Part shown: positions 1-64,000 of the stretch, in pieces
How the letters are laid out: the number at the start of each line of letters is the position of its first letter
Numbering within the stretch: the stretch's first letter is position 1
Source: Sphingomonas sp. PAMC26645
GTDB taxonomy: Bacteria > Pseudomonadota > Alphaproteobacteria > Sphingomonadales > Sphingomonadaceae
Assembly (NCBI RefSeq): GCF_004795835.1
Contig: NZ_CP039249.1
Span: forward strand, 434,001 to 498,000
Length of the DNA: 64,000 nucleotides
Direction: 5' to 3'
Notes under the pieces: generated by a model
Seen by the model: the letters and a program-made list of their open reading frames with translations, nothing else
Databases searched by the model: none
What the model was told of the DNA's origin: nothing
Program-made: the position numbers and the translations under genes

Positions 1-1197
1 GCCGATCGCTCGGTAGGTTGGCTGCTTGATCGGGCAGAACCGAACGGAAAATCCCGCATCCCGCGCTGCCGCTTCGAGCGTGTGGCTACGAAATTCGACG
101 GCGTTATCGAGGATCAGGCAGCCCGGCTTGCCGCAAAGCATCGCAAGAACCGGATATCGGCTTGTCATGGCCGGCGGGGGACGTTTGGGCAGCACGATGC
201 GCCGCAATATCTCGCTGACCGACCATCGGCACGGATCTTGGAAGGTTATCAGATGGCCGACGATGGCACGACTTTTGACGTCGATAGCGAGTGTCAGCCA
301 CGGTCGTCCAAGAACCATCTGAAGGGCCGGACATACGACATGTACGTCGAGCCAAGTGTGATCCACTATCACATACTGCATGACGAAATCAGCCGCGAGC
401 GGCTTGCCCGCTCCTGACCAATCCTGCTTGACGGCCTCTACCTCTATGGAGGTGGCCAAGGTCTTGTCCGACTCTAGTTCGTTGAAACGGCGTCGCACGG
501 TGCGCTCTGAGCAGACCTCAAAAGGCTCGTGCGGCTTGTCGATGGACGGGTGACGCCCGTCATTCACCAGATTGAGCCGATAGGCATAATCGGCATGGAT
601 GTCCGCGACGTGGCGCCCCGCCTTCCTGCCCTCGAGCACGCATGTCCAGAGGAGCTGCTGATCGATGCTGCCGTCCGGCGAACGCGCGATGCGCCTGCCG
701 GACAGCGGGACCATGTGACGAGGATGGCGATTTCCGATGCTGCCGCGGTTCTTTCGCCAATTCTTCACCGACGAGGCAGAAGGTTTTTGTCCGAATCGAT
801 GGGCCAACTCGGGCGTCCAGCAATCGTCGAGGGCGGCCTCAATAGCGCCGATGCCTTGCGGAACGCCCCGTTCGTCCAGCATTTGGCAGGCGGTCGCCAT
901 GCGCAAAGCGCGGGAAGAGATCGCACCCGCCTGATCGCGTGTCCATTCTGCGCTATCGTTGTAATTGCGGATTGTGTCGGATGAACGCGGCGTCCGGGTC
1001 ACAGCATCTCCACCGTGCTGCATAAGCTGGAATTGCTCGACGGTCGGCAATTCGAGCGATCCGTCCTTCTGCTCGTACTTGAGGATCTCGCCCGTGATCA
1101 GGTGGGTAAGCTGGACCCGGCCGTGAGCATAGGCAGGATGATATTCGGCTCCGCGAACATCGACGATCGCGCCGGGAGAAAAGCGGATGTGCGCCAT
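1..1197 (-). CDS. TnsB-like DDE transposase, 3' end outside window
   Basis: The first 399 codons of a transposase that continues beyond the left edge. An ATG at 1197 has an in-frame TAG just upstream and an AAAGG ribosome site, so the start is well fixed. The retroviral-integrase (rve) core is visible: first catalytic Asp at residue 279 (context VIVDHTWLDVHVV), then the strand TLAIDVKSRAIVGH, and the second Asp at 364 (LILDNAVEFRS). The expected catalytic Glu, about 36 residues later, falls just outside the window. In Tn7/Mu/Tn402-type elements such proteins bind the transposon ends and join the 3' ends to target DNA. The gene lies 133 bp downstream of a TnsA-like gene on the same strand, which favours a Tn7-like heteromeric transposase. 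A TnsC/TniB ATPase would be expected further left but is not visible. Confidence 0.85.
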   Translation of the reverse strand, partial: MAHIRFSPGAIVDVRGAEYHPAYAHGRVQLTHLITGEILKYEQKDGSLELPTVEQFQLMQHGGDAVTRTPRSSDTIRNYNDSAEWTRDQAGAISSRALRMATACQMLDERGVPQGIGAIEAALDDCWTPELAHRFGQKPSASSVKNWRKNRGSIGNRHPRHMVPLSGRRIARSPDGSIDQQLLWTCVLEGRKAGRHVADIHADYAYRLNLVNDGRHPSIDKPHEPFEVCSERTVRRRFNELESDKTLATSIEVEAVKQDWSGAGKPLAADFVMQYVIVDHTWLDVHVVCPALQMVLGRPWLTLAIDVKSRAIVGHLITFQDPCRWSVSEILRRIVLPKRPPPAMTSRYPVLAMLCGKPGCLILDNAVEFRSHTLEAAARDAGFSVRFCPIKQPTYRAIG

Positions 1198-1330
1198 GGA
1201 ATTCTAACCTTTCGGGACGCGCCGGTAGGTGGCCGGCATCGAGATGATGCCGGCGACAGGCGCTTCGGATCGAGATTGGATAGTGGCCCAGGCCATTGAG
1301 GAGATCGGATCCCGGGCAAACACCGGCGCC

Positions 1331-2098
1331 TCAGTGAATGGTCACCGGCGTCGTATCCAAGAGCGAACGGGTAAGGTCGATTTCAATGCGCCGAGCAACC
1401 GTCAGCGCTTGAATCAAGGCTTCGCCGGTGCGTGGGCAGTTAGGCGCGATCGCTTTGGCGGTACTTCCGAAGGTAGCATCCGTGCCCACCTGCCTTTCGT
1501 GAGCTTCCAGACGCTCCAAATGCTCCGGTAGGATCGTCACGAACCTGCGTGAACAAAACAGCATCACGTTGCGACGATGAATGAGGCTGTCCCAGATCTG
1601 GTGACGAAGGATGACCTTGAACCGGATGCCATGCTCATCACAAATTTCGTGGACCGCCGTCAGCTTCGCGCGATACTCCGGGTCGGCAAGGTCACGCTGA
1701 TCTCGCTTGATCTCGATGAGCGTGACGGTGCCATCAGGTGCAACCAATTCGACGTCGATGGTGTAAACCTGCTTTTTGCCTCCCCGCGTGAATTCAAAGC
1801 GCACAGATTCTGATGCGACCCGAACCACGGCGAACTCCACCTCGGCGCGTGTCAGGAAATCGTACTGGGCCGCACCCTGCCAGTGAAGAACACGTCTGGC
1901 CTTGCGGCTTGTGTACCAGCCATTTTCATGGGCGAGTCCGCCGTTGAAGGTGCGCAGCGCACCACCATCGTCAGCCCGAATCATCCGCACATGATGCGCG
2001 TCGCTATGTTTGTCGCGGATGAACTGGGGCGTTGGTTCGCCATTGAAGCTGAGCAATAGCTCCGGCAGGTGATCGTGGTCTGCGGCATCGACTTTCAT
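1331..2098 (-). CDS. TnsA-like transposon endonuclease
   Basis: A 255-residue protein with an ATG start and a GGAAGG ribosome site 7 bp upstream. Residues 60-170 fit the TnsA N-terminal, restriction-enzyme-like nuclease fold: a GWYTSRKARRVLHW segment, then Asp115 (YTIDVEL) and Glu129-x-Lys131 (LIEIKRD), the usual D...ExK active site, followed by a helix and the strand RFKVILRHQIWD. In Tn7, TnsA cuts the 5' ends of the element while TnsB cuts the 3' ends. A Glu is normally conserved where this protein has Gln78 (AAQYDF) in my by-eye alignment; that needs a real alignment. It is first in a tnsA-tnsB order that reads toward the left edge. Confidence 0.78.
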   Translation of the reverse strand: MKVDAADHDHLPELLLSFNGEPTPQFIRDKHSDAHHVRMIRADDGGALRTFNGGLAHENGWYTSRKARRVLHWQGAAQYDFLTRAEVEFAVVRVASESVRFEFTRGGKKQVYTIDVELVAPDGTVTLIEIKRDQRDLADPEYRAKLTAVHEICDEHGIRFKVILRHQIWDSLIHRRNVMLFCSRRFVTILPEHLERLEAHERQVGTDATFGSTAKAIAPNCPRTGEALIQALTVARRIEIDLTRSLLDTTPVTIH

Positions 2099-2227
2099 TT
2101 ATCGTTCCTTCCATCTCGCAATCGGATGCGATGGACGTGAGGGGACATGATCCGGGACGGCCCCGAACCTTGACAGGTTTCACGGAATGAAGGAGATCAG
2201 GGGCAGTAAGGTCCTTGATCTTCTATG

Positions 2228-2259
2228 GGCCTCGCTGGGTGCAACCGGCGGGGCCTTTT
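2228..2259 (+). terminator. Hairpin with T tail between ner-like gene and tnsA
   Basis: An 11-bp stem (2228-2238 with 2245-2255, two G-U pairs in RNA) has a 6-nt loop and is followed by TTTT. It would end transcription on the plus strand. No plus-strand gene is visible to its left, so it may insulate the transposon genes from outside transcripts or end a small antisense RNA. A TTGACA box at 2170-2175 has no convincing -10 partner. Confidence 0.5.
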
Positions 2260-2314
2260 CATTTCCGTAGCTTGGTAATGTTTCCGCGCGTTGGCGCGAC
2301 CATCTGCTACGACA

Positions 2315-2545
2315 TCATCGATCTCCTCCCGCTGGTTGCGAATAATGCGCAGGCCAGAGCTGCGCAGGCGTAAAGGCGGCCGCTGCGGCGATCGCCTCTT
2401 CCACCCGGCGCGAGCGCACGAGGCCTTTGGAAACTCTGGTGACAGTGCTGGGACTGACGCTCAAATCACGGGCGATTTGCGACAGCGAAGTGCCACGGCG
2501 TTCCAGCGCCCATTTGATGTGCCCGTGCCAATCTTCGCCGCCCAT
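2315..2545 (-). CDS. Ner/Nlp-like helix-turn-helix regulator
   Basis: A 76-residue basic protein. Residues 7-45 form a helix-turn-helix with the pattern ALERRGTSLSQIARDLSVS followed by the recognition segment PSTVTRVSKGL. The layout matches the Ner/Nlp (SfsB) family of Mu-like phages, in which Ner represses early transposition genes. The ATG has a GAGGT ribosome site 7 bp upstream. The gene lies 216 bp upstream of the TnsA-like gene on the same strand, as expected for a regulator of the tns genes. Palindromes upstream (GATTCGAATC near 2612, and the TGTCCGAAA pair at 2722-2754) are possible operators. Function is inferred from family and context. Confidence 0.65.
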   Translation of the reverse strand: MGGEDWHGHIKWALERRGTSLSQIARDLSVSPSTVTRVSKGLVRSRRVEEAIAAAAAFTPAQLWPAHYSQPAGGDR

Positions 2546-2721
2546 TGTCTACCTCACTGGGAAGTGATTTGCGCCAAGTCGCAGCGACTGTTTTGCCCCC
2601 ACGACCTATATGCGATTCGAATCATGAATCGGCCAAGCCGTCAAGCTCTCTCTTCTGTTTACAAGTGTTTACGCTCGCAGCTCTATAACGCTGCCCTATA
2701 AAAAAACTGGTGCTTTTGATT

Positions 2722-2754
2722 TGTCCGAAAGTCAGAGCAGGGGGGTTTCGGACA
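2722..2754. repeat. Inverted repeat, candidate transposon end or operator
   Basis: TGTCCGAAA at 2722-2730 is repeated as its exact inverse TTTCGGACA at 2746-2754 with a 15-bp spacer. Ends of Tn7, Mu and Tn402-type elements begin with TGT and carry repeated transposase sites. Read from the right, the sequence begins TGTCCGAAAC at 2754, directly upstream of the ner-like and tnsA-like genes, where the right end of a Tn7-like element should be. A regulator operator is the main alternative. The other end is outside the window, so neither a matching terminus nor a target duplication can be checked. Confidence 0.45.
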
Positions 2755-3096
2755 CATTTATAAAAATTTATTTTCGAATATTTCTTTTCTATAATTCTAT
2801 ACTAACGGAGTTAGTCGGCTAAGTAATTTAGTTTGACAAAATATATTCCGTTGCCTTGGGCAGACTTTATTAATTACGGCTGATTGTTTAGAGTGTTTAA
2901 TATCAAACGACAGACATGGACAAATGATGATGCGGCAGGTTTTTGAGCAGCCGATTTCGGTACTCTTGGCGATCTGTCGAAAGCCACGGGCGCCCACTGC
3001 AAAACCATCGAAAATAAACCGTCCCTCCGATTGACCCATTTGAGGCCTCCGGCCAAACTTGTAATGCGGTTGTCTATGCCGCGAGGGGCGGCAATC
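2755..3096. other. AT-rich non-coding stretch
   Basis: From 2755 to about 2910 the sequence is strikingly AT-rich for this genome (runs such as TTATAAAAATTTATTTT). Short reading frames here show no family likeness. It separates the putative transposon end from the thymidylate-synthase-like gene and probably holds that gene's promoter. A TTGACA box lies near 2832, but no clear -10 partner was found. Confidence 0.5.
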
Positions 3097-4119
3097 ATGG
3101 AAATCGAACGGGAATGTATCGATGCGGTCCTGTATCGCCTCTACCAAGAGATAAAAGAACACGGCCGGCCTAACGCAGGCTCAAGAGGAAACACGATCGA
3201 GCTTCTGGGCGTGGCGCTCCGCATCACGAAGCCGCGCGCTCGCATCAGCCGGTCGGAGAACCGAGGGAAGCCCTTTAGCGCGATCGGCGAACTGCTTTGG
3301 TATCTGAAGGGGTCCGACACTTTGGAATTCATCGAGCCGTATGTAAGTGCGTACAGGGATGACGCGGTTGAGGGCATCATCCAGGGGGCTTACGGCCCGA
3401 GACTTCGCGCCATGCGCGAGGGCATCGACCAGTTCGCCAGCATTGAGGCGCTGCTGTCTAGGAAGCCAGGCTCGCGTCGTGCCGTGATCCAGCTGTTCAA
3501 CGCGGAGGATATAGCCACCGAGCATAAAGAGATCCCCTGCACGACCACGTTGCAATTCCATCTGCGCGACGGCCAGCTCCACATGTCGGTCACCATGCGT
3601 TCGAACGACGCGTACTGGGGACTGCCGCACGACGTGTTCTGCTTCACCATGCTGCAGGAGATGATAGCCCGCCGCCTCGGCGTCGATCTCGGGGAATACT
3701 ATCAGTACGTCGGCAGCATGCACGTCTATGAGAAACATCTCGACCTGCTTGACCAGTATGTCGCGGAAGGCTTCCAGCGTACAATGGAGATGCCTCCAAT
3801 GCCGAGCAGCGACCCGTTTGACCTAGTGGATCAACTCCTCGGCATCGAAGACCGGCTGCGTCAAGGCGATGATCTAGATGCCCATGCGGAAATGAGTGAT
3901 CCGTACTGGGGCGACATAGTGCGGCTGCTGCAGGTATTCTGGGCGAGGGTCTGGGCCGCGGACCATCCTGCGCGGCTGGCCGAACTGCGGGGACAGCTGG
4001 CAACGACCTTTTATCGACCGTATGTCGACGGCAGACTGCACCTTAAGAGTCGCGCGGAGCAGCCGCAGGCCGAAGCTGCGCAAATTGGGGAAAATCATGT
4101 GGCCGTCGAAGAACGCTGA
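3097..4119 (+). CDS. Thymidylate synthase family protein, dCMP-hydroxymethylase-like
   Basis: The start chosen is the ATG at 3097, with GAGGGG 9 bp upstream, giving 340 residues; the frame is open further upstream. The thymidylate synthase fold is clear: FSAIGELLWYLKG near residue 60, a GSRR phosphate-binding segment near 126, the catalytic cysteine Cys148 (EIPCTTTLQF), MRSND at 167-171, GLPHDVF at 175-181, and the H-x-Y substrate motif (SMHVYEKH). Thymidylate synthases have GLP-x-Asn; here the position is Asp179. In T4 dCMP hydroxymethylase the equivalent residues are Cys148 and Asp179, and this Asn-to-Asp change switches preference from dUMP to dCMP. I infer a dCMP hydroxymethylase or methylase rather than a housekeeping ThyA. 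It overlaps the next gene by 23 nt. Confidence 0.85.
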   Translation: MEIERECIDAVLYRLYQEIKEHGRPNAGSRGNTIELLGVALRITKPRARISRSENRGKPFSAIGELLWYLKGSDTLEFIEPYVSAYRDDAVEGIIQGAYGPRLRAMREGIDQFASIEALLSRKPGSRRAVIQLFNAEDIATEHKEIPCTTTLQFHLRDGQLHMSVTMRSNDAYWGLPHDVFCFTMLQEMIARRLGVDLGEYYQYVGSMHVYEKHLDLLDQYVAEGFQRTMEMPPMPSSDPFDLVDQLLGIEDRLRQGDDLDAHAEMSDPYWGDIVRLLQVFWARVWAADHPARLAELRGQLATTFYRPYVDGRLHLKSRAEQPQAEAAQIGENHVAVEER

Positions 4120-5008
4120 ACATCGGCGCCTCGTGAACGAGTTGCGGGCCGCCAAGGCGCCGCTCGGACTATCGGGCCTGCCGGATGCCGCCACGATTGA
4201 CACGCTGGCCATGCAGTTCGTCGCCAGTTTGCGTCGAGAGGCATACTACCGCTTGGTGCAGCTGAAGCCGTTGGGGCCGGCACGCGCGGACCCCAACAAC
4301 GCGTCGTTCGATCCCGAGCGTGCGGTCGCCTTCCATATGCAGCTAGGCGACGTCGACGAGGCCGGTTGGCTGATCTTTCTGATGACTCACTTCGCCCGTC
4401 CTCTATCCGGATGGCAGCGGCTGAAAGACGTCTATGGCCAGCTAGGCGGCGGACGGTGGAGCTGGGCCGCGGTCGTCGCCAATCCGGCCGCGTTTTACGC
4501 TTGGCTCGACGCCAATTGGCAGAACGTCGGTGGCGCCTTTGGAAACCACCGGAAGTACGAAAGCATGGATCCCAACACCAACCGACCGATGAAGCGGGCG
4601 GTGGCCGATTACATCGTATGGATCGGACCTGGCGGGCATGCCGCGTTCTTCGCGAACGCCGTCCTGGCCGCCGGCAATAATCCCAGCACAATCTTCGACT
4701 ATCTTTATAACCGCCTGAAGATCCGTTCGTTCGGTCGTTTGGCGAAGTTCGACTATCTCTCTAACATTGGCCGCTACCGCCTCGCGCCGATCGAAGCTGG
4801 TAAGGCCTATCTCGACGGGGCGACTGGGCCCGGGCGCGGCGCCCGTCTGATCGTAGACGGAAATCCTACCAGCGCGACCGGCAACCAAGCGATTCAGAAT
4901 TCCCTCGATGCGCTCGATCAACGGCTTCAGGTCGGGATGGCCGTCATGGAGGACGCGCTATGCAACTGGCAGAAGAGCCCCCGCCGCTTCATTCACTACG
5001 TAGGCTAG
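4097..5008 (+). CDS. AGPT-Pplase clade 3-like (alpha-glutamyl/putrescinyl thymine pyrophosphorylase)
   Basis: A 303-residue protein starting at the ATG at 4097, preceded by GGGGAA, inside the end of the upstream gene. Recognisable blocks are FDPERAVAFHMQLGDVDEAG (71-90), WLIFLMTHF (91-99), DVYGQLG (111-117), WSWAAV (121-126) and GGAFGNHRKYES (145-156). From memory this is the pattern of the alpha-glutamyl/putrescinyl thymine pyrophosphorylase-like family, clade 3, a predicted all-helical group related to helix-hairpin-helix glycosylases. Relatives in phages take part in hypermodifying 5-hydroxymethyl bases in DNA. Translational coupling to a dCMP-hydroxymethylase-like gene suggests both act in one nucleotide or DNA-base modification pathway. 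The exact reaction is unknown. Confidence 0.7.
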   Translation: MWPSKNAEHRRLVNELRAAKAPLGLSGLPDAATIDTLAMQFVASLRREAYYRLVQLKPLGPARADPNNASFDPERAVAFHMQLGDVDEAGWLIFLMTHFARPLSGWQRLKDVYGQLGGGRWSWAAVVANPAAFYAWLDANWQNVGGAFGNHRKYESMDPNTNRPMKRAVADYIVWIGPGGHAAFFANAVLAAGNNPSTIFDYLYNRLKIRSFGRLAKFDYLSNIGRYRLAPIEAGKAYLDGATGPGRGARLIVDGNPTSATGNQAIQNSLDALDQRLQVGMAVMEDALCNWQKSPRRFIHYVG

Positions 5009-6108
5009 TCGAGCACCGGGGAGAGGTCGCGCCACTTCCAGAACTTCTTCAGCTCGTTGAGCTGAGCCGGCCCGATCATGCGATGGTGCTGCATCTGTCC
5101 TACGGTCAGGCCAGGCCCTACACCGGAGCGGACGCTGAATCTGATCACCGAATTCCGGTTGTCGCCGAGGCATTCGAATTCCTCGTGCCTGTCCAACGGG
5201 ACGATGCACCGCGCGGCGAACTCGTTCGCCTCACGCTCGCTCTGATCGACACCATGCATGTCTTCGTCAACGAAGGTTTTAGCGCCATGAAGAAGAAGGT
5301 GCCCGATCTCATGCAGCAGCGTGAACCAGAATTTGTCGTTCGCGAGACCACGGAAGCTCATGAGTATCATGGCCTTGTCGGGGGCGACCATGCGGGTGGC
5401 ACCCGACGCTCGACAACCCTCGGGCGCCTTCTTGGCGACTACCGCAACACCGGCCTCGGCGCACAGGGTCTTGAGCTTGGGCAGGAACCGCTCGGGATCC
5501 TTAAGTTTGGTAAGCGCCTTGATGGCATCCAGGCGATCGTGAAGGTTCCCCGCGCTCCATGGCCGGGTTGCGATCATGTCGGTCGCCAACTCGCCGCTGC
5601 GCAGCCACATTAGAACGGCGGTGTCCTTGGATTCGAAAGAGCTCGAGGTCCTGAACAACGTGTCCGAACAGATCCTGCCGTAGCGCGCTTCCCACGCTTT
5701 CATTGTCCCGACGTTGAAGAACGCAAGACGCCGTCGAACCTCGTCCCGGCGACGCTCATCGCAAAGCCGGCCCCTCGGCCGCGGACCCGGGACCTGCAGC
5801 TGGAGCCACGACTGCGCTTCATCCATGCTCGCTGTCGCCCGTTCGAGCGCACGTTCGAGCGCGTCCTCGTAGTTGGACTGACGCTTTAGCCAGAACGACG
5901 CAGTACCGCCCAGGGAGGCGGAAAGCACCTCGGCGTGATGCGCGTCGACGGCTTCTGCACCTCCCAGGAGACCGCGAAGAGTGACCATTCCGCCCGCAAG
6001 ATTCTCGGCGACCTGCTGCGCCGTGACACCGCGCCGCACCATTAGCGCGCGCAAAGAGTCACCGGGCTTTGAAAACCAATCGGGCGTGAACTCGTGTCCG
6101 TCCGTCAA
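5005..6108 (-). CDS. HTH-ImmA/IrrE family metallopeptidase
   Basis: A 367-residue protein. Residues 17-75 form a HigA/VapI-type helix-turn-helix (LRALMVRRGVTAQQVAENL...). Residues 210-330 form an ImmA/IrrE zinc peptidase with the HEIGH motif at 266-270 and a downstream EREANEFAAR helix that should carry the third metal ligand. Proteins of this layout act as antitoxin-like repressors or as proteases that cleave a repressor after damage or phage signals. The start is a TTG that overlaps the stop of the upstream HigB-like gene as TTGA. The stop overlaps the stop of the convergent AGPT-like gene at CTAG. Its place beside the modification genes suggests a regulator or safety switch for them; that is inference. 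Confidence 0.82.
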   Translation of the reverse strand: MTDGHEFTPDWFSKPGDSLRALMVRRGVTAQQVAENLAGGMVTLRGLLGGAEAVDAHHAEVLSASLGGTASFWLKRQSNYEDALERALERATASMDEAQSWLQLQVPGPRPRGRLCDERRRDEVRRRLAFFNVGTMKAWEARYGRICSDTLFRTSSSFESKDTAVLMWLRSGELATDMIATRPWSAGNLHDRLDAIKALTKLKDPERFLPKLKTLCAEAGVAVVAKKAPEGCRASGATRMVAPDKAMILMSFRGLANDKFWFTLLHEIGHLLLHGAKTFVDEDMHGVDQSEREANEFAARCIVPLDRHEEFECLGDNRNSVIRFSVRSGVGPGLTVGQMQHHRMIGPAQLNELKKFWKWRDLSPVLD

Positions 6109-6434
6109 GGCAGCCTCGATATTTCCAACAGCTTCAACCTTGTTACGCTGGACCAGACAATCCGGCCGCCGGCATCCACCTTGTGACGCGTGCCGACCAC
6201 GGCAAGCGCTGCGCGATAGTCTGAACCAATCGCGACGGAAAGGGAATCGTTCACCAAAATATTTATGTCGTGGCCAAACAGGTCGATCAATTCATCGGCG
6301 GTCTCGAACGCCTGTGCATCCGATAGGAAGGTGACAAGCGATGCGGCCGCGATGCTGCCATAGGCCTGCTCCGCCTTGTGCAGGTCGACGCAGGCTTCGT
6401 GGAGCGATTCGCCTTCAAATGTGATGTTGATCAA
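6105..6434 (-). CDS. HigB/RelE-like toxin-family protein
   Basis: A 109-residue protein starting at TTG (6434); an in-frame stop lies just upstream and no ATG or GTG is available. The layout resembles the HigB/RelE superfamily branch often named killer suppression protein: an N-terminal NITFEGESLHEAC segment, a central helical part, then LSVAIGSDYRAAL and the ending IVWSSVTRLKLLEIS, compared with the family's W-x-x-V-T...EI ending. It overlaps the HTH-ImmA/IrrE gene by 4 nt, the usual toxin-antitoxin arrangement with toxin first. Similarity is weak and the RelE catalytic residues are not obvious, so it may be a non-toxic partner. Confidence 0.55.
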   Translation of the reverse strand: MINITFEGESLHEACVDLHKAEQAYGSIAAASLVTFLSDAQAFETADELIDLFGHDINILVNDSLSVAIGSDYRAALAVVGTRHKVDAGGRIVWSSVTRLKLLEISRLP

Positions 6435-6510
6435 GCCACGCCGCCGTCGTCATGCTCATCCCCCACGCGGCGGACGAATAGGGCCATGGACGGACAGGGG
6501 TACTCGGACG

Positions 6511-6888
6511 TCATTGCGGTAGCGGCGATCCGTGTGGCTTCGACTGCTGCTTGGCGCGAATGGCTTCGATCCGATCCCAATTGCGTTCAAGTTCCCTGTC
6601 GCCAGCCTCGTCCATGTTGATTTCGACGGCGCTGCACAGGCTCGCCAGCGTCACTAGCACGCCGCCGACCTCCTGGGCCGGCAGCCCCTGCGGCCGGCCG
6701 AACACGTAATCGACAAGGGCGATGGCGTCATCGCGCGAACAGGCGTTGGCTTGGGCGAGCTCTAGGGCCTCTTCGAGGAAGCGATGGGTCCGTTCGCTGC
6801 GGTCGGACCGAACCGAAGGCGGGAAGCAGGCCTCGAGCCAGCGCTCGACACGGGCCTGATACGATGTGATGTCGGCCGCCAACGTCAT
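6511..6888 (-). CDS. MazG-like nucleotide pyrophosphohydrolase
   Basis: The start chosen is the ATG at 6888, giving 125 residues; the frame is open to 6957. The N-terminus MTLAADITSYQARVERWLEA and the block RFLEEALELAQA (37-48, carrying the EExxE metal motif) fit small phage-type MazG-like proteins, as does AQEVGGVLVTLASLCSA (71-87). The second acidic motif is ExxG here rather than the usual ExxD, which seems to be normal for this subfamily. Such enzymes split nucleoside triphosphates to monophosphates. Next to a dCMP-hydroxymethylase-like gene it could play the part T4 gp56 (dCTPase) plays for gp42, but this is inferred from context. It heads a minus-strand run with the next two genes, 76 bp upstream of the HigB-like gene. 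Confidence 0.65.
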   Translation of the reverse strand: MTLAADITSYQARVERWLEACFPPSVRSDRSERTHRFLEEALELAQANACSRDDAIALVDYVFGRPQGLPAQEVGGVLVTLASLCSAVEINMDEAGDRELERNWDRIEAIRAKQQSKPHGSPLPQ

Positions 6889-7515
6889 CCCCCAAAACAT
6901 GCACCGATAAGCCGATGGCGCAAAATCCACCTTAGACAAGCGGGAAAGGCCGGTCATCCAGCAAAAGTAGACGATTTGACACGCAATTCTGTACCGAAGC
7001 TTGACGCATCAACCCGCCGTTGCGTCGACGGTGATGGCCCTATTTGACAAGGGAGTATTTCGGTGGTTGCCACCGACATGCGAGATCCGGCGTTGCAACG
7101 GAACACGCTATGGCTATGGTCTCGATCTAAATTCCGAGTGTGGTGCAGAGACGCCGTCTCTTACCTCGCGCACGTACAACTACCTGAACACATGTCCAAA
7201 GTTGGGCATAGTAGACGATCTTGCGAAAGACCGGTTCTGGGTCTTCGCTGCCACTTGTTGGCCAATCGCCTACTTACCACTCTCAGTGGCACACAAGCCT
7301 GAACACGCCGGTAAACTCGCCAACAGACAGAAAAGGGCGTTGTGTTTGCCTGCCTAAAGACGAAACGCCTTCTCCTCCCAGCGGCTTGAAGCCTTACCGA
7401 AGCAGCTTGGAAACTAGCCCACCAGCAGGACCGCACCCTGATTCCACCGAGGCCAAGCACGCCGACGACGGCCCCTGTCACGGAGGTCGAGTTTTGATGT
7501 CAAAGGATAACGCGC
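6889..7515. other. Non-coding junction beside the tRNA-Gln gene
   Basis: No reading frame in this 627-bp stretch looks like a protein I recognise, and its composition is more mixed than the core genes. It lies between the island genes and the 3' end of tRNA-Gln, where integrase remnants and attachment sites usually sit. No integrase and no obvious copy of the tRNA 3' end was found here. Confidence 0.5.
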
Positions 7516-7589
7516 TGGATGCCCCGTGAGGATTCGAACCTCAATAGGCGGTATCAGAAACCGCAGTCTTACCATTAGACGACGGGGCA
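7516..7589 (-). tRNA. tRNA-Gln (anticodon CTG)
   Basis: The minus strand folds into a full cloverleaf. The 7-bp acceptor stem is TGCCCCG with CGGGGCA. A D-arm (GTCT...AGAC) and an anticodon stem GCGGT/ACCGC around the loop TTCTGAT give anticodon CTG (glutamine). The T-arm is GAGG-TTCGAAT-CCTC. The CCA end is encoded (TGG at 7516-7518 on the plus strand). The base before CCA is U rather than the more usual G. Its 3' end faces the accessory region, the usual position of a tRNA that served as an integration site. Confidence 0.93.
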
Positions 7590-7753
7590 TCAGCGAGGGC
7601 GGGCTCTACGGGTGGCCGCCGAGGCTGTCAACGCCAAGATGATGCCGTTCCGCCACTTCGCTTGCGTAATCGCGCCGCCGCACTACATTCGCATCCAAGC
7701 ACCGGGCGGGTATTTTCCCGCGGCGGCAGACATAGATAGCGAGTTTTACGGCG

Positions 7754-8818
7754 ATGGGGGATGTTTCCGCCCGAATGCCGTTCCGGCAGGGTAGTCCTGC
7801 CCGTCCGGCGGCAACCCGGCCCTCTCGTGGGCGGTGGGCCGATGCGCAGGCGTTTGCCGCGCTGGATCTCGGCACCAACAATTGCAGATTGCTGATCGCA
7901 CGGCCGCAGGCTGGCGGCTTCGCGGTGATCGATGCGTTCTCGCGAATCGTCCGGCTGGGGGAGGGATTAGCCTCGACTGGCAAGCTCAGCGATGCAGCAA
8001 TCGAGCGGACGATCGCGGCTTTGCGCGTCTGTTCGGATAAGTTGCAGCGGCGCAACGTCACGTTGGCGCGATCGGTCGCGACGGAGGCATGTCGGCAGGC
8101 GTCGAACGGGCCTGCGTTCATCGCGCGCGCGCTCGCCGAGACGGGCATCCATCTCGACATCATTTCCGCCGAGGAAGAGGCGCGGCTGGCGGTCCTCGGC
8201 TGCCATGCACTGATCGAGCCGGGGGAGGATCCCGCGCTCGTGTTCGATATCGGCGGCGGCTCGACCGAGCTCGTGCTAGTCGATACCTCGACGCCGATCC
8301 CGACCGTGCTCGACTGGCATTCGGCGCCGTGGGGCGTGGTGTCGCTGACCGAGCATGCCGGTGGCGGCGAGGGCGAAGGCGGCCGTCGTGCCGCGTATGC
8401 GAAGATGCGTCAGGTCGTTGCCGACAGTTTCGCGGGGTTCGCTAGCCGCCTACCCCGGCATATCGAGCGGCCGCGTTTGCTCGGCACCAGCGGCACGGTA
8501 ACGACGCTCGGCAGCGTGCATCTCGGGCTCAGCCATTACGACCGCTCGGTGGTCGATGGGCTGATCGTGCCCGCCTCGGCGATGCGCAAGATCAGCGCCG
8601 ACCTTTCCCATATGTCGATCACGGAGCGCGCCAAGCTGCCGTGCATCGGCAACGAGCGCGCCGACTTGGTGGTCGCGGGCTGTGCCATTCTGGAGACGAT
8701 CATGGATTTGTGGCCCGCCGAACGGCTCGGCATCGCCGACCGCGGCATTCGCGAGGGTATCCTGCGCGGCCTGATGGGTTCGCCCAAGCCCGGCAAGGCC
8801 GCAGGAGCGGCGGCATGA
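7754..8818 (+). CDS. ppx: Ppx/GppA family exopolyphosphatase
   Basis: A 354-residue member of the Ppx/GppA phosphatase family (ASKHA fold), acting on polyphosphate or pppGpp in the cytoplasm. It shows the first phosphate-binding loop ALDLGTNNCRLLIA near residue 36 and the second, VFDIGGGSTELVLV, near 162, with a GTSGTVTT segment further on. The length matches the short, one-module form common in alphaproteobacteria rather than the long E. coli Ppx. The first 30 residues are Arg- and Pro-rich, so the true start may be further in. The stop overlaps the rlmE start as ATGA. Ppx and GppA cannot be told apart from sequence. Confidence 0.85.
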   Translation: MGDVSARMPFRQGSPARPAATRPSRGRWADAQAFAALDLGTNNCRLLIARPQAGGFAVIDAFSRIVRLGEGLASTGKLSDAAIERTIAALRVCSDKLQRRNVTLARSVATEACRQASNGPAFIARALAETGIHLDIISAEEEARLAVLGCHALIEPGEDPALVFDIGGGSTELVLVDTSTPIPTVLDWHSAPWGVVSLTEHAGGGEGEGGRRAAYAKMRQVVADSFAGFASRLPRHIERPRLLGTSGTVTTLGSVHLGLSHYDRSVVDGLIVPASAMRKISADLSHMSITERAKLPCIGNERADLVVAGCAILETIMDLWPAERLGIADRGIREGILRGLMGSPKPGKAAGAAA

Positions 8819-9486
8819 GCCGCGGTGGTTCCGGCGGGCATGTCCGCGTGCTCACCGCGCGCAAGCGGACCGCGCAGTCGACGCGCTGGCTCGAGCGGCA
8901 GCTGAACGATCCGTATGTGAAGCGTGCCAAGGCCGACGGCTATCGTAGCCGGGCGGCCTACAAGCTGATCGAGCTCGACGAGCGATTCGAGCTGATCCGC
9001 GGGTCGAAGCGCGTGGTCGATCTCGGTCTTGCGCCGGGTGGCTGGGCACAGGTGATCCGGCGGCGGATACCCAAGGCGACTGTCGTCGGCATCGACCTGC
9101 TACCGGTCGATCCGATCGAGGGCGTGACGATCTTCGAGATGGATTTCCTCGACGATGCGGCCCCTGGCAAGCTGATCGAGGCGCTGGGTGGCGCGCCCGA
9201 CCTCGTGCTGTCGGACATGGCGGCGAATACGGTCGGGCATCCGCAGACCGATGCGTTGCGGACGATGGCGCTGGTCGAGACGGCGCTGCACTTTGCGTGC
9301 GAGGTGCTGGAGCCGGGCGGGACTTTCGTGTCGAAGGTGTTCGCGGGCGGCGCTGATTCCGAGCTGGTCGCGGAGATGAAGCGGAACTTCAAGACGGTGA
9401 AGCATGCGAAACCGCCGGCGAGCCGCAAGGGGTCGGTCGAGTGGTTTGTTGTTGCGCAGGGGTTTAAGGGTCGGTCAGCGGATTAG
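8815..9486 (+). CDS. rlmE: 23S rRNA 2'-O-methyltransferase RlmE (FtsJ/RrmJ)
   Basis: A 223-residue enzyme that uses S-adenosylmethionine to methylate U2552 of 23S rRNA (E. coli numbering) late in large-subunit assembly. The K-D-K-E catalytic set is visible: YRSRAAYKLIE (Lys), DLVLSDMA (Asp), GGTFVSKVF (Lys) and SVEWFVVA (Glu). The cofactor site is VVDLGLAPGGWAQV. The start is the ATG at 8815, which overlaps the ppx stop and follows an AGGAG site, so the two genes are translationally coupled. Confidence 0.95.
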   Translation: MSRGGSGGHVRVLTARKRTAQSTRWLERQLNDPYVKRAKADGYRSRAAYKLIELDERFELIRGSKRVVDLGLAPGGWAQVIRRRIPKATVVGIDLLPVDPIEGVTIFEMDFLDDAAPGKLIEALGGAPDLVLSDMAANTVGHPQTDALRTMALVETALHFACEVLEPGGTFVSKVFAGGADSELVAEMKRNFKTVKHAKPPASRKGSVEWFVVAQGFKGRSAD

Positions 9487-9609
9487 ACCTGGCTAATCCG
9501 CATCGCGGACCGACCCCGGCCAGCGTTGCGCAGCAACGACTGACGACGCGGCTTTGCCGTGGCGCCCTACCTTAGAGTGGTACCGGGCCTAACGACTGAA
9601 TTAGGCAGC

Positions 9610-9667
9610 ATGTTTCCCCGTGAAGACGGGGATCCAGACTGAGGTCCCGCCTTCGCGGGAGAACAAG
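9610..9667. repeat. Palindromic repeat, family 2 (TCTCCCGC/GCGGGAGA type)
   Basis: An imperfect palindrome beginning CCCCGTGAAGACGGGGATCC and ending CCGCCTTCGCGGGAGAAC. It matches copies near 21353, 37917, 54257, 56721 and 61979, always between genes. Confidence 0.75.
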
Positions 9668-9762
9668 GAGGCGGGGTCGCACTACTACGTGCCCTCACCC
9701 TTCCCACGGCAAGCGCCGCGGGCCCCTTCCCTCTCCCCTTCAGGGAGAGGGTACAAAGAAAA

Positions 9763-9791
9763 AGCCCGTGGACCTTTTGGGTCCACGGGCT
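9763..9791 (-). terminator. Rho-independent terminator of rpoZ
   Basis: A perfect 12-bp stem (9763-9774 with 9780-9791) and 5-nt loop. On the minus strand it is followed by CGGGCTTTTTCTTTG, so it ends the rpoZ transcript. Confidence 0.9.
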
Positions 9792-9895
9792 CTCTCTATT
9801 CCGCGCGCCGCGGCAAAGCCGCGTCGTCGGCCGGGCTATGCCCGCCGGCCGGGGTTTCGGCCAAGCCACGGATTAGCTTTCGCTAATCCGTGGCC

Positions 9896-10240
9896 TCACC
9901 CCTCGTAATCCGCACCCAAGTTCTGGTTCCGCGGCGGCGCAGCAGCGGTAAGCCGCAACGCCTCAGCCGAAGCGGCCAAGCTGCCGACGGCATCGACTTC
10001 GTCGTCGTCGTCGACGCGAACCTTTTGCAGGCCCTGGATGACCTGTTCCTTGAGATGCGCCGGCTTGACGTTCTCGTCGGCGATCTCGCGCAGCGCGACG
10101 ACCGGGTTCTTGTCGCGGTCGCGGTCAAGCGTCAGTTCGGCGCCGCCCGAGATCTGGCGCGCACGCTGGGCCGCGAACAACACCAGGTCGAACCGGTTGG
10201 GGATCTTGTCGACACAATCCTCGACGGTAACGCGCGCCAT
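9896..10240 (-). CDS. rpoZ: RNA polymerase omega subunit
   Basis: A 114-residue protein starting [20 protein letters not shown], the standard omega N-terminus, followed by the AAQRARQI helix and an acidic C-terminal half typical of alphaproteobacterial omega. Omega helps beta' fold and join RNA polymerase and is the classical ppGpp site partner. The gene stands alone here, not next to spoT or gmk, and ends at the strong hairpin at 9763-9791. Confidence 0.95.
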
Positions 10241-10310
10241 GCGGCTTCCTTCGTAACAACGATAGAATGAGAATGCGTCGCCTACGGGGAGTGGCCTGCA
10301 AAGTCAAGAA

Positions 10311-11519
10311 ATGCGCTCTAGCTTGCCTCCGGTGCCCGCCATGTCCATCAGGCTGCCCATGGAAGATCCCGCAAACCAGCCGACTTTCAGCGTCGACGGC
10401 AACCAGATGACGCTGCTCGATACCGGCCCCCGCCGCCTCGACGCGGTGCTCGCGCTGATCGACGGTGCCGAGCGGACTCTGCGCATACTCTATTACATCT
10501 ACGCCGACGACGAGTCCGGAAAGCGCGTCAACGCCGCGCTCATCGCCGCCGCCAAGCGCGGGGTCGAGGTCGCGCTGATCGTCGATGGCTTCGGCAGCGA
10601 CGATGCGCCCCACGCCTTCTTCGAGCCGCTCGAAACCGCCGGCATCTCGGTATGCCGGTTCTCCGCACGCTTCGGCCGCCGCTATCTGCTCCGCAACCAC
10701 CAGAAGCTCGCGCTCGCCGACGAGACGCGGATCATCATCGGCGGCTTCAACATCGAGGACGATTATTTCGGGACTGCCGCAGAGCAGGCGTGGCGCGACC
10801 TGGGATTACTGGTCGAGGGTCCGGCGGCGGGACGGCTGGCCGGCTATTTCGATGCGCTGAAGGACTGGATTCATGAACCCAAGGGGAAGCTGCGTCATCT
10901 GAACGCTGCGCTATCGCACTGGAGCGAGGCCAAGGGCGCAACGCGGTGGCTGATTGGTGGCCCGACGCGGAAACTGTCGCCCTGGGCGCGGGCGGTGCGC
11001 GACGACATGCGGCGCGGGCGACGGATCGACATCATCGCCGGGTATTTCACGCCTAGTCCCGCTCTGCTCCGGCGGCTCGATAAGGCTGGGCGGCGGCAGG
11101 CTGAAGTACGGGTCGTCACGGCCAGCAAATCGGACAACAACGCGACGATCGCGGCGGCGCGGTTCACCTATGCAGGGCTGTTGCGCAAGGGCGTGCGGCT
11201 GTTCGAATACCAGCCGACCAAGCTGCATACGAAGCTCTACGTGATCGACGATGCGGTCCATATCGGCTCGGCGAACTTCGACATGCGCAGCCTGTTCATC
11301 AATCTCGAACTGATGCTGCGGATCGAGGATGCGGCGTTCGCAGCGCATGTCCGGGGGTATATCGATGGTGAGGTGGCGAAGTCGGTCGAGGTGACCAAGG
11401 AACTATACCAGGCGAACACCGGGTGGGTGCAGCGGATCAAGCAGCTTGGCGCGTATTTTGTCGTGGCGGTGGTGGACCCGAGCTTGTCGCGCGGGCTGAA
11501 CTTCGGGATCGACGAATAG
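10311..11519 (+). CDS. Phospholipase D-type phosphatidyltransferase (cardiolipin synthase-like)
   Basis: Up to 402 residues with two HKD motifs of the PLD superfamily: NHQKLALADE in the first half and LHTKLYVIDD in the second, each followed by the expected G-x-x-N (GGFNIED, GSANFDM). This two-motif cytosolic or membrane-bound form usually makes cardiolipin or related phospholipids from phosphatidylglycerol. There is no N-terminal pair of membrane helices, which sets it apart from ClsA. The start is uncertain: ATGs at 10311, 10341 and 10362 are all possible and none has a strong ribosome site. Confidence 0.85.
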   Translation: MRSSLPPVPAMSIRLPMEDPANQPTFSVDGNQMTLLDTGPRRLDAVLALIDGAERTLRILYYIYADDESGKRVNAALIAAAKRGVEVALIVDGFGSDDAPHAFFEPLETAGISVCRFSARFGRRYLLRNHQKLALADETRIIIGGFNIEDDYFGTAAEQAWRDLGLLVEGPAAGRLAGYFDALKDWIHEPKGKLRHLNAALSHWSEAKGATRWLIGGPTRKLSPWARAVRDDMRRGRRIDIIAGYFTPSPALLRRLDKAGRRQAEVRVVTASKSDNNATIAAARFTYAGLLRKGVRLFEYQPTKLHTKLYVIDDAVHIGSANFDMRSLFINLELMLRIEDAAFAAHVRGYIDGEVAKSVEVTKELYQANTGWVQRIKQLGAYFVVAVVDPSLSRGLNFGIDE

Positions 11520-11715
11520 GGGGCCGAGGAGCATCTACTCTCTTTCGTCAGGATGACGGAGAGGATTTGGACGAGGTTTCCGTTTACCTGACTTGGAGCG
11601 ACACCAGCGCCGACGGCAAAGCCGCCGTCGGACGGGCTCGGCTACTTCTAGCCGACCCGCCGTCCGGGCCTGACGCTGCGCTTTGCGCATCGGCGCGGAC
11701 GCTGCCGCGCCTGCT

Positions 11716-12330
11716 TCAGTCCTTCCACGCCCAATACAATTGCGCCGGCGGGACGTTCCACCACTCCATGTCGTGATCGATCGACTCGAAATGCGGGGTC
11801 AGGAAGTCCTTCACCTTGGGCGAGAACTGATAGACTAGGAACGCACCGCCAGTCCGAAGCACCGAGTGCGTCGCCGTCGCGATCGCCGGGCCGACGCCGG
11901 GCGGCAATGTCGAAAAAGGAAGACCCGACAACACGTAATCCGCTTTCTCGAAGCCATGGTCGGCGACGATCGTCTCGACCTCGTCGGCCGATCCCAGAAC
12001 CGCGAAGAAGCGTGGGTCGGTGATCGTGTGGCGCAGATACTGGATGAATTCGGGGTTCGTATCGATCACCACCAGCTTGGCGTCGGACGCCATCCGGTCG
12101 AGGATCGGGCGGCAGAAGGTGCCGACGCCCGGGCCGTATTCGACGAACAGCTTGCAGTTCGCCCAGTCGACGGGCCCCAGCATCTTGCGGATCAGCTTGT
12201 CCGACGACGGCACGATCGAGCCGACCATCACCGGGTGTTTCAGGAACCCTGAAAAGAACATCTGCCACGGGGACGGCACGCCGGCTGGTCGGCTGCGTGC
12301 ACGCCGGGTGGCGGTGGTCGAACTGGGCAT
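11716..12330 (-). CDS. SAM-dependent methyltransferase, phospholipid N-methyltransferase-like
   Basis: A 204-residue class I methyltransferase. The cofactor loop FVEYGPGVGTFCRPIL lies near residue 63, followed by LVVIDTNPEF and the substrate-side YVLSGLPFST. The N-terminal FFSGFLKHPVMVGSIVPSS resembles alphaproteobacterial PmtA-like and rRNA-dimethylase-like proteins that methylate phosphatidylethanolamine. It is close to a phospholipid synthase gene, but convergent with it. The substrate is inferred, not proven. Confidence 0.75.
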   Translation of the reverse strand: MPSSTTATRRARSRPAGVPSPWQMFFSGFLKHPVMVGSIVPSSDKLIRKMLGPVDWANCKLFVEYGPGVGTFCRPILDRMASDAKLVVIDTNPEFIQYLRHTITDPRFFAVLGSADEVETIVADHGFEKADYVLSGLPFSTLPPGVGPAIATATHSVLRTGGAFLVYQFSPKVKDFLTPHFESIDHDMEWWNVPPAQLYWAWKD

Positions 12331-12511
12331 CGCGTTCCTTACGGTCAGGGGTCCCGCACGCTGGCGAGGCTTTGGTCCTCCCGTCGCACGAATTCCGAAC
12401 GCGTTTCAAGGGCCGCAGGTTGCATCGGGCGACGAACCGAAGCGGAAGTCGTGCTGCGCCAAGTGGTTCGGGCAGCTTTGCCAAGCGTGCGGCATCGCTT
12501 AAGCATGGATC

Positions 12512-12835
12512 ATGAACGACGATCGGGCAGGACAGATTGCGGTTATTTTCGTGTCGATCCGTAACGACGCGGACGCCGCCGGGTATGGCGAGGCGTCCAT
12601 GGCCATGGACGCGCTAGCCGCAGCTCAGCCTGGCTATCGCGGCGTCGACAGCGCGCGCGAGGCGGGCGGCATGGGAATCACCGTCAGCTATTGGGCGGAC
12701 GACGCTGCGGCGATCGCATGGCGCGACCATCCCGAGCACACCGCGATTCGCGAGCGCGGGCGGGCGCACTGGTACGATAGCTATTCGGTCAACGTCGCGC
12801 GGATCGAGCGCGCCTACGCATGGCAACGGCCATGA
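12512..12835 (+). CDS. Antibiotic biosynthesis monooxygenase (ABM) domain protein
   Basis: A 107-residue protein with the small dimeric alpha/beta barrel typical of ABM-fold proteins: an initial strand IAVIFVSIRN, a central YRGVDSAREAGGMGITVSYW, and WRDHPEHTAIRERGRAHWYDSY with the usual histidines. Similar proteins act on small quinones or haem-like substrates; the substrate here is unknown. It overlaps the following MFS gene and is probably co-transcribed with it. Confidence 0.75.
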   Translation: MNDDRAGQIAVIFVSIRNDADAAGYGEASMAMDALAAAQPGYRGVDSAREAGGMGITVSYWADDAAAIAWRDHPEHTAIRERGRAHWYDSYSVNVARIERAYAWQRP

Positions 12836-14142
12836 CAGGTTCGGCGACCGAAGGCCCGAAGATCGACCGCCGCTTCGCGCTGATGTTCCTGGTGATGCTG
12901 ACGATCGCGGCGGGAAATACCGCGCTGCAATCGGTATTGCCCGCACTCGGGCGGTCGCTCGGGGTTGCCGACAGCGCGGTCGCGGCGGCTTTCTCGGTGT
13001 CGGCGTTGCTGTGGGTGATCGCCGCGCCGTTCTGGGCGAACCGGTCTGACAAGCACGGCCGGCGCGCGATGATTCTGCTCGGCGTCGGTGGGTTCAGTGT
13101 GTCGCTGACCGTGTGCGGCGTGTTCCTGCTCGCCGGGATCAACGCCTGGATCGGCGGCACGACCGCGTTCCTGTGCTTCATCGGCGGTCGGCTGATCTAC
13201 GGCACGTTCGGCGCGGCCGCACCGCCGGCGGTGCAGGCGCTCGTGGCCGGCGAGACAACGCGCGAGGAGCGGACCAAGGCGCTTACGTTGCTCGCCTCGG
13301 CATTCGGGCTCGGCACCATATTGGGGCCGGCGATCGCGCCGTATCTGATCCTCGGCTCGATCGGCGGAGTCGAGATCGGCTTGGCGGGCCCCGCGTTCCT
13401 GTTCGCGGTGTTCGGGGTGGCGGTGTGGATCACGGTGCGGCGGATGCTGCCCGACGACAAGATCGTCGCCCCGCACGAAACGCACGGCGCGAGTTCCGCC
13501 TATCCCTCGATCGGCGGCGCGCCGACCGGCGCTTCGGTCGCTGCCGCGACCGGATCGCATGTCGAGCATGTCGGCTACACCGATCCCCGCATCCGCGCGT
13601 GGATGATCGCCGGACTGGTGATGGGCCATGCGCAGGCGATGACGGGCCAGGCGATCGGCTTCCTCGTGATCGATCGCCTCCACTTGGCGCCCGCACTTGC
13701 ACTGGAGCCGACCGGCATCGTCCTGATGATGGGCGCAGGCGCTGCGCTGCTCGCGCAATGGGGCATCATCCCGCGCCTCAACATGACCCCGCGGCAACTC
13801 GTGCTGACCGGTCTCGTACTCGCGGCCGTCGGCACAGCGCTGACCGGCATCGCGACCTCGCTCTACACGATCGCCACGGCCTACGCGCTGGCGAGCCTCG
13901 GCTTCGGCTTCACGCGACCGGGGTTCACGGCGGGCTCTTCGCTGGCGGTCGGTGCAAGCGCACAAGGCTCGGTCGCGGGGAAAGTGACGTCGATCAACGG
14001 CGCGAGCTTCGTGCTGGGGCCATCGATCGGGGTCGGGCTGTACGAAGCGCAGCACTCGCTGCCGTATCTCGTCGCGGGCGCGGCCTGTGTCGTGATGATC
14101 GCCTATGCCTGGGTTTCGCTGCGTGATGCGAAAGACGTTTAA
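12820..14142 (+). CDS. MFS drug/metabolite efflux transporter
   Basis: A 440-residue inner-membrane protein with about 12 hydrophobic segments. The loop between the second and third helices carries the MFS signature NRSDKHGRRAMI. Segment GTILGPAIAPYL resembles motif C of antiporters, so proton-driven efflux is likely. The start could also be the ATG at 12832, which overlaps the upstream stop as ATGA. The cargo is unknown; coupling to a small monooxygenase suggests a quinone-like or aromatic compound. Confidence 0.85.
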   Translation: MATAMTGSATEGPKIDRRFALMFLVMLTIAAGNTALQSVLPALGRSLGVADSAVAAAFSVSALLWVIAAPFWANRSDKHGRRAMILLGVGGFSVSLTVCGVFLLAGINAWIGGTTAFLCFIGGRLIYGTFGAAAPPAVQALVAGETTREERTKALTLLASAFGLGTILGPAIAPYLILGSIGGVEIGLAGPAFLFAVFGVAVWITVRRMLPDDKIVAPHETHGASSAYPSIGGAPTGASVAAATGSHVEHVGYTDPRIRAWMIAGLVMGHAQAMTGQAIGFLVIDRLHLAPALALEPTGIVLMMGAGAALLAQWGIIPRLNMTPRQLVLTGLVLAAVGTALTGIATSLYTIATAYALASLGFGFTRPGFTAGSSLAVGASAQGSVAGKVTSINGASFVLGPSIGVGLYEAQHSLPYLVAGAACVVMIAYAWVSLRDAKDV

Positions 14143-14157
14143 GCTGGGTCAGGCCGG

Positions 14158-14751
14158 TTACGCATCGGACCTGCCATGACACGCCACTGCGTCGAGCAAT
14201 ATCTCTTCTAGCCGACGGACGATTCGCACGAATGCGGTCTCCTCACCCAACGCGCGCGCCAGGACGATCGCGCCCTGGATCCCTGCAACCGTCTCTTCGG
14301 CGAGGCGCAGGGCCAGCGACGACGGAAGAGCGCTCGTTTCGAGGCAGTGCGCCAAGGCCGATATCCAACGGGAGAAATACCCGCTGATCCGGACCGCGAA
14401 AACATCGCCTGAGGCACCGAGCCCAAGCCAGCCGACGAGGCAGGCCCTGCCCCCGGACTGGAAATACGCCGTCACGTCCTCGATCATGGCAGTGATCGCC
14501 GAGGCCGGATCGCTCGTCTTCTCCAGCGGCACGAAGATCGTCGTGGCGAACCAATCGTCTATCTCGGCGAGGACGGCGTCCATCATCTCCGCCTTCCCGC
14601 CGGGAAAGAAGTTGTAGAGGCTGCCCTTGCCGAGCCCGGTCGCCTTCGAGAGCGTCGCTAGGCTAGCGCCCTCGAAGCCGTATTCGCGAAACGCCTCGGC
14701 CAGTGCCGGCAAGGCGTCGGCACGATCGGTCAGGACGCGCTTGGCGGTCAG
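14158..14751 (-). CDS. TetR/AcrR family regulator, probable CTG start
   Basis: A 197-residue protein with a TetR-type helix-turn-helix: [20 protein letters not shown] then [12 protein letters not shown] (residues 16-50), and a C-terminal ligand-binding half of the YxaF-like kind. No ATG, GTG or TTG lies at the natural N-terminus. Reading from a CTG at 14751 gives [20 protein letters not shown], a typical TetR beginning, and makes a 4-nt CTGA overlap with the upstream gene's stop. A TTG 13 codons further in is the alternative. It probably controls the NTF2-like gene or the nearby MFS gene. Confidence 0.75.
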
Positions 14752-15212
14752 AGGCCGAGATCGCTTAGCGAAGGATCGTCGTCGGGGCGACGGCCGAGCG
14801 GCCAATGGAACTTTCGGTCTCCGTCCGCGATCGCGCAGTCGTTGATCGAGGCGATGCGGCGCGCCATCAGCCCGGCGTCGTCGAACTCCCAATTCTCGTT
14901 GCCATAGGATCGGAACCAGTCGCCGGTGTCGTTGCGCCATTCATAGGCGAACCGCACCGCGATCCTGTTGCCGTCATGCGCCCAGACTTCCTTGATGAGG
15001 CGATAGTCGAGTTCCGCTGCCCATTTGCGCGTCAGGAAAGCGACGATCGCCTCGCGACCGGTCAGGAACTCGGCCCGGTTCCGCCAGACGCTGTCGGCCG
15101 TGTAGGCGAGCGATACCTTGTCCGGATCGCGGCTGTTCCACGCGTCCTCCGCCATGCGCGCCTTCTGCGCTGCGGTCTCATGCGTAAACGGAGGCAGTGG
15201 CGGTCGGGACAT
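14748..15212 (-). CDS. DUF1348, nuclear transport factor 2-like protein
   Basis: A 154-residue protein of the DUF1348 group of NTF2-like folds. Typical parts are [58 protein letters not shown] and [14 protein letters not shown]. The family is widespread and its reaction is unknown; the cone-shaped pocket suits small hydrophobic ligands. It is the first gene of a pair with the TetR regulator. Confidence 0.85.
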
Positions 15213-15303
15213 GACGGCACCTATCGATCAACTTGTACCGAATGGTACAACATCGCCGTAATGCGTGCAACGATGATCCCGGTGGCAAGCTCGATACGCC
15301 TAT

Positions 15304-15333
15304 CTCCCCACCCGGCGGGAACCGGGTGGGGAG
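15304..15333 (-). terminator. GC-rich hairpin after cdc48
   Basis: A perfect 12-bp inverted repeat (CTCCCCACCCGG with CCGGGTGGGGAG, 6-nt loop) lies 7 bp beyond the cdc48 stop. There is no T run on the minus strand, so it is either a weak terminator or an mRNA 3'-end stabiliser. Confidence 0.5.
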
Positions 15334-15339
15334 CGAGGG

Positions 15340-17613
15340 TCAGTCGTCCGCCTTGCTGGGGAACGCGAAGCCCAGGGGCTGGATGGCCGTCGCGTCCTGC
15401 TTCAGGCGTGCGGCCATCTGTTCGTATTCGCGTTCGGTTTCCGGAGTCACGCTGGCGCGCGACTCCTTCAACGCGCCATCGAAATCGGCCATCGTGACGT
15501 CGGTCGAATCGATCGACCTCCGCAACGCCACCAGGCCGGCGCGGCGGACAACGTCCTCCAGGTCCGCGCCGGTGAAGCGGTCGGTGCGGTCTGCGAGACG
15601 GTCGAGATCGACGTCCGACGCCAGCGGCATCTTCTCGGTCTGAATGCCCAGAATACGGCGGCGGCCTGCCTTGTCCGGCACGCCGACATAGACGAGTTCG
15701 TCGAACCGACCCGGCCGCAGCAACGCCGGGTCGATCAAGTTCGGCCGGTTGGTCGCGCCGATCACGACCACCGACTGCAACTCTTCCAGCCCGTCCATCT
15801 CCGCGAGGATCGTGTTGACGACGCGCTCGGTCACCTGCGGCTCACCAGCACCGCTGCCCCGTGCGGGCACCAGTGAATCGAGCTCATCAATGAAGATCAC
15901 GCACGGCGCGACCTGGCGTGCGCGCTGGAAGAGGCGGGCGATCTGCTGTTCGCTTTCGCCGTACCATTTGCTCAGCAGGTCGGACGATTTGGTGGCGATG
16001 AAGTTCGCCTCCGCCTCGCGCGCGACCGCCTTTGCCAGCAACGTCTTGCCGGTGCCGGGCGGGCCGTAGAGCAGGAAGCCCTTGGCCGGCCGGATGCCGA
16101 GCCGGCGGAACGCGTCGGGGTTCTTGAGCGGGAGTTCGACACCCTCCTTCAGGCGCATCTGCGCGTCGTCGAGACCGCCTACATCGGCCCAGCGCACGGT
16201 CGGCGCCTGCACCATCACTTCGCGCATGGCCGAGGGCTGGACGCGCTTGAGCGCCCCGAGGAAATCCTCGCGGGTGACCGACAATTCGTCGAGCACTTCG
16301 GGCGGGATCGTTCGCTCCTCGAGGTTGAGCTTGGGCATGATCCGGCGGACCGCCTCGATCGCCGCCTCGCGGGTCAGCGCGGCGAGATCGGCACCGACGA
16401 AGCCGTAGGTGGTGCGCGACAGCTCGTCGAGATCGACGCGGTCCCCAAGCGGCATACCGCGCGTGTGGATGCCGAGGATCTCGCGACGGCCACGTTCGTC
16501 CGGCACGCCGACGACGATTTCACGGTCGAACCGGCCCGGACGGCGCAGCGCTTCGTCGATCGCCTCGGGACGGTTGGTGGCCGCGATCACGACGAGGTTC
16601 GCGCGCGACTCGATACCGTCCATCAGCGTCAGCAACTGCGCGACGAGACGCTTTTCCGCCTCGCCTGACACCTGGCCACGCTTGGGTGCGATCGAATCGA
16701 TCTCGTCGATGAACACGATCGAAGGCGCCGCCTTCGCGGCTTCCTCGAACACTTCGCGGAGGCGCGACTCGGACTCGCCGTACGCCGATCCCATGATCTC
16801 GGGGCCGTTGATCAGGAAGAACTGCGCGTCGGATTCGTTGGCGACGGCGCGGGCGAGACGCGTCTTGCCGGTGCCGGGAGGGCCGTGCAGCAACACGCCC
16901 TTGGGTGGATCGACGCCCAGGCGCTGGAAGAGTTCAGGGTAGCGGAGTGGCAGTTCGACCATCTCGCGCAACTGGTCGATCGTCTGCGCCATGCCGCCGA
17001 TATCGTCGTAGGTGACGTCGGCACGCCGTGCGGCCTGCGGCTCCTCGTACTCGGAGCGGAGTTCGATCTCGGTATTCTCGTCGATGTGCACCACGCCCTT
17101 GGGGCTGGCGGCGATCACCGCGAGGCGGATTTCCTGCAGCGCATACGCCGGCGCGTTCATGAACTGCTGGACGCCCGGCGGCATGTTGCCGACGCGCTGA
17201 TGCCCCGCGGTCGCGACGATATCGCCCTGACAGATCGGCCGTCCGAGGAACGTGCGCTTGAGCGCGTTGGTCGAGCCCTGGAGGCGGAGGTTCTGCTGGG
17301 CTGGCGCGAAAACGACGCGGGTCGCCGGCTTTGACTCGGCCTTGCGCACCTCGACGTAATCACCCGAGCCTACGCCAGCGTTCGCGCGCTGGAGGCCATC
17401 GAGGCGGAGGATGTCGAGACCCTCGTCTTCCGGATAGGGCCCGACGGCGCGCGCGGGCGTGTTCTGCTTGCCGAGGATCTCGATCACGTCGCCTTCACCG
17501 ATACCCAGCGTCGCCATCAGCGCGCGCGGCAGGTGTGCCAGGCCGCGGCCGCTGTCTTCGGGACGCGCGTTGGCGACCTGAATTTTCCGCGTGGGGATTT
17601 CGCTATCGGCCAT
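15340..17613 (-). CDS. Cdc48/VAT-like AAA ATPase
   Basis: A 757-residue double AAA+ ATPase with the architecture of p97/Cdc48 and archaeal VAT. An N-terminal double-psi barrel region (about 1-190) starts with PTRKIQVANARPEDSGRGLA. The D1 module has Walker A GPPGTGKT at 244-251, Walker B SIVFIDEIDS and the arginine-finger stretch RRPGRFDRE. The D2 module has a second GPPGTGKT and CVIFIDELDS. The C-terminal tail is a short acidic-basic segment. Cdc48 unfolds and extracts proteins. It is common in archaea and eukaryotes and found only in some bacteria, including sphingomonads. The gene is monocistronic; its partner protease or adaptor is not evident here. Confidence 0.92.
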   Translation of the reverse strand: MADSEIPTRKIQVANARPEDSGRGLAHLPRALMATLGIGEGDVIEILGKQNTPARAVGPYPEDEGLDILRLDGLQRANAGVGSGDYVEVRKAESKPATRVVFAPAQQNLRLQGSTNALKRTFLGRPICQGDIVATAGHQRVGNMPPGVQQFMNAPAYALQEIRLAVIAASPKGVVHIDENTEIELRSEYEEPQAARRADVTYDDIGGMAQTIDQLREMVELPLRYPELFQRLGVDPPKGVLLHGPPGTGKTRLARAVANESDAQFFLINGPEIMGSAYGESESRLREVFEEAAKAAPSIVFIDEIDSIAPKRGQVSGEAEKRLVAQLLTLMDGIESRANLVVIAATNRPEAIDEALRRPGRFDREIVVGVPDERGRREILGIHTRGMPLGDRVDLDELSRTTYGFVGADLAALTREAAIEAVRRIMPKLNLEERTIPPEVLDELSVTREDFLGALKRVQPSAMREVMVQAPTVRWADVGGLDDAQMRLKEGVELPLKNPDAFRRLGIRPAKGFLLYGPPGTGKTLLAKAVAREAEANFIATKSSDLLSKWYGESEQQIARLFQRARQVAPCVIFIDELDSLVPARGSGAGEPQVTERVVNTILAEMDGLEELQSVVVIGATNRPNLIDPALLRPGRFDELVYVGVPDKAGRRRILGIQTEKMPLASDVDLDRLADRTDRFTGADLEDVVRRAGLVALRRSIDSTDVTMADFDGALKESRASVTPETEREYEQMAARLKQDATAIQPLGFAFPSKADD

Positions 17614-17878
17614 GTCGACTCCATTCGATCTCGTAGCGTCCGAGATAGGGGGCCGGTTCCAGCCTTGTCAGGGGTTGAAAACACAAAAAAAGGGCCGGCC
17701 AATGAAGGCCAGCCCATGAAAGTTTTTAGGAGAGGATGCCTGAAAGGCGAGGTCTTTTTGCGGCGAGACGGTTCATGTTGCAAGTGCGAAGGGATCAGCT
17801 ACGATTGCGCTAACTGCAATCGCATGCATGAATGCGCCCAGCAGTCGTTGTCACACTCGTCGAGTCGAAAGAGGAATC

Positions 17879-18763
17879 ATGCGCAGGCTGCCGCCACTGG
17901 GGGCTATCGAGGCGTTCGTGCAGGTCGCGCGGCTGGGGTCGATCAAGGCCGCCGCCGAGGATCTCGCACTGTCCGCGCCTGCGCTCAGCCGCCGCGTGCA
18001 GAGTCTCGAGCGGTTCATCGCCAAGCCGCTGTTCGCACGCCGTCATCAGGCGATGGTGCTGAATGCGGACGGCGAACGGCTTCTGGCACAGATCGCACCG
18101 GTGCTCGACTCGCTTTCGGACGCGGTCGAATCGCTGACCAGCACGACTGAGGTGCTGCGGCTGCGTCTCGGGATCCTGCCGCTCTATGCCTCACAGAAAC
18201 TGTTTCCACGTCTGGGCGAGCTTAGGACGTCGCACCCGGAGCTGCATCTCGATATCGATACTGCGGCGCATCTGGTGTCGCGGCTCGGCGATGGGCTCGA
18301 CGCGGTGATCGCCCTGTCGCGCGAGATCGATCCGGCGTTCTACGCGCGGCGGCTCGATCGGAACTCGGTATATGTGATCGGTGCGCGGAGTTTGCTGGAG
18401 CGCGCGGACCCGGTCACGCGACCCGAACAGCTCTCGACGCTGACCGCGCTGGTGCACCGCGACATGACAGATACGTTCACGGCATGGCGGACGGCGGCGG
18501 GGCTCGACGATATCGAGCCGCTGGCGATCGATCATTTCGATTCGGGGGCTTTGATGCTGGAGGCTGCCGCGCAAGGGCTCGGCGTCGCGTTCATGCATGC
18601 GAGCCACTTCGAGGATGCGAACGATCCGCGACTGGTCCGCCTGTTCGATATCGAGGTGGAGAGCCCGTACAGCTACTGGTTCGTATGCCGCCCGCGGGCG
18701 TTGCAGACCAAGCCGGTCAAGCTGTTCCACGACTGGCTGATACGGACGGTGGCGGAGGTCTGA
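17879..18763 (+). CDS. LysR family transcriptional regulator
   Basis: A 294-residue regulator. The ATG at 17879 follows a GAGGAA site. The N-terminal winged helix reads LGAIEAFVQVARLGSIKAAA then LALSAPALSRRVQSLE. The effector-binding half starts near residue 90. It resembles GcvA-like members of the family. The divergent gene upstream is cdc48, 265 bp away; no downstream target gene on the same strand is evident, so the target is unknown. Confidence 0.9.
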   Translation: MRRLPPLGAIEAFVQVARLGSIKAAAEDLALSAPALSRRVQSLERFIAKPLFARRHQAMVLNADGERLLAQIAPVLDSLSDAVESLTSTTEVLRLRLGILPLYASQKLFPRLGELRTSHPELHLDIDTAAHLVSRLGDGLDAVIALSREIDPAFYARRLDRNSVYVIGARSLLERADPVTRPEQLSTLTALVHRDMTDTFTAWRTAAGLDDIEPLAIDHFDSGALMLEAAAQGLGVAFMHASHFEDANDPRLVRLFDIEVESPYSYWFVCRPRALQTKPVKLFHDWLIRTVAEV

Positions 18764-18770
18764 CCCGCTA

Positions 18771-18877
18771 CTCTCCTCCCGCTTGCGGGAGGGGGCGGGG
18801 AAGGGGCATGCCTCACGCACCGGACGCCGGTACGTGCGTCGCTCCCCCCCTTAGCCCCTCCCGCAAGCGGGAGGGGA
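18771..18877. repeat. Inverted pair of palindromes, family 3 (CTCCCGCTTGCGGGAG)
   Basis: Two copies of a CTCCCGCTTGCGGGAG palindrome, near 18773-18793 and 18856-18877, face each other around about 60 bp. They lie between the convergent lysR and cyclophilin genes and could also act as a bidirectional terminator. Confidence 0.8.
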
Positions 18878-18884
18878 ATTCAGC

Positions 18885-19343
18885 TTACGCAGCGCGTGCC
18901 TTGACGATCTTGCCCGGCGAACGCGGGGGCTCGCCCTTCGGCAGCGCGTCGATCAGGTCCATGCCGTCGGTGACTTCGCCCCAGACGGTGTACTGCTTGT
19001 CGAGGAAGCGCGCGTCGTCGAACACGATGAAGAACTGCGAGTTCGCCGTGTCGGGCTGGTTCGTGCGTGCCATCGAGCACACGCCGCGGACATGTGGCTC
19101 GGCCGAGAATTCCGCCTTGAGGTTGGGCTTGCTCGACCCGCCGGTGCCGTCGCCGCGACCACCATCACCGCCCTGCGCCATGAAGCCCGGGATCACGCGG
19201 TGGAAGGGTACGCCATCGTAGAAGCCTTCGTTCGCCAGCTCGACGATCCGCTCGACGTGCTTGGGCGCCAGATCGGGGCGCAGCTTGATCGTGACGTCGC
19301 CGCCGTCGAGGGTCAGCGTCAGCGTTTCGGGGGTGTCAGCCAT
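18885..19343 (-). CDS. Peptidyl-prolyl cis-trans isomerase, cyclophilin type
   Basis: A 152-residue cytoplasmic cyclophilin without a signal peptide. Visible active-site parts are GVPFHRVIPGFMAQGGD (catalytic Arg in FHRV) and TNQPDTANSQFFIVFDD, then the VWGEVTDGMDLIDAL ending. It speeds proline isomerisation during protein folding and is most like PpiB. An AGGAG site lies just upstream of the start. Confidence 0.93.
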   Translation of the reverse strand: MADTPETLTLTLDGGDVTIKLRPDLAPKHVERIVELANEGFYDGVPFHRVIPGFMAQGGDGGRGDGTGGSSKPNLKAEFSAEPHVRGVCSMARTNQPDTANSQFFIVFDDARFLDKQYTVWGEVTDGMDLIDALPKGEPPRSPGKIVKARAA

Positions 19344-19451
19344 TCATGTTCTCCTGAATTGATGCGCGGCAGATAGGGAGCCGCACTCCGACTGGCAAAT
19401 GCACGCGCGCCGCGTTAGGGCCCAACCGCGCATCTTTTAAGGGAGGCAGCC

Positions 19452-20861
19452 ATGAGCGAACTCGAGCTTCCCGAGGTCGAAACCGACACCCAGCCCGAAA
19501 ATCAGCTCGACCGCGACGACCATCTGCGTCCGGAATTCGTGCGGGCGGTGCTCGATGCGGTCGAGGATGGCGACGACGAGGCAGCGCGTACGCTGGTCGA
19601 GCCGTTGCACCCGGCCGACATCGCCGATCTATTCGAGCTGACCCCGCAACAGGATCGCGCGGCGCTGGCCCGTGCGGTCACCGACCTGCTCGACGGCGAC
19701 GTGTTCGCCGAAATGAACGATTACGTCCGCGAGGATCTGATCGATGCGCTCGAGCCGCACCAGGTCGCCGATCTCGCGTCTGAACTCGATACCGACGATG
19801 CCGTCGCGATCATCGAGGACATGGACGAGGACGAGCAGCGCGCGGTGCTGCGCGCGCTCGATCCGGATGATCGCGCGGCGATCGAGGAGGCGCTGAGCTA
19901 CGCCGAGGAGTCCGCCGGTCGCCTGATGCAGCGTGAGCTGATCGCGGTGCCCGAGCATTGGACCGTCGGCGACGCGATCGATTACCTCCGCGGGCATGAG
20001 GAGCTGACGACTGATTTTTGGGAGATCTTCGTCGTCGACCCTGCGCACAAGCCGATCGGCACGTGCCAGCTGTCGTGGATGCTGCGGACGCCGCGCGGGA
20101 TCGCGATCGCCGACGTGATGAAGCGCGAGCAGACGCTGATCCCGGTCGACATGGATCAGGAGGAAGTCGCGCTGCGCTTCCAGAAATACGCGCTGATCTC
20201 CGCCGCGGTGGTCGATCATGGCGGACGGCTGGTCGGGATGATCACGGTCGACGACATCGTCCACATCATTTCGGAAGAAGCCGGCGAGGATACGCTGCGT
20301 CTGGCAGGGGCCGGCGACGGCGACATCAACGAGCCGATCCGGCTGACGGTGCGGACGCGGTTCACGTGGCTGGTGGTCAATCTCGGCACCGCGATGGTCG
20401 CATCGTCGGTCGTGGGGTTGTTCCAGGGGACGATCGCGAGCTTTGCGCTGCTCGCGGTGCTGATGCCGATCGTCTCTGGGATGGGCGGCAACGCCGGTAC
20501 GCAGACTCTGGCGGTGGTGGTGCGCGCGCTCGCGACAAACCAGCTTACGAGTTCGAACACCGCGCGGATGATCGGCCGCGAGTTCCGGATCGCCGCCGCG
20601 AATGGCGTCATGCTGGGCGCGCTGATCGGACTTGGGACGTATGTTATCTTCCGCAATACCGACCTGTCGCTGGTGATTGCGGCGGCGATGCTGGTGAATA
20701 ACATCACGGCAGGGCTGAGTGGCGTGCTGGTACCGGTGACGCTCGACAAGTTCCGGATCGACCCTGCGGTGTCGTCGGCGGTGTTCGTGACGACGATGAC
20801 CGACACGATGGGGTTCTTCTCGTTCCTCGGGCTGGCGTCTTTGTGGGGTCTGCACGGTTGA
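19452..20861 (+). CDS. mgtE: Magnesium transporter MgtE
   Basis: A 469-residue Mg2+ channel of the MgtE family. From the N-terminus: the acidic helical MgtE_N domain (about 25-150), a CBS pair (about 150-275, with SAAVVDHGGRLVGMITVDDI), a plug helix, then five membrane helices from about 305 to the end. The selectivity region GMGGNAGTQTLAVVVRAL is present. The cytosolic part senses Mg2+ and closes the pore. GGGAGG precedes the ATG. No Mg2+ riboswitch was recognised in the short upstream gap. Confidence 0.95.
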   Translation: MSELELPEVETDTQPENQLDRDDHLRPEFVRAVLDAVEDGDDEAARTLVEPLHPADIADLFELTPQQDRAALARAVTDLLDGDVFAEMNDYVREDLIDALEPHQVADLASELDTDDAVAIIEDMDEDEQRAVLRALDPDDRAAIEEALSYAEESAGRLMQRELIAVPEHWTVGDAIDYLRGHEELTTDFWEIFVVDPAHKPIGTCQLSWMLRTPRGIAIADVMKREQTLIPVDMDQEEVALRFQKYALISAAVVDHGGRLVGMITVDDIVHIISEEAGEDTLRLAGAGDGDINEPIRLTVRTRFTWLVVNLGTAMVASSVVGLFQGTIASFALLAVLMPIVSGMGGNAGTQTLAVVVRALATNQLTSSNTARMIGREFRIAAANGVMLGALIGLGTYVIFRNTDLSLVIAAAMLVNNITAGLSGVLVPVTLDKFRIDPAVSSAVFVTTMTDTMGFFSFLGLASLWGLHG

Positions 20862-20892
20862 TCGTCCGGTATTAACGCCCATTTCCAACGCT

Positions 20893-21297
20893 ATGCCGCT
20901 CCACCTCACCAAAGTCGCGTTCGGCGCGGAAAGCGTCGACCACCTCGCCGAACGGCTCCGGCTGCGCGGCGAGGAGGGGCCGGTGTTCCTCACCACGCGC
21001 TACCTGCCCAAGCGGCATGAGGAGGTCGCTGGTCAGGGTTCGATGTTCTGGATCCTGAAGCACCAGCTGATCGCCCGCTCGCCGATCCTCGGATTCGGCG
21101 AGGCTGAGGAAGGTCGCGTCGCCATCCACATCGATCCCAAGCTCGTGCTGGTTCAAGCGCGGCCGAAACGCGCGCATCAGGGGTGGCGGTATCTGGAAGG
21201 GGCGGATGCGCCGCTCGATCTGGGTGGCGATGCGACCGGGCTGGACGTAATGCCGCCCGCGCTAATGACCAAGCTGGCGGAATTGGCGCTCATTTAA
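20893..21297 (+). CDS. DUF1489 family protein
   Basis: A 134-residue conserved alphaproteobacterial protein. Family landmarks are MPLHLTKVAFGAESVDHLAE, VFLTTRYLPKRHEEV, GSMFWILKHQLIARSPILGF and VQARPKRAHQGWRYLE. Function is unknown. It starts 31 bp after mgtE on the same strand and is probably co-transcribed. Confidence 0.85.
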   Translation: MPLHLTKVAFGAESVDHLAERLRLRGEEGPVFLTTRYLPKRHEEVAGQGSMFWILKHQLIARSPILGFGEAEEGRVAIHIDPKLVLVQARPKRAHQGWRYLEGADAPLDLGGDATGLDVMPPALMTKLAELALI

Positions 21298-21352
21298 AGG
21301 GGTGGGGCCCAGAACTCGTCGAGGTTCATCCCACCCGACGATAAACTCCACC

Positions 21353-21449
21353 GTCATCCCCGCGCAGGCGGGGATCCATATCCTCAGAGGATAGCGATCC
21401 CAGTGTGAGGTCAGCCAGTATGGGTTCCCGCCTCCGCGGGAATGACGAC
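21353..21449. repeat. Palindromic repeat pair, family 2 variant
   Basis: CGTCATCCCCGCGCAGGCGG at the left is answered by CCCGCCTCCGCGGGAATGAC at the right around about 60 bp, giving a long imperfect hairpin between convergent genes. Confidence 0.75.
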
Positions 21450-21561
21450 ACACGTTCGGAAGGTATGAGGGCCGATACGGACAGGGTAACGCGCTCGATC
21501 CAGATGCGGATTTTGCCCGCGAGAGGTCGGTGTGGATGAGGCAGCACCACACCATCCCCTT

Positions 21562-22284
21562 CTACGGAGCAGAGACTCCCGCCGCCGGCTTCCCGCAGAC
21601 CACCGGCCCACCGGCCGCTGCATCGACGCGGCATTTCGCGTTGCCGGTGATCGTGACCGTTCCCAGCCCGCTGTTCGTCACCTGCGCCGTGTAGCGCGCC
21701 GCCGCCTTCGTCTCGCCGACGCCGTCGAGGTGGACGGTCAGGTCATTGACCGCCAGCCCCGATGCGTCGATCGCGCCTGGCCCGCTCGTCACGAGGCGCG
21801 CGCGCGCCGCGCGGCCGGCGAGCGTCATCTGGCCGGTGCCGATCAGCGTCGCGTTCAGCTGATCGGTATCGGCCGCCGCGAGTGCCAAGCTCCCGTTCCC
21901 GCTGACCGTCACGTCGACGCGCATCCCGCGCATCTTCGCGATCGTCAGCCGCCCGCCGGCCGCGACGCTGGCCGAGGTCAGCCCGGGTGTCGAGAGCGTC
22001 ACGAGGATCGGCCCCGCCCCGCCGCCGCCGCGCGTCTGTTCGCCCCAGCCGCCGGTACCCTTTCGCACCGACAGCGTGGTACCATCGACCCGGACGGCCA
22101 CATCGTCCCCCCTGCCCGGGCCGGTGATGGTCGCACGCGGAGAGCCGATCGTGACGCGGACCTCGAACGGCCCCTCGACCCGCACGCGATCGAAGCTGCC
22201 GACCGAGACCGTCCGGCTCGTCGGGGAAGACTGGGCGAATGCCGGCGAGGACAGGAGCAGCGACGCGGCGAGCAGATATCTCAT
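21562..22284 (-). CDS. Head GIN domain (DUF2807) exported protein
   Basis: A 240-residue protein with a signal peptide (MRYLLAASLLLSSPAFAQ, cleavage after about residue 18). The rest is a right-handed repeat of short strands of the DUF2807 head-GIN type: SVGSFDRVRVEGPFEVRVTI, then VDVTVSGNGSLALAAADTDQ and LIGTGQMTLAGRA. It contains a pair of cysteines near the C-terminus (AKCRVDAAAGGPVVCGK). Role unknown; such proteins are periplasmic or surface-attached. It lies just downstream of a second, lipoprotein-type head-GIN gene. Confidence 0.82.
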   Translation of the reverse strand: MRYLLAASLLLSSPAFAQSSPTSRTVSVGSFDRVRVEGPFEVRVTIGSPRATITGPGRGDDVAVRVDGTTLSVRKGTGGWGEQTRGGGGAGPILVTLSTPGLTSASVAAGGRLTIAKMRGMRVDVTVSGNGSLALAAADTDQLNATLIGTGQMTLAGRAARARLVTSGPGAIDASGLAVNDLTVHLDGVGETKAAARYTAQVTNSGLGTVTITGNAKCRVDAAAGGPVVCGKPAAGVSAP

Positions 22285-22333
22285 GCCCGCGAACGTCGCC
22301 GGTTATGTACCCCCGCGCAAGTGCGGCGGCGGC

Positions 22334-23065
22334 TTACCGCCCGCAGCGGACCCGCCCCGAACCCATCTTCGAGATCGTACAGCGGGATTTCGACCCGAGA
22401 TCGACGTCACCCGAGCCCAACATGGCGACCTTGGCAGCGCCGTTCACCACCGCGCGCACGCTTCCCGAACCGGCGATCTCGACCGTCGCCGATTGCGCCT
22501 CAAACCGCGTGCCGTCGAGATCGCCCGAGCCTGCGATGTCCACCTTCAGATCGCGTGCCGTGCCGCTCGCATGCGCGGTACCCGATCCGGCGATCGTGAA
22601 TTTCGCAACGTCGACCTTGATCGCGGCGATGTCGAGATTGCCCGATCCGGCGATTCCGCCTTCGAACCCACCGCCCTCGACACGGTCCACGGCCATGTTG
22701 CCCGATCCCGAGACGCTCGCGTCGGTCAGCCGCGGCAGGGTGACGTACACCTTAACTTTGGCCCCCTTGCTCCAGCCCATGCTTGCCCCGTTCTTGCGAC
22801 CGATATTGAGCGTATCCCCGTCACGCTCGATGCGCAGGCGATCGAGTTGTTCGCTCGGCCCCTCGGCGCGAACCGAGAAGCCGGTACCGACGCGGACGTC
22901 GACGTCGTCCGAGCCCCGAAGGTCGATGCCGTTGAAACCGGCAACCTGGAAGGTCCGGGTGGTCCCCGAGCCGGCCGCCGCAGCCCCCGAGCCTTCATTG
23001 TCGCCGTTCCAGCTGAACGAGCAGGCCGCGAGAGGAATGATCAGTCCGAGCGCAAGAAAGTTCAT
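22334..23065 (-). CDS. Head GIN domain (DUF2807) lipoprotein
   Basis: A 243-residue lipoprotein. The ATG at 23065 has a strong AGGAGG site 5 bp upstream. The signal peptide MNFLALGLIIPLAACSF ends in a lipobox (LAAC). The mature part is a DUF2807 beta-solenoid with many G-S-G turns (SVSGSGNMAVDRVEG, GIAGSGNLDIAAI, EIAGSGSVRAVV). Likely anchored in the outer or inner membrane on the periplasmic side. Its role is unknown. The gene forms a pair with the non-lipidated paralogue 49 bp downstream. Confidence 0.85.
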   Translation of the reverse strand: MNFLALGLIIPLAACSFSWNGDNEGSGAAAAGSGTTRTFQVAGFNGIDLRGSDDVDVRVGTGFSVRAEGPSEQLDRLRIERDGDTLNIGRKNGASMGWSKGAKVKVYVTLPRLTDASVSGSGNMAVDRVEGGGFEGGIAGSGNLDIAAIKVDVAKFTIAGSGTAHASGTARDLKVDIAGSGDLDGTRFEAQSATVEIAGSGSVRAVVNGAAKVAMLGSGDVDLGSKSRCTISKMGSGRVRCGR

Positions 23066-23183
23066 CGCATCCTCCTGTGTATTATTGACACAATACACCC
23101 GGTACTGGACGGCGCAATGAGAAACTTGTCTGGCGCTGGCTCGCTGCACGACCCCCTATCTTGAGGAAGGAAGCAGCAGAACG

Positions 23184-23212
23184 AAAAAGGGCGGCCCCGC
23201 AGGACCGCCCCT
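23184..23212 (-). terminator. Rho-independent terminator of carD
   Basis: GGGCGGCCCC and GGACCGCCCC form a stem, with AAAAA on the plus-strand left side. On the minus strand it reads stem then TTTTTCG, just beyond the carD stop. Confidence 0.85.
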
Positions 23213-23235
23213 TCGTCTCACAAAGCCCCCAGCAG

Positions 23236-23769
23236 TTAAGCCGGCACCTTGTCCTTGTTATAGATCGCGGCCGCGGCGCGGAGGATGTCGAGGATCTTCT
23301 CCTGCGCCTTGGGCTCGTCGAGCTCTTCCATTGCAGCCAGTTCGCGCGCGAGGCGGCTGGTCGCGCCTTCGAAGATCTGGCGCTCGGAATAGCTCTGCTC
23401 GGGCTGATCGTCGGCACGGAACAGATCGCGGACCACTTCGGCGATCGACACGAGGTCGCCCGAATTGATCTTCGCTTCATATTCCTGCGCGCGGCGCGAC
23501 CACATGGTGCGCTTGACCTTGGGCTTGCCCTTGAGCGTGTCCATCGCCTCGCGCATCGTCTTGTCCGACGACAGCTTGCGCATGCCGACGCTTTCGGCCT
23601 TGTTGGTCGGCACGCGGAGCGTCATGCGCTCCTTCTCGAACCGGAGGACGTAGAGTTCCAGTGTCATGCCGGCGATTTCCGAGCGCTGGAGCTCGATCAC
23701 ACGGCCGACCCCGTGCTTGGGATAAACGACGAAATCACCGACATCGAAGGACAGTGCCTTGGCAGCCAT
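23236..23769 (-). CDS. CarD family transcriptional regulator
   Basis: A 177-residue protein from the ATG at 23769, preceded by GGAAAGG. The N-terminal RNA-polymerase interaction domain is seen in FDVGDFVVYPKHGVGRVIEL and EKERMTLRVPTNKAESVGMR. The C-terminal helical DNA-binding half contains KRTMWSRRAQEYEAKINSGD. CarD binds the beta subunit and stabilises open promoter complexes, often at rRNA promoters. It stands next to fdxA, as in many alphaproteobacteria. Confidence 0.93.
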   Translation of the reverse strand: MAAKALSFDVGDFVVYPKHGVGRVIELQRSEIAGMTLELYVLRFEKERMTLRVPTNKAESVGMRKLSSDKTMREAMDTLKGKPKVKRTMWSRRAQEYEAKINSGDLVSIAEVVRDLFRADDQPEQSYSERQIFEGATSRLARELAAMEELDEPKAQEKILDILRAAAAIYNKDKVPA

Positions 23770-23975
23770 TTGGGGCCTTTCCGGATCAGGCCTCCACGCG
23801 ACGCCTCGACGAAGGACTCGTCGCTGCTGCATCGGGGGAGGGATAGGTCTAACTCACGCCAGGCACACGACTTCCGTCATCGCACCCGTCGCGGACCTTA
23901 GTAGCAGCTTTGCAACAAAATTACCAGCCGCACATAGGCCGCGCATGGCAGCCGGCTTGACCTAACCGGGATCAA

Positions 23976-24317
23976 TCAGTCGCCTGCGCCGGGTTCGGGC
24001 GAGAAATACTTGTCGAACTTGCCCTCGACACCCTTCATCGCGTCGGCATCCGGCGGCGTCTGGTTGTCGTTGCGCGTGACGTTGGGCCATTGCGCCGAGA
24101 AGGTCGTGTTGAGCTCGAGCCACTGCTCAAGGCCGCTCTCGGTATCGGGCAGGATCGCCTCGGCGGGGCATTCCGGCTCGCACACGCCGCAGTCGATGCA
24201 CTCGCTGGGATTGATCACCAGCATGTTCTCGCCCTCGTAGAAACAATCGACCGGGCACACTTCCACGCAGTCCATGTACTTGCAGCGGATGCAGGCATCG
24301 GTGACGACGTAGGTCAT
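23976..24317 (-). CDS. fdxA: 7Fe ferredoxin FdxA
   Basis: A 113-residue ferredoxin starting [20 protein letters not shown] at 24317. Cysteine spacing fits one [3Fe-4S] and one [4Fe-4S] cluster: [17 protein letters not shown] followed by [12 protein letters not shown]. The C-terminal extension is typical of FdxA in alphaproteobacteria. It carries electrons in the cytoplasm; partners are unknown. Confidence 0.95.
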
Positions 24318-24463
24318 TGCAGAACTCCTGGGCCGGATTCCTTTCCGGCGACGAACGCGCCAGCGACTATGCGCGCCTGCCCCTCGCGTCAATCATAGCA
24401 AGCCTTCTGCGAGACGTTATCAGGCTTTGTCGCTTCGATCCCACACTGTTCAAGCCCTCCTCC

Positions 24464-24546
24464 GTCATCCTGACGAAAGTCAGGACCCAAGATACCAAGG
24501 ACAGCGTCTCGTGGCTCTGGGTCCTGACTTTCGTCAGGATGACGGC
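24464..24546. repeat. Inverted repeat, family 5 (TCATCCTGACGAAAGTCAGG)
   Basis: CGTCATCCTGACGAAAGTCA and its inverse lie at the two ends of an 83-bp unit with GGACCC/GGGTCC flanks, between fdxA and the S4 gene. Confidence 0.8.
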
Positions 24547-24571
24547 GATCGCTCGTGTCGAGCCTCGTCGG

Positions 24572-24865
24572 TCATTCGGAAGCCGGGTCGCGGACGGTAC
24601 CGGCCGGCGTCTTCCCCGCAATCAGATCTTGATAGCATCCTTGCGCCTCGGGCGCCGGCCCCCGTCGCGCTGGCAGCGCCTCGACCCGGATGACGCGGAC
24701 TTGGTCGTTGGCTGCGAAGGTCAGCACATTCCCAATCCGCACCGGGCAATGCGCACGGTCGATCGGGCGACCGTCGATGCGCAGGTGCCCCTTCTCGGCG
24801 ATCGCCTGCGCGGCGCTGCGCGTTTTCGCGAGCCGCACGAACCACAGGAACCGATCGATCCGCAT
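24572..24865 (-). CDS. S4 RNA-binding domain protein (HslR-like)
   Basis: A 97-residue basic protein with an S4 domain: MRIDRFLWFVRLAKTRSAAQ, KGHLRIDGRPIDRAHCPVRI, then a strand pair VLTFAANDQVRVIRV. The E. coli relative Hsp15 (HslR) binds stalled 50S-peptidyl-tRNA complexes. An alternative ATG at 24880 overlaps the end of the helicase gene; the one at 24865 has GAAGG just upstream and fits the family start better. It forms an operon with the helicase upstream. Confidence 0.85.
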   Translation of the reverse strand: MRIDRFLWFVRLAKTRSAAQAIAEKGHLRIDGRPIDRAHCPVRIGNVLTFAANDQVRVIRVEALPARRGPAPEAQGCYQDLIAGKTPAGTVRDPASE

Positions 24866-24872
24866 CGCGCCT

Positions 24873-27365
24873 TCAACCATGGCGAACCAGTGCGGCTAGC
24901 CCGGCAAACGCGTTCTGCCGCGACGGATCGATCGGCGTCGGAGCCACAGCCCGCGCTGGCGGACGCCCACGCCAGACCCAGCGCGGCGTGTCCCCCGCCA
25001 GCGCCTTGAACCCGAGTTCGGCCATCAACCGCTCCAGCGACGCAGGATCGACGCCGATCGAGGTGGCCAGCGCAGGATCGGGCGCGAACGGCGTGCGACC
25101 CTGCCGCGAGTCGTGCGCGGCCCGCGCGATACGCTCGATCAGGTCGATCCGGACCGCCTGGAGCCCGAGGGGGCGGAACCCTGCCTCAAGAACCGCACCC
25201 TCGCTGCCACGCGCCAGCACGGTCGCCCCATCTCGCGGGGCGGCGATCGTCGTGCCGCGAGCCGCCGCGAGGATCCGCCGCCATCGTGCCGACTCGGGCT
25301 TGAGCAACCGCGCGTCGAACAGGTCGAGCGCCCCGACCGTGATGCCGACCTTGCGCAACCGCTTGCGCTCCTCGGGATCGATCGCGTCGAGCGCCAGCCG
25401 CATCGGCAACCGCGGCAGGATCCCGCCGGCCTCCTCGATCGCACTCGCGACCGCTCGCAACGCCGGCGTGGCATTCGGATCACGGCTCAATTCGGCGAGG
25501 TGGACCAGCACGGCGATCCGCCGCTTGAGCATCGCCCCGAGCCAGAGCGACAGCCGTGCCTCGATCCGCTCGCGCGCGGGCTTGTCGAGACAATCGAGCG
25601 AGCGGTCGAGGATCAGCTTCGGCCGCGCGAACGACGGCCCCGCGCCAAGCTTGGCGACCGGGTGACCCGCCCAGATGATCTGCGCCACATCGTCGAGCGC
25701 GATATCGGCGTCCGGCGCATCGACCAGCGATTGCCCGCGCCGCGACCGCTCGCCGGTGAGACGCTTCTCCGCCGCCGCGAGCAGCAACCGCTTGTCGCTC
25801 GCCCGCGCATCCGCGGCGACGGTAAACCGGAACCCGTCGAGCCGACCGATCGGATGATCCTCGACCATCACCTCGCCCTCGGGCCCGATCACTACCGGCA
25901 GCGCGCCCGCATCCGCGCCAATCTGGCGCATCAGCGCGGTCGTGCGCTTGTCGACGAACCGCTGCGTCAGGCTGGCGTGGAGCGCATCCGACAGGCGTTC
26001 TTCGAGCGCGGCGGTACGCGCGGCCCAGAGCGTTGGTTCGGCCAGCCAGTCGGCGCGCTGCGCGATATACGCCCAGATCCGTGTTGCCGCGATCCGCCCG
26101 GCGATCACCGGGACGTCGCCCGCCACCGTATCGAGCCGTGCGATTTCGTCGGCGAACCACTGGTGCGGGATATGCCCCCGCCCTTCGCTCAGATGCCCGA
26201 ACACCCGCGACACGAACCGCGCATGTGGGTCGAGGCCGACTTTCCGAAAATCGGGCAAGCCACACGCCGCCCAAAGTCGCGCGACCATTGCCGGATGCCG
26301 CGCCCGCTCGCGCACCCAGCCCTCCTCGGCCAGCCGCTTCAAGACGCCGAGGTCGAGCGCTTGCGGCGCGGCACGCAAAACGCCGGCGGGTGGGCGCGCC
26401 TCCAGGCTGGCGATCAGCGCGTCGATGCTCGCGAAATCGGGTTCGCCTTGTCGCCAGTAGAGGTTTTCCAGTCGCGGAAACCGGTGTTCCTCGATCGCCA
26501 GCACTTCCTCGGGGAGGAACGCGCCGGGTCCGTCGTCGGACAGCGCGCCGAACGTGCCATCGCGCTGGTGCCGCCCCGCACGCCCGGCGATCTGCGCCAT
26601 CTCCGCCACCGTCAGGCGACGCTGGCGCTTGCCGTCGAACTTGTTGAGGCTGGCGAACGCGACATGCGCGACGTCCATGTTGAGCCCCATGCCGATCGCG
26701 TCGGTCGCGACCAAGTAATCAACCTCGCCCGCCTGGAACATCGCGACCTGCGCGTTGCGGGTGCGCGGCGACAGCGCCCCCATGACGACGGCCGCACCAC
26801 CGCGAAGGCGCCGAAGCATCTCGGCGACCGCGTACACTTCCTCCGCGGAGAACGCGACGATCGCCGAGCGCTTGGGCAGCCGACTGATCTTCTTCGCGCC
26901 AGCATAGGTCAGCGTCGAGAATCGCGGCCGGTTGACGATCTCCGCACTGGGAACGAGCTTCTTGATCATCGGCCGCAACGCCTCGGAGCCGAGGATCATC
27001 GTCTCTTCGCGGCCCCGGGCCCGCAGCAGCCGGTCGGTAAAGACGTGGCCGCGCTCCGGATCGGCACCGAGTTGCGCTTCGTCGATACCGACGAAGGCGA
27101 CGTTGCGGTCGGGCATCGACTCGGCGGTACATAGGAACCAACGTGCGTCGGGCGGCACGATCTTCTCTTCGCCCGTGACCAACGCGACTCGGTTCGCGCC
27201 CTTCATCGCGACGACGCGGTCATAGACCTCGCGCGCGAGCAGGCGCAGCGGGAAACCGATCATGCCGCTCGAATGCGCGCACATCCGCTCGATCGCGAGG
27301 TGCGTCTTCCCCGTGTTGGTCGGGCCGAGGACCGCGGTCACGCCAGCGGAGACTTCGTCGCTCAT
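24873..27365 (-). CDS. SUV3-like DEAD/DEAH-box RNA helicase
   Basis: About 830 residues from the ATG at 27365 (a TTG at 27401 is possible). The helicase core lies at the N-terminus: AVLGPTNTGKTHLAIERM (Walker A, with the PTNTGKT form typical of SUV3), a VGIDEAQL Walker B, LSPRTRNAQVAMFQ and AQIAGRAGR (motif VI). The C-terminal 400 residues contain the SUV3-type helical and extension parts. Mitochondrial SUV3 unwinds RNA for degradation; the alphaproteobacterial protein probably acts in RNA decay as well. The gene order helicase, S4, fdxA, carD is conserved in this group. Confidence 0.88.
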   Translation of the reverse strand: MSDEVSAGVTAVLGPTNTGKTHLAIERMCAHSSGMIGFPLRLLAREVYDRVVAMKGANRVALVTGEEKIVPPDARWFLCTAESMPDRNVAFVGIDEAQLGADPERGHVFTDRLLRARGREETMILGSEALRPMIKKLVPSAEIVNRPRFSTLTYAGAKKISRLPKRSAIVAFSAEEVYAVAEMLRRLRGGAAVVMGALSPRTRNAQVAMFQAGEVDYLVATDAIGMGLNMDVAHVAFASLNKFDGKRQRRLTVAEMAQIAGRAGRHQRDGTFGALSDDGPGAFLPEEVLAIEEHRFPRLENLYWRQGEPDFASIDALIASLEARPPAGVLRAAPQALDLGVLKRLAEEGWVRERARHPAMVARLWAACGLPDFRKVGLDPHARFVSRVFGHLSEGRGHIPHQWFADEIARLDTVAGDVPVIAGRIAATRIWAYIAQRADWLAEPTLWAARTAALEERLSDALHASLTQRFVDKRTTALMRQIGADAGALPVVIGPEGEVMVEDHPIGRLDGFRFTVAADARASDKRLLLAAAEKRLTGERSRRGQSLVDAPDADIALDDVAQIIWAGHPVAKLGAGPSFARPKLILDRSLDCLDKPARERIEARLSLWLGAMLKRRIAVLVHLAELSRDPNATPALRAVASAIEEAGGILPRLPMRLALDAIDPEERKRLRKVGITVGALDLFDARLLKPESARWRRILAAARGTTIAAPRDGATVLARGSEGAVLEAGFRPLGLQAVRIDLIERIARAAHDSRQGRTPFAPDPALATSIGVDPASLERLMAELGFKALAGDTPRWVWRGRPPARAVAPTPIDPSRQNAFAGLAALVRHG

Positions 27366-27772
27366 GGCGGGCAACATCGGGGGTAAAGTGGGCTGGCGCA
27401 ATGACCTGGGTGGAATTGCGCAGTGTTGGCGAGGTGAATTGCCGGGTGCGCTCGATTGCTGAACCAGCGAGCGGAGAGGACGCGTTCACTTATATCCAAC
27501 ACCACCCCGGCGAAGGCCGGGGCCCAGTTGGGTAACAGGATTACCATAGGGCGCGCTTCGTCGCCTTGGCCTGCCCAACTGGGCCCCGGCCTTCGCCGGG
27601 GTGGTAGAAAGGTTTGGACGGTCTTCAATCCTGACAATTAAAAGTGAGGGTATCCTTCTCCAAATCTCGTCCGCCTCGACCCGAGCACGCCCCGCCGCCG
27701 CCAAGGCCCACAATCACCCCGGTTAATTTGACTTTAGCATGTCCCCGCCACAACCCGACGCTCGCGCCGGGG
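27366..27772. other. Intergenic region between divergent helicase and M23 genes
   Basis: Contains the family-1 repeat (27501-27606) and promoter space for both flanking genes. No further gene or RNA was recognised. Confidence 0.55.
27501..27606. repeat. Paired palindromic repeat, family 1 (CACCCCGGCGAAGGCCGGGG)
   Basis: A unit with CCACCCCGGCGAAGGCCGGG at the left and its inverse at the right, each extended by GCCCAGTTGG, around a variable centre of about 45 bp. One of five copies in the window. Confidence 0.88.
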
Positions 27773-29305
27773 ATGAAACGGCGCACGAGCATTCGGACGA
27801 TTTCGGGGCGGGCACGCGTGTATTTGCAGAAGGATCAGGCGCTGGAACTGGCGGGCGGCGGGGCGCGCGGCTTTGGTCGTGCGCTCGATCGGCAGCCGGA
27901 TATCGCGCCAGAGGCTGCCCCCTCGCGGATCGACTGGGTGCCCGATCTCGGCGCACGGATCGGTAGTCGCGACTGGTGGCGCGGGCTCGCGACCTGCACC
28001 GTGCTGTGTGCCGCGACCGTCATGCTAGCGCCGGGGTTCAAGCCGCTGGTCGGTGTAGTGCCGTCGCCGCTAGCCGGCGCCGAGTGGGAGGAGACGCGGG
28101 CGCAAGGCATCGCGCCGCTCGGCCAGGGCGCGACTACCGGGCGGCGGATGGCGGCCAACGATCTCGTTGCCCCGCTCGCCAATGCCCCCGAACGTCCGAC
28201 GCTCGAACTGTCGGCAACGCTCGGCCAGGGCGATGCGTTCGACCGGGCGCTGATGCGCGCTGGCGTCGGTCGGAACGATGCCGAAGCCGCGGCGGCGCTG
28301 GTCGCGCAGTCGGTCGATCCGAAGGCCATCCCGGCGGGCACGCGGATCGCGCTTACGCTCGGGCGGCGGCCGGATCGCACCGTCGCGCGGCCACTGGAGC
28401 AGCTCGATTTCCGCGCGCGGTTCGATCTGGCGCTGTCGCTGACGCGTGGTGCGGGCGGGCTGACCGTGAACCGCAAGCCGATCGCAATCGACTCGACCCC
28501 GCTGCGGATCCAGGGCCTCGTCGGCTCCAGCCTGTACCGATCCGCGCGTGCCGCCGGTGTTCCTGGAAAGGCCGTGGAGTCGTTCATCAAAGCGATCTCG
28601 ACGCGACTTTCGATCGGCCGCGACGTGACGGCGGCGGACACCTTCGACGTCATCGTGGAGCGTGAGCGTGCCGCAACCGGTGAGACCCGGATCGGCGAGC
28701 TGCTGTTCGCCGGGATCGATCAGGGACGACGCAAGGTGCAGCTCGTGCGGTTCGCACCCGATGCGACGAACGTCGATACCGAGGACAAGTCGAGTCGCGG
28801 CGGTTGGTTCGATGCGAACGGCCAGACCGAACGCCGCGCCGTTTCTGGCATGCCGGTCACCGGCCGGATCACGTCGAACTACGGCATGCGGTTCCACCCG
28901 CTGCTGGGCTTCACGCGCATGCACAAGGGCCTCGACATCGGCGCACCGTACGGATCGCCGATCCACGCGATGACCGACGGCGTCGTAGCATTCGCGGGGC
29001 GGACCGGCGGCTATGGCAATTTCGTCAAACTGGTGCACGGCGGCGGGATGGCGAGCGGCTACGGCCATATGAGCCGGATCGCGGTGTCATCGGGCACGCG
29101 GGTCCGGCAGGGCCACGTGATCGGCTATGTCGGATCGACCGGCATGTCGACTGGCCCGCATCTTCACTGGGAGGTGTGGAAGAACGGCGCGGCCATCAAC
29201 CCGCGATCGGTCTCGTTTGCGAGCGTGGCGCAGTTGTCGGGGGAGAAACTGCGCGCGTTCAAGGCAAGGGTCGCCCAGCTGCTGACAATACGGGTCGGCG
29301 TCTAA
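27773..29305 (+). CDS. M23 family metallopeptidase (murein hydrolase)
   Basis: A 510-residue protein from the ATG at 27773. An N-terminal cytoplasmic segment is followed by one membrane helix (about 67-85, LATCTVLCAATVMLAPGF). A periplasmic LysM/OapA-like region precedes the C-terminal peptidase domain. Zinc ligands are visible in GMRFHPLLGFTRMHKGLDIG (H...D) and in GPHLHWEVWKNG (HxH). Such enzymes cut cross-linking peptides of peptidoglycan or regulate amidases. The likely site is the periplasmic face of the inner membrane. Confidence 0.9.
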   Translation: MKRRTSIRTISGRARVYLQKDQALELAGGGARGFGRALDRQPDIAPEAAPSRIDWVPDLGARIGSRDWWRGLATCTVLCAATVMLAPGFKPLVGVVPSPLAGAEWEETRAQGIAPLGQGATTGRRMAANDLVAPLANAPERPTLELSATLGQGDAFDRALMRAGVGRNDAEAAAALVAQSVDPKAIPAGTRIALTLGRRPDRTVARPLEQLDFRARFDLALSLTRGAGGLTVNRKPIAIDSTPLRIQGLVGSSLYRSARAAGVPGKAVESFIKAISTRLSIGRDVTAADTFDVIVERERAATGETRIGELLFAGIDQGRRKVQLVRFAPDATNVDTEDKSSRGGWFDANGQTERRAVSGMPVTGRITSNYGMRFHPLLGFTRMHKGLDIGAPYGSPIHAMTDGVVAFAGRTGGYGNFVKLVHGGGMASGYGHMSRIAVSSGTRVRQGHVIGYVGSTGMSTGPHLHWEVWKNGAAINPRSVSFASVAQLSGEKLRAFKARVAQLLTIRVGV

Positions 29306-29459
29306 CCATCTGATGAACGTCGACGCGGTGCGCGACGGCGGCATCGACGGAGTTTTTTGTTGGTGCTCATTACGAGCCGTGCGCTCGTCAACAACGTGAG
29401 GAACGGCTATTCTTCGTGAGAATGGCCCATTACATTAGCCGATAGTGCTTGGAGGACTC

Positions 29460-29774
29460 GTGGCGAACTCTTTTCTTCACGGCACTGTCCATACCGCCAG
29501 CGACGATCTCCAGTCGGCGATTTGCTCCGATCCAAGCCTCTTTGCACTGTGGCAGACGCTGACCCCGCTCGGCCGGAACGAGTTCATCTGCTGGATAGAG
29601 GACGCAAAACAGCCGAAAACGCGACAGCGCCGCATAGAACGTACGGGTCAGGAGCTGTTCGAGGGCAAGAAGCGCCCCTGTTGCTGGGCGGGCTGTATTC
29701 ACCGTACCGACAAGGCCCCGAGCCGATGGCAGCAGGCCGTCCTGATCGACCGAAAAACAAAGAACGGCATGTGA
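29460..29774 (+). CDS. YdeI/OmpD-associated family protein
   Basis: About 104 residues from a GTG at 29460 with GGAGG 4 bp upstream (another GTG lies at 29445 without such a site). The core LWQTLTPLGRNEFICWIEDA, KTRQRRIERTGQEL and GKKRPCCWAGCIHR is the pattern of the bacteriocin-protection YdeI or OmpD-associated family. Two adjacent cysteines plus a third (CCWAGC) could bind metal. Function is poorly known. An antisense frame at 29430-29702 is a shadow. Confidence 0.65.
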   Translation: MANSFLHGTVHTASDDLQSAICSDPSLFALWQTLTPLGRNEFICWIEDAKQPKTRQRRIERTGQELFEGKKRPCCWAGCIHRTDKAPSRWQQAVLIDRKTKNGM

Positions 29775-29859
29775 TCACGTCCACGATCAGATCCCCTCTT
29801 TTACCGGAATATGGCTAGCGACGGATTATGCTTGCCGATCCCTGCATGACCGATCGGAC

Positions 29860-31551
29860 CTACTTCCCCTGTGCTCGCCAGCGCTGGATCGTGCGGCCGA
29901 TGATCTGGTCCTCCCCGCCGACGTCGCGCCATAGTTCGGAGAACAGCGGATCACCCGAGGCGGGGCGCTTCTCCTCCTCCAATCCGTCGAAGCTCACGCG
30001 GATCGGGATCGTCACGCCCTCCCCACAGATGATGCATTCGCGATTGCGTAGCGCGGGTATCGAATCGAGGAAGCCGCGCGCGCCTTCGGGCATCGCCGCG
30101 CGGACGAAGGCCTGGTCGCGATCGTTGTTGAGACGCATCGCGATGATCGTGCCGCATTGCGACAGCACACCCTCCGCGAGATCCGACGGGCGCTGTGTGA
30201 TGAGCCCAAGCGACACGCCGTATTTGCGCCCTTCCTTGGCGATCCGACCGAGGATCCGGCCGACCGAGCTGTTCGCCTCCTGCCCTGCCGGGATGTAGCG
30301 ATGCGCCTCCTCGCAAACGAGCAGGATCGGCCGCTGCGGTTCGTTGCGCGACCAGATCGCGAAGTCGAACGTCATCCGCGCGAGCACCGCGACCACTACT
30401 GACGTAATATCCGACGGTACGCCCGAGACGTCGATGATCGAGATCGGCTTGCCGTCGCCGGGCAGGCGAAAGATGCGCGAGAGGAAGCTCGCCATCGTGT
30501 CCGCCACCAGCATGCCGGAGAACATGAAGCCGTAGCGCGGATCGGCCTTGATCTCGTCGATCTTGGACTTGAGCCGGAGATAGGGCGCGGTGTCGCCCGC
30601 GCGGTCCATCTTGCCCATCTCGGCGCTGATGATCGTCGTCAGGTCGCTGAGCATATACGGGATCGGCGCGTCGACGGTGAGCTTGGCGATCTCCTGCCCG
30701 AGGCGGCTTTTCGCTTTCGCCGCGAGCAGGCATTTAGCTAGGATGTCCGCATCGAACTGTCGCGCAGAGCCGCTGCTGGTCAGGAAGACCTCGCAATGCT
30801 CCTCGAAGTTCATCAGCCAATACGGCATCTGTAAATTGGAGACGTCGTAGATCGCGCCGTTCGATTTGAACGCGGCGGCATATTCGCCATGCGGGTCGAT
30901 CATCACGATATGCCCCTGCGGCGCGAGTTCGCAGATGCGGTGCAGGATCAACGCGGCGCTGGTCGACTTGCCGGTGCCGGTCGACCCGACGAGCGCGAAA
31001 TGCTTGCCGAGCATCGCGTCGACATACAGCGCGGCCGGGATGTCTGCCGTCGGATAGACCGTGCCGATCGTGATGTTCGCACGGTCGTCTGCGGCATAGA
31101 CCTGTTGCAGGTCAGCCGTGGTGATCGGGAACACCTCGCAGCCGGGCATCGGATAGCGCGTGACGCCGCGGCGGAATCGATAGAGCTTGCCGGTGAGTTT
31201 GTCCTCGTCGCCTTCGCCGAGATAGTCGATCTCCGCGGCGACGCAGGTGCCGGCGGCATCCTCCAGCTTGAGCGAGCGGATGTTGGCGACCAACCACGTC
31301 GCGCCAACACGCATTTTGATCTGGCTGCCGACCTGTCCGGCCGCTGCGACGACGGGATCGGAATCGTCATGCAGCACCGCGATCGCAGCGCGATCGAGCA
31401 GGATGCGGCTGCTCGATCCGGCGATCGCGAAGACAACGCCGACGGGCGCGGCCGCGGTGCTCGCGCTCGCGAATCCCCCTGTCAGGGGCGCCGCGCGCAA
31501 GAATGCGCCAGGTCCCGGCATGTCGCTCATCGCCGCAAAGTCTCCAGTCAT
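29860..31551 (-). CDS. HerA-like ATPase (DUF87)
   Basis: A 563-residue P-loop ATPase of the HerA/FtsK type. An N-terminal HAS-barrel (about 35-150) is followed by Walker A GSTGTGKST (189-197), the segment IVMIDPHGEYAAAF, the Walker B region ILLVCEEAHRYIPAG, the conserved IAKEGRKYGVSLGLITQRPS and an arginine-finger region. Archaeal HerA works with NurA in DNA-end resection, and some bacterial HerA proteins pair with SIR2 or other nucleases in defence. No nuclease partner lies beside it here, so a housekeeping DNA-processing role is more likely. Confidence 0.88.
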   Translation of the reverse strand: MTGDFAAMSDMPGPGAFLRAAPLTGGFASASTAAAPVGVVFAIAGSSSRILLDRAAIAVLHDDSDPVVAAAGQVGSQIKMRVGATWLVANIRSLKLEDAAGTCVAAEIDYLGEGDEDKLTGKLYRFRRGVTRYPMPGCEVFPITTADLQQVYAADDRANITIGTVYPTADIPAALYVDAMLGKHFALVGSTGTGKSTSAALILHRICELAPQGHIVMIDPHGEYAAAFKSNGAIYDVSNLQMPYWLMNFEEHCEVFLTSSGSARQFDADILAKCLLAAKAKSRLGQEIAKLTVDAPIPYMLSDLTTIISAEMGKMDRAGDTAPYLRLKSKIDEIKADPRYGFMFSGMLVADTMASFLSRIFRLPGDGKPISIIDVSGVPSDITSVVVAVLARMTFDFAIWSRNEPQRPILLVCEEAHRYIPAGQEANSSVGRILGRIAKEGRKYGVSLGLITQRPSDLAEGVLSQCGTIIAMRLNNDRDQAFVRAAMPEGARGFLDSIPALRNRECIICGEGVTIPIRVSFDGLEEEKRPASGDPLFSELWRDVGGEDQIIGRTIQRWRAQGK

Positions 31552-31644
31552 TTCGGACCGACCCTGCCGCCATAATTGTAAATATCCGATGACGACGGTG
31601 TTGAACTTGCTGAGAAAACCACCGCGTATAGTCGCCGTGACGCG

Positions 31645-32403
31645 CTAGACCCGGCGCGCGATCCAGCCTGCCGCCCAGCCGAGGAACACCGACAGCGCTA
31701 CCGCCACCAGCCCGTAGGTCACCGAAGAACGATCCGCGGCGCGCGCGACGAAGCGCTCGAAACCCGATTTGCGAATGTCGATGTCGCGTACTGCGGCTGC
31801 CAAGACGCGGCCGTCTCGAATCAGGAAGGTTTCTGCGGTGAATCGGCCGACGGGCACGCGGGCGGGAATGGATACGCGCGCACGATAGAGCACGCCGTCG
31901 GTGATCTCGACCGCACGCGGCGCCTCGTAATACAGGCCAGCGCGGCGCTTGAGGTCGACGAGCCCCTTCTGGAAACGGTCCTGGATCGGCGCCGGTGCGC
32001 TCGACGCCGGCGACAATTGCAGGCTGTCGAGGCCGAGTTCGTAGATCGCGCGCGTCCGGTCGTCGACGAGGCGGTCGATCGGCTTGGATGACGCGATTGC
32101 GTAGAAACTGGGGGCCGAGCGGTATCGCAGGCGCGCGGCGTTGACCCAGATGCCGGCGACCTTCTCCTTCTCGCGCATCAGGATCGACTGGGTCGGGCCC
32201 TTGACGACGACGACGATGTCGGTGGGTTGCTCACCGGTCGGCAGGCGCCCCCCTGGGTAGAGGATCGCGCCGAACAGCAGCAGCTCGGCGCCGGTGAAGC
32301 TGTAGGCGATCTCGATATTGCGTTGTGACACATCGGGGACGAGCACGGGTTTCGCCTGCGCCATCAGCAGCGGCGCGAGCAGAACTAGCCAGCCAGGCTT
32401 CAC
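31645..32403 (-). CDS. TIGR02186 family membrane-anchored protein
   Basis: A 252-residue protein starting at GTG (32403), overlapping the upstream exporter stop as GTGA. It has an N-terminal signal (KPGWLVLLAPLLMAQA), a periplasmic part with VPDVSQRNIEIAYSFTGAEL and TDIVVVVKGP, and a single C-terminal membrane helix (VAVALSVFLGWAAGWIARRV). This family is almost always beside a TauE/SafE exporter, as here, and is thought to be its accessory protein. The frame continues upstream without a plausible start, so the long version is rejected. Confidence 0.88.
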   Translation of the reverse strand: MKPGWLVLLAPLLMAQAKPVLVPDVSQRNIEIAYSFTGAELLLFGAILYPGGRLPTGEQPTDIVVVVKGPTQSILMREKEKVAGIWVNAARLRYRSAPSFYAIASSKPIDRLVDDRTRAIYELGLDSLQLSPASSAPAPIQDRFQKGLVDLKRRAGLYYEAPRAVEITDGVLYRARVSIPARVPVGRFTAETFLIRDGRVLAAAVRDIDIRKSGFERFVARAADRSSVTYGLVAVALSVFLGWAAGWIARRV

Positions 32404-33314
32404 GACAGCGTGACCGAGAAGATCTCCTCGGGGCGCCAGACGAGTCCGAGCAGGATACGCGCGCCGACCAGCAGAACCATGACCGCAAGTCCGAGACGGA
32501 GATATTCGGGGCGGAACTTGGTCGCGAACCGCGCGCCGACCTGGGCCCCCACGACCGAGCCGAGCAGGAGCAGTGCGGCGAGCACGATGTCGACCGCCTT
32601 GGTGGTGGTCGCGTGCACCATCGTCGCAACCGCAGTCACGAACAGCGTCTGGAACAGCGACGTTCCGACCACGACCGACGTCGCCATGCCGAGCAGGTAG
32701 ATCATCGCGGGGACGAGGATGAAGCCACCGCCGATGCCAAGCAGGATCGTCAGGATGCCGGTGAAGAACCCCAGCAACAGCGGTGCCAACGGCGAGATAT
32801 AGAGCCCCGACGCGTAGAAGCGCGTCCTGAGCGGGAGCGCAGCGACGAGCGGGTGATGGCGGCGTTTGCGTGCCTTCGGAGGCCGGCCGGTCTGCGCGCG
32901 GCCGATGGTGCCGATCGACTCCTTCGCCATCAGGCCGCCGATCGATCCGAGCATGACGACATAGACGATTGCGATTACGGTATCGATCTGACCGCTCTGC
33001 TGGAGCAGGCGGAACAGCCACGCACCGAAGAACGAGCCCAAGATACCGCCCGCGACAAGAACGCCGCCCATCTTGGTATCGACGCCCTTGCGCCGGAAAT
33101 GCGCGAACACGCCGGAGACGCTCGCGCCGGTTACCTGGCTCGCGGACGAGGCTGCGGCAACGGTTGGCGGGATGCCGTAAACGATCAGCAGCGGCGTCGT
33201 CAGGAAACCGCCGCCGACGCCGAACATCCCCGACAACAGCCCGACGCCCCCGCCGAGCAGGATGATGACGAGCGCGTTGACCGACAAGTTGGCGACGGGG
33301 AGATACAGATCCAC
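32400..33314 (-). CDS. TauE/SafE family sulfite/organosulfonate exporter
   Basis: A 304-residue membrane protein with about eight helices in two repeats. Each half has the family's glycine-rich signature: GGGVGLLSGMFGVGGGFLTT near residue 20 and FTGILTILLGIGGGFILVPA in the second half. A cytoplasmic loop rich in Arg/Lys (GRAQTGRPPKARKRRHH) joins them. The substrate is probably sulfite or a related anion. It forms an operon with the TIGR02186 gene. Confidence 0.9.
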   Translation of the reverse strand: MDLYLPVANLSVNALVIILLGGGVGLLSGMFGVGGGFLTTPLLIVYGIPPTVAAASSASQVTGASVSGVFAHFRRKGVDTKMGGVLVAGGILGSFFGAWLFRLLQQSGQIDTVIAIVYVVMLGSIGGLMAKESIGTIGRAQTGRPPKARKRRHHPLVAALPLRTRFYASGLYISPLAPLLLGFFTGILTILLGIGGGFILVPAMIYLLGMATSVVVGTSLFQTLFVTAVATMVHATTTKAVDIVLAALLLLGSVVGAQVGARFATKFRPEYLRLGLAVMVLLVGARILLGLVWRPEEIFSVTLS

Positions 33315-33362
33315 GGCCGCAGCGTTACACCGGATTGCGCGGGCGGGGCTAGGCTCGACCGC

Positions 33363-34358
33363 TCAGAAGTCACTGCCGATCGACAGGGCCGGTCCAGAGC
33401 CCGGACGCGCGCCGCCATAGATGCGTTCGCGCCAGTCGAGTGTCAGGCGGATGGTCTTGCGCGCGACAGGCAGCGCGGCGACGATCGAGGGTCCGATATC
33501 GAAGCGTTCGGCGTCGCGTTGTGCGCTTGCCCAAGCGCCAACGCCGATGTCTATGTTCGCGCCGGCAAGCTTTCCCAGCGGATGCGTGAGTCGTGCGGAG
33601 GCGTCGACGAAACCTTCGATCCCGTCACGCGCAATCCCGCCGGCCTGGCCGTACGATTCCAGGCGGATACCGGGCGCGACCTCGGCGGGACCATAGCCGG
33701 CGATGACGCCCACCGTCGGTCCGCCGCGGCCGCCATCGAGCGCGAATCGTTGCTCGGCGACGAGGCGGATCGGTAACCGCGTCGGTTGCCATTCGATCCC
33801 GAACGCCGCCTCCCGCCCGGCACCTTTGAGCGGCGTGGCGACGTGCGCCACGAGCGCGAACTTACGGCGGCTGCCGAGCGCATAGGCCAATCGCAAACCG
33901 CCCTGCGACGCGCCGAGCTGCCCGCCCGACACCGTACCCGCGGGACCGCCGCGCGCGAGCAGCCATGCGCTTCCGGTGAGACGACTCGGCGCCTTAGCGA
34001 CTGAGGGCGGCGCCACCGGCGACGGAATTGCGTATGTCTGGGGCTCTGCGACGACGGCCAGATCAGGAAGATCAGGCGATACCGATAGTGGCGGCATAAC
34101 TGTTGGTCCTTGCCATGGCCGCGGCTTGGTGACCATCGGCGGTTCGACAGCGACGCGTCGCATGGTCACCACCCGCGGAGCCACGCGGGGTCGCCCGAGA
34201 ATTGCTGCGGCGACTTGCGGCACGAGCACTTCGACAACTCGCGGAATTATCTCCGAGGGTGGAAGCGAGGTTACCTCCGGCAACAACAACGCCACGCGGA
34301 CCATCACCCATCCGCCCAACGCCAATGCAAGAAAGCGCAGCGGGCGCCCGACGCTCAT
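33363..34358 (-). CDS. NfrA C-terminal-like, probable outer-membrane protein
   Basis: A 331-residue protein. After an N-terminal hydrophobic helix (FLALALGGWVMVRVALLL) comes a Pro/Val-rich linker to about residue 130. The rest has the alternating pattern of a beta-barrel and ends in aromatic Phe (ALSIGSDF), as outer-membrane proteins do. Segments LVAEQRFALD, SYGQAGGIARDGIEGFVDAS and IRLTLDWRERIYG resemble the C-terminal part of phage N4 receptor NfrA. It overlaps the NfrB-like gene by 4 nt, the same partner order. It lacks the TPR region of E. coli NfrA, so it is shorter than that protein. Confidence 0.6.
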   Translation of the reverse strand: MSVGRPLRFLALALGGWVMVRVALLLPEVTSLPPSEIIPRVVEVLVPQVAAAILGRPRVAPRVVTMRRVAVEPPMVTKPRPWQGPTVMPPLSVSPDLPDLAVVAEPQTYAIPSPVAPPSVAKAPSRLTGSAWLLARGGPAGTVSGGQLGASQGGLRLAYALGSRRKFALVAHVATPLKGAGREAAFGIEWQPTRLPIRLVAEQRFALDGGRGGPTVGVIAGYGPAEVAPGIRLESYGQAGGIARDGIEGFVDASARLTHPLGKLAGANIDIGVGAWASAQRDAERFDIGPSIVAALPVARKTIRLTLDWRERIYGGARPGSGPALSIGSDF

Positions 34359-35821
34359 CGTACCGCGGCGGCGAGGCCTGGATGGTTGATGCTGTCAGTG
34401 ATGACGTCGATGGGCAGCGCGTCGGGAAACTCGTGCTGTGTCTTGTCCCAGACCGGCGCGGCACCGCGCAGCATGCCGATATAGACGATCACCGCGCGCG
34501 GTGCGGCGATCAGCGAGACGAGGTTGCCCACGAGAAACCGCGGCAGCGCCCAGATCGCCTCGCGCATGCCATAACTGCGTCCCGTGAATATCATCCGCAC
34601 GATCAACCGCCACACCAGCAACCCGCCATTGGCGACGAGCAGCCAGAAGGCGATCGGGTAGGCGCCGTTCGCGTAGGGTGACGCCCCGCCGGCTTGGCCG
34701 TGCGCCAGCAGCGAGAACACCCATATCGGCACCGCAAGATAGCCCACCGCGAGGATCACGACGGCCAGCGGCGCGCGTCGATCGCGCATTCGCATCCAGT
34801 GATCGGCGACTGCGCGAGGCCGCCCCCAGCCGGTACGATCCCAGCCGGCCAGCGCGATACCCATCATCCACCGCGTCTTCTGGCGCACCGATCCACTGAG
34901 CGTACACGGGAAATACGCGCGTACCGCGACCACCGTCCCGGCATCGTCCGCCGCAACGCGCGCGAAAATGCCGCGTGCGCCTAGCTCTGCGAGTCGCAAG
35001 CCCAGCTCGTAGTCCTCGGTCAGACTGGTCGCGTCGAACGGATCGCCGCCCCGTGCCTGGGCAATCATCGCGAGGACGGCCGGTGCGATCGCACAGCCCG
35101 TGCCGGCAAGCGGCATCGCGGCGCCCAGCGCGGTCCGCACGACGATCTGCTTGGCGTGGGATTCGGCGAACTCGTCGGCATAATGCCCCGACACAAGCCG
35201 CGCACCGCGGTGGACCAGCGGCAGGACGGGAAGCTGGATGACGTCGTATCGCTCGATCAGGCTGTCGAAGACACGCAACTCCTGCGCGTGCACGACATCT
35301 TCGGCATCATGGAGCACGACCGCCTTGGTCGGTTGATCCGTCCCTGCCCCCTCGCGCAGATCGTCGCGGCACAGCGCGTGCCACAGGGTGTTGAGGCAGT
35401 CGGCCTTGGTCGTCGGCCCGTCTCGTAGCCCGATCACGAGCCGGATCCGCAAGTCGCGCTCGGCGACCGCGGCAATCGCATCGATCGTCCCCCGGTCGTT
35501 CGAATAGGCGCCGACATAGATGCGGTAATTATCGTGTTCGTAGCGATCGAGCGCAGTCGTCAGCATCCCGCCGATCACCGCGACCTCGTCCCACGCCGCG
35601 ACGAACACAGCGATCCGGCCTGCAATGCGCGGCGACGGCAGAGTGGCGAGAGTCAGGCGAGCCCGGCCGCCATGCCTGATCCGGTGACCGATATAGACCA
35701 GATCGACCAGCAGATCATCGATACCACCGAGTAGCAGTCCGACGCCCGCAAACAGCAGCATCTCTCGCGCGGACGCGTCGATGATCCACAGCGACTCGCC
35801 CAAGCCACACCCCCGAACCAA
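34355..35821 (-). CDS. NfrB-like membrane glycosyltransferase family 2
   Basis: A 488-residue processive-type glycosyltransferase. A membrane helix near 20-40 (MLLFAGVGLLLGGIDDLLVD) is followed by the GT2 fold: FVAAWDEVAVIGGMLTTALD, the metal motif VLHDAEDVVHAQEL (D-x-D type), LTEDYELGLRL and RQKTRWMMGIALAGW, the Q/R-x-x-R-W signature of polysaccharide synthases. Further membrane helices close the protein. This matches NfrB, which makes a surface glycan that phage N4 uses. The C-terminal c-di-GMP-binding MshEN domain of E. coli NfrB is not obvious here. Confidence 0.8.
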   Translation of the reverse strand: MVRGCGLGESLWIIDASAREMLLFAGVGLLLGGIDDLLVDLVYIGHRIRHGGRARLTLATLPSPRIAGRIAVFVAAWDEVAVIGGMLTTALDRYEHDNYRIYVGAYSNDRGTIDAIAAVAERDLRIRLVIGLRDGPTTKADCLNTLWHALCRDDLREGAGTDQPTKAVVLHDAEDVVHAQELRVFDSLIERYDVIQLPVLPLVHRGARLVSGHYADEFAESHAKQIVVRTALGAAMPLAGTGCAIAPAVLAMIAQARGGDPFDATSLTEDYELGLRLAELGARGIFARVAADDAGTVVAVRAYFPCTLSGSVRQKTRWMMGIALAGWDRTGWGRPRAVADHWMRMRDRRAPLAVVILAVGYLAVPIWVFSLLAHGQAGGASPYANGAYPIAFWLLVANGGLLVWRLIVRMIFTGRSYGMREAIWALPRFLVGNLVSLIAAPRAVIVYIGMLRGAAPVWDKTQHEFPDALPIDVITDSINHPGLAAAVR

Positions 35822-36051
35822 GGGTACCGCAAGTCACCGTCGAAACGGATATAGTCTTATCGAGAACGGATGTTTGTCGTTTTCGCGAATTACAGCCTGA
35901 CACGGCGAACCATCGCGTCGAACGTGCGTTACGACGATGATCCCTTTCCCCCCTTTCGGGATCGGCGCCGATGATGCCCGGCCCGGCCGCACCGCTGCGT
36001 AGCACGCGGTGCGGCCTAACCGAATCCGGGCTTACCCTTCAGACCGACCGG

Positions 36052-36564
36052 CTATGGTCGATTTCGACCGCCGCCGCCGGTGTTGCTACCGCCGCCGCCG
36101 CCACCGCCGCCGCCAGCACCCGCGGCACCGACCGTGCCGATATTGCCGAACAGATCCTGGAAGAATCCCCGCTCGCGACCCAGCGTCGGCGTCTTCTTGC
36201 CATAAGGTGCGATCGACGCGACCTGCTCCAGACCGCCGCGGCGAATCGCGGTGACGGTGCCCTTCTGGTCGAAGCTAATCTGCAACGTGATCTGCGCGTT
36301 GGCGCGCGGGTTGCGGAACGCGAGGTTGCGGCTGTCACGCGCCAGATAATACCAGTCGCCCTGGTCGAACTGCCCAGCCAGCGTCGGCTTGCCGAGCGTG
36401 GCGAGCACCGACTGGCGGTTGTCGACGCCCGGCTGGACCGAGTTGACGAGGTCAGTATCGACGACATAGCCCTGGTGCGAGCGCAGCTGGGTGCAGCCCC
36501 CACTGGCCAATGCGGCGACCGCAAGTGCGGCGGCGAGACCCGTACGGGCGGAAAACACGCTCAT
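36052..36564 (-). CDS. bamE: BamE/SmpA-OmlA outer-membrane lipoprotein
   Basis: A 170-residue lipoprotein from the ATG at 36564. The signal peptide ends at the lipobox ASGGC. The BamE fold is shown by VDTDLVNSVQPGVDNRQSVL, LGKPTLAGQFDQGDWYYLA and AQITLQISFDQKGTVTAIRR. It belongs to the BAM complex, which inserts outer-membrane proteins. The C-terminal tail is an unusual Gly-rich stretch (residues about 150-165), disordered in all likelihood. It is divergent from the CBP3-like chaperone gene. Confidence 0.9.
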   Translation of the reverse strand: MSVFSARTGLAAALAVAALASGGCTQLRSHQGYVVDTDLVNSVQPGVDNRQSVLATLGKPTLAGQFDQGDWYYLARDSRNLAFRNPRANAQITLQISFDQKGTVTAIRRGGLEQVASIAPYGKKTPTLGRERGFFQDLFGNIGTVGAAGAGGGGGGGGGSNTGGGGRNRP

Positions 36565-36698
36565 ATAAACTCCCAACCGGGGCACGCGAAAACACGTGAC
36601 GGGTCCCACGCGATTGCATCGGCCGCCGATCGCCTCGATATGCGAGGATGCGCGGGCAAACAAGCCGAAGCGCGGCTTCGTGTTGAGGACGATAGATT

Positions 36699-37205
36699 TT
36701 GAGCTGGTTGGGAAGACTGCTCGGCGAGAAGCCCGACGAGGCGCTACCGCTGTATAACGCCGTAGTTGGCCGGGCGCGCGCGGAACATTGGTATCGCGAG
36801 GGCGCGGTGCCGGACACGGTCGACGGCCGCTTCGACATGATCGCGACCTTGCTGGCGATCGTCATGCTGCGGCTCGAGACGGAGCCCGCTGGCGGCGAAC
36901 CCGCGGCGCGTCTGGCCGAGCGCTTCGTCGACGACATGGACGGGCAATTGCGCGAGATCGGGATCGGCGACATCATCGTCGGCAAGCATATCGGCAAGAT
37001 GATGAGCATGCTTGGCGGGCGGCTTGGCGCGTACCGCGACGGGCTGGCGGCGGGCGATATCGCGCCGGCCCTCGTGCGCAACCTGTACCGGGGCGCCGCG
37101 CCGGACGCTTCCGCGCTGACTCACGTCCGCGAGTCGGTAATGGCGTTTCATGCGGGGCTGGCTGCGACGCCACTACCAAATCTGTTATCTGGAGAATTGC
37201 CGTGA
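36699..37205 (+). CDS. Ubiquinol-cytochrome c chaperone (CBP3 family)
   Basis: A 168-residue protein starting at TTG (36699) with GAGGA 10 bp upstream. The family pattern is seen in YNAVVGRARAEHWYREGAVP, DTVDGRFDMIATLLAIVMLR, FVDDMDGQLREIGIGDIIVG and KMMSMLGGRLGAYRDGL. In mitochondria CBP3/UQCC1 assists cytochrome b and bc1 assembly. It overlaps the YceD gene by 4 nt (GTGA). Confidence 0.88.
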   Translation: MSWLGRLLGEKPDEALPLYNAVVGRARAEHWYREGAVPDTVDGRFDMIATLLAIVMLRLETEPAGGEPAARLAERFVDDMDGQLREIGIGDIIVGKHIGKMMSMLGGRLGAYRDGLAAGDIAPALVRNLYRGAAPDASALTHVRESVMAFHAGLAATPLPNLLSGELP

Positions 37206-37726
37206 AGCCCGAGTTCAGCCGCCCCGAACGCCTCGACACGATCGGCGAGCGCGAGCGGATCGTCGAGATCGCCGCGACCGAGGATGAGCGCGCGGCGCTG
37301 GCGAAGCGGTTCGCGCTGCTCTCTATCACGCGACTCGACGCGCGATTGGGGATCAAGCGCACCGACAGCGGCATCGTCGTGAAGGGCCGCGTGACCGGCG
37401 CGGCGGTGCAGGCGTGTTCGGTGACCGACGAACCGCTCGATACGCAGATCGACGAGCCGGTCGCGCTGCTGTTCGTCGATCAACTGGTGTCCGAGGGCGA
37501 CGAGGTCGAGCTGTCCGACGACGCGCTCGATACGGTCGCGATCGAGGGTGGCACGATCGATCTTGGCGAAGCGGCGGCGGATACGCTGGCGCTGGCGATC
37601 GATCCGTTTCCTCGGGGGCCGAACGCGGCGGCGGCTCTGGCGGCGGCAGGGGTGATCAGCGAGGACGAGTTCCGGCCGGCGAATGCGTTCTCGGATCTGA
37701 AGGCTAGGATGGCGGAGAAGAGCTGA
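37202..37726 (+). CDS. YceD family (DUF177) protein
   Basis: A 174-residue protein from GTG (37202), coupled to the chaperone gene. Family features are VVKGRVTGAAVQACSVTDEP and the acidic stretch ending in IDLGEAAADTLALAIDPFPR. YceD proteins are linked to 23S rRNA processing or accumulation and usually precede rpmF; here rpmF does not follow. Confidence 0.85.
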   Translation: MKPEFSRPERLDTIGERERIVEIAATEDERAALAKRFALLSITRLDARLGIKRTDSGIVVKGRVTGAAVQACSVTDEPLDTQIDEPVALLFVDQLVSEGDEVELSDDALDTVAIEGGTIDLGEAAADTLALAIDPFPRGPNAAAALAAAGVISEDEFRPANAFSDLKARMAEKS

Positions 37727-37776
37727 GCAGCGGCGCGGTCTCGGGCTTGTTCGAGATTAGCTTACCAAAAAATCTG

Positions 37777-37883
37777 CACCACCCCGGCGAAGGCCGGGGC
37801 CCAATTGGGGGCCGATAGTGAGGTAGGGCGGTCCGCCGTTACAACTACCTCTCCAATTGGGCCTCGGCCTTCGCCGGGGTGGT
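37777..37883. repeat. Paired palindromic repeat, family 1
   Basis: Second copy of the roughly 107-bp unit, with GGGGCCCAATTGG and its inverse flanking a centre unlike that of the other copies. Confidence 0.88.
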
Positions 37884-37916
37884 GTGAAGTTGAAGGAGCG
37901 GAACGCTCACGCCGCC

Positions 37917-37974
37917 TTGTTCTCCCGCGAAGGCGGGAGCCCAGTCTGGGTCCCCGCCTTCGCGGGAGAACAAG
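37917..37974. repeat. Palindromic repeat, family 2
   Basis: TTCTCCCGCGAAGGCGGGAG and TCCCCGCCTTCGCGGGAGAA face each other around CCCAGTCTGGG. Lies directly downstream of the SixA-like gene and may end its transcript. Confidence 0.85.
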
Positions 37975-37977
37975 GCT

Positions 37978-38514
37978 TTAGTCTGCGTCGGGCCCTAAAG
38001 TCGGATCGAGATCGCGGGGGCGGATGAAGCGGGTCAGGCGAGCCGTACCGGTTGCAACATCCACCCACTTCCCCTCGAACTGAAGCTCGGCAATGCTCGC
38101 CGTTGGATATTTGTCCTCGACCGCGTCGCGCAGCGGATCGCGCCCATCCGCGACCAGCATCAGGACGAGATCCTCCAACCCGGGATTGTGCCCGACCAGC
38201 AACGCACTCTCCGCCTCGGCCGGAAACCCGTGCACCACATCCAGCAACGTCGCCGCCGACGCGAGATACACCCGCCGGTCCAGGTCCGGTGCGATCGTCC
38301 GGCCATAGCCCGATTCGATCTGCTCCAACGTCTCCGAAACCCGCACCGCCGGCGACGCGATCGCGTGATCGAACGTAAGCCCCAGCGATCGCATGTGCCG
38401 CCCCACCATCGCCGCGGCGCGCTTGCCCTTGGCGTTGAGCGGGCGGTCGAAATCGCGCGCGACCGGATCGTCCCAGCCGGACTTGGCGTGGCGCAACAGC
38501 GTCAACGTCTTCAT
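37978..38514 (-). CDS. SixA-type histidine phosphatase
   Basis: A 178-residue histidine phosphatase starting MKTLTLLRHAKSGWDDPVAR, with the catalytic RHAKS, a second Arg in AIASPAVRVSETLEQ and the second His in ALLVGHNPGLEDLV. SixA-like enzymes remove phosphate from phosphohistidine proteins. The start overlaps the stop of the helicase upstream by 4 nt, so the genes form an operon. Confidence 0.9.
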   Translation of the reverse strand: MKTLTLLRHAKSGWDDPVARDFDRPLNAKGKRAAAMVGRHMRSLGLTFDHAIASPAVRVSETLEQIESGYGRTIAPDLDRRVYLASAATLLDVVHGFPAEAESALLVGHNPGLEDLVLMLVADGRDPLRDAVEDKYPTASIAELQFEGKWVDVATGTARLTRFIRPRDLDPTLGPDAD

Positions 38515-41237
38515 GGCAATCCTCGAGCGGGTTCGCGGCTCTCATGCCCTACCGCCGCGCCAGAAGAAAGTGGATTGGAGGAAAGCCGGCTTGCGACCCG
38601 GGCCACCGCTTCCTCGAGCGTGACGCGGGCGATCGGCACGCCCGGCGGGAACGCGCTGAGCAACCGCGAGGGCATCGCGGCGGACAGCATCACGAACACG
38701 CCGGAGTCGTCTGCGCGACGGATCAGGCGACCAAATGCCTGTGCGAGCCGCGCGCGAACGAGCCGATCGTCATACGCCGAGCCGCCACCGGCCAGACGCC
38801 GCGCGGCGTGCAGAACGGACGGTTTAGCCCAAGGCACGCCCTCCATAACCACCAGCCGCAACGATTCGCCGGGCACGTCGACACCATCGCGCAGCGCATC
38901 GGTGCCAAGCAACGATGCCCCCGGATCATCGCGGAAAATATCGACCAGCGTGCCGGTGTCGATCGGATCGACGTGCTGCGCATGGAGCGGCAGGCCTTCG
39001 CGGGCGAGTCGGTCGGCGATGCGGCCGTGGACACCGCGCAACCGCCGGATCGCGGTGAACAGTCCGAGCGTGCCGCCGCGGCTGGCGACGATCAGCTGCG
39101 CATAGGCGTTGGCGAGCGCACCGATATCGCCGCGCTTCACGTCGGTGACGATCAGCACTTCGGCTTGGCGCGTGTAATCGAACGGGCTCTTCGCCTCGAA
39201 CCGCGCGGCAGGGCGCAGCAGGTGCGGCGCGCCGGTGCGGGCTTCCGCGACTTCCCAATCACCGCCGCCGGTCAGCGTCGCCGAGGTAACCAGTGCACCG
39301 TGCGCGGGCTTCAGCACGATCTCGGCGAACGGCCGGGTCGGGTCGAGCCAGTGGCGGTGGAGGCCGATGTCGAACTCGCGCCCTTCGATCCGGTCGACCG
39401 CGAGCCAGTCGACGAAATCGCCATCCACGGGCCCACCGACGCGCGCGAGCAGCGACAGCCACGATGCCACCGTCTCCGCGCGCCAGCCGATCGAGGCGAT
39501 CGCGCCTTCGACTCGCGCGCGGGCGGGGGCGTCCATCCAGTCTGGGGCTTCGGCGAGCACGGCTTCGAGGCGACGACCGAGCGTCACGAGCGGGCGGACG
39601 AGGGCGTCGAGTGCCGCAGCGGCAGGTGCGGCTGCCTCGATCAGCGTCGCGTCGGGTTCGGCAAGTTCGGTCTCCAGGCCGTACCCCGCGTCGCCCGGCT
39701 GTTCGGCCCGCGCGTAGGTGAGCCCACGGACGGCAGCGAGCAGCGTCTCGATCGGCCCGAACGGCGCACCCTCGCCGAGGCGTTGCAGCCAGCCGTCGGA
39801 CGCGAGCGCCCCCGCCGCGGTCACCGCGTCGGAGATCGCTCGCGCGCCCTGTTCGTCATAGCTGGCGAGATCGGACAGGCGTGCGGCAAGCCCCCGCCGC
39901 CGCCCGCGACCGCTCGATTCGGGGCCTAGGATCCAGCGGCGCAGTTCGATCGTCTCCGCGCCGGTCAACGCGGTCGCGAACATCGAATCGGCCGCGTCGA
40001 AGATGTGATGGCCCTCGTCGAATACGTAGCGCGTCGGCCGGGTCGCGAGTTCGCGGCCCCGCGCCGCGTTGACCATCACCAGCGCGTGGTTGGCGATGAC
40101 GATGTCGGCGTCGGACGAGGCGCGGGCGGCGCGCTCGATGAAGCATTTCCGGTAGTGCGGGCAGCCGGCGTAGACACATTCCCCACGCCGGTCGGTCAGC
40201 GCGGTCGAACCGTTGCGCCGGAACAGCGTCGGCAGCCAGCCGGGCAGGTCGCCGCCGACCATGTCGCCATCCGCGCTGTACGCAGCCCAGCGTGCGACGA
40301 GGTGCGCGAGGATCGCCGCGCGCCCCGCGAAGCCGCCTTGCAGCGCGTCCTCCAGGTTCAGCAGGCAGAGATAATTCTCGCGCCCCTTCCGCGTAACGAC
40401 CTTGGCTTTCCGGATCGCCGCGTCGGGATAAAGGCGTGCGGTTTCCTGCCCCAACTGGCGTTGCAGCGTCTTGGTATAGGTTGAGATCCATACCGCGCCG
40501 CCGGCCTTTTCGGCCCAGAGCGAGGCTGGGGCGAGGTAGCCAAGTGTCTTGCCGATCCCGGTGCCAGCCTCGGCGAGGACGAGGTTCGGCGTATCGCGCA
40601 TCGCTCTCGGGGCGAAGGCGGCGGTGGCGGCACCGGCATAGGCGCGCTGGCCAGGGCGTTCCTCGGCGCCGTGGCCGGTGAGGTCGACCAGCCGCGCTTC
40701 GGCGTCACCAGGTTCGATCGTCACGGTGCGCGGCGCAGGTCGCGGCGCGTGCTCCTCCCATTCGGGAAGCGACGAAAACAGCCAGCGTTCGTTGACCGCG
40801 GGCTTCTTCAGACGTTCGGCGACGACCGGCGCCCAAGGCCAGCGAAGGCGAAACAGCGATTGTGCCGCGGTCCAAGCGCCCTCACGCTCGGGCCAGTCGC
40901 CATCGGTAAGCGCCAGCATCGCCTCGGCCGCGCGCAGCAGGAACGGCGCGACCTCCGCGTCCTCGCTCGGCACGTCGAGCCCGGTAACCCGCGCGATCCC
41001 CTTCGGCGTCGGCACCGCGAACTGCGCCGGGCGAAGGAACGCGTAGAGTTCGAGCAGATCGAGCCCTGACAGATCGGGATACCCGAGTCGCTGCCCGACC
41101 AGCGGCGCGTTGAGCATGATGACCGGCGTATCGGCCGCGATCCGGATCGCTTCGCCCCGCCCGATCGGACGCGCGCCGTCCGCGTTCGCGATCCAGATGC
41201 CGGCGTGGCTGGCGTGGAGGGCAGGATAGCGAAGCAC
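38511..41237 (-). CDS. DinG/XPD-like ATP-dependent DNA helicase
   Basis: A 908-residue superfamily 2 helicase. An N-terminal region (about 1-190) has no helicase motifs. Then come LVLAEAGTGIGKTLGYLAPA (Walker A), VWISTYTKTLQRQLGQE, an Fe-S cluster-like region with GRENYLCLLN and CVYAGCPHYRKCF, VFDEGHHIFD (DEGH/DEAH box), and, near the C-terminus, LVVMEGVPWAKPS and QAFGRLIRRADDSG (motif VI). DinG proteins unwind R-loops and G4 or damaged DNA. The length is greater than E. coli DinG owing to the N-terminal part. Confidence 0.9.
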   Translation of the reverse strand: MLRYPALHASHAGIWIANADGARPIGRGEAIRIAADTPVIMLNAPLVGQRLGYPDLSGLDLLELYAFLRPAQFAVPTPKGIARVTGLDVPSEDAEVAPFLLRAAEAMLALTDGDWPEREGAWTAAQSLFRLRWPWAPVVAERLKKPAVNERWLFSSLPEWEEHAPRPAPRTVTIEPGDAEARLVDLTGHGAEERPGQRAYAGAATAAFAPRAMRDTPNLVLAEAGTGIGKTLGYLAPASLWAEKAGGAVWISTYTKTLQRQLGQETARLYPDAAIRKAKVVTRKGRENYLCLLNLEDALQGGFAGRAAILAHLVARWAAYSADGDMVGGDLPGWLPTLFRRNGSTALTDRRGECVYAGCPHYRKCFIERAARASSDADIVIANHALVMVNAARGRELATRPTRYVFDEGHHIFDAADSMFATALTGAETIELRRWILGPESSGRGRRRGLAARLSDLASYDEQGARAISDAVTAAGALASDGWLQRLGEGAPFGPIETLLAAVRGLTYARAEQPGDAGYGLETELAEPDATLIEAAAPAAAALDALVRPLVTLGRRLEAVLAEAPDWMDAPARARVEGAIASIGWRAETVASWLSLLARVGGPVDGDFVDWLAVDRIEGREFDIGLHRHWLDPTRPFAEIVLKPAHGALVTSATLTGGGDWEVAEARTGAPHLLRPAARFEAKSPFDYTRQAEVLIVTDVKRGDIGALANAYAQLIVASRGGTLGLFTAIRRLRGVHGRIADRLAREGLPLHAQHVDPIDTGTLVDIFRDDPGASLLGTDALRDGVDVPGESLRLVVMEGVPWAKPSVLHAARRLAGGGSAYDDRLVRARLAQAFGRLIRRADDSGVFVMLSAAMPSRLLSAFPPGVPIARVTLEEAVARVASRLSSNPLSSGAAVGHESREPARGLP

Positions 41238-41539
41238 TGCGCGACCTTGTGGGATGGAGAACGAAAGGGCAACCTTTTGTGAAGCCTCAGTGCTCCAGAT
41301 ATGAATGTCTTAGCAATCCTCCCCCGCCAGGGGGGGTGGCAGGCGCAGCCTGACGGAGGGGGCGGTAAGCGATCACCGGGGTTCCGTGTCCTCCCCCTCC
41401 GACGCCTTCGGCGCCACCTCCCCCTGGCGGGGAAGGATTGTATCGGCACCCATATCGGCCGTTACGCAACCGGCACGGTCTACGTGCGTTGCGCACTCAT
41501 CGATATCGAACTTTACCTACATCAACAGGGACGATCATC
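41238..41539. other. Repeat-bearing gap upstream of the glycine-zipper gene
   Basis: No gene. Family-4 repeats occupy 41316-41440. The remaining 100 bp before 41540 should hold the promoter of the exported protein. Confidence 0.5.
41316..41440. repeat. Inverted palindromic repeats, family 4 (CCTCCCCCGCCAGGGGG)
   Basis: AATCCTCCCCCGCCAGGGGG at the left and CACCTCCCCCTGGCGGGGAA at the right flank the pair GACGGAGGGG/CCCTCCGACG. A second copy of the same family lies near 61728-61855. Confidence 0.82.
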
Positions 41540-41845
41540 ATGCGGAAGTTTCTCATGGCGCTGAGCGCGCTCTCGCTCGCAATCCCGGCGGCTGCCGTGA
41601 TCCCCACGGGCAAGGCCGAGGCGCGCTCGAAGCGCGAATATCGCGGCCATGACCGTCGTTACCGCGCCAAGCGTTGCCGTCATTCGAGCGGCACGACCGG
41701 CCTCGTCGCAGGCGGCGTCGGCGGCGCGGTGCTCGGCAATGCGGTCGGCGGAGGCTTGCTCGGCACGCTCGCCGGCGGCGCAGCGGGTGCGCTCGGTGGC
41801 CGTGCGGTCGACCGGACGATCACCGCGAAGGATCGTTGCCGCTGA
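41540..41845 (+). CDS. Glycine-zipper (2TM) exported protein
   Basis: A 101-residue protein with signal peptide MRKFLMALSALSLAIPAAAV. The mature part is basic, then a long glycine zipper: TGLVAGGVGGAVLGNAVGGG and LLGTLAGGAAGALGGRAVDR. Such proteins sit in or on the envelope; function unknown. Confidence 0.82.
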   Translation: MRKFLMALSALSLAIPAAAVIPTGKAEARSKREYRGHDRRYRAKRCRHSSGTTGLVAGGVGGAVLGNAVGGGLLGTLAGGAAGALGGRAVDRTITAKDRCR

Positions 41846-41902
41846 GTCGCGAGCGGCGGTGGGGGTGACGGACACGAATGCACGCGCTAGTCGCGCTGTA
41901 TC

Positions 41903-43468
41903 ATGACCGACGAACTCCGCACCGCCGCCCTCGAGTCCAAAGCCTGGCCGTACGAGGAGGCGCGCAAACTCCTCAAGCGGTATCCGAACGGCAAGTCGGG
42001 CGATCCGGTGCTGTTCGAGACGGGCTATGGACCGTCGGGCCTGCCGCACATCGGCACGTTCAACGAAGTGTTGCGCACGACGATGGTGCGCAACGCCTTC
42101 CACGCTCTGAGCGATACGCCGACGCGGCTGATCGCGTTCTCTGACGACATGGACGGCCTGCGGAAAGTGCCGGACAATGTCCCCAACGGCGACATGCTGC
42201 GCGAACATCTCGGCAAGCCGCTGACGCAGATCCCCGATCCGTTTGGCACGCATTCGAGCTTTGCCGCGCATAACAACGCGATCCTGCGCGAATTCCTGGA
42301 CCGCTACGGTTTCGACTACGAGTTCGCGTCGTCGACCGAATATTACACCGGCGGGCGGTTCGACGAGGCGTTGAAGGGTGTGCTCCGCCACTTCCAGGGT
42401 ATCCAGGACGTGATGCTGCCGACGCTGCGGGCAGAGCGTCGCGCGACGTATTCGCCAGTACTGCCGATTTCGCCGACCAGCGGCATCGTGTTGCAGGTGC
42501 CGATCGAGGTGATCGATGCCGAGACGGGCCTGATCGCGTTCGAAGACGAAGGCCAGCGGATCGAACAGAGCGTGCTCGGCGGCAAGGCCAAGCTCCAGTG
42601 GAAGGTCGACTGGGCGATGCGCTGGGTCGCGCTCGGCGTCGATTACGAGATGGCGGGCAAGGATCTGATCGATTCGGTCACGCAGTCGTCGAAGATCGCG
42701 CGCGTGCTCGGCGGGCGCCCGCCCGAGGGCTTCAACTACGAGATGTTCCTCGACGAGAATGGCGAGAAGATCTCGAAGTCGAAGGGTAATGGCCTGAGCC
42801 TCGAGCAGTGGCTGACCTATGGTCCCGAGGAATCGCTGGCGTTCTATGCGTACCGCGAGCCCAAGAAGGCCAAGTCGCTGCACATGGGCGTGATCCCGCG
42901 CGCTGTGGACGAGTATTGGCAGTTCCGCGGGAATTATGCGGGCCAAGACCTGAAGCAGAAGCTCGGCAATCCGGTCCATCACATCCACGACGGCAAGCTG
43001 CCGACCGGCGAACTGCCGGTGACGTTCGGACTGCTCCTCAACCTTGTCGGCGTGATGGGCGATGCGAGCAAGGAGCAGGTCTGGGGCTATCTGGCGAACT
43101 ATGTGCCCGATGCGTCGGCCGCGAAATATCCCGAGCTCGATCGGCTAATCGGCTATGCACTGGCCTATAGCCGTGATTTTGTCGCGCCGACGTTGAAGCG
43201 CCGCGCGCCCGAGGGTGTCGAGGTCGCGGCGCTGGAGCGGCTGGACGCGGAACTCGCCGCGCTGCCGGCGGAGGCGAGCGCAGAGGATATCCAGAACATC
43301 GTCTACGAAATCGGCAAGACCGGCGGGTTCGAGAACCTGCGCGACTGGTTCAAGGCGTTGTACGAGACGTTGCTCGGCTCCGAGCAGGGCCCGCGGATGG
43401 GCAGCTTCATCGCGCTGTACGGCGTGGCGAACTCGCGGAAGCTGATCGCTGAGGCATTAGCGCGGTAA
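41903..43468 (+). CDS. lysK: Lysyl-tRNA synthetase, class I
   Basis: A 521-residue class I LysRS, an archaeal-type enzyme used instead of the class II LysS by alphaproteobacteria and spirochaetes. The HIGH-type motif appears in GYGPSGLPHIGTFNEVLRTT and the KMSKS loop in GEKISKSKGNGLS. The C-terminal helical anticodon-binding part ends in LYGVANSRKLIAEAL. Its presence is good taxonomic evidence. The ATG has no strong ribosome site. Confidence 0.96.
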   Translation: MTDELRTAALESKAWPYEEARKLLKRYPNGKSGDPVLFETGYGPSGLPHIGTFNEVLRTTMVRNAFHALSDTPTRLIAFSDDMDGLRKVPDNVPNGDMLREHLGKPLTQIPDPFGTHSSFAAHNNAILREFLDRYGFDYEFASSTEYYTGGRFDEALKGVLRHFQGIQDVMLPTLRAERRATYSPVLPISPTSGIVLQVPIEVIDAETGLIAFEDEGQRIEQSVLGGKAKLQWKVDWAMRWVALGVDYEMAGKDLIDSVTQSSKIARVLGGRPPEGFNYEMFLDENGEKISKSKGNGLSLEQWLTYGPEESLAFYAYREPKKAKSLHMGVIPRAVDEYWQFRGNYAGQDLKQKLGNPVHHIHDGKLPTGELPVTFGLLLNLVGVMGDASKEQVWGYLANYVPDASAAKYPELDRLIGYALAYSRDFVAPTLKRRAPEGVEVAALERLDAELAALPAEASAEDIQNIVYEIGKTGGFENLRDWFKALYETLLGSEQGPRMGSFIALYGVANSRKLIAEALAR

Positions 43469-43486
43469 GGCAATCCGGAAGGGATG

Positions 43487-43596
43487 CACCACCCCGCCGG
43501 AGGCCGGGGCCCAATTGGGGGACGTTGCTAACTCCCCTGCACGCTTCGTTACCGTGACCTTTCCAATTGGGCCCCGGCCTTCGCCGGGGTGGTGCA
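43487..43596. repeat. Paired palindromic repeat, family 1
   Basis: Third copy. Its centre (GGGGACGTTGCTAAC...GTTACCGTGACCTTTCC) is the reverse of the centres at 50028 and 56875, so it is inserted in the opposite orientation. Confidence 0.88.
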
Positions 43597-43683
43597 TGGA
43601 GCCCTTCGATTTCGCGCGCTACCTAGACGAATTTGGTAGAACATATTAGCAACAGGTCCGCCTCCCCCGATTCGGAAACCGGC

Positions 43684-44241
43684 ATGTTCCATCGACCGCT
43701 CGCGCGTCATCGCCTGTTCTTCGCGCTTCGCCCGCCACTCCCGCTAGCGCGTCAGATCACCGCCGCAGCGTCGTGGTTCGAGGCCGACGGGGACAAGCTG
43801 CGCCCCGAGCATCTCCACGTCACAATCGACATCCTCGATGACCAAGACCGCGTATCGACCGCGCTGGAGCGGGACCTGAAGGCGATGGGCGATGCGGTCG
43901 AGGCAGCGCCGTTCGGGATCGAGTTCGATACCGTGATCGGCAGCGATCGATCCATTGCGATGCGTCCCCGCCGGAAGAACGCATCCTTCGCCGCATTGTA
44001 TCAGCGGATCGCCGTAGCGCGCGAGGCGGCAGGGCTACGCGCCCGCGCTGGATTTCGCTCGAGTGCTCACATGACGCTCGGCTACCGCGACGGCGCGCCG
44101 TTCACGCAAGACATCGCGCCGATCGGCTGGGACGTGGATGCGTTCGTACTGGTCCACAGCCATATAGGGCGAACGCGACACGATGTGCTCGGCCGCTGGC
44201 TGCTGAGCGGCGACGACGATCGGCAGTTGGCCCTGTTCTGA
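43684..44241 (+). CDS. 2H phosphoesterase, RNA 2',3'-cyclic phosphodiesterase-like
   Basis: A 185-residue protein from the ATG at 43684 (the frame is open upstream from a TTG at 43633). The two H-x-T motifs of the 2H superfamily are EHLHVTIDIL and SSAHMTLGYRDG. It starts HRLFFALRPPLPLARQI, the usual N-terminus of ThpR/LigT proteins, which open 2',3'-cyclic phosphates on RNA or tRNA. Confidence 0.85.
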   Translation: MFHRPLARHRLFFALRPPLPLARQITAAASWFEADGDKLRPEHLHVTIDILDDQDRVSTALERDLKAMGDAVEAAPFGIEFDTVIGSDRSIAMRPRRKNASFAALYQRIAVAREAAGLRARAGFRSSAHMTLGYRDGAPFTQDIAPIGWDVDAFVLVHSHIGRTRHDVLGRWLLSGDDDRQLALF

Positions 44242-44332
44242 GCCTTCGAATTTGCCGGACGCGCGCGATCCCGTAGGACCCCGGACGCGTTCGGTTGGTT
44301 CTTCCCTCGTGACCGCGCACCAAGGAGCAACA

Positions 44333-45337
44333 ATGCGGCTGTTCTTCGACGACGCCCAGCGAACCCATGCGCCCGCGCGCGAACTCCACAACGGTGCGTT
44401 CACCGCCTATGCCGAGACGCCCGCGCGGATCGACGCGATCCTCCGCGCGATCGGTCCGGTCGAGACGCCGGAGGATCGTGGTGAAGGACCGATCCTCGCG
44501 GTGCACTCGCCCAGCTATCTCACGTTCCTGAAAGACGCCGCGCGACTTTGGCGCGAGGCGGGGCGGGAAGGCGATGCGATCCCCTACACCTTCCCGATCC
44601 GCGGCCGCCGGCCGCTCGATCTCACCCGGATCGACGCGCTGATCGGCGCGCACAGCTTCGATGCGACCACGCCAATCACCCCCGAGACCTGGGCCGCCTC
44701 CTATGGCAGCGCGCAGTCCGCGCTCGCCGCGACCCACGTGGTCCTGGACGGTGACCGCGCGGCATTCGCGCTGTGCCGCCCGCCCGGCCACCACGCCGGC
44801 GCGGACTATTGCGGCGGATATTGCCACCTCAACACCGCCGCGATCGCCGCGCAGGCCGCGCGCGACGCCGGTGTCGCCCGCGTCGCGATCCTCGACATCG
44901 ACTATCACCACGGCAACGGCACGCAGGACATCTTCTACGCCCGCGGCGACGTGTTCTACGCCTCGGTCCACGCGGATCCGAAGACCGACTACCCGTTCTA
45001 CTGGGGTCATGCCGACGAGACCGGCGACGGCGAAGGACTCGGCACCACGCTAAACCTCCCGCTTCCCCACGGCACGCAGATCGCTGCCTTCCGCACCGCG
45101 CAGACCACCGCGCTCGACGCGATCGCCGCATTCAACCCCGGCCTGCTCGTCGTCAGCTTCGGCGCGGATACGTGGGAGGGAGATCCGATCTCGCATTTCG
45201 CGCTGACCACGCCCGACTATACGGTGCTGGCCAGAGATATCTCCGCACGGGGCTGGCCGACCGCGATCGTCATGGAAGGCGGCTACGCGGTCGACGCACT
45301 CGGCCACAATGTCGCGAGTTTTCTTGGTGGGTTCTGA
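44333..45337 (+). CDS. Histone deacetylase superfamily (acetylpolyamine amidohydrolase-like)
   Basis: A 334-residue zinc hydrolase from the ATG at 44333 with AAGGAG upstream. The active site is readable: ALCRPPGHHAGADYCGGYCH, then VAILDIDYHHGNGTQDIFYA (zinc ligands Asp and His) and LLVVSFGADTWEGDPI (third ligand). The N-terminal MRLFFDDAQRTHAPARELHN is typical of acetylpolyamine deacetylases. It overlaps the next gene by 29 nt. Confidence 0.9.
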   Translation: MRLFFDDAQRTHAPARELHNGAFTAYAETPARIDAILRAIGPVETPEDRGEGPILAVHSPSYLTFLKDAARLWREAGREGDAIPYTFPIRGRRPLDLTRIDALIGAHSFDATTPITPETWAASYGSAQSALAATHVVLDGDRAAFALCRPPGHHAGADYCGGYCHLNTAAIAAQAARDAGVARVAILDIDYHHGNGTQDIFYARGDVFYASVHADPKTDYPFYWGHADETGDGEGLGTTLNLPLPHGTQIAAFRTAQTTALDAIAAFNPGLLVVSFGADTWEGDPISHFALTTPDYTVLARDISARGWPTAIVMEGGYAVDALGHNVASFLGGF

Positions 45338-46559
45338 GGCGCCGATCGCGATCGGCACACCCGCCTACCGCCGGCTGACGCTGGCGATGTTGTTCGCGGG
45401 GTTCTCGACCTTCTCGTTGCTGTACTCAGTGCAGCCGTTGCTGCCGCTGTTCGCCGCGCAGTTTGGGTTGACCGCGGAGGGCGCATCGCTGGCGGTGTCG
45501 CTGGCGACGGGGCCACTCGCGATCGGGATCCTGTTCGCCGGGTTCGTCTCGGACCGCGTCGGCCGGCGTCCGCTGATGATCGCGGCGATGTTCGCGGCCG
45601 GCGCGCTGACGCTGGCGGCGGCCGTCGTGCCGGGGTGGAGTGGGTTGCTCGTGTTGCGCTTCCTGACCGGCGTCGCGCTCGCGGGCGTGCCGGCGGTGGC
45701 GATGGCCTATGTCGCGGAGGAGGTCGACGCCGGATCGGTCGGCGCGGCAATGGGACTGTATATCGCCGGCAGCGCACTCGGCGGGATGGCCGGGCGGCTG
45801 GTCGTGAGCGTCGTCGCCGATCTTGAAGGCTGGCGCTGGGCACTCGCCGCGGTCGGCGTCGCAGGCCTCGCGATGGCGGAGGCGTTCCGCCGGCTCGCGC
45901 CGCTCTCGCGCAATTTCACGCCGAGCGTCGGACGGCCGGGCGCGCTGCTGCGGAGTGCCGGAGCGCTGTTCACCGATCGCGCGATGCCGCTGCTGTATCT
46001 CGAGGCGTTCCTGCTGATGGGCGTGTTCGTCACCATCTATAATTACGCTGGCTTCCGGTTGATGAGCCCACCTTACGGCCTCAGCCAGGCGGCAGTCGGC
46101 GGCGTGTTCCTGCTGTACGTGCTGGGGTCGGTGAGTTCGGCGAAGTTTGGCACGCTAGCGGGGCGGCTCGGGCGGCGGAAGGTCTTCTGGATCCCGGTCG
46201 TGCTGCTGATCGCCGGAGTCGCGCTGACCGCCATGACGCCGCTGGTGCTGGTGATCGCGGGGATCGCGGTGGTGACGATCGGCTTCTTCGGCGCCCATTC
46301 GATCGCGAGCGCGTGGGTCGGCAGGCGGGCACAGGGCTCGCGCGGACAGGCGGCGGCATTTTACCTGTTCTTCTATTACATGGGGTCGAGCGTGCTGGGG
46401 TCGGCAGGTGGATTCGCGTGGACGCATGCCGGGTGGCCGGGGGTAACGGCGTTCTGCCTATTGCTCGGCGTGGCCGCGCTGGTGATCGGGCTGGTGTTGC
46501 GCACGGTACCGCCACTGGTGGTCGAGCCGCGCGCGCCGCAGCGGATGCCGGATCCTTGA
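45309..46559 (+). CDS. MFS transporter (YnfM-like)
   Basis: A 416-residue inner-membrane transporter with 12 predicted helices. The signature loop is FVSDRVGRRPLMIAAM. The N-terminal AMLFAGFSTFSLLYSVQPLL and the conserved YLFFYYMGSSVLGSAGGFAW match the YnfM/CynX-like branch. Starts at 45309 (ATG) or 45327 (GTG) both lie inside the deacetylase gene; coupled expression suggests it moves a polyamine-like or related compound, which is speculation. Confidence 0.85.
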   Translation: MSRVFLVGSEAPIAIGTPAYRRLTLAMLFAGFSTFSLLYSVQPLLPLFAAQFGLTAEGASLAVSLATGPLAIGILFAGFVSDRVGRRPLMIAAMFAAGALTLAAAVVPGWSGLLVLRFLTGVALAGVPAVAMAYVAEEVDAGSVGAAMGLYIAGSALGGMAGRLVVSVVADLEGWRWALAAVGVAGLAMAEAFRRLAPLSRNFTPSVGRPGALLRSAGALFTDRAMPLLYLEAFLLMGVFVTIYNYAGFRLMSPPYGLSQAAVGGVFLLYVLGSVSSAKFGTLAGRLGRRKVFWIPVVLLIAGVALTAMTPLVLVIAGIAVVTIGFFGAHSIASAWVGRRAQGSRGQAAAFYLFFYYMGSSVLGSAGGFAWTHAGWPGVTAFCLLLGVAALVIGLVLRTVPPLVVEPRAPQRMPDP

Positions 46560-46570
46560 CGGCCTCGAAC

Positions 46571-46656
46571 CGTCGTCCCAGCGAAAGCTGGGATATCATC
46601 GTTTGGCCCACGTTATCTGATACGGAGGGATACCCCAGCTTTCGCTGGGGTGACGG
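46571..46656. repeat. Inverted repeat, family 6 (CCCAGCGAAAGCTGGG)
   Basis: GTCCCAGCGAAAGCTGGGAT and its inverse ACCCCAGCTTTCGCTGGGGT flank about 40 bp between convergent genes. Confidence 0.8.
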
Positions 46657-46701
46657 GATCTGGCGGGTTTGGTCGAACTCGAGCAACGTGCACTCGCCCC
46701 T

Positions 46702-47931
46702 CTACCGCGACCCCACGTCAATCGCGTCGACCGGCGGCATGCCCGCCATTCCCTTCGCGACCGCTTCGACCCGCTCCATGACGCGGAGGACGTTGCCGCC
46801 CGACAGCTTCGCCATGTCGCCATCGCTCCACCCGCGCCGCGCCAGTTCGGCGAACAGCAGCGGATAGCCATCGACGCCCTTCAGGCCGATCGGCCCGGTT
46901 CCCTGGATACCGTCGAAATCGCCGCCGATCCCGACATGATTGTGACCCGCGACCTTCGCGATATGCTCGACATGATCGGCGACCGTTGCAGCAGTGACCT
47001 GCGGCTCGGCGTGCGCGGCGTCCCACGCCACCAAAGGCGCGGGCGATTTCGCGCCGTACGCCCCTGCCGGCACGCCGACGCTCTTCGCATAGGCGGAGCG
47101 CGCCACGTCCCAGGCGCGCCATGCCCCAGACAAGAACGAGGGATAGAAGTTCACCATCACCACGCCGCCGTTCGCGCCGATCGCGCGGAGCAGGTCGTCG
47201 GGGATATTCCGCGGCGCGTCCGCGATCGCTCGCGCGCTGGAGTGCGATGCGATCACCGGCGCCTTGGTCGCCGCCAGCGCCGCTGCCATCGTCGCGTCTG
47301 ACACGTGCGACACGTCGACAATCATCCCGATCCGGTTCATCTCCGCGACCACCTGCCGCCCAAAGTCGCTCAGCCCGTTGGCGCGCGGAATGTCGGTCGA
47401 GCTGTCCGCCCAATTCAGGCTCTTGCCGTGCGTCAGCGTCATGTACGTCACACCGAGCGCGCGATATTGGCGCAGCACCGATAGCCGCCCGTCGATCTGA
47501 TGCCCGCCCTCGACGCCGATCAACGAGGCGATCCGTCCGGCCTTCTCGATCCGCCGGATGTCCGCGGCAGTGGTGGCGAGTTCGAATGCCGCCGGGTTGG
47601 CGGCGACTAAGCGCCGAACGATGTCGATCTCTTCCAGCGTCATCTCGACCGCGCGCGGCGCATCGGCGGGGATGTAGACCGACCAGAACTGGCCGCCGAC
47701 ATGACCCTTACGCAGCCGGGGGATGTCGGTCTGCAACGGGTTCGGCAGCCGCGCGGTGTCGACGGAAAGATCGACCGCCTCGACCTTCGCGTCGTGCAGT
47801 TCACGGATCTCCCAGGCGAGATCGTTATGCCCGTCGATCACCGGGCTGCGCTCCAGCACGCGTTCGACGCGTCGCGATAGGGCAGCGTCGGGGCTCGCCT
47901 GCGCGGCCAGCAGCAGGAATGCGGCGATCAT
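46702..47931 (-). CDS. Membrane/renal-type dipeptidase (M19)
   Basis: About 409 residues from the ATG at 47931, which has GGGGGA 7 bp upstream and begins an export signal (MIAAFLLLAAQA). The M19 zinc site is readable: VIDGHNDLAWEI, SLIGVEGGHQID, IVDVSHVSD and VIASHSSARA. It cleaves dipeptides in the periplasm. The frame runs open to 48114, but the first part has no family likeness. Confidence 0.92.
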   Translation of the reverse strand: MIAAFLLLAAQASPDAALSRRVERVLERSPVIDGHNDLAWEIRELHDAKVEAVDLSVDTARLPNPLQTDIPRLRKGHVGGQFWSVYIPADAPRAVEMTLEEIDIVRRLVAANPAAFELATTAADIRRIEKAGRIASLIGVEGGHQIDGRLSVLRQYRALGVTYMTLTHGKSLNWADSSTDIPRANGLSDFGRQVVAEMNRIGMIVDVSHVSDATMAAALAATKAPVIASHSSARAIADAPRNIPDDLLRAIGANGGVVMVNFYPSFLSGAWRAWDVARSAYAKSVGVPAGAYGAKSPAPLVAWDAAHAEPQVTAATVADHVEHIAKVAGHNHVGIGGDFDGIQGTGPIGLKGVDGYPLLFAELARRGWSDGDMAKLSGGNVLRVMERVEAVAKGMAGMPPVDAIDVGSR

Positions 47932-48040
47932 GTCTTGGTCCCCCATGGCGTCCACCCCACCCTGAAGGAGGTGTTCGCGCGCGACAAGCCGGGTAAGGCG
48001 CTCGCCGAACGTGAGAAGAGGGTCGGAATTGTACACGGGA

Positions 48041-49144
48041 ATGGCCGAACCGGCGCGCGAGGCGGATAGCCGGCTCTCCACCGCGATCGCGATCGCGCGG
48101 CTGATCGGGATCATGGGGATCGTCTACGTTCACGCCTGGACCGGGCGGACCGCGGAAGAACTGGCAGCGGTGGCGTTCAGTTGGCAGGCGGTGCTGCGAA
48201 CGGTGCTCGGCGAAGTGTTCGGACGTAGCGCTGTGCCGCTGCTAGGGATGATCTCCGGCTGGCTGGTCGTCTCGACCGCAACGAGCCAGGGCTACGCGGC
48301 GTTCGTGCTCGGCAAGGCGCGGACGATCCTGCTGCCGATGGTTCTGTGGAACGCGATCGCGATTGTGCTGGTGGGGGCGGCGGCGACGTTCGGCGACCTG
48401 AAAGCGCCGACGCCGACCAGCATCGGCTGGACACTCAACGAACTGGTGCCGCTCGTGCAGGCAAACGACGTCAACGTGCAGATGCCATTCCTGCGCGACC
48501 TGTTCGTCTGCATGGTCATCGCGCCCGGTCTGGTACGCGCGTCGAATGCCTGGCTGGCGCTGGTCGCATCGATAGTGGTCGTGTGGAGCGTGTCCGGAGT
48601 ACACGTTCCGCCATTGCTGCGACCGCAGATCCTGTTGTTCTTTACCGCGGGAGTCGCCGTGCGACGGTTTGGCCTGGTGGAGCGGGCGGCGGGTTGGCCC
48701 ATCGCCCTATGCGGGCTGCCATTCGTCGTCCTGATTGCGCCACGGCTGTGGACCGCGCTGCTGGGGAACGCGTTCTTCGACGCATATCCGCATCTGATGG
48801 CGGCATTCGATATCGTGTTTCGATTGGCCTCCGCGGTGCTGTTCTGGCGGCTCGCCTGGGGCTTGGCTGGGAGCAATGTTGCGGACCGATTGCGCGGGAT
48901 CGAGCGCTACGGGTTTCTCGCATTCTGCGATCATCTGGTGCTGCTGTGGCTGTTCGGGCCGGTGATCGGATTGGCGACCGGCGCGCTGGGGGCGGGGTTG
49001 TATCCGGTCTATCTGCTGGTCCAGCCGCCGCTGGTGCTCGGCGTCACGGTCGTGCTGGGGCGGGTGCTGATGGCGCTCTCGCCGTCAATCGCGCGGGTGC
49101 TCAGTGGCGGCCGGCTGGGGCGATCGGCTTTAGTCACCGCGTGA
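48041..49144 (+). CDS. Acyltransferase family 3 membrane protein
   Basis: About 367 residues with about ten hydrophobic helices and the family's N-terminal signature LIGIMGIVYVHAW (with a His in the first helix) followed by a loop and LLGMISGWLVV. Such integral membrane enzymes O-acylate surface glycans or modify membrane lipids. A GTG at 48011 is another possible start. It is divergent from the dipeptidase gene, and its 3' end overlaps the convergent tonB gene by 15 nt. Confidence 0.8.
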   Translation: MAEPAREADSRLSTAIAIARLIGIMGIVYVHAWTGRTAEELAAVAFSWQAVLRTVLGEVFGRSAVPLLGMISGWLVVSTATSQGYAAFVLGKARTILLPMVLWNAIAIVLVGAAATFGDLKAPTPTSIGWTLNELVPLVQANDVNVQMPFLRDLFVCMVIAPGLVRASNAWLALVASIVVVWSVSGVHVPPLLRPQILLFFTAGVAVRRFGLVERAAGWPIALCGLPFVVLIAPRLWTALLGNAFFDAYPHLMAAFDIVFRLASAVLFWRLAWGLAGSNVADRLRGIERYGFLAFCDHLVLLWLFGPVIGLATGALGAGLYPVYLLVQPPLVLGVTVVLGRVLMALSPSIARVLSGGRLGRSALVTA

Positions 49145-49885
49145 CGGCGGATCGAGCTGGTTCACCCATTCCTGGTTATGGACCACGGTAGAACGGACTG
49201 GCCGACCGGTGGTGTCGAGCCAGGGGCGATAGCGGAAGCGCAGTTCGATCAGGCGGCAGGTGGTCGCATCGAGCACGCCGTTTCCGCTGGAGCGCGTGAC
49301 CCTGCAGTGCGTGACGCTGCCGTCGGTCTCGACGGTGTAGCGAACGCCGACGATCCCGCCCGCGCCGATTACCGCCTCGGCATTGGGGAAATCCTTGTTC
49401 TTGAAGCGGCCCTTGATGAGGCGGGGCGGGGTCTCCTGACCACCGTCGCCATTGCCGGAACGCCCGCTACCGGTGCCGTTCCCTCCGCCGCCTGCGCCGG
49501 TCCCTGGTCCAGGAACGGGCGCCGCGCCGCTAGTGGCGTCGCTACCGGGGCCTGGTTTCAGTGTGGCGATGACCGGGGGCGGTGGAACGATCGGGGGTAC
49601 GATCGGCTTCGGGACGACGAGTTCGGTCGCCTTCGAGCGGAGGTTGGCGGGGGACGCGGCGCCTTCGGGGCGGTGGCTTTTCACGAGGCGGGGGATGATC
49701 TGGTCAGGCGACGGTGGTGGAGGGGGTTTCGGGCGGACTGCGAACGTCTTCAGCGCGTCGGGGATGGCGCTGGGAATGCTGACGCCGAGCCCGAGGATTA
49801 GCGTGTAGCCGATGACGGCGCAGAGTATCGCCGCGCTGGCCGCGGATATCAGGCGGTCGCGCGGGTTCGGGTGGACGCCGTACAT
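49130..49885 (-). CDS. Energy transducer TonB
   Basis: A 251-residue TonB-type protein from the ATG at 49885. The N-terminal membrane helix is ISAASAAILCAVIGYTLILG. A Pro-rich spacer (about 50-140) precedes a Gly-rich linker. The C-terminal TonB domain has VGVRYTVETDGSVTHCRVTR and SSGNGVLDATTCRLIELRFR, ending in a YRPW segment. TonB passes proton-motive energy to outer-membrane receptors. A second TonB is encoded at 57215; no receptor or ExbBD genes lie beside either. Confidence 0.9.
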   Translation of the reverse strand: MYGVHPNPRDRLISAASAAILCAVIGYTLILGLGVSIPSAIPDALKTFAVRPKPPPPPSPDQIIPRLVKSHRPEGAASPANLRSKATELVVPKPIVPPIVPPPPVIATLKPGPGSDATSGAAPVPGPGTGAGGGGNGTGSGRSGNGDGGQETPPRLIKGRFKNKDFPNAEAVIGAGGIVGVRYTVETDGSVTHCRVTRSSGNGVLDATTCRLIELRFRYRPWLDTTGRPVRSTVVHNQEWVNQLDPPSRGD

Positions 49886-50027
49886 GCAGGGTAATTGGGG
49901 AGGAGCGAGGTGGGCGGCAACGGGATGGGTGGCTGTGAGGGAAGGTCCGAGTTTCCAAGGTTTGCCAGCAGCAACTCGATCGGGCTTACACGACATACCG
50001 CCAGAGGCGCCGCCTGCCAAACTCAAG

Positions 50028-50135
50028 CACCACCCCGGCGAAGGCCGGGGCCCAGTTGGAAAGGTCGCAGTAACGAAGCGCTACGCTCAATTAACGACGT
50101 CACCCAACTGGCCCCCGGCCTTCGCCGGGGTGGTA
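50028..50135. repeat. Paired palindromic repeat, family 1
   Basis: Fourth copy. The centre (GGAAAGGTCGCAGTAACG...TTAACGACGTCACCCAAC) is close to that of the copy at 56875, showing that the whole unit, not just the palindrome, is repeated. Confidence 0.9.
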
Positions 50136-50215
50136 CTCGCTTGGGTGCGATAGACCTCAGTTTGTCGGCGTATCGGTTCGGCGTCGGCAGACCTGCACGT
50201 TCGGCAGACACAAGA

Positions 50216-50247
50216 ACGGGCGGTGCGACCCAAGCCACACCGCCCGT
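50216..50247 (-). terminator. Probable etfA terminator
   Basis: A perfect 10-bp stem ACGGGCGGTG/CACCGCCCGT with a 12-nt loop, followed on the minus strand by TTCTTGTG. It lies about 110 bp beyond the etfA stop. Confidence 0.6.
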
Positions 50248-50354
50248 TCGTGGCACGCGACGCGGGAGTAAATCCCGCGTCGTCGGTCGGCGCTGGAGCG
50301 CCGCCGGCCGGGCTTGCTGTTGCGCTTGGCTTCGCCGTGCGCAGCGGCATTCGC

Positions 50355-51284
50355 CTACAGCTTCGCCGTCAACTCCGGCACGATCTTGAACAGGTCGCCG
50401 ACCAGACCGATGTCCGCAACCTGGAAGATCGGTGCATCCTCGTCCTTGTTAATCGCGATGATGACCTTCGAGTCCTTCATCCCCGCGAGATGCTGGATCG
50501 CGCCCGAGATGCCGACCGCGACATACACTTCCGGGGCGACGATCTTGCCGGTCTGGCCGACCTGATAGTCGTTCGGCGCATAGCCCGCGTCGACCGCCGC
50601 GCGCGAGGCGCCGACGCCGGCGCCGAGCTTGTCCGCCAGCGGATCGATCATCGCGTGGAACTGGTCGCTCGAGGCAAGCGCGCGGCCGCCCGAGACGATG
50701 ATCTTCGCGCTGGTCAGCTCGGGACGCTCGTTCTTGGCGATCTCCGAGCCGGCGAAGGTCGACAGACCCTTGTCGCCGGTCGATGCGACCGCCTCGATCT
50801 CGCCCGAACCACCCTCGGTCGCAGCCTTGGCGAACGCCGTACCGCGCACCGTGATGACCTTCTTCGCGTCGGTCGACTGGACGGTTGCAATGGCGTTGCC
50901 CGCATAGATCGGCCGCGTGAACGTGTCTTCGCTCTCGACCGACAGGATGTCGCTGATCTGCATGACGTCGAGCAACGCGGCGACGCGCGGCGCGATGTTC
51001 TTGCCGTGCGTGGTCGACGGTGCGACGAACGCGTCGTGGCTGGCCATCAGCTCGACGATCAGCGGCGCGACGTTCTCGGCAAGTGCATGCGCGAACGCAG
51101 CGTCGTCCGCGACATGCACCTTGCCGACGCCAGCGATCTTGGCGGCTTCGGCCGCGACGCCGTCGATGCCCTGGCCGACGACCAGCAGATGGACTTCACC
51201 AAGCTGCGAGGCGGCAGTCACCGCCGACAGCGTGGCATCCTTGACGGCCTGACCGTCATGTTCGACCCAGACGAGCGTCTTCAC
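50355..51284 (-). CDS. etfA: Electron transfer flavoprotein alpha subunit
   Basis: A 309-residue ETF alpha subunit. The start [20 protein letters not shown] is standard. The C-terminal FAD-binding half shows [55 protein letters not shown] and [19 protein letters not shown]. With the beta subunit it carries electrons from acyl-CoA and other dehydrogenases to ETF:ubiquinone oxidoreductase. It overlaps etfB by 4 nt. Confidence 0.96.
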
Positions 51285-52027
51285 TTGGCGACTCCCATTT
51301 CCTTGAGCTTGCCGACCAGCGCGTCGACATCGGCGACCTTGATCCCGGCCGAGCGCTTGGCGGGCTCGACCACCTTCAGCGTGGTCAGGCGCGGCGTCAC
51401 GTCGACGCCGAAATCGGCCGGCGTCTTCTGCGTCATCGGCTTCGACTTCGCCTTCATGATGTTCGGTAGCGAGGCGTAACGCGGCTCGTTGAGGCGAAGA
51501 TCGGTGGTGATGATCGCGGGCAGCTTCAGCGTATCGGTCTCCGCGCCGCCATCGACTTCACGCGTCACGTTGACCGAACCGTCGGCGATCTCGACCTTCG
51601 ACGCGAACGTGCCCTGGCCCCAGTTCAGGAGGCCGGCGAGCATCTGGCCGGTCTGGTTGTTGTCGTCGTCGATCGCCTGCTTGCCGAGGATCACGAGGTC
51701 GGGCTTTTCCTCCTCGACGATCTTGGCGAGAATCTTGGCCACGCCCAGCGGCTCGACCTTGGTCTCGCTGACGACGAGGATCGCACGGTCGGCACCCATC
51801 GCGAGCGCGGTGCGCAGCGTTTCCTGCGACTTCTGCTCGCCGATCGAGACGACGACGATCTCCGTTACGCCCTTGTCCTTGAGGCGGATGGCTTCTTCGA
51901 CCGCGATCTCGTCGAACGGGTTCATGCTCATCTTGACGTTCGCCAGATCGACGCCCGTTCCGTCCGCCTTCACACGGGGCTTCACGTTGTAGTCAAGCAC
52001 GCGCTTGACCGGCACCAGCACCTTCAT
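51281..52027 (-). CDS. etfB: Electron transfer flavoprotein beta subunit
   Basis: A 248-residue ETF beta subunit from the ATG at 52027 (site GGAAGG). Typical parts are [60 protein letters not shown] and the C-terminal anchor [18 protein letters not shown]. It binds AMP and recognises partner dehydrogenases. First gene of the etfBA operon. Confidence 0.96.
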
Positions 52028-52193
52028 CGGGGTTCCTTCCAAGGTGAAATCATTCGTTTCGCCAACTGGCGTTGGCGCGACAGATGGCCGTTTCGAGCCG
52101 TTTTCGCAAGTCCGGTATGGAAACATCGCTATGCCGTAGCGTCACGGCGAGATGCCGATCGGACCACCTGCCGGATAGTGTACGACATCAACG

Positions 52194-52232
52194 AAAAAGG
52201 GCCCGGACGTTTCCGCCCGAGCCCTGTTTTTC
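52194..52232 (-). terminator. Terminator of sucC, possibly bidirectional
   Basis: An imperfect GGGCCCGGACG/CGCCCGAGCCC stem with A5 on the left and T5 on the right. Both strands therefore read stem plus T run; on the minus strand it ends the sucC transcript. Confidence 0.8.
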
Positions 52233-52261
52233 GCAGAATCAGTATGCGCGGTCAGTCGCGA

Positions 52262-53464
<1,203 letters not shown>

Positions 53465-53804
53465 CGGGAAGGCTCCACGCAATTTTTAGGAAACTCGGGA
53501 ATTGGTTGGGCGTAAAGCACAGGGCGCGCGGCAAATCCACCCTTAAGGCATTTGCAGTTGCGTGTCGTTATCAATAGATCGATTTAATGGCTGCGGGCCT
53601 CCTGATCCAAGGCAATTCCTTTTGCGCCGCGCTCCGCCGCCTCTACAGCAGGACCATGGCGATCCGACTCCGCATCATTGCGTTCCGAACCCACTTTGCC
53701 GGTGCCAATGGTGCATCCGCTCAGCCACGCGCGGCCAAACCTCAAGCGGCCGAATCGTAAGGCGTTTGGAGATTAGTAACCACTTGGGGAGCAGTGTTCC
53801 GGAC
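53465..53804. other. Intergenic region between divergent sucC and PilZ genes
   Basis: Promoter space for both genes. No further gene, RNA or repeat was recognised. Confidence 0.5.
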
Positions 53805-54134
53805 ATGACACAGCCCGTCCCCATCCCCCCCGCCGAACCGAAAGGCGAGGAGCTCCGTCAGGCGCTACGCAAGGCCGTCAAGATGCGCGCGCATTTGCGC
53901 GATCGGGGCCAGACGCGATTCGAGATCGAGGTGACGGATTTGTCGCTCTCGGGATTTCGTGCGGAGACGAGCTTTACGTTGTGGCCGGGAACTGTGGTGT
54001 GGCTGACTCTGCCTGGGTTGGCGGCGCTCGAGGCGGTGGTCGCGTGGCGCGACAAGTTCAAATATGGCTGCGCGTTCGCCAAGCCGCTGCATCCGGCGGT
54101 GTTCGAGCATATTGTGGCACTGAGCCAGCGATAG
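53805..54134 (+). CDS. PilZ domain protein
   Basis: A 109-residue single PilZ domain. The conserved second motif is clear in FEIEVTDLSLSGFRAET (D/N-x-S-x-x-G). An Arg-rich first part, ALRKAVKMRAHLRDRGQTRF, could supply the c-di-GMP-binding RxxxR. Probably a small c-di-GMP effector. The ATG at 53805 is the best start; the frame is open far upstream without homology. Confidence 0.85.
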   Translation: MTQPVPIPPAEPKGEELRQALRKAVKMRAHLRDRGQTRFEIEVTDLSLSGFRAETSFTLWPGTVVWLTLPGLAALEAVVAWRDKFKYGCAFAKPLHPAVFEHIVALSQR

Positions 54135-54256
54135 GCGCGGCTATACGCCCGCGCCGATGCGCGAGCGTAGCGATGCGCAATCGCAGGCTCGGCCGGTGGG
54201 TCGCCCAAGCGAACCCATCCGACGGCGGCTTTGCCGACGGTAACTTGCCTTAATGT

Positions 54257-54310
54257 GTTCTCCCGCGAAGGCGGGAGCGCAGCCTGGATCCCCGCCTTCG
54301 CGGGGAAACA
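54257..54310. repeat. Palindromic repeat, family 2
   Basis: TTCTCCCGCGAAGGCGGGAG and CCCCGCCTTCGCGGGGAAAC around GCGCAGCCTGGAT, between the convergent PilZ and prs genes. Confidence 0.85.
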
Positions 54311-54320
54311 AACTATCTTC

Positions 54321-55259
54321 TCAATCAAACAGACTCGACACGCTAGTCTCATCTGCAATCCGCTTGATCGCTTCACCCAGCAACGGTGCGATCTGGAGAT
54401 GGCGGATCTTACCGTGGGCGTCCTTGATCACTTCGTGATTCCCGATCGAATCGGTGATCACCAGCTCGCGCAGTTCGGAGCCCTCGACTCGGGCCACTGC
54501 ACCGCCCGACAGCACGCCGTGCGTGACATAGGCGACGACGTCTTCGGCGCCGGCTTCCTTCAATGCCGCCGCCGCGTTGCACAGCGTCCCGGCCGAATCG
54601 ACGATGTCGTCGACTAGGATGCAGAACCGCCCCTCGACTTCGCCGATGATGTTCATCACCTCCGATTCGCCCGCGCGCTCGCGTCGCTTGTCGACGATCG
54701 CGAGCGGAGCGTTGTCGAGTCGCTTGGCGAGCACGCGTGCACGGACGACGCCGCCGACGTCCGGCGACACGACCATCAGGTTCTTGCCCTTGAACCGTGC
54801 CAGAATGTCCGCCGACATCACCGGCGCCGCGTAGAGATTGTCGGTGGGGATATCGAAGAAACCCTGGATCTGCCCGGCATGCAGGTCGACCGACAGCACG
54901 CGGTTAGCGCCCGCGACGGTGATCAGGTTCGCGACCAGCTTGGCGGAGATCGGCGTGCGCGGCCCTGGCTTCCGGTCCTGTCGCGCGTACCCCATGTACG
55001 GGATCACCGCGGTGATGCGCCGCGCCGACGCGCGCTTGAGCGCGTCGATCATGATCAGCAATTCCATGAGGTTGTCGTTGGCGGGGTAGCCGGTCGACTG
55101 GATCACGAACACATCCTCGCCGCGGACGTTCTCGTTGATCTCGACGAAGACCTCCTCGTCCGCAAACCGCCGCACGCTAACGTCGGTCAGCGGGATCTCG
55201 AGATAGGCGGAGATTTCCTGCGCCAGCGGCAGGTTCGAATTGCCGGTCATCAGTTTCAT
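54321..55259 (-). CDS. prs: Ribose-phosphate pyrophosphokinase
   Basis: A 312-residue PRPP synthase from the ATG at 55259: [20 protein letters not shown]. It shows the ATP-side flexible loop in [20 protein letters not shown] and the PRPP-binding loop [20 protein letters not shown]. It makes PRPP from ribose 5-phosphate and ATP for nucleotide, His and Trp synthesis. Divergent from gltX. Confidence 0.97.
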
Positions 55260-55356
55260 GAAGCTATTTCCCGCTCGATATTCCGCACCCCTTAGGCGCA
55301 GCTTCCCGTTGGTGGAAGGGTTTGCCCGCCGCCGCGCCGCTCCGTACAGCGGCGGG

Positions 55357-56682
55357 ATGACCGTGATCACCCGTTTCGCCCCCTCGCCCACCGGCCGGCT
55401 GCATGTCGGCAACATCCGCACCGCGCTCCACAACTGGATGTTCGCGCGCGCCAATGGCGGGAAGTTCGTGTTGCGGATCGACGATACCGATCCCGAACGT
55501 AGCGAAGAGCGCTTCGTCGACGCGATCCGTGCCGATCTCGACTGGCTCGGGATGACGCCGGATGCGGAAGAGCGGCAGTCGGCGCGGTTCGCTCTGTACG
55601 AGGCGCGGTTCGCGGCACTGGTCGCGAGCGGGCACGTGTATCCGGCGTACGAGACCACGCAGGAGCTCGACCTGAAGCGGAAGATTCAGGCTGGGCGCGG
55701 GTTGCCGCCGATCTATGATCGCGCTGCGCTGGCGTTGGATGACGATGCGCGGGCGAAGTTGGAGGCGGACGGGGTGCAGCCGCATTGGCGGTTCAAGCTC
55801 GATCACGACTCGGCGATCGCGTGGGACGACCTGATCCGCGGCGTGGCGCATTTCGAGGCGAAGACGATGAGCGATCCGGTAATCCGCCGCGCAGACGGAT
55901 CGTGGCTGTATATGCTGCCGTCGGCGATCGACGATGCCGAGATGGGGGTGACGCATGTCGTGCGGGGCGAGGACCATGTGTCGAACACCGCGCTCCAGTT
56001 GCAGATGTTCGCGGGGCTCGGCGTGACGCCGCCCCGGTTTGCGCATGAGGCATTGCTGACTGGCGCGGAGGGCAAGCTGTCGAAGCGGTTCGGCTCGCTC
56101 GGCGTCGATCATTTCCGCGAGGTCGGGATCGAGCCGCAGGCGGTGCGCGCGCTGCTCGCGCGGATCGGGACGAGCGACCCGGTCGAGCCGATCGCCGATG
56201 CCGCGCCGCTGATCGCAGGGTTCGACTTTGCGCGGTTCGGGCGGGCACCGGCGCGGTTCGACGAGGCGGAACTGGCGGCGCTGAACGCACGGATACTGCA
56301 TGCGCTGCCGTATGAGGCGGTGGCTGAGCGGTTGCCCGAGGGCATGGACGTGGCGGCGTGGGAGGCGGTGCGGCCGAACCTCGTGACGCTGGCGGATACG
56401 GCGGACTGGTGGGGTGTGATCGAGGGGCCGGTTGCGGTCGAGGGCGATATCGACGCGGCGTATCTCGACCAGGCGCTGGTGGCGGCTGGGGAGATCGATT
56501 GGTCGAGCGATCCTTGGCACGCGCTGACGGCTCGGTTGAAGGCGGAGACGGGGCGCAAGGGTAAGGCGTTGTTCCTGCCGCTGCGGCGCGCGCTGACGGG
56601 GCGTGATCATGGGCCGGATATGGCGGCGTTGCTGCCGCTGATCGGGCGGGAGCGGGCTTTGGAGCGGTTGGCCGCGCGCTGA
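55357..56682 (+). CDS. gltX: Glutamyl-tRNA synthetase
   Basis: A 441-residue class I GluRS from the ATG at 55357. The HIGH region is [20 protein letters not shown] and the KMSKS-type loop is [15 protein letters not shown]. It contains the family's [20 protein letters not shown]. Many alphaproteobacteria have two GltX copies; this one resembles the shorter GltX2 form, which can specialise in tRNA-Gln charging. Confidence 0.92.
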
Positions 56683-56720
56683 TCTCGCGTCCTGAAGGTC
56701 GTTCGGCTCTCGAAAAGCAT

Positions 56721-56776
56721 GTTCTCCCGCGAAGGCGGGAGCCCAGACTGGACTCCCGCCTTCGCGGGAGAACAAG
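56721..56776. repeat. Palindromic repeat, family 2
   Basis: TTCTCCCGCGAAGGCGGGAG and TCCCGCCTTCGCGGGAGAAC around CCCAGACTGGAC; the most symmetrical copy in the window. Confidence 0.87.
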
Positions 56777-56874
56777 GAAGGGCGGGCTACCGTCGATCCG
56801 ATCGCAACGGACTATAACTTTGCCGGGCGTCACTTTGCCCGTGATCGAAAAAGCACCGCCCCCCCCCCACAAAG

Positions 56875-56983
56875 CACCACCCCGGCGGAGGCCGGGGCCC
56901 AGCTGGAAAGGTCGCGGTAGCGTAGCGCCTGCTTCAGTTAGCGACGTCCCCCAACTGGGCCCCGGCCTACGCCGGGGTGGTGG
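56875..56983. repeat. Paired palindromic repeat, family 1
   Basis: Fifth copy. It follows a run of nine or more C (near 56860), which may mark a slippage-prone site. Confidence 0.88.
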
Positions 56984-57214
56984 CGGTGGAGCTGAGATCG
57001 CTGCAAAACTGGTCCGATTTTGTGCGTCGAACCATTCCGCCTGGCCAAGCAAACTGCGATCGTATCCGGCGCTTACGAGACGCCAATAAAATAGCGCCCA
57101 GACATTCCCTCACCTCCTCTCCAACCCCCTTGCCCCCGAAATGTAATGATGTACCATCCCAACCGGCGGTACCTATCTCGCCGCCATCCTCGAGGAGAAG
57201 CGAAGGAGACGGTA

Positions 57215-57880
57215 ATGTACGCGGATCGACTGAACCGGACGGGCGGATTCAATCCCGGGAGCCTCGGCGTCGCGCTGGCGATCAATTGCGCGGTGATCGG
57301 AGCCTTGTTCTTCGCTGCGCCCAACGTGCTGCCGTTCGTGCCCGACAAGCCGCTCGTCACCTATGTGCCGTACACGCCGCCACCGCCGCCCGAGCCGGTA
57401 CCGCCCGCCGATCCGCTGGTCCGCCAGCAACCGCGCCCCGCCCCGCGTCCCGACGCACCGATTACGGTAGTGCAGATACCGCAAACCGGTGGCTTCACGG
57501 TCGCCCCCGATCCGCTGCCCTACACGCTGCCGATCGGAGTCGAAGGCACCGGAACGGGCACCGTCGCGGTCGATCCGCCGAAACTGCCGCCGCTGTTCGT
57601 CCAGCCCGGGATCGACCCGCGCTATGCCGCCGAATTCCAGCCGAGCTACCCGTCCGAGGAACGTCGCGCCGAACGCGAGGGTCGCGTCGTGGTGCGCGTA
57701 CTCGTGGGCATCGACGGTCGCGTGAAACAGGTCGAGCGGGTCAGCGCGACCACCGACGCGTTCTACCGCGCGACGCTGGACCGGGCGCTGGCGAAATGGC
57801 GGTTCAAGCCGGCGACCCGAGACGGCGTCCCGGTCGAGGCGTGGCGATCGATGGCGCTGACGTTTGTGCTCCAGAACTAA
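57215..57880 (+). CDS. Energy transducer TonB
   Basis: A 221-residue TonB family protein from the ATG at 57215 with GAAGGAG upstream. The N-terminal helix is LGVALAINCAVIGALFFAA. A Pro-rich spacer includes YTPPPPPEPVPPADP. The C-terminal domain has RREREGR-like and VVVRVLVGIDGRVKQVERVS, FYRATLDRALAKWRFKPATR, typical of TonB. No receptor gene is adjacent. Confidence 0.9.
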   Translation: MYADRLNRTGGFNPGSLGVALAINCAVIGALFFAAPNVLPFVPDKPLVTYVPYTPPPPPEPVPPADPLVRQQPRPAPRPDAPITVVQIPQTGGFTVAPDPLPYTLPIGVEGTGTGTVAVDPPKLPPLFVQPGIDPRYAAEFQPSYPSEERRAEREGRVVVRVLVGIDGRVKQVERVSATTDAFYRATLDRALAKWRFKPATRDGVPVEAWRSMALTFVLQN

Positions 57881-57935
57881 AGCTTGAGCGGTGCGGGGCT
57901 GGCCTAGCCGGCTCCGCCCCCCTATCTTGGCGCGC

Positions 57936-58283
57936 ATGGGCTTTTTCAGTCGTTTCTCGCCGATCGCCGCATATCAGGACCTGCGGCTCTTCTTCAGCCA
58001 GCGTCGACCGTACGAGCTGTTTTTCCTCGCGGCCGCGCTCGGCGTCACCAGCTTCCTGATCTACGCGTTCATGAAAGACTCGTACGTCGAGAAGGAATAT
58101 CGCCCGAAGATCATCTATGTCGAGCAATGGCCCGCGGACCGCACCGATGCGCAGATCGAAGCTCAGCAGAAGATCGACGCGCCGATCAAGGCCAAGGCGC
58201 TCGCCGAGCAGAAGGCGCGCGAGGACGCGCAGCGCGAGTCGTTCAAGCGGCTGGACGACAAGCTGAAGGCCATGGGCATCTGA
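57936..58283 (+). CDS. Hypothetical membrane-anchored protein upstream of ribD
   Basis: A 115-residue protein from the ATG at 57936. One membrane helix (about 28-45, LFFLAAALGVTSFLIYAF) is followed by a charged helical tail rich in Lys, Glu and Ala (KAKALAEQKAREDAQRESFK). I do not recognise a named family. It overlaps the ribD frame by 4 nt, so it heads the riboflavin gene run. Confidence 0.75.
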   Translation: MGFFSRFSPIAAYQDLRLFFSQRRPYELFFLAAALGVTSFLIYAFMKDSYVEKEYRPKIIYVEQWPADRTDAQIEAQQKIDAPIKAKALAEQKAREDAQRESFKRLDDKLKAMGI

Positions 58284-59263
58284 CCCAGGCCGACACGCGC
58301 TGGATGGGCGCCGCGCTGGCACTCGCCGAGCGCGGCCGAGGGCGAACCGCGCCCAATCCCAACGTCGGCTGCGTGATCGTGCGCGAGGGCCGCGTCGTCG
58401 GGCGGGGCTGGACTCAGGCGGGCGGGCGACCGCATGCCGAGGCGATGGCGTTGGCCGAGGCTGGCGCGGAAGCTCGGGGGGCTACAGCCTACGTCACGCT
58501 TGAGCCGTGCGCGCATCAGTCCCCGCGGGGACCCGCATGCAGTGATTTGCTGATCAAGGCAGGCGTGGCGCGTGTCGTTGCCGCCCTCCAAGACCCTGAC
58601 GCACGAACGGCGGGCCAGGGTTTTGCCCGGCTGGAGGCCACTGGCATCGCCGTGACGCGCGGCGTTCGGGCGAACGAATCCAGGCGTTCGATGGCCGGCT
58701 TTCTCACCCGCCAAGCGCTTGGTCGTCCGCACGTCACCCTGAAGCTTGCAACATCGCTCGACGGCTGCATCGCGATGGCGGACGGATCAAGCCGCTGGAT
58801 CACCGGCCCGCAAGCCCGCGCCCACGCGCATCTCGAGCGGAGTCGGCACGAAGCGATCCTCGTCGGTCGCGGCACGTATGACGCCGATGCGCCGCGACTC
58901 GACGTGCGGCTACCGGGGCTGGAAGCTCGCGGACCGATGCGCGTGCTTTTATCTTCGACCGCTGAAGACCTGCCCGGTTGGACCGTCATCGCTGCGCCGC
59001 AGAAAGTCGCTACCCTTCCCCGCGTCGACCACATCCTCGTCGAAGGCGGCGCGGCCGTAGCGTCGGCGTTCCTCGCGGCCGATCTGGTCGACCGGCTCCT
59101 TCTCTACCGCGCGCCGATCCTGGTCGGCGGCGGCAAGCCCGCACTCCGCGACATCGGCCTCACCGACCTGGCCGAAGCGCACCAACGCTGGACACAAGTC
59201 GATGCGCGGCAACTTGGCATGGACCGGCTCGAGGTCTACGAGCGCGAACGAAACGAGGCATAA
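58280..59263 (+). CDS. ribD: Riboflavin biosynthesis deaminase/reductase
   Basis: A 327-residue bifunctional enzyme. The N-terminal deaminase has HAEAMALAEAG (zinc His and catalytic Glu), LEPCAHQSPRGPACSDLL (zinc Cys residues). The C-terminal reductase has HVTLKLATSLDGCIAMADGS and VEGGAAVASAFLA. It performs the second and third steps of riboflavin synthesis. The natural N-terminus TQADTRWMGAALALAERG has no ATG; a CTG at 58280 gives a CTGA overlap with the upstream stop. The ATG at 58304 is the alternative start. Confidence 0.93.
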   Translation: MTQADTRWMGAALALAERGRGRTAPNPNVGCVIVREGRVVGRGWTQAGGRPHAEAMALAEAGAEARGATAYVTLEPCAHQSPRGPACSDLLIKAGVARVVAALQDPDARTAGQGFARLEATGIAVTRGVRANESRRSMAGFLTRQALGRPHVTLKLATSLDGCIAMADGSSRWITGPQARAHAHLERSRHEAILVGRGTYDADAPRLDVRLPGLEARGPMRVLLSSTAEDLPGWTVIAAPQKVATLPRVDHILVEGGAAVASAFLAADLVDRLLLYRAPILVGGGKPALRDIGLTDLAEAHQRWTQVDARQLGMDRLEVYERERNEA

Positions 59264-59874
59264 TGTTCACCGGAATCGTCACCGACATCGGCACCGTCAC
59301 AACCGTGGAATCGCCCGGCGACGCGCGCGTCGTCGTCAGCACCGCCTATGATACCGCCACCGTCGACCTCGGCGCGTCGATCTCCTGCTCGGGCGTCTGC
59401 CTGACCGTGGTCGACAAGGGGCCCAACTGGTTCGCGGTCGATGTCTCAGGCGAGACGATCAGCCGTACCGCCAAGGACCAATGGACCGAAGGCCGCAAAT
59501 TCAACCTCGAACGCGCGATGAAGCTTGGCGACGAACTCGGCGGCCATATCGTCACGGGCCACGTCGACGGCCTCGGCACCGTCGTCGCGCTGAGCGAGGA
59601 AGGGGGCTCGCACCGCGTCACCATCCGCGCCGGCGCCGATATCGCGCCGTTCATCGCGCCGAAGGGTTCGGTGACGGTCGATGGCGTTTCGCTCACGGTA
59701 AACAGCGTTCAAGACATCGATGGAGAGGTCGAATTCGGCCTCAACATCATCCCACATACCTGGGCGGTCACCACGCTCGGGACGATCCAGATGGGGCAGT
59801 CGGTCAATATCGAGATCGACGTCCTCGCCCGCTATCTCCAACGCATGGAGCATTACCGTGTCAAAGCCAGCTGA
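59263..59874 (+). CDS. ribE: Riboflavin synthase alpha subunit
   Basis: A 203-residue enzyme with two lumazine-binding repeats: MFTGIVTDIGTVTTVESPGD and SISCSGVCLTVVDKG in the first, HIVTGHVDGLGTVVALSEEG and VTVDGVSLTVNSVQDIDGEV in the second. It joins two lumazine molecules to make riboflavin. The start overlaps the ribD stop (TAATG). Confidence 0.96.
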   Translation: MFTGIVTDIGTVTTVESPGDARVVVSTAYDTATVDLGASISCSGVCLTVVDKGPNWFAVDVSGETISRTAKDQWTEGRKFNLERAMKLGDELGGHIVTGHVDGLGTVVALSEEGGSHRVTIRAGADIAPFIAPKGSVTVDGVSLTVNSVQDIDGEVEFGLNIIPHTWAVTTLGTIQMGQSVNIEIDVLARYLQRMEHYRVKAS

Positions 59875-61012
59875 ACTCGCCCGTCTCAAGCACGGCTATC
59901 TGTCGAGCCCCGAAGAGATCATCGACGAGGCGCGCAACGGCCGGATGTTCATCCTGGTCGACGACGAGGATCGCGAGAACGAGGGCGACCTCGTCATCCC
60001 CGCGCAGATGGCGACGCCGGAGAAGATCAACTTCATGGCGAAGTTCGGTCGCGGGCTGATTTGCCTCGCGCTGACCAGGGAGCGCACCGAAGAGCTCGGG
60101 CTCGAGCTGATGAGCCGCAACAACGGCACTCGTCACGAGACCGCGTTCACCGTGTCGATCGAGGCGCTCGAAGGCGTCACGACGGGTATCTCGGCCGCCG
60201 ATCGCGCGCGCACCATCGCGGTGGCGGTCGATGCGACCAAGGGCAAGCCGGACATCGTCACCCCCGGCCACGTCTTCCCGCTGGTCGCGCGCGACGGCGG
60301 TGTGCTGATCCGCGCCGGCCATACCGAGGCGGCGGTCGACGTCGCGCGGCTTGCCGGGCTCAATCCTTCGGGCGTGATCTGCGAGATCATGAACGAGGAC
60401 GGCACGATGGCGCGGATGGACGACCTCGTCACCTTCGCGCAGTTCCACAACGTCAAGATCGGCACGATCCGCGACCTGATCGCCTATCGCCGCCGCCACG
60501 ATCACCTCGTCGAGAAGCGCGCCGAGGCGAAGTTCACCTCCGAATGGGGTGGCGACTGGAGCGCGCTGACGTTCTGGAACAAGGCCACCGGCACCGAGCA
60601 GGTCGCACTGGTCAAGGGCAAGATCGACCCCGCCAAGCCGACGCTCGTCCGCATGCACGCACTGTCGCCGTTCGCGGACATCTTCGGCGAATCGGGCGAT
60701 CGCGGCCGCATACTCGCGCGCTCGATGCAGATGATCGCGGACGAGGGCGCTGGCGTGATCGTCGTTATCAACCGGCCGCGCAGCAACACCTTCACCTCGG
60801 CGGTGATGAAGAAGGCCGGCGCGGAGATCACCCCGGACATGGAGGAACTGCGCGACTACGGCGTCGGCGCGATGATCCTGACCGAACTCGGCGTCCACGA
60901 CATGGTGCTGATCACCAACACGCATCACACGCTGGTCGGCCTCGACGGCTACGGCCTGTCGATCGTCGGCGAGCGCCCGATCGCGTCCCTGAACACGGAA
61001 AAGAGCAACTGA
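59858..61012 (+). CDS. ribB: DHBP synthase with degenerate GTP cyclohydrolase II-like domain
   Basis: A 384-residue protein from GTG (59858), overlapping ribE by 17 nt. The N-terminal RibB domain is intact: [48 protein letters not shown] and [20 protein letters not shown]. The C-terminal part has the shape of RibA, but the zinc-binding stretch that normally carries three cysteines (SECLTGD...RCDCG) reads [20 protein letters not shown], with no cysteines. I infer that only the DHBP synthase activity remains, and another RibA must exist elsewhere. Confidence 0.92.
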
Positions 61013-61434
61013 TGGCGCATCTCCTCATCGTCGAAGCCCGGTTCTACGATCACCTCAACGACCTCCTCGTCGAGGGCGCGAAGGCCGCGATCGAAGCCGC
61101 CGGCCACACCCACGAGACGATCACCGTGCCGGGCGCACTCGAAGTCCCCGGCGCGATCGCGCTGGCGGCCGAGAGCGAGACGTTCGACGCCTATGTCGCG
61201 CTGGGCGTCGTGATCCGCGGCGAGACCTATCATTTCGAGATCGTCGCGGGCGAGAGCGCACGCGGGATCATGCAGCTGACGATGGACGGCCTGCCGATCG
61301 GCAACGGCATCCTGACCACCGAGAACGAAGCGCAGGCACTTACGCGCGCAAAGCCCACCGAAGGCGACAAGGGCGGCGGCGCGGCCAACGCGGCGCTGGC
61401 GATGCTGGCGCTGAAGGACCGGTTTCTCGCATGA
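61012..61434 (+). CDS. ribH: 6,7-dimethyl-8-ribityllumazine synthase
   Basis: A 140-residue lumazine synthase. Active-site parts: [54 protein letters not shown] (catalytic His) and [16 protein letters not shown]. It makes the substrate of riboflavin synthase. The start overlaps the ribB stop (TGATG). Confidence 0.96.
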
Positions 61435-61440
61435 CCGCGC

Positions 61441-61641
61441 GTGGGTGAGGTGATCAACCTGCGGCTTGCGCGGAAACAGCGGGCTCGGGTTGATGCCGCG
61501 GGACGGGCGGACCAGAACCGGCGGGTGTTCGGGCGGACCGGGGCGGAGAAGGCGGCGGATGCGGCTGTGAAGGCTCGGCTCGAAGCGACGCTCGATGGTG
61601 CGAGGCTAGAGAGCCTCGCACCCGACGAAACGCCGGAATAA
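61441..61641 (+). CDS. DUF4169 family protein
   Basis: A 66-residue basic protein from GTG (61441), 6 bp after ribH. It begins MGEVINLRLARKQRARVDAA and continues ADQNRRVFGRTGAEKAADAA, the DUF4169 pattern of alphaproteobacteria. Function unknown. Confidence 0.8.
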   Translation: MGEVINLRLARKQRARVDAAGRADQNRRVFGRTGAEKAADAAVKARLEATLDGARLESLAPDETPE

Positions 61642-61727
61642 CCTCAACGTCACCCTTCCCCTGGCGAAGGGTGAGCGTGGCACTCGGCGTTGTCCCTCGA
61701 AATTCCCTTCGCGAACGCCGCGCCTGC

Positions 61728-61855
61728 AATCCTCCCCCGCCAGGGGGAGGTGGCGCCACAGGCGACGGAGGGGGAGGACAAGAAACCTGCGTTGTCGCCC
61801 CCTCCCCCTCCGTCAGGCAAGAGCCTGCCACCTCCCCGTGGCGGGGGAGGATTCT
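61728..61855. repeat. Inverted palindromic repeats, family 4
   Basis: AATCCTCCCCCGCCAGGGGG at the left and CCTCCCCGTGGCGGGGGAGG at the right flank ACGGAGGGGGAGG/CCCCTCCCCCTCCGT. Same family as 41316-41440. Confidence 0.85.
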
Positions 61856-61978
61856 CGAGGTCTGCGATCTTGAAGCACAAGAGTGGTTATCGCTTTGACT
61901 GGCCCGAAAAACACCCTCACCCGTCTCAAACCCGAAGCCCCGCAGCCCTCGATAACCACGGTACCATGCCCGTCCTTG

Positions 61979-62033
61979 TTCTCCCGCAAAGGCGGGAGCC
62001 CAGTCTGGATCCCCGCCTTCGCGGGGAAACAAA
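61979..62033. repeat. Palindromic repeat, family 2
   Basis: TTCTCCCGCAAAGGCGGGAG and CCCCGCCTTCGCGGGGAAAC around CCCAGTCTGGAT. Confidence 0.85.
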
Positions 62034-62141
62034 TCTGACGTCCCCGCAAGCGATAGCAGCGGACCGCCAAACTCTCCGCCGCCCCACCACAGAAACGTCG
62101 CGCCATCCGCGCCGTTATGCCTCCGTAACAAAGGGGCGATC

Positions 62142-62957
62142 ATGATTTCGGATGCGAATGCGACGTTGCTCGCCAAGCTCGGCTTTGCCGCGCGCGGGGT
62201 GGTGTATATCCTCGTCGGGTGGTTCGCGGTCGATGCGGCGCTGCACGGCGGCGAGGTTGCCGACAACCAGGGCGCGATCGGGTCGATGGCGGGCGGACCG
62301 CTTGGCCCCGTACTGCTGGCGGTCGTCGCGGCGGGGTTGCTCGGCTACGCGATCTGGCGACTGACCGAGGCCACGGCGAACCCGGAGCAGATCACGCGCG
62401 ACGCCAAGGGCAGCCTCAGGCGGATCGGCCATGTCGTCAGCGGTATCGCGCATCTGATTCTCGCCTGGACCGCGACCCGGCTCGCACTCGATCTGGGCAA
62501 GGGCAAGATCGCCGTCTCGCCCGGCGACGAGAGTGCGCGCGACTGGACCGCGTTGCTGCTCGACCAGCCCGCCGGCCGCCTCCTGGTCGGCGCGGTTGCG
62601 ATCGGGATCCTCGTCGCCGCCTTCCAGCAGGCGCAGAAGGCGTGGCGCGGCGACTTCATCCAGGACCTGCGCGGCGACGCCCCTGCGCCCGGCTATGTTT
62701 GCACGATGGGTCGAATCGGCTACGGCGCGCGGGCGCTCGTGTTCCTGATCGTCGCCGGGCTGTTCGGATTGGCTGCATGGACCGCACATGCCAGCGACGC
62801 GGGCGGCGTGGCAGAGGCACTGGAACGGCTGCAATCGCAACCGGGCGGCAAGTGGCTGTTGGCGCTGACCGGTATCGGGCTGGCGCTGTTCGGTGCGTAC
62901 AGTCTGGTCGAGGCGCGCTTCCGCCGAATCCATGTCGACCTGCCGGGTACCGATTAG
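62142..62957 (+). CDS. DUF1206 membrane protein
   Basis: A 271-residue membrane protein with three repeated DUF1206 units, each with two helices: LAKLGFAARGVVYILVGWFA, then RIGHVVSGIAHLILAWTATR, then MGRIGYGARALVFLIVAGLF. The glycine-rich helix starts (GFAARG, GYGARA) are the family mark. Function unknown. Confidence 0.88.
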   Translation: MISDANATLLAKLGFAARGVVYILVGWFAVDAALHGGEVADNQGAIGSMAGGPLGPVLLAVVAAGLLGYAIWRLTEATANPEQITRDAKGSLRRIGHVVSGIAHLILAWTATRLALDLGKGKIAVSPGDESARDWTALLLDQPAGRLLVGAVAIGILVAAFQQAQKAWRGDFIQDLRGDAPAPGYVCTMGRIGYGARALVFLIVAGLFGLAAWTAHASDAGGVAEALERLQSQPGGKWLLALTGIGLALFGAYSLVEARFRRIHVDLPGTD

Positions 62958-63123
62958 AGCTTTCTTCTCTCCCATGTCCCCTCCCCGCTAAGGCGGGGGG
63001 GCCAACGATGGCGTTCTTAACCTTGGGCTCCCGCTCTCGCGGAAGAACGACAATGATAGCCAGTGGCAAAAAACCACGGGTGCATCAGGGTATCGTTAAG
63101 CCGCGGACGTTACGGAGATCGTC

Positions 63124-63498
63124 ATGTACACGATCAGCTTCGACGTCCCGACCAAGACACTCAACATCGTCACCGAGGGGTTCTGGTCGGTCGCGACGAC
63201 GGCGGCGTTCTCTGCGGAACTGCTAGCTCGGGGATCCGCAGCGCGGCTGTATCATGGCCGGTTCGTCGTGCTCGCCGACCTGCGCAAGGCCGCGATCCAG
63301 CCGTTGAAGGTCGTCGATGCGCTCGAAGCGATGATGCCCAAGGCGTTGAAGGTGACGTCGGCACCGATCGCTGCGGTCGTCGCGTCGCATTTGGCCAAGC
63401 TCCAGACCGAACGCTATCTGAAGGCCGAGAACTGCCGGACGTTCCTCGATATCGACGAGGCTAAGGCGTGGCTGGCCGGGGATCGTACCGCCACCTGA
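63124..63498 (+). CDS. SpoIIAA/STAS-like small protein
   Basis: A 124-residue protein: MYTISFDVPTKTLNIVTEGF, WSVATTAAFSAEL, FVVLADLRKAAIQPLKVVDA, then a helix and NCRTFLDIDEAKAWL. The strand-helix order and the ending resemble SpoIIAA/STAS-like proteins. The role is unknown. Confidence 0.55.
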   Translation: MYTISFDVPTKTLNIVTEGFWSVATTAAFSAELLARGSAARLYHGRFVVLADLRKAAIQPLKVVDALEAMMPKALKVTSAPIAAVVASHLAKLQTERYLKAENCRTFLDIDEAKAWLAGDRTAT

Positions 63499-63501
63499 CT
63501 C

Positions 63502-63996
63502 CTAGTCCTGCGAGGCCGTTTCCAGCAACGCCGCCTCGATCTCTTCGATCGTGATGCCGAACGCGCCGGCAAGCCCCGCCACCGACGCGCCGCGATCGGC
63601 GAGCGTGCGGATCCGCGCGGTGTCGACGATCGTCTTGTAGCTACGGGTGTCGCGGTCGGTCTTCGATTCCTCGCCGCTGCGCGCGAGCGCGCCCGAGCGG
63701 CGGCGTTTAGAAATCTTCAACGCCTCGACATCGTTGGTCGGCGGCGCATCGAGCCGCGCCTTGATCCGCTGATCCTCTTCGATACGCCGGCTTTCGCGGG
63801 CGCGTTCGCGTTCCTGGAACTGAAGATCGCGTTGTGCGGCACGCGATTCGGATCGCTGTTCGGACGCGGCAAGCCGTTCCTTCGCGCGCTGCTCGCGGCC
63901 ATTGGCGCGCTCTTCCGCCCGCTTTGCGGCACGGTCGGCGGCGCCCGGCGTGAGCGGTCCCGTTCCCCTGCCGCCGCTCGGCCAGCCGTCGGTCAT
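63502..63996 (-). CDS. Coiled-coil protein with C-terminal helix-turn-helix-like segment
   Basis: A 164-residue protein. Residues 20-90 are a highly charged Arg/Glu/Ala coiled coil (AAKRAEERANGREQRAKERL). The C-terminus TARIRTLADRGASVAGLAGA followed by FGITIEEIEAALLE resembles a helix-turn-helix. I recognise no named family. It is convergent with the STAS-like gene. Confidence 0.6.
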   Translation of the reverse strand: MTDGWPSGGRGTGPLTPGAADRAAKRAEERANGREQRAKERLAASEQRSESRAAQRDLQFQERERARESRRIEEDQRIKARLDAPPTNDVEALKISKRRRSGALARSGEESKTDRDTRSYKTIVDTARIRTLADRGASVAGLAGAFGITIEEIEAALLETASQD

Positions 63997-64000
63997 TAGA

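Follow-up and report, generated by a model that had tools for sequence, protein, structure and literature searches.

A candidate deoxycytidine hypermodification module linked to a HigBA/M78-type gene pair and carried by a Tn7-like element in Sphingomonas

Genes at the locus and the element that carries them

The DNA analyzed here (the window) is a stretch of 64,000 nucleotides from Sphingomonas sp. PAMC26645 (contig NZ_CP039249.1, positions 434,001 to 498,000). Close to its left end two overlapping genes on the forward strand, designated gene 1 and gene 2, face a set of genes on the reverse strand, and the group is flanked by genes and the right terminus of a Tn7-like element. The features are as follows (window coordinates unless given as G000:C1, the contig of the same genome):

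1..1197, reverse strand: 5′ part of a TnsB-like transposase gene, the remainder lying upstream of the window
1331..2098, reverse strand: TnsA-like gene (PF08722, 29.2 bits, cut-off 26.5)
3097..4119, forward strand: gene 1, thymidylate synthase family, dCMP-hydroxymethylase-like (340 aa; ATG at 3097, stop at 4119)
4097..5008, forward strand: gene 2, aGPT-Pplase clade 3 (aGPT3) / amino acid:DNA transferase-like (303 aa)
5005..6108, reverse strand: gene for a HigA-like HTH + M78 (ImmA/IrrE) metallopeptidase protein, convergent to gene 2
6105..6434, reverse strand: gene for a small HigB-fold protein (109 aa, without the C-terminal Tyr-His)
6511..6957, start possibly 6906, reverse strand: MazG-like gene, by profile and position the fifth module member in this clade
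7498..7509: right tip of the Tn7-like element, TATCCTTTGACA, read inward
7510..7514: target-site duplication ACGCG (5 bp), the same 5 bp lying directly left of G000:C1:388023
7516..7589, reverse strand: tRNA-Gln (CTG), the insertion landmark
G000:C1:388023: left tip of the Tn7-like element, TGTCCTTTGACA

The first in-frame ATG of the gene 2 reading frame is at 4022; the start was placed at the ATG at 4097 because the relatives, and the annotated copy on an Agrobacterium plasmid, begin at the corresponding residue. Genes 1 and 2 thus overlap by 23 nt, which makes translational coupling plausible. In Pfam searches, gene 1 matched PF00303 (E 1.5e-28) and gene 2, scanned as 4022-5008, matched both PF18746 (aGPT-Pplase3; E 1.5e-116) and PF18724 (ADDT; E 6.2e-72, 242.5 bits against a cut-off of 26.2). 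The first-pass annotation, made from the sequence alone, had described a coupled, overlapping pair formed by a protein with a thymidylate-synthase fold and a dCMP-type specificity residue (D179, see below) and by a member of the AGPT-Pplase family, and these assignments are borne out by the profile searches. Neither gene 1 nor gene 2 matched a model of PADLOC 2023 at E 0.1.

The stops of gene 2 and of the HTH-M78 gene share the sequence CTAG at 5005-5008. The HTH-M78 protein matches PF06114 (31.7 bits, cut-off 22), the HExxH motif being present in 111 of 112 sequences; its N-terminus matches HigA antitoxins (E 3.6e-10), and the protein resembles PD-Lambda-2_B of PADLOC (E 2.5e-17) and, below the cut-off, the spr1629 family (E 3.2e-8). 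The HigB fold of the small protein was assigned by VIA; Foldseek gave no match in the PDB at E ≤0.001, and a profile of the HigB-like proteins found no match among PDB sequences, with one row at E 1. The C-terminal Tyr-His of HigB, of which Y91 and H92 appear in the titles of PDB entries, was found in none of 108 HigB-like proteins. The pair has the same HigB fold and HigA-like HTH as HigBA toxin–antitoxin (TA) systems with an M78 antitoxin (spr1629-like; PD-Lambda-2_B), and the same order of a small gene followed by the HTH gene; it differs from them in lacking the Tyr-His and in that, wherever a surveyed locus extends far enough, it is convergent to the modification genes. As for the MazG-like gene, the best PDB match of its profile is a pyrophosphatase (4qgp, E 0.01), and PF03819 (MazG) was matched by one of 20 members (E 4.5e-4). 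The window protein (6511-6957) also matches phrog_14118 (1.3e-50) and phrog_8593 (1.7e-48), longer phage profiles of unknown function that it covers in part.

The window copy is carried by a Tn7-like element of 53.5 kb (G000:C1:388023-441509) beside the 3′ end of tRNA-Gln, with the genes described above located between tnsA and the right end of the element. Genes of the TnsA, TnsC and TniQ types score above the Pfam cut-offs (PF08722, PF05621 and PF06527), and a TnsB-type gene lies among them; the TnsB-like ORF (724 aa, L132:4024-6198) matches Mu-transpos_C below the cut-off (E 0.0018). The ends were not revealed by a repeat search alone, but by comparison with relatives. In three of these, homology to the window begins at 7502, 7510 and 7512, next to tRNA-Gln, and left of that breakpoint one relative matches G000:C1:380399-388000; for the left flank of a second relative no match was found. 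From these two breakpoints, the insertion spans 388023-441509. Near the left end of the element, ORFs resembling a serine recombinase and ParB were seen by eye (L186 3001-6307). The bacterial setting and the island that the first-pass annotation had proposed are supported; the element itself had been missed, as had the partner genes at 5005-6108 and 6105-6434 and the MazG-like gene at 6511-6957.

Conservation of gene content and order

A scan with a gene 2 profile of one genome per species (GTDB 220) yielded 201 relatives, and the 80 best entered the survey; IMG/VR contributed 25 module loci on 24 contigs, and plasmids eight records, of which seven were used. The resulting set of 112 surveyed loci leaves out 121 more distant genome relatives of gene 2, and its members are not all independent, since some loci on viral contigs score identically to genome loci. 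In 111 of the 112, gene 2 has a thymidylate-synthase-family (TS) gene upstream, the remaining locus being cut by a contig end; an M78 gene is convergent downstream in 109 (three cut by contig ends) and is preceded by a HigB-like gene, in the order B-A, in 105 (seven cut). All four genes are visible in 104 loci, and except at contig ends no locus of the 112 is without the TS, M78 or HigB-like gene. Because the order is the same in 112/112 loci, as far as contig ends allow, the pair is not a chance neighbourhood. Its description as stand-alone in the first-pass annotation has to be given up: the HTH-M78 and HigB-fold proteins and, in this clade, the MazG-like protein make up the other half of a conserved module. 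The two outcomes that the first-pass annotation would have counted as refutation, gene 2 in an unrelated family and two genes that hardly ever co-occur, are both contradicted, by the profile matches and by the 111 loci with TS upstream. On the evidence of sequence comparison, the conserved gene content and order, the families and the active-site residues (see below) are established.

Pairwise identities over 77 loci are strongly correlated between aGPT3 and TS (r 0.83), aGPT3 and M78 (0.89) and TS and M78 (0.86), with no shuffled value above 0.16. A unit that is inherited together would give this pattern, and shared host history contributes too. Named hosts include members of the Alpha-, Beta- and Gammaproteobacteria, Bacteroidota, Acidobacteria, Chloroflexi, Planctomycetes, Gemmatimonadota and Verrucomicrobia, as well as Leptospira and Arthrobacter. 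The distribution is patchy: the gene 2 family is present in four of 398 genomes of the phylum, the window's own included, and the full module in three of those four. The module also occurs on plasmids, and its carriers differ, since no relatives of the TnsA-, TnsB-, TnsC- and TniQ-type proteins turned up by phmmer in the other loci, even though a TniQ gene is annotated in one plasmid locus. Two side observations concern copy number and solitary genes. One viral contig (IMGVR_UViG_3300025711_000239) has two module loci (L106 and L107) about 93 kb apart with identical scores, either a second copy or an assembly repeat. A distant aGPT3 relative outside the 112 (L131 1651-2556, genome G074), the one positive of the 398-genome sample without the full module, has no TS, M78 or HigB-like gene nearby and is close to an ORF that by eye resembles a transposase; it may represent a solitary use or a fragment.

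Of the 112 surveyed loci, 34 share with the window a MazG-like gene at the same place and on the same strand. In 21 loci an extra gene of about 260-294 aa lies between TS and aGPT3 (e.g., L009 5166-5969 and L064 8213-8998), and it was never found together with the MazG-like gene. Twenty aligned members share conserved motifs of the GLNPS, HLD and NHN.QS types; to the eye, GLNPS and NHNLQSS resemble motifs of uracil-DNA glycosylases (UDGs). The searches gave such an assignment no convincing match: none of the 20 proteins matched a UDG family of Pfam, and no PDB match was found; against 13 UDG sequences, the extra-gene profile scored E 0.09.

For the genes further out, 147 proteins flanking 25 module loci were scanned (from 293 of 50 loci). 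Their PADLOC matches are scattered, with at most two members in any of the 25 families listed of 274, and no Pfam family occurs in more than three of the 147. The module is not presented as part of a defence island, and no enrichment is claimed. These counts missed the recurrent MazG-like gene, which has no strong Pfam match, and other such genes may exist.

Active-site residues and the relation to phage cassettes

With a gene 1 profile built from eight sequences (the window copy and seven from plasmids), the best PDB match was the CMP 5-hydroxymethylase MilA (5b6d, E 1.1e-69; 5jnh likewise at about 1e-69), with the best thymidylate synthase trailing far behind (E 1.9e-28). In two published accounts (PMC5175136, PMC6400193), Asp179 is given as the cytosine determinant and a Ser plus an Arg as the deoxyribose determinants, and hydroxymethylation is associated with an acidic residue three positions ahead of the cysteine. 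D179 of gene 1 sits in the motif RSNDAYWGLPHD and is present in all 112 TS sequences from the loci, window copy included, as are the deoxyribose-type S169 and the catalytic Cys (T4 C148); the catalytic Glu (T4 E60) is found in 110. The R127 position is occupied by Arg in 93 sequences, among them the window copy, and by Lys in 19, and the position of T4 D145, three residues ahead of the Cys, is acidic (Glu or Asp) in 104, with Glu in the window copy. From the Ser-x-Tyr signature the Tyr is present in 112/112, but T4 Ser94 is not kept, the position being Gly in 106, Ser in three and Ala in three. Because this position is Gly in 106/112, we use the label "dCMP-hydroxymethylase-like" and leave the product unassigned. 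Gene 1 thus resembles both MilA and T4 gp42 in its Cys, Asp179-type, Tyr and mostly Asp/Glu145-type residues; it differs from MilA, which has Ala and Lys at the ribose-determining sites, by its deoxyribose-type Ser169 and Arg, from T4 gp42 by the Gly at the Ser94 position, and from both by its coupling to a transferase gene. The genome, one contig of 4.28 Mb, encodes a separate full-length ThyA (C1:4183895, PF00303 E 7.6e-121) and has no ThyX match. Therefore gene 1 is not the sole thymidylate synthase, and a housekeeping role for it was rejected.

For the gene 2 model, the top PDB rows were the phage glycinyltransferase PUGT, followed by rows that include a queuosine salvage enzyme and 8-oxoguanine glycosylases; Foldseek gave no PDB match at E ≤0.001. 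Its nearest known counterparts include the phage cassettes for thymidine hypermodification (those of Pseudomonas phages M6 and PaMx11 and of Delftia phage phiW-14), which likewise combine a TS-family enzyme with a PF18724 transferase; M6 gp51 matches PF18724 at E 1.4e-46, against 6.2e-72 for the window protein. A C-terminal Glu-x3-Cys pair is invariant in both groups, as E285 and C289 in 59 bacterial proteins and as E243 and C247 in eight phage proteins, and the motif is aligned in a profile–profile comparison of the two (E 4.7e-5, probability 68%), which supersedes a shallower comparison of seven aGPT3 sequences with the single M6 transferase (E 0.045, probability 1). A Trp two positions after the Cys is present in only four of the eight phage proteins. 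Phage pathways first phosphorylate 5-hydroxymethyl-dU in DNA. The phage thymidine cassettes use a kinase of PF18748 (5-hmdU DNA kinase), a trait of the pathway rather than of the transferase fold; none of 28 genomes searched with PF18748 had a match, and the phage M6 control was detected. A phmmer search of the loci with single phage M6 proteins also found nothing, but missed the transferase as well. The module differs from these cassettes further by its cytosine-type D179, by its bacterial setting and by its HTH-M78 and HigB-fold partners.

A model for the module and its alternatives

The gene pair is best explained as the modification half of a bacterial module that moves horizontally. With methylene-tetrahydrofolate as the donor, gene 1 would add a one-carbon unit at C5 of dCMP, 5-hydroxymethyl-dCMP being the likeliest product, and gene 2, as a putative glycosylase-fold transferase related to the amino acid:DNA transferases of phages, would join an amino acid or amine to that C5 handle, acting either on the nucleotide or after its incorporation into DNA. 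This joining step would proceed without the DNA kinase of the phage thymidine pathways. In chemical terms such a route can be envisaged: hydroxymethylcytosine is able to react by way of a C6 adduct, and an invariant Cys is present in gene 2; joining via the C6 adduct is a conjecture on our part. The HigB-fold protein and the HTH-M78 protease would act as a sensor or switch derived from a TA system, either guarding the module or responding to infection; the pair itself suggests control or an abortive response. The MazG-like protein of this clade would trim or select the nucleotide pool. The interpretation in the first-pass annotation, a module that could modify nucleotides or DNA bases, was right in kind but too narrow.

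That gene 2 matches PF18724, a family whose phage members act on DNA, weighs against a system confined to nucleotides, in which a free modified dCMP derivative would poison phage replication or serve as a signal, DNA would never be modified, and the nucleotide would be processed by the MazG-like protein and, in other loci, by the product of the extra gene. We consider this rather unlikely, although several findings fit it: TS-family enzymes work on free nucleotides, a MazG-like gene adjoins the module in 34 loci, the PF18748 kinase family is unmatched in 28 genomes, and the gene 1 profile is nearest to MilA, an enzyme of nucleoside synthesis (PMC5175136). Carriage by plasmids and a transposon, together with the analogy to phage cassettes, would suit a hypermodified base placed on host or mobile-element DNA, for protection from restriction or as an epigenetic mark. 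The conserved partners are, however, a TA-like pair, and no nuclease or reader recognizable by Pfam occurs in more than three of the 147 flanking proteins of 25 loci, a count that genes without a Pfam match escape; such marking of the bearer's own DNA is unlikely in our judgement.

It is distinctly improbable that gene 2 recognizes hypermodified bases of phages and removes or alters them, in line with a suggestion of the first-pass annotation: the predicted glycosylase-like fold, and the salvage and repair enzymes that follow PUGT among the rows of its model, speak for this, but a coupled nucleotide-modifying enzyme in 111 of the 112 loci points to synthesis. The least probable reading, and one already disfavoured, is that the module is a leftover or moved phage hypermodification cassette. 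Twenty-five loci on 24 IMG/VR contigs carry the module, and phages often carry TS-family relatives of gene 1 (2706 of 50,697 records); against this, tblastn at E 1e-5 found no match for gene 2 in the same 50,697 phage records, the HigBA-like partners are conserved, and the phage-type kinase family is absent from 28/28 genomes.

The bacterial module is the preferred reading, and we give roughly even credence to a module that hypermodifies deoxycytidine by a kinase-free route, is linked to a HigBA/M78 switch and is probably directed against phages. A more specific version is offered tentatively and is perhaps doubtful: as a widespread bacterial immune system, the module would place a new, kinase-independent hypermodified deoxycytidine, a 5-methylene-dC linked to an amino acid, in invading DNA or in the precursors of that DNA. 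A repurposed HigBA (a catalytically emptied HigB and the M78 protease-antitoxin, as sensor and trigger) would keep it in check, and what becomes of the modified nucleotide would depend on exchangeable accessory enzymes, the MazG-like protein or the extra enzyme of the 21 loci. As the role of the module, defence against phages or mobile DNA of other kinds is the most likely prediction, because of the mobility and patchiness of the module, the likeness of the M78 protein to PD-Lambda-2_B, and the listing of the aGPT-Pplase domain in a predicted defence system by DefensePredictor (PMC13092281, 2026). In that paper, an aGPT-Pplase system is among the predictions, none of those domains being validated, and thymidylate synthase and 5-hydroxymethyluracil kinase are among the domains of validated systems (PMC13092281). 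In the literature searched, no paper on the module beyond this one came up; earlier comparative genomics may mention the pair.

Judged by sequence, we rate the module as phage-type hypermodification enzymes in a bacterial, cytosine-aimed, kinase-less and HigBA-linked form. DNA hypermodification is known from phages, as a weapon. Here, phage-type enzymes aimed at cytosine appear in a mobile, conserved bacterial module, in which the phage kinase family was not found and which is fixed to a TA-derived pair. The module is small, so that its product and its phenotype can be tested directly, by LC-MS and by plaque assays, respectively. If the proposed reading is correct, the module would bring to bacteria a chemistry of bases or nucleotides that is new, as would be the use made of it, and the Pfam clade PF18746, as well as the MazG-like and extra genes, would gain a function.
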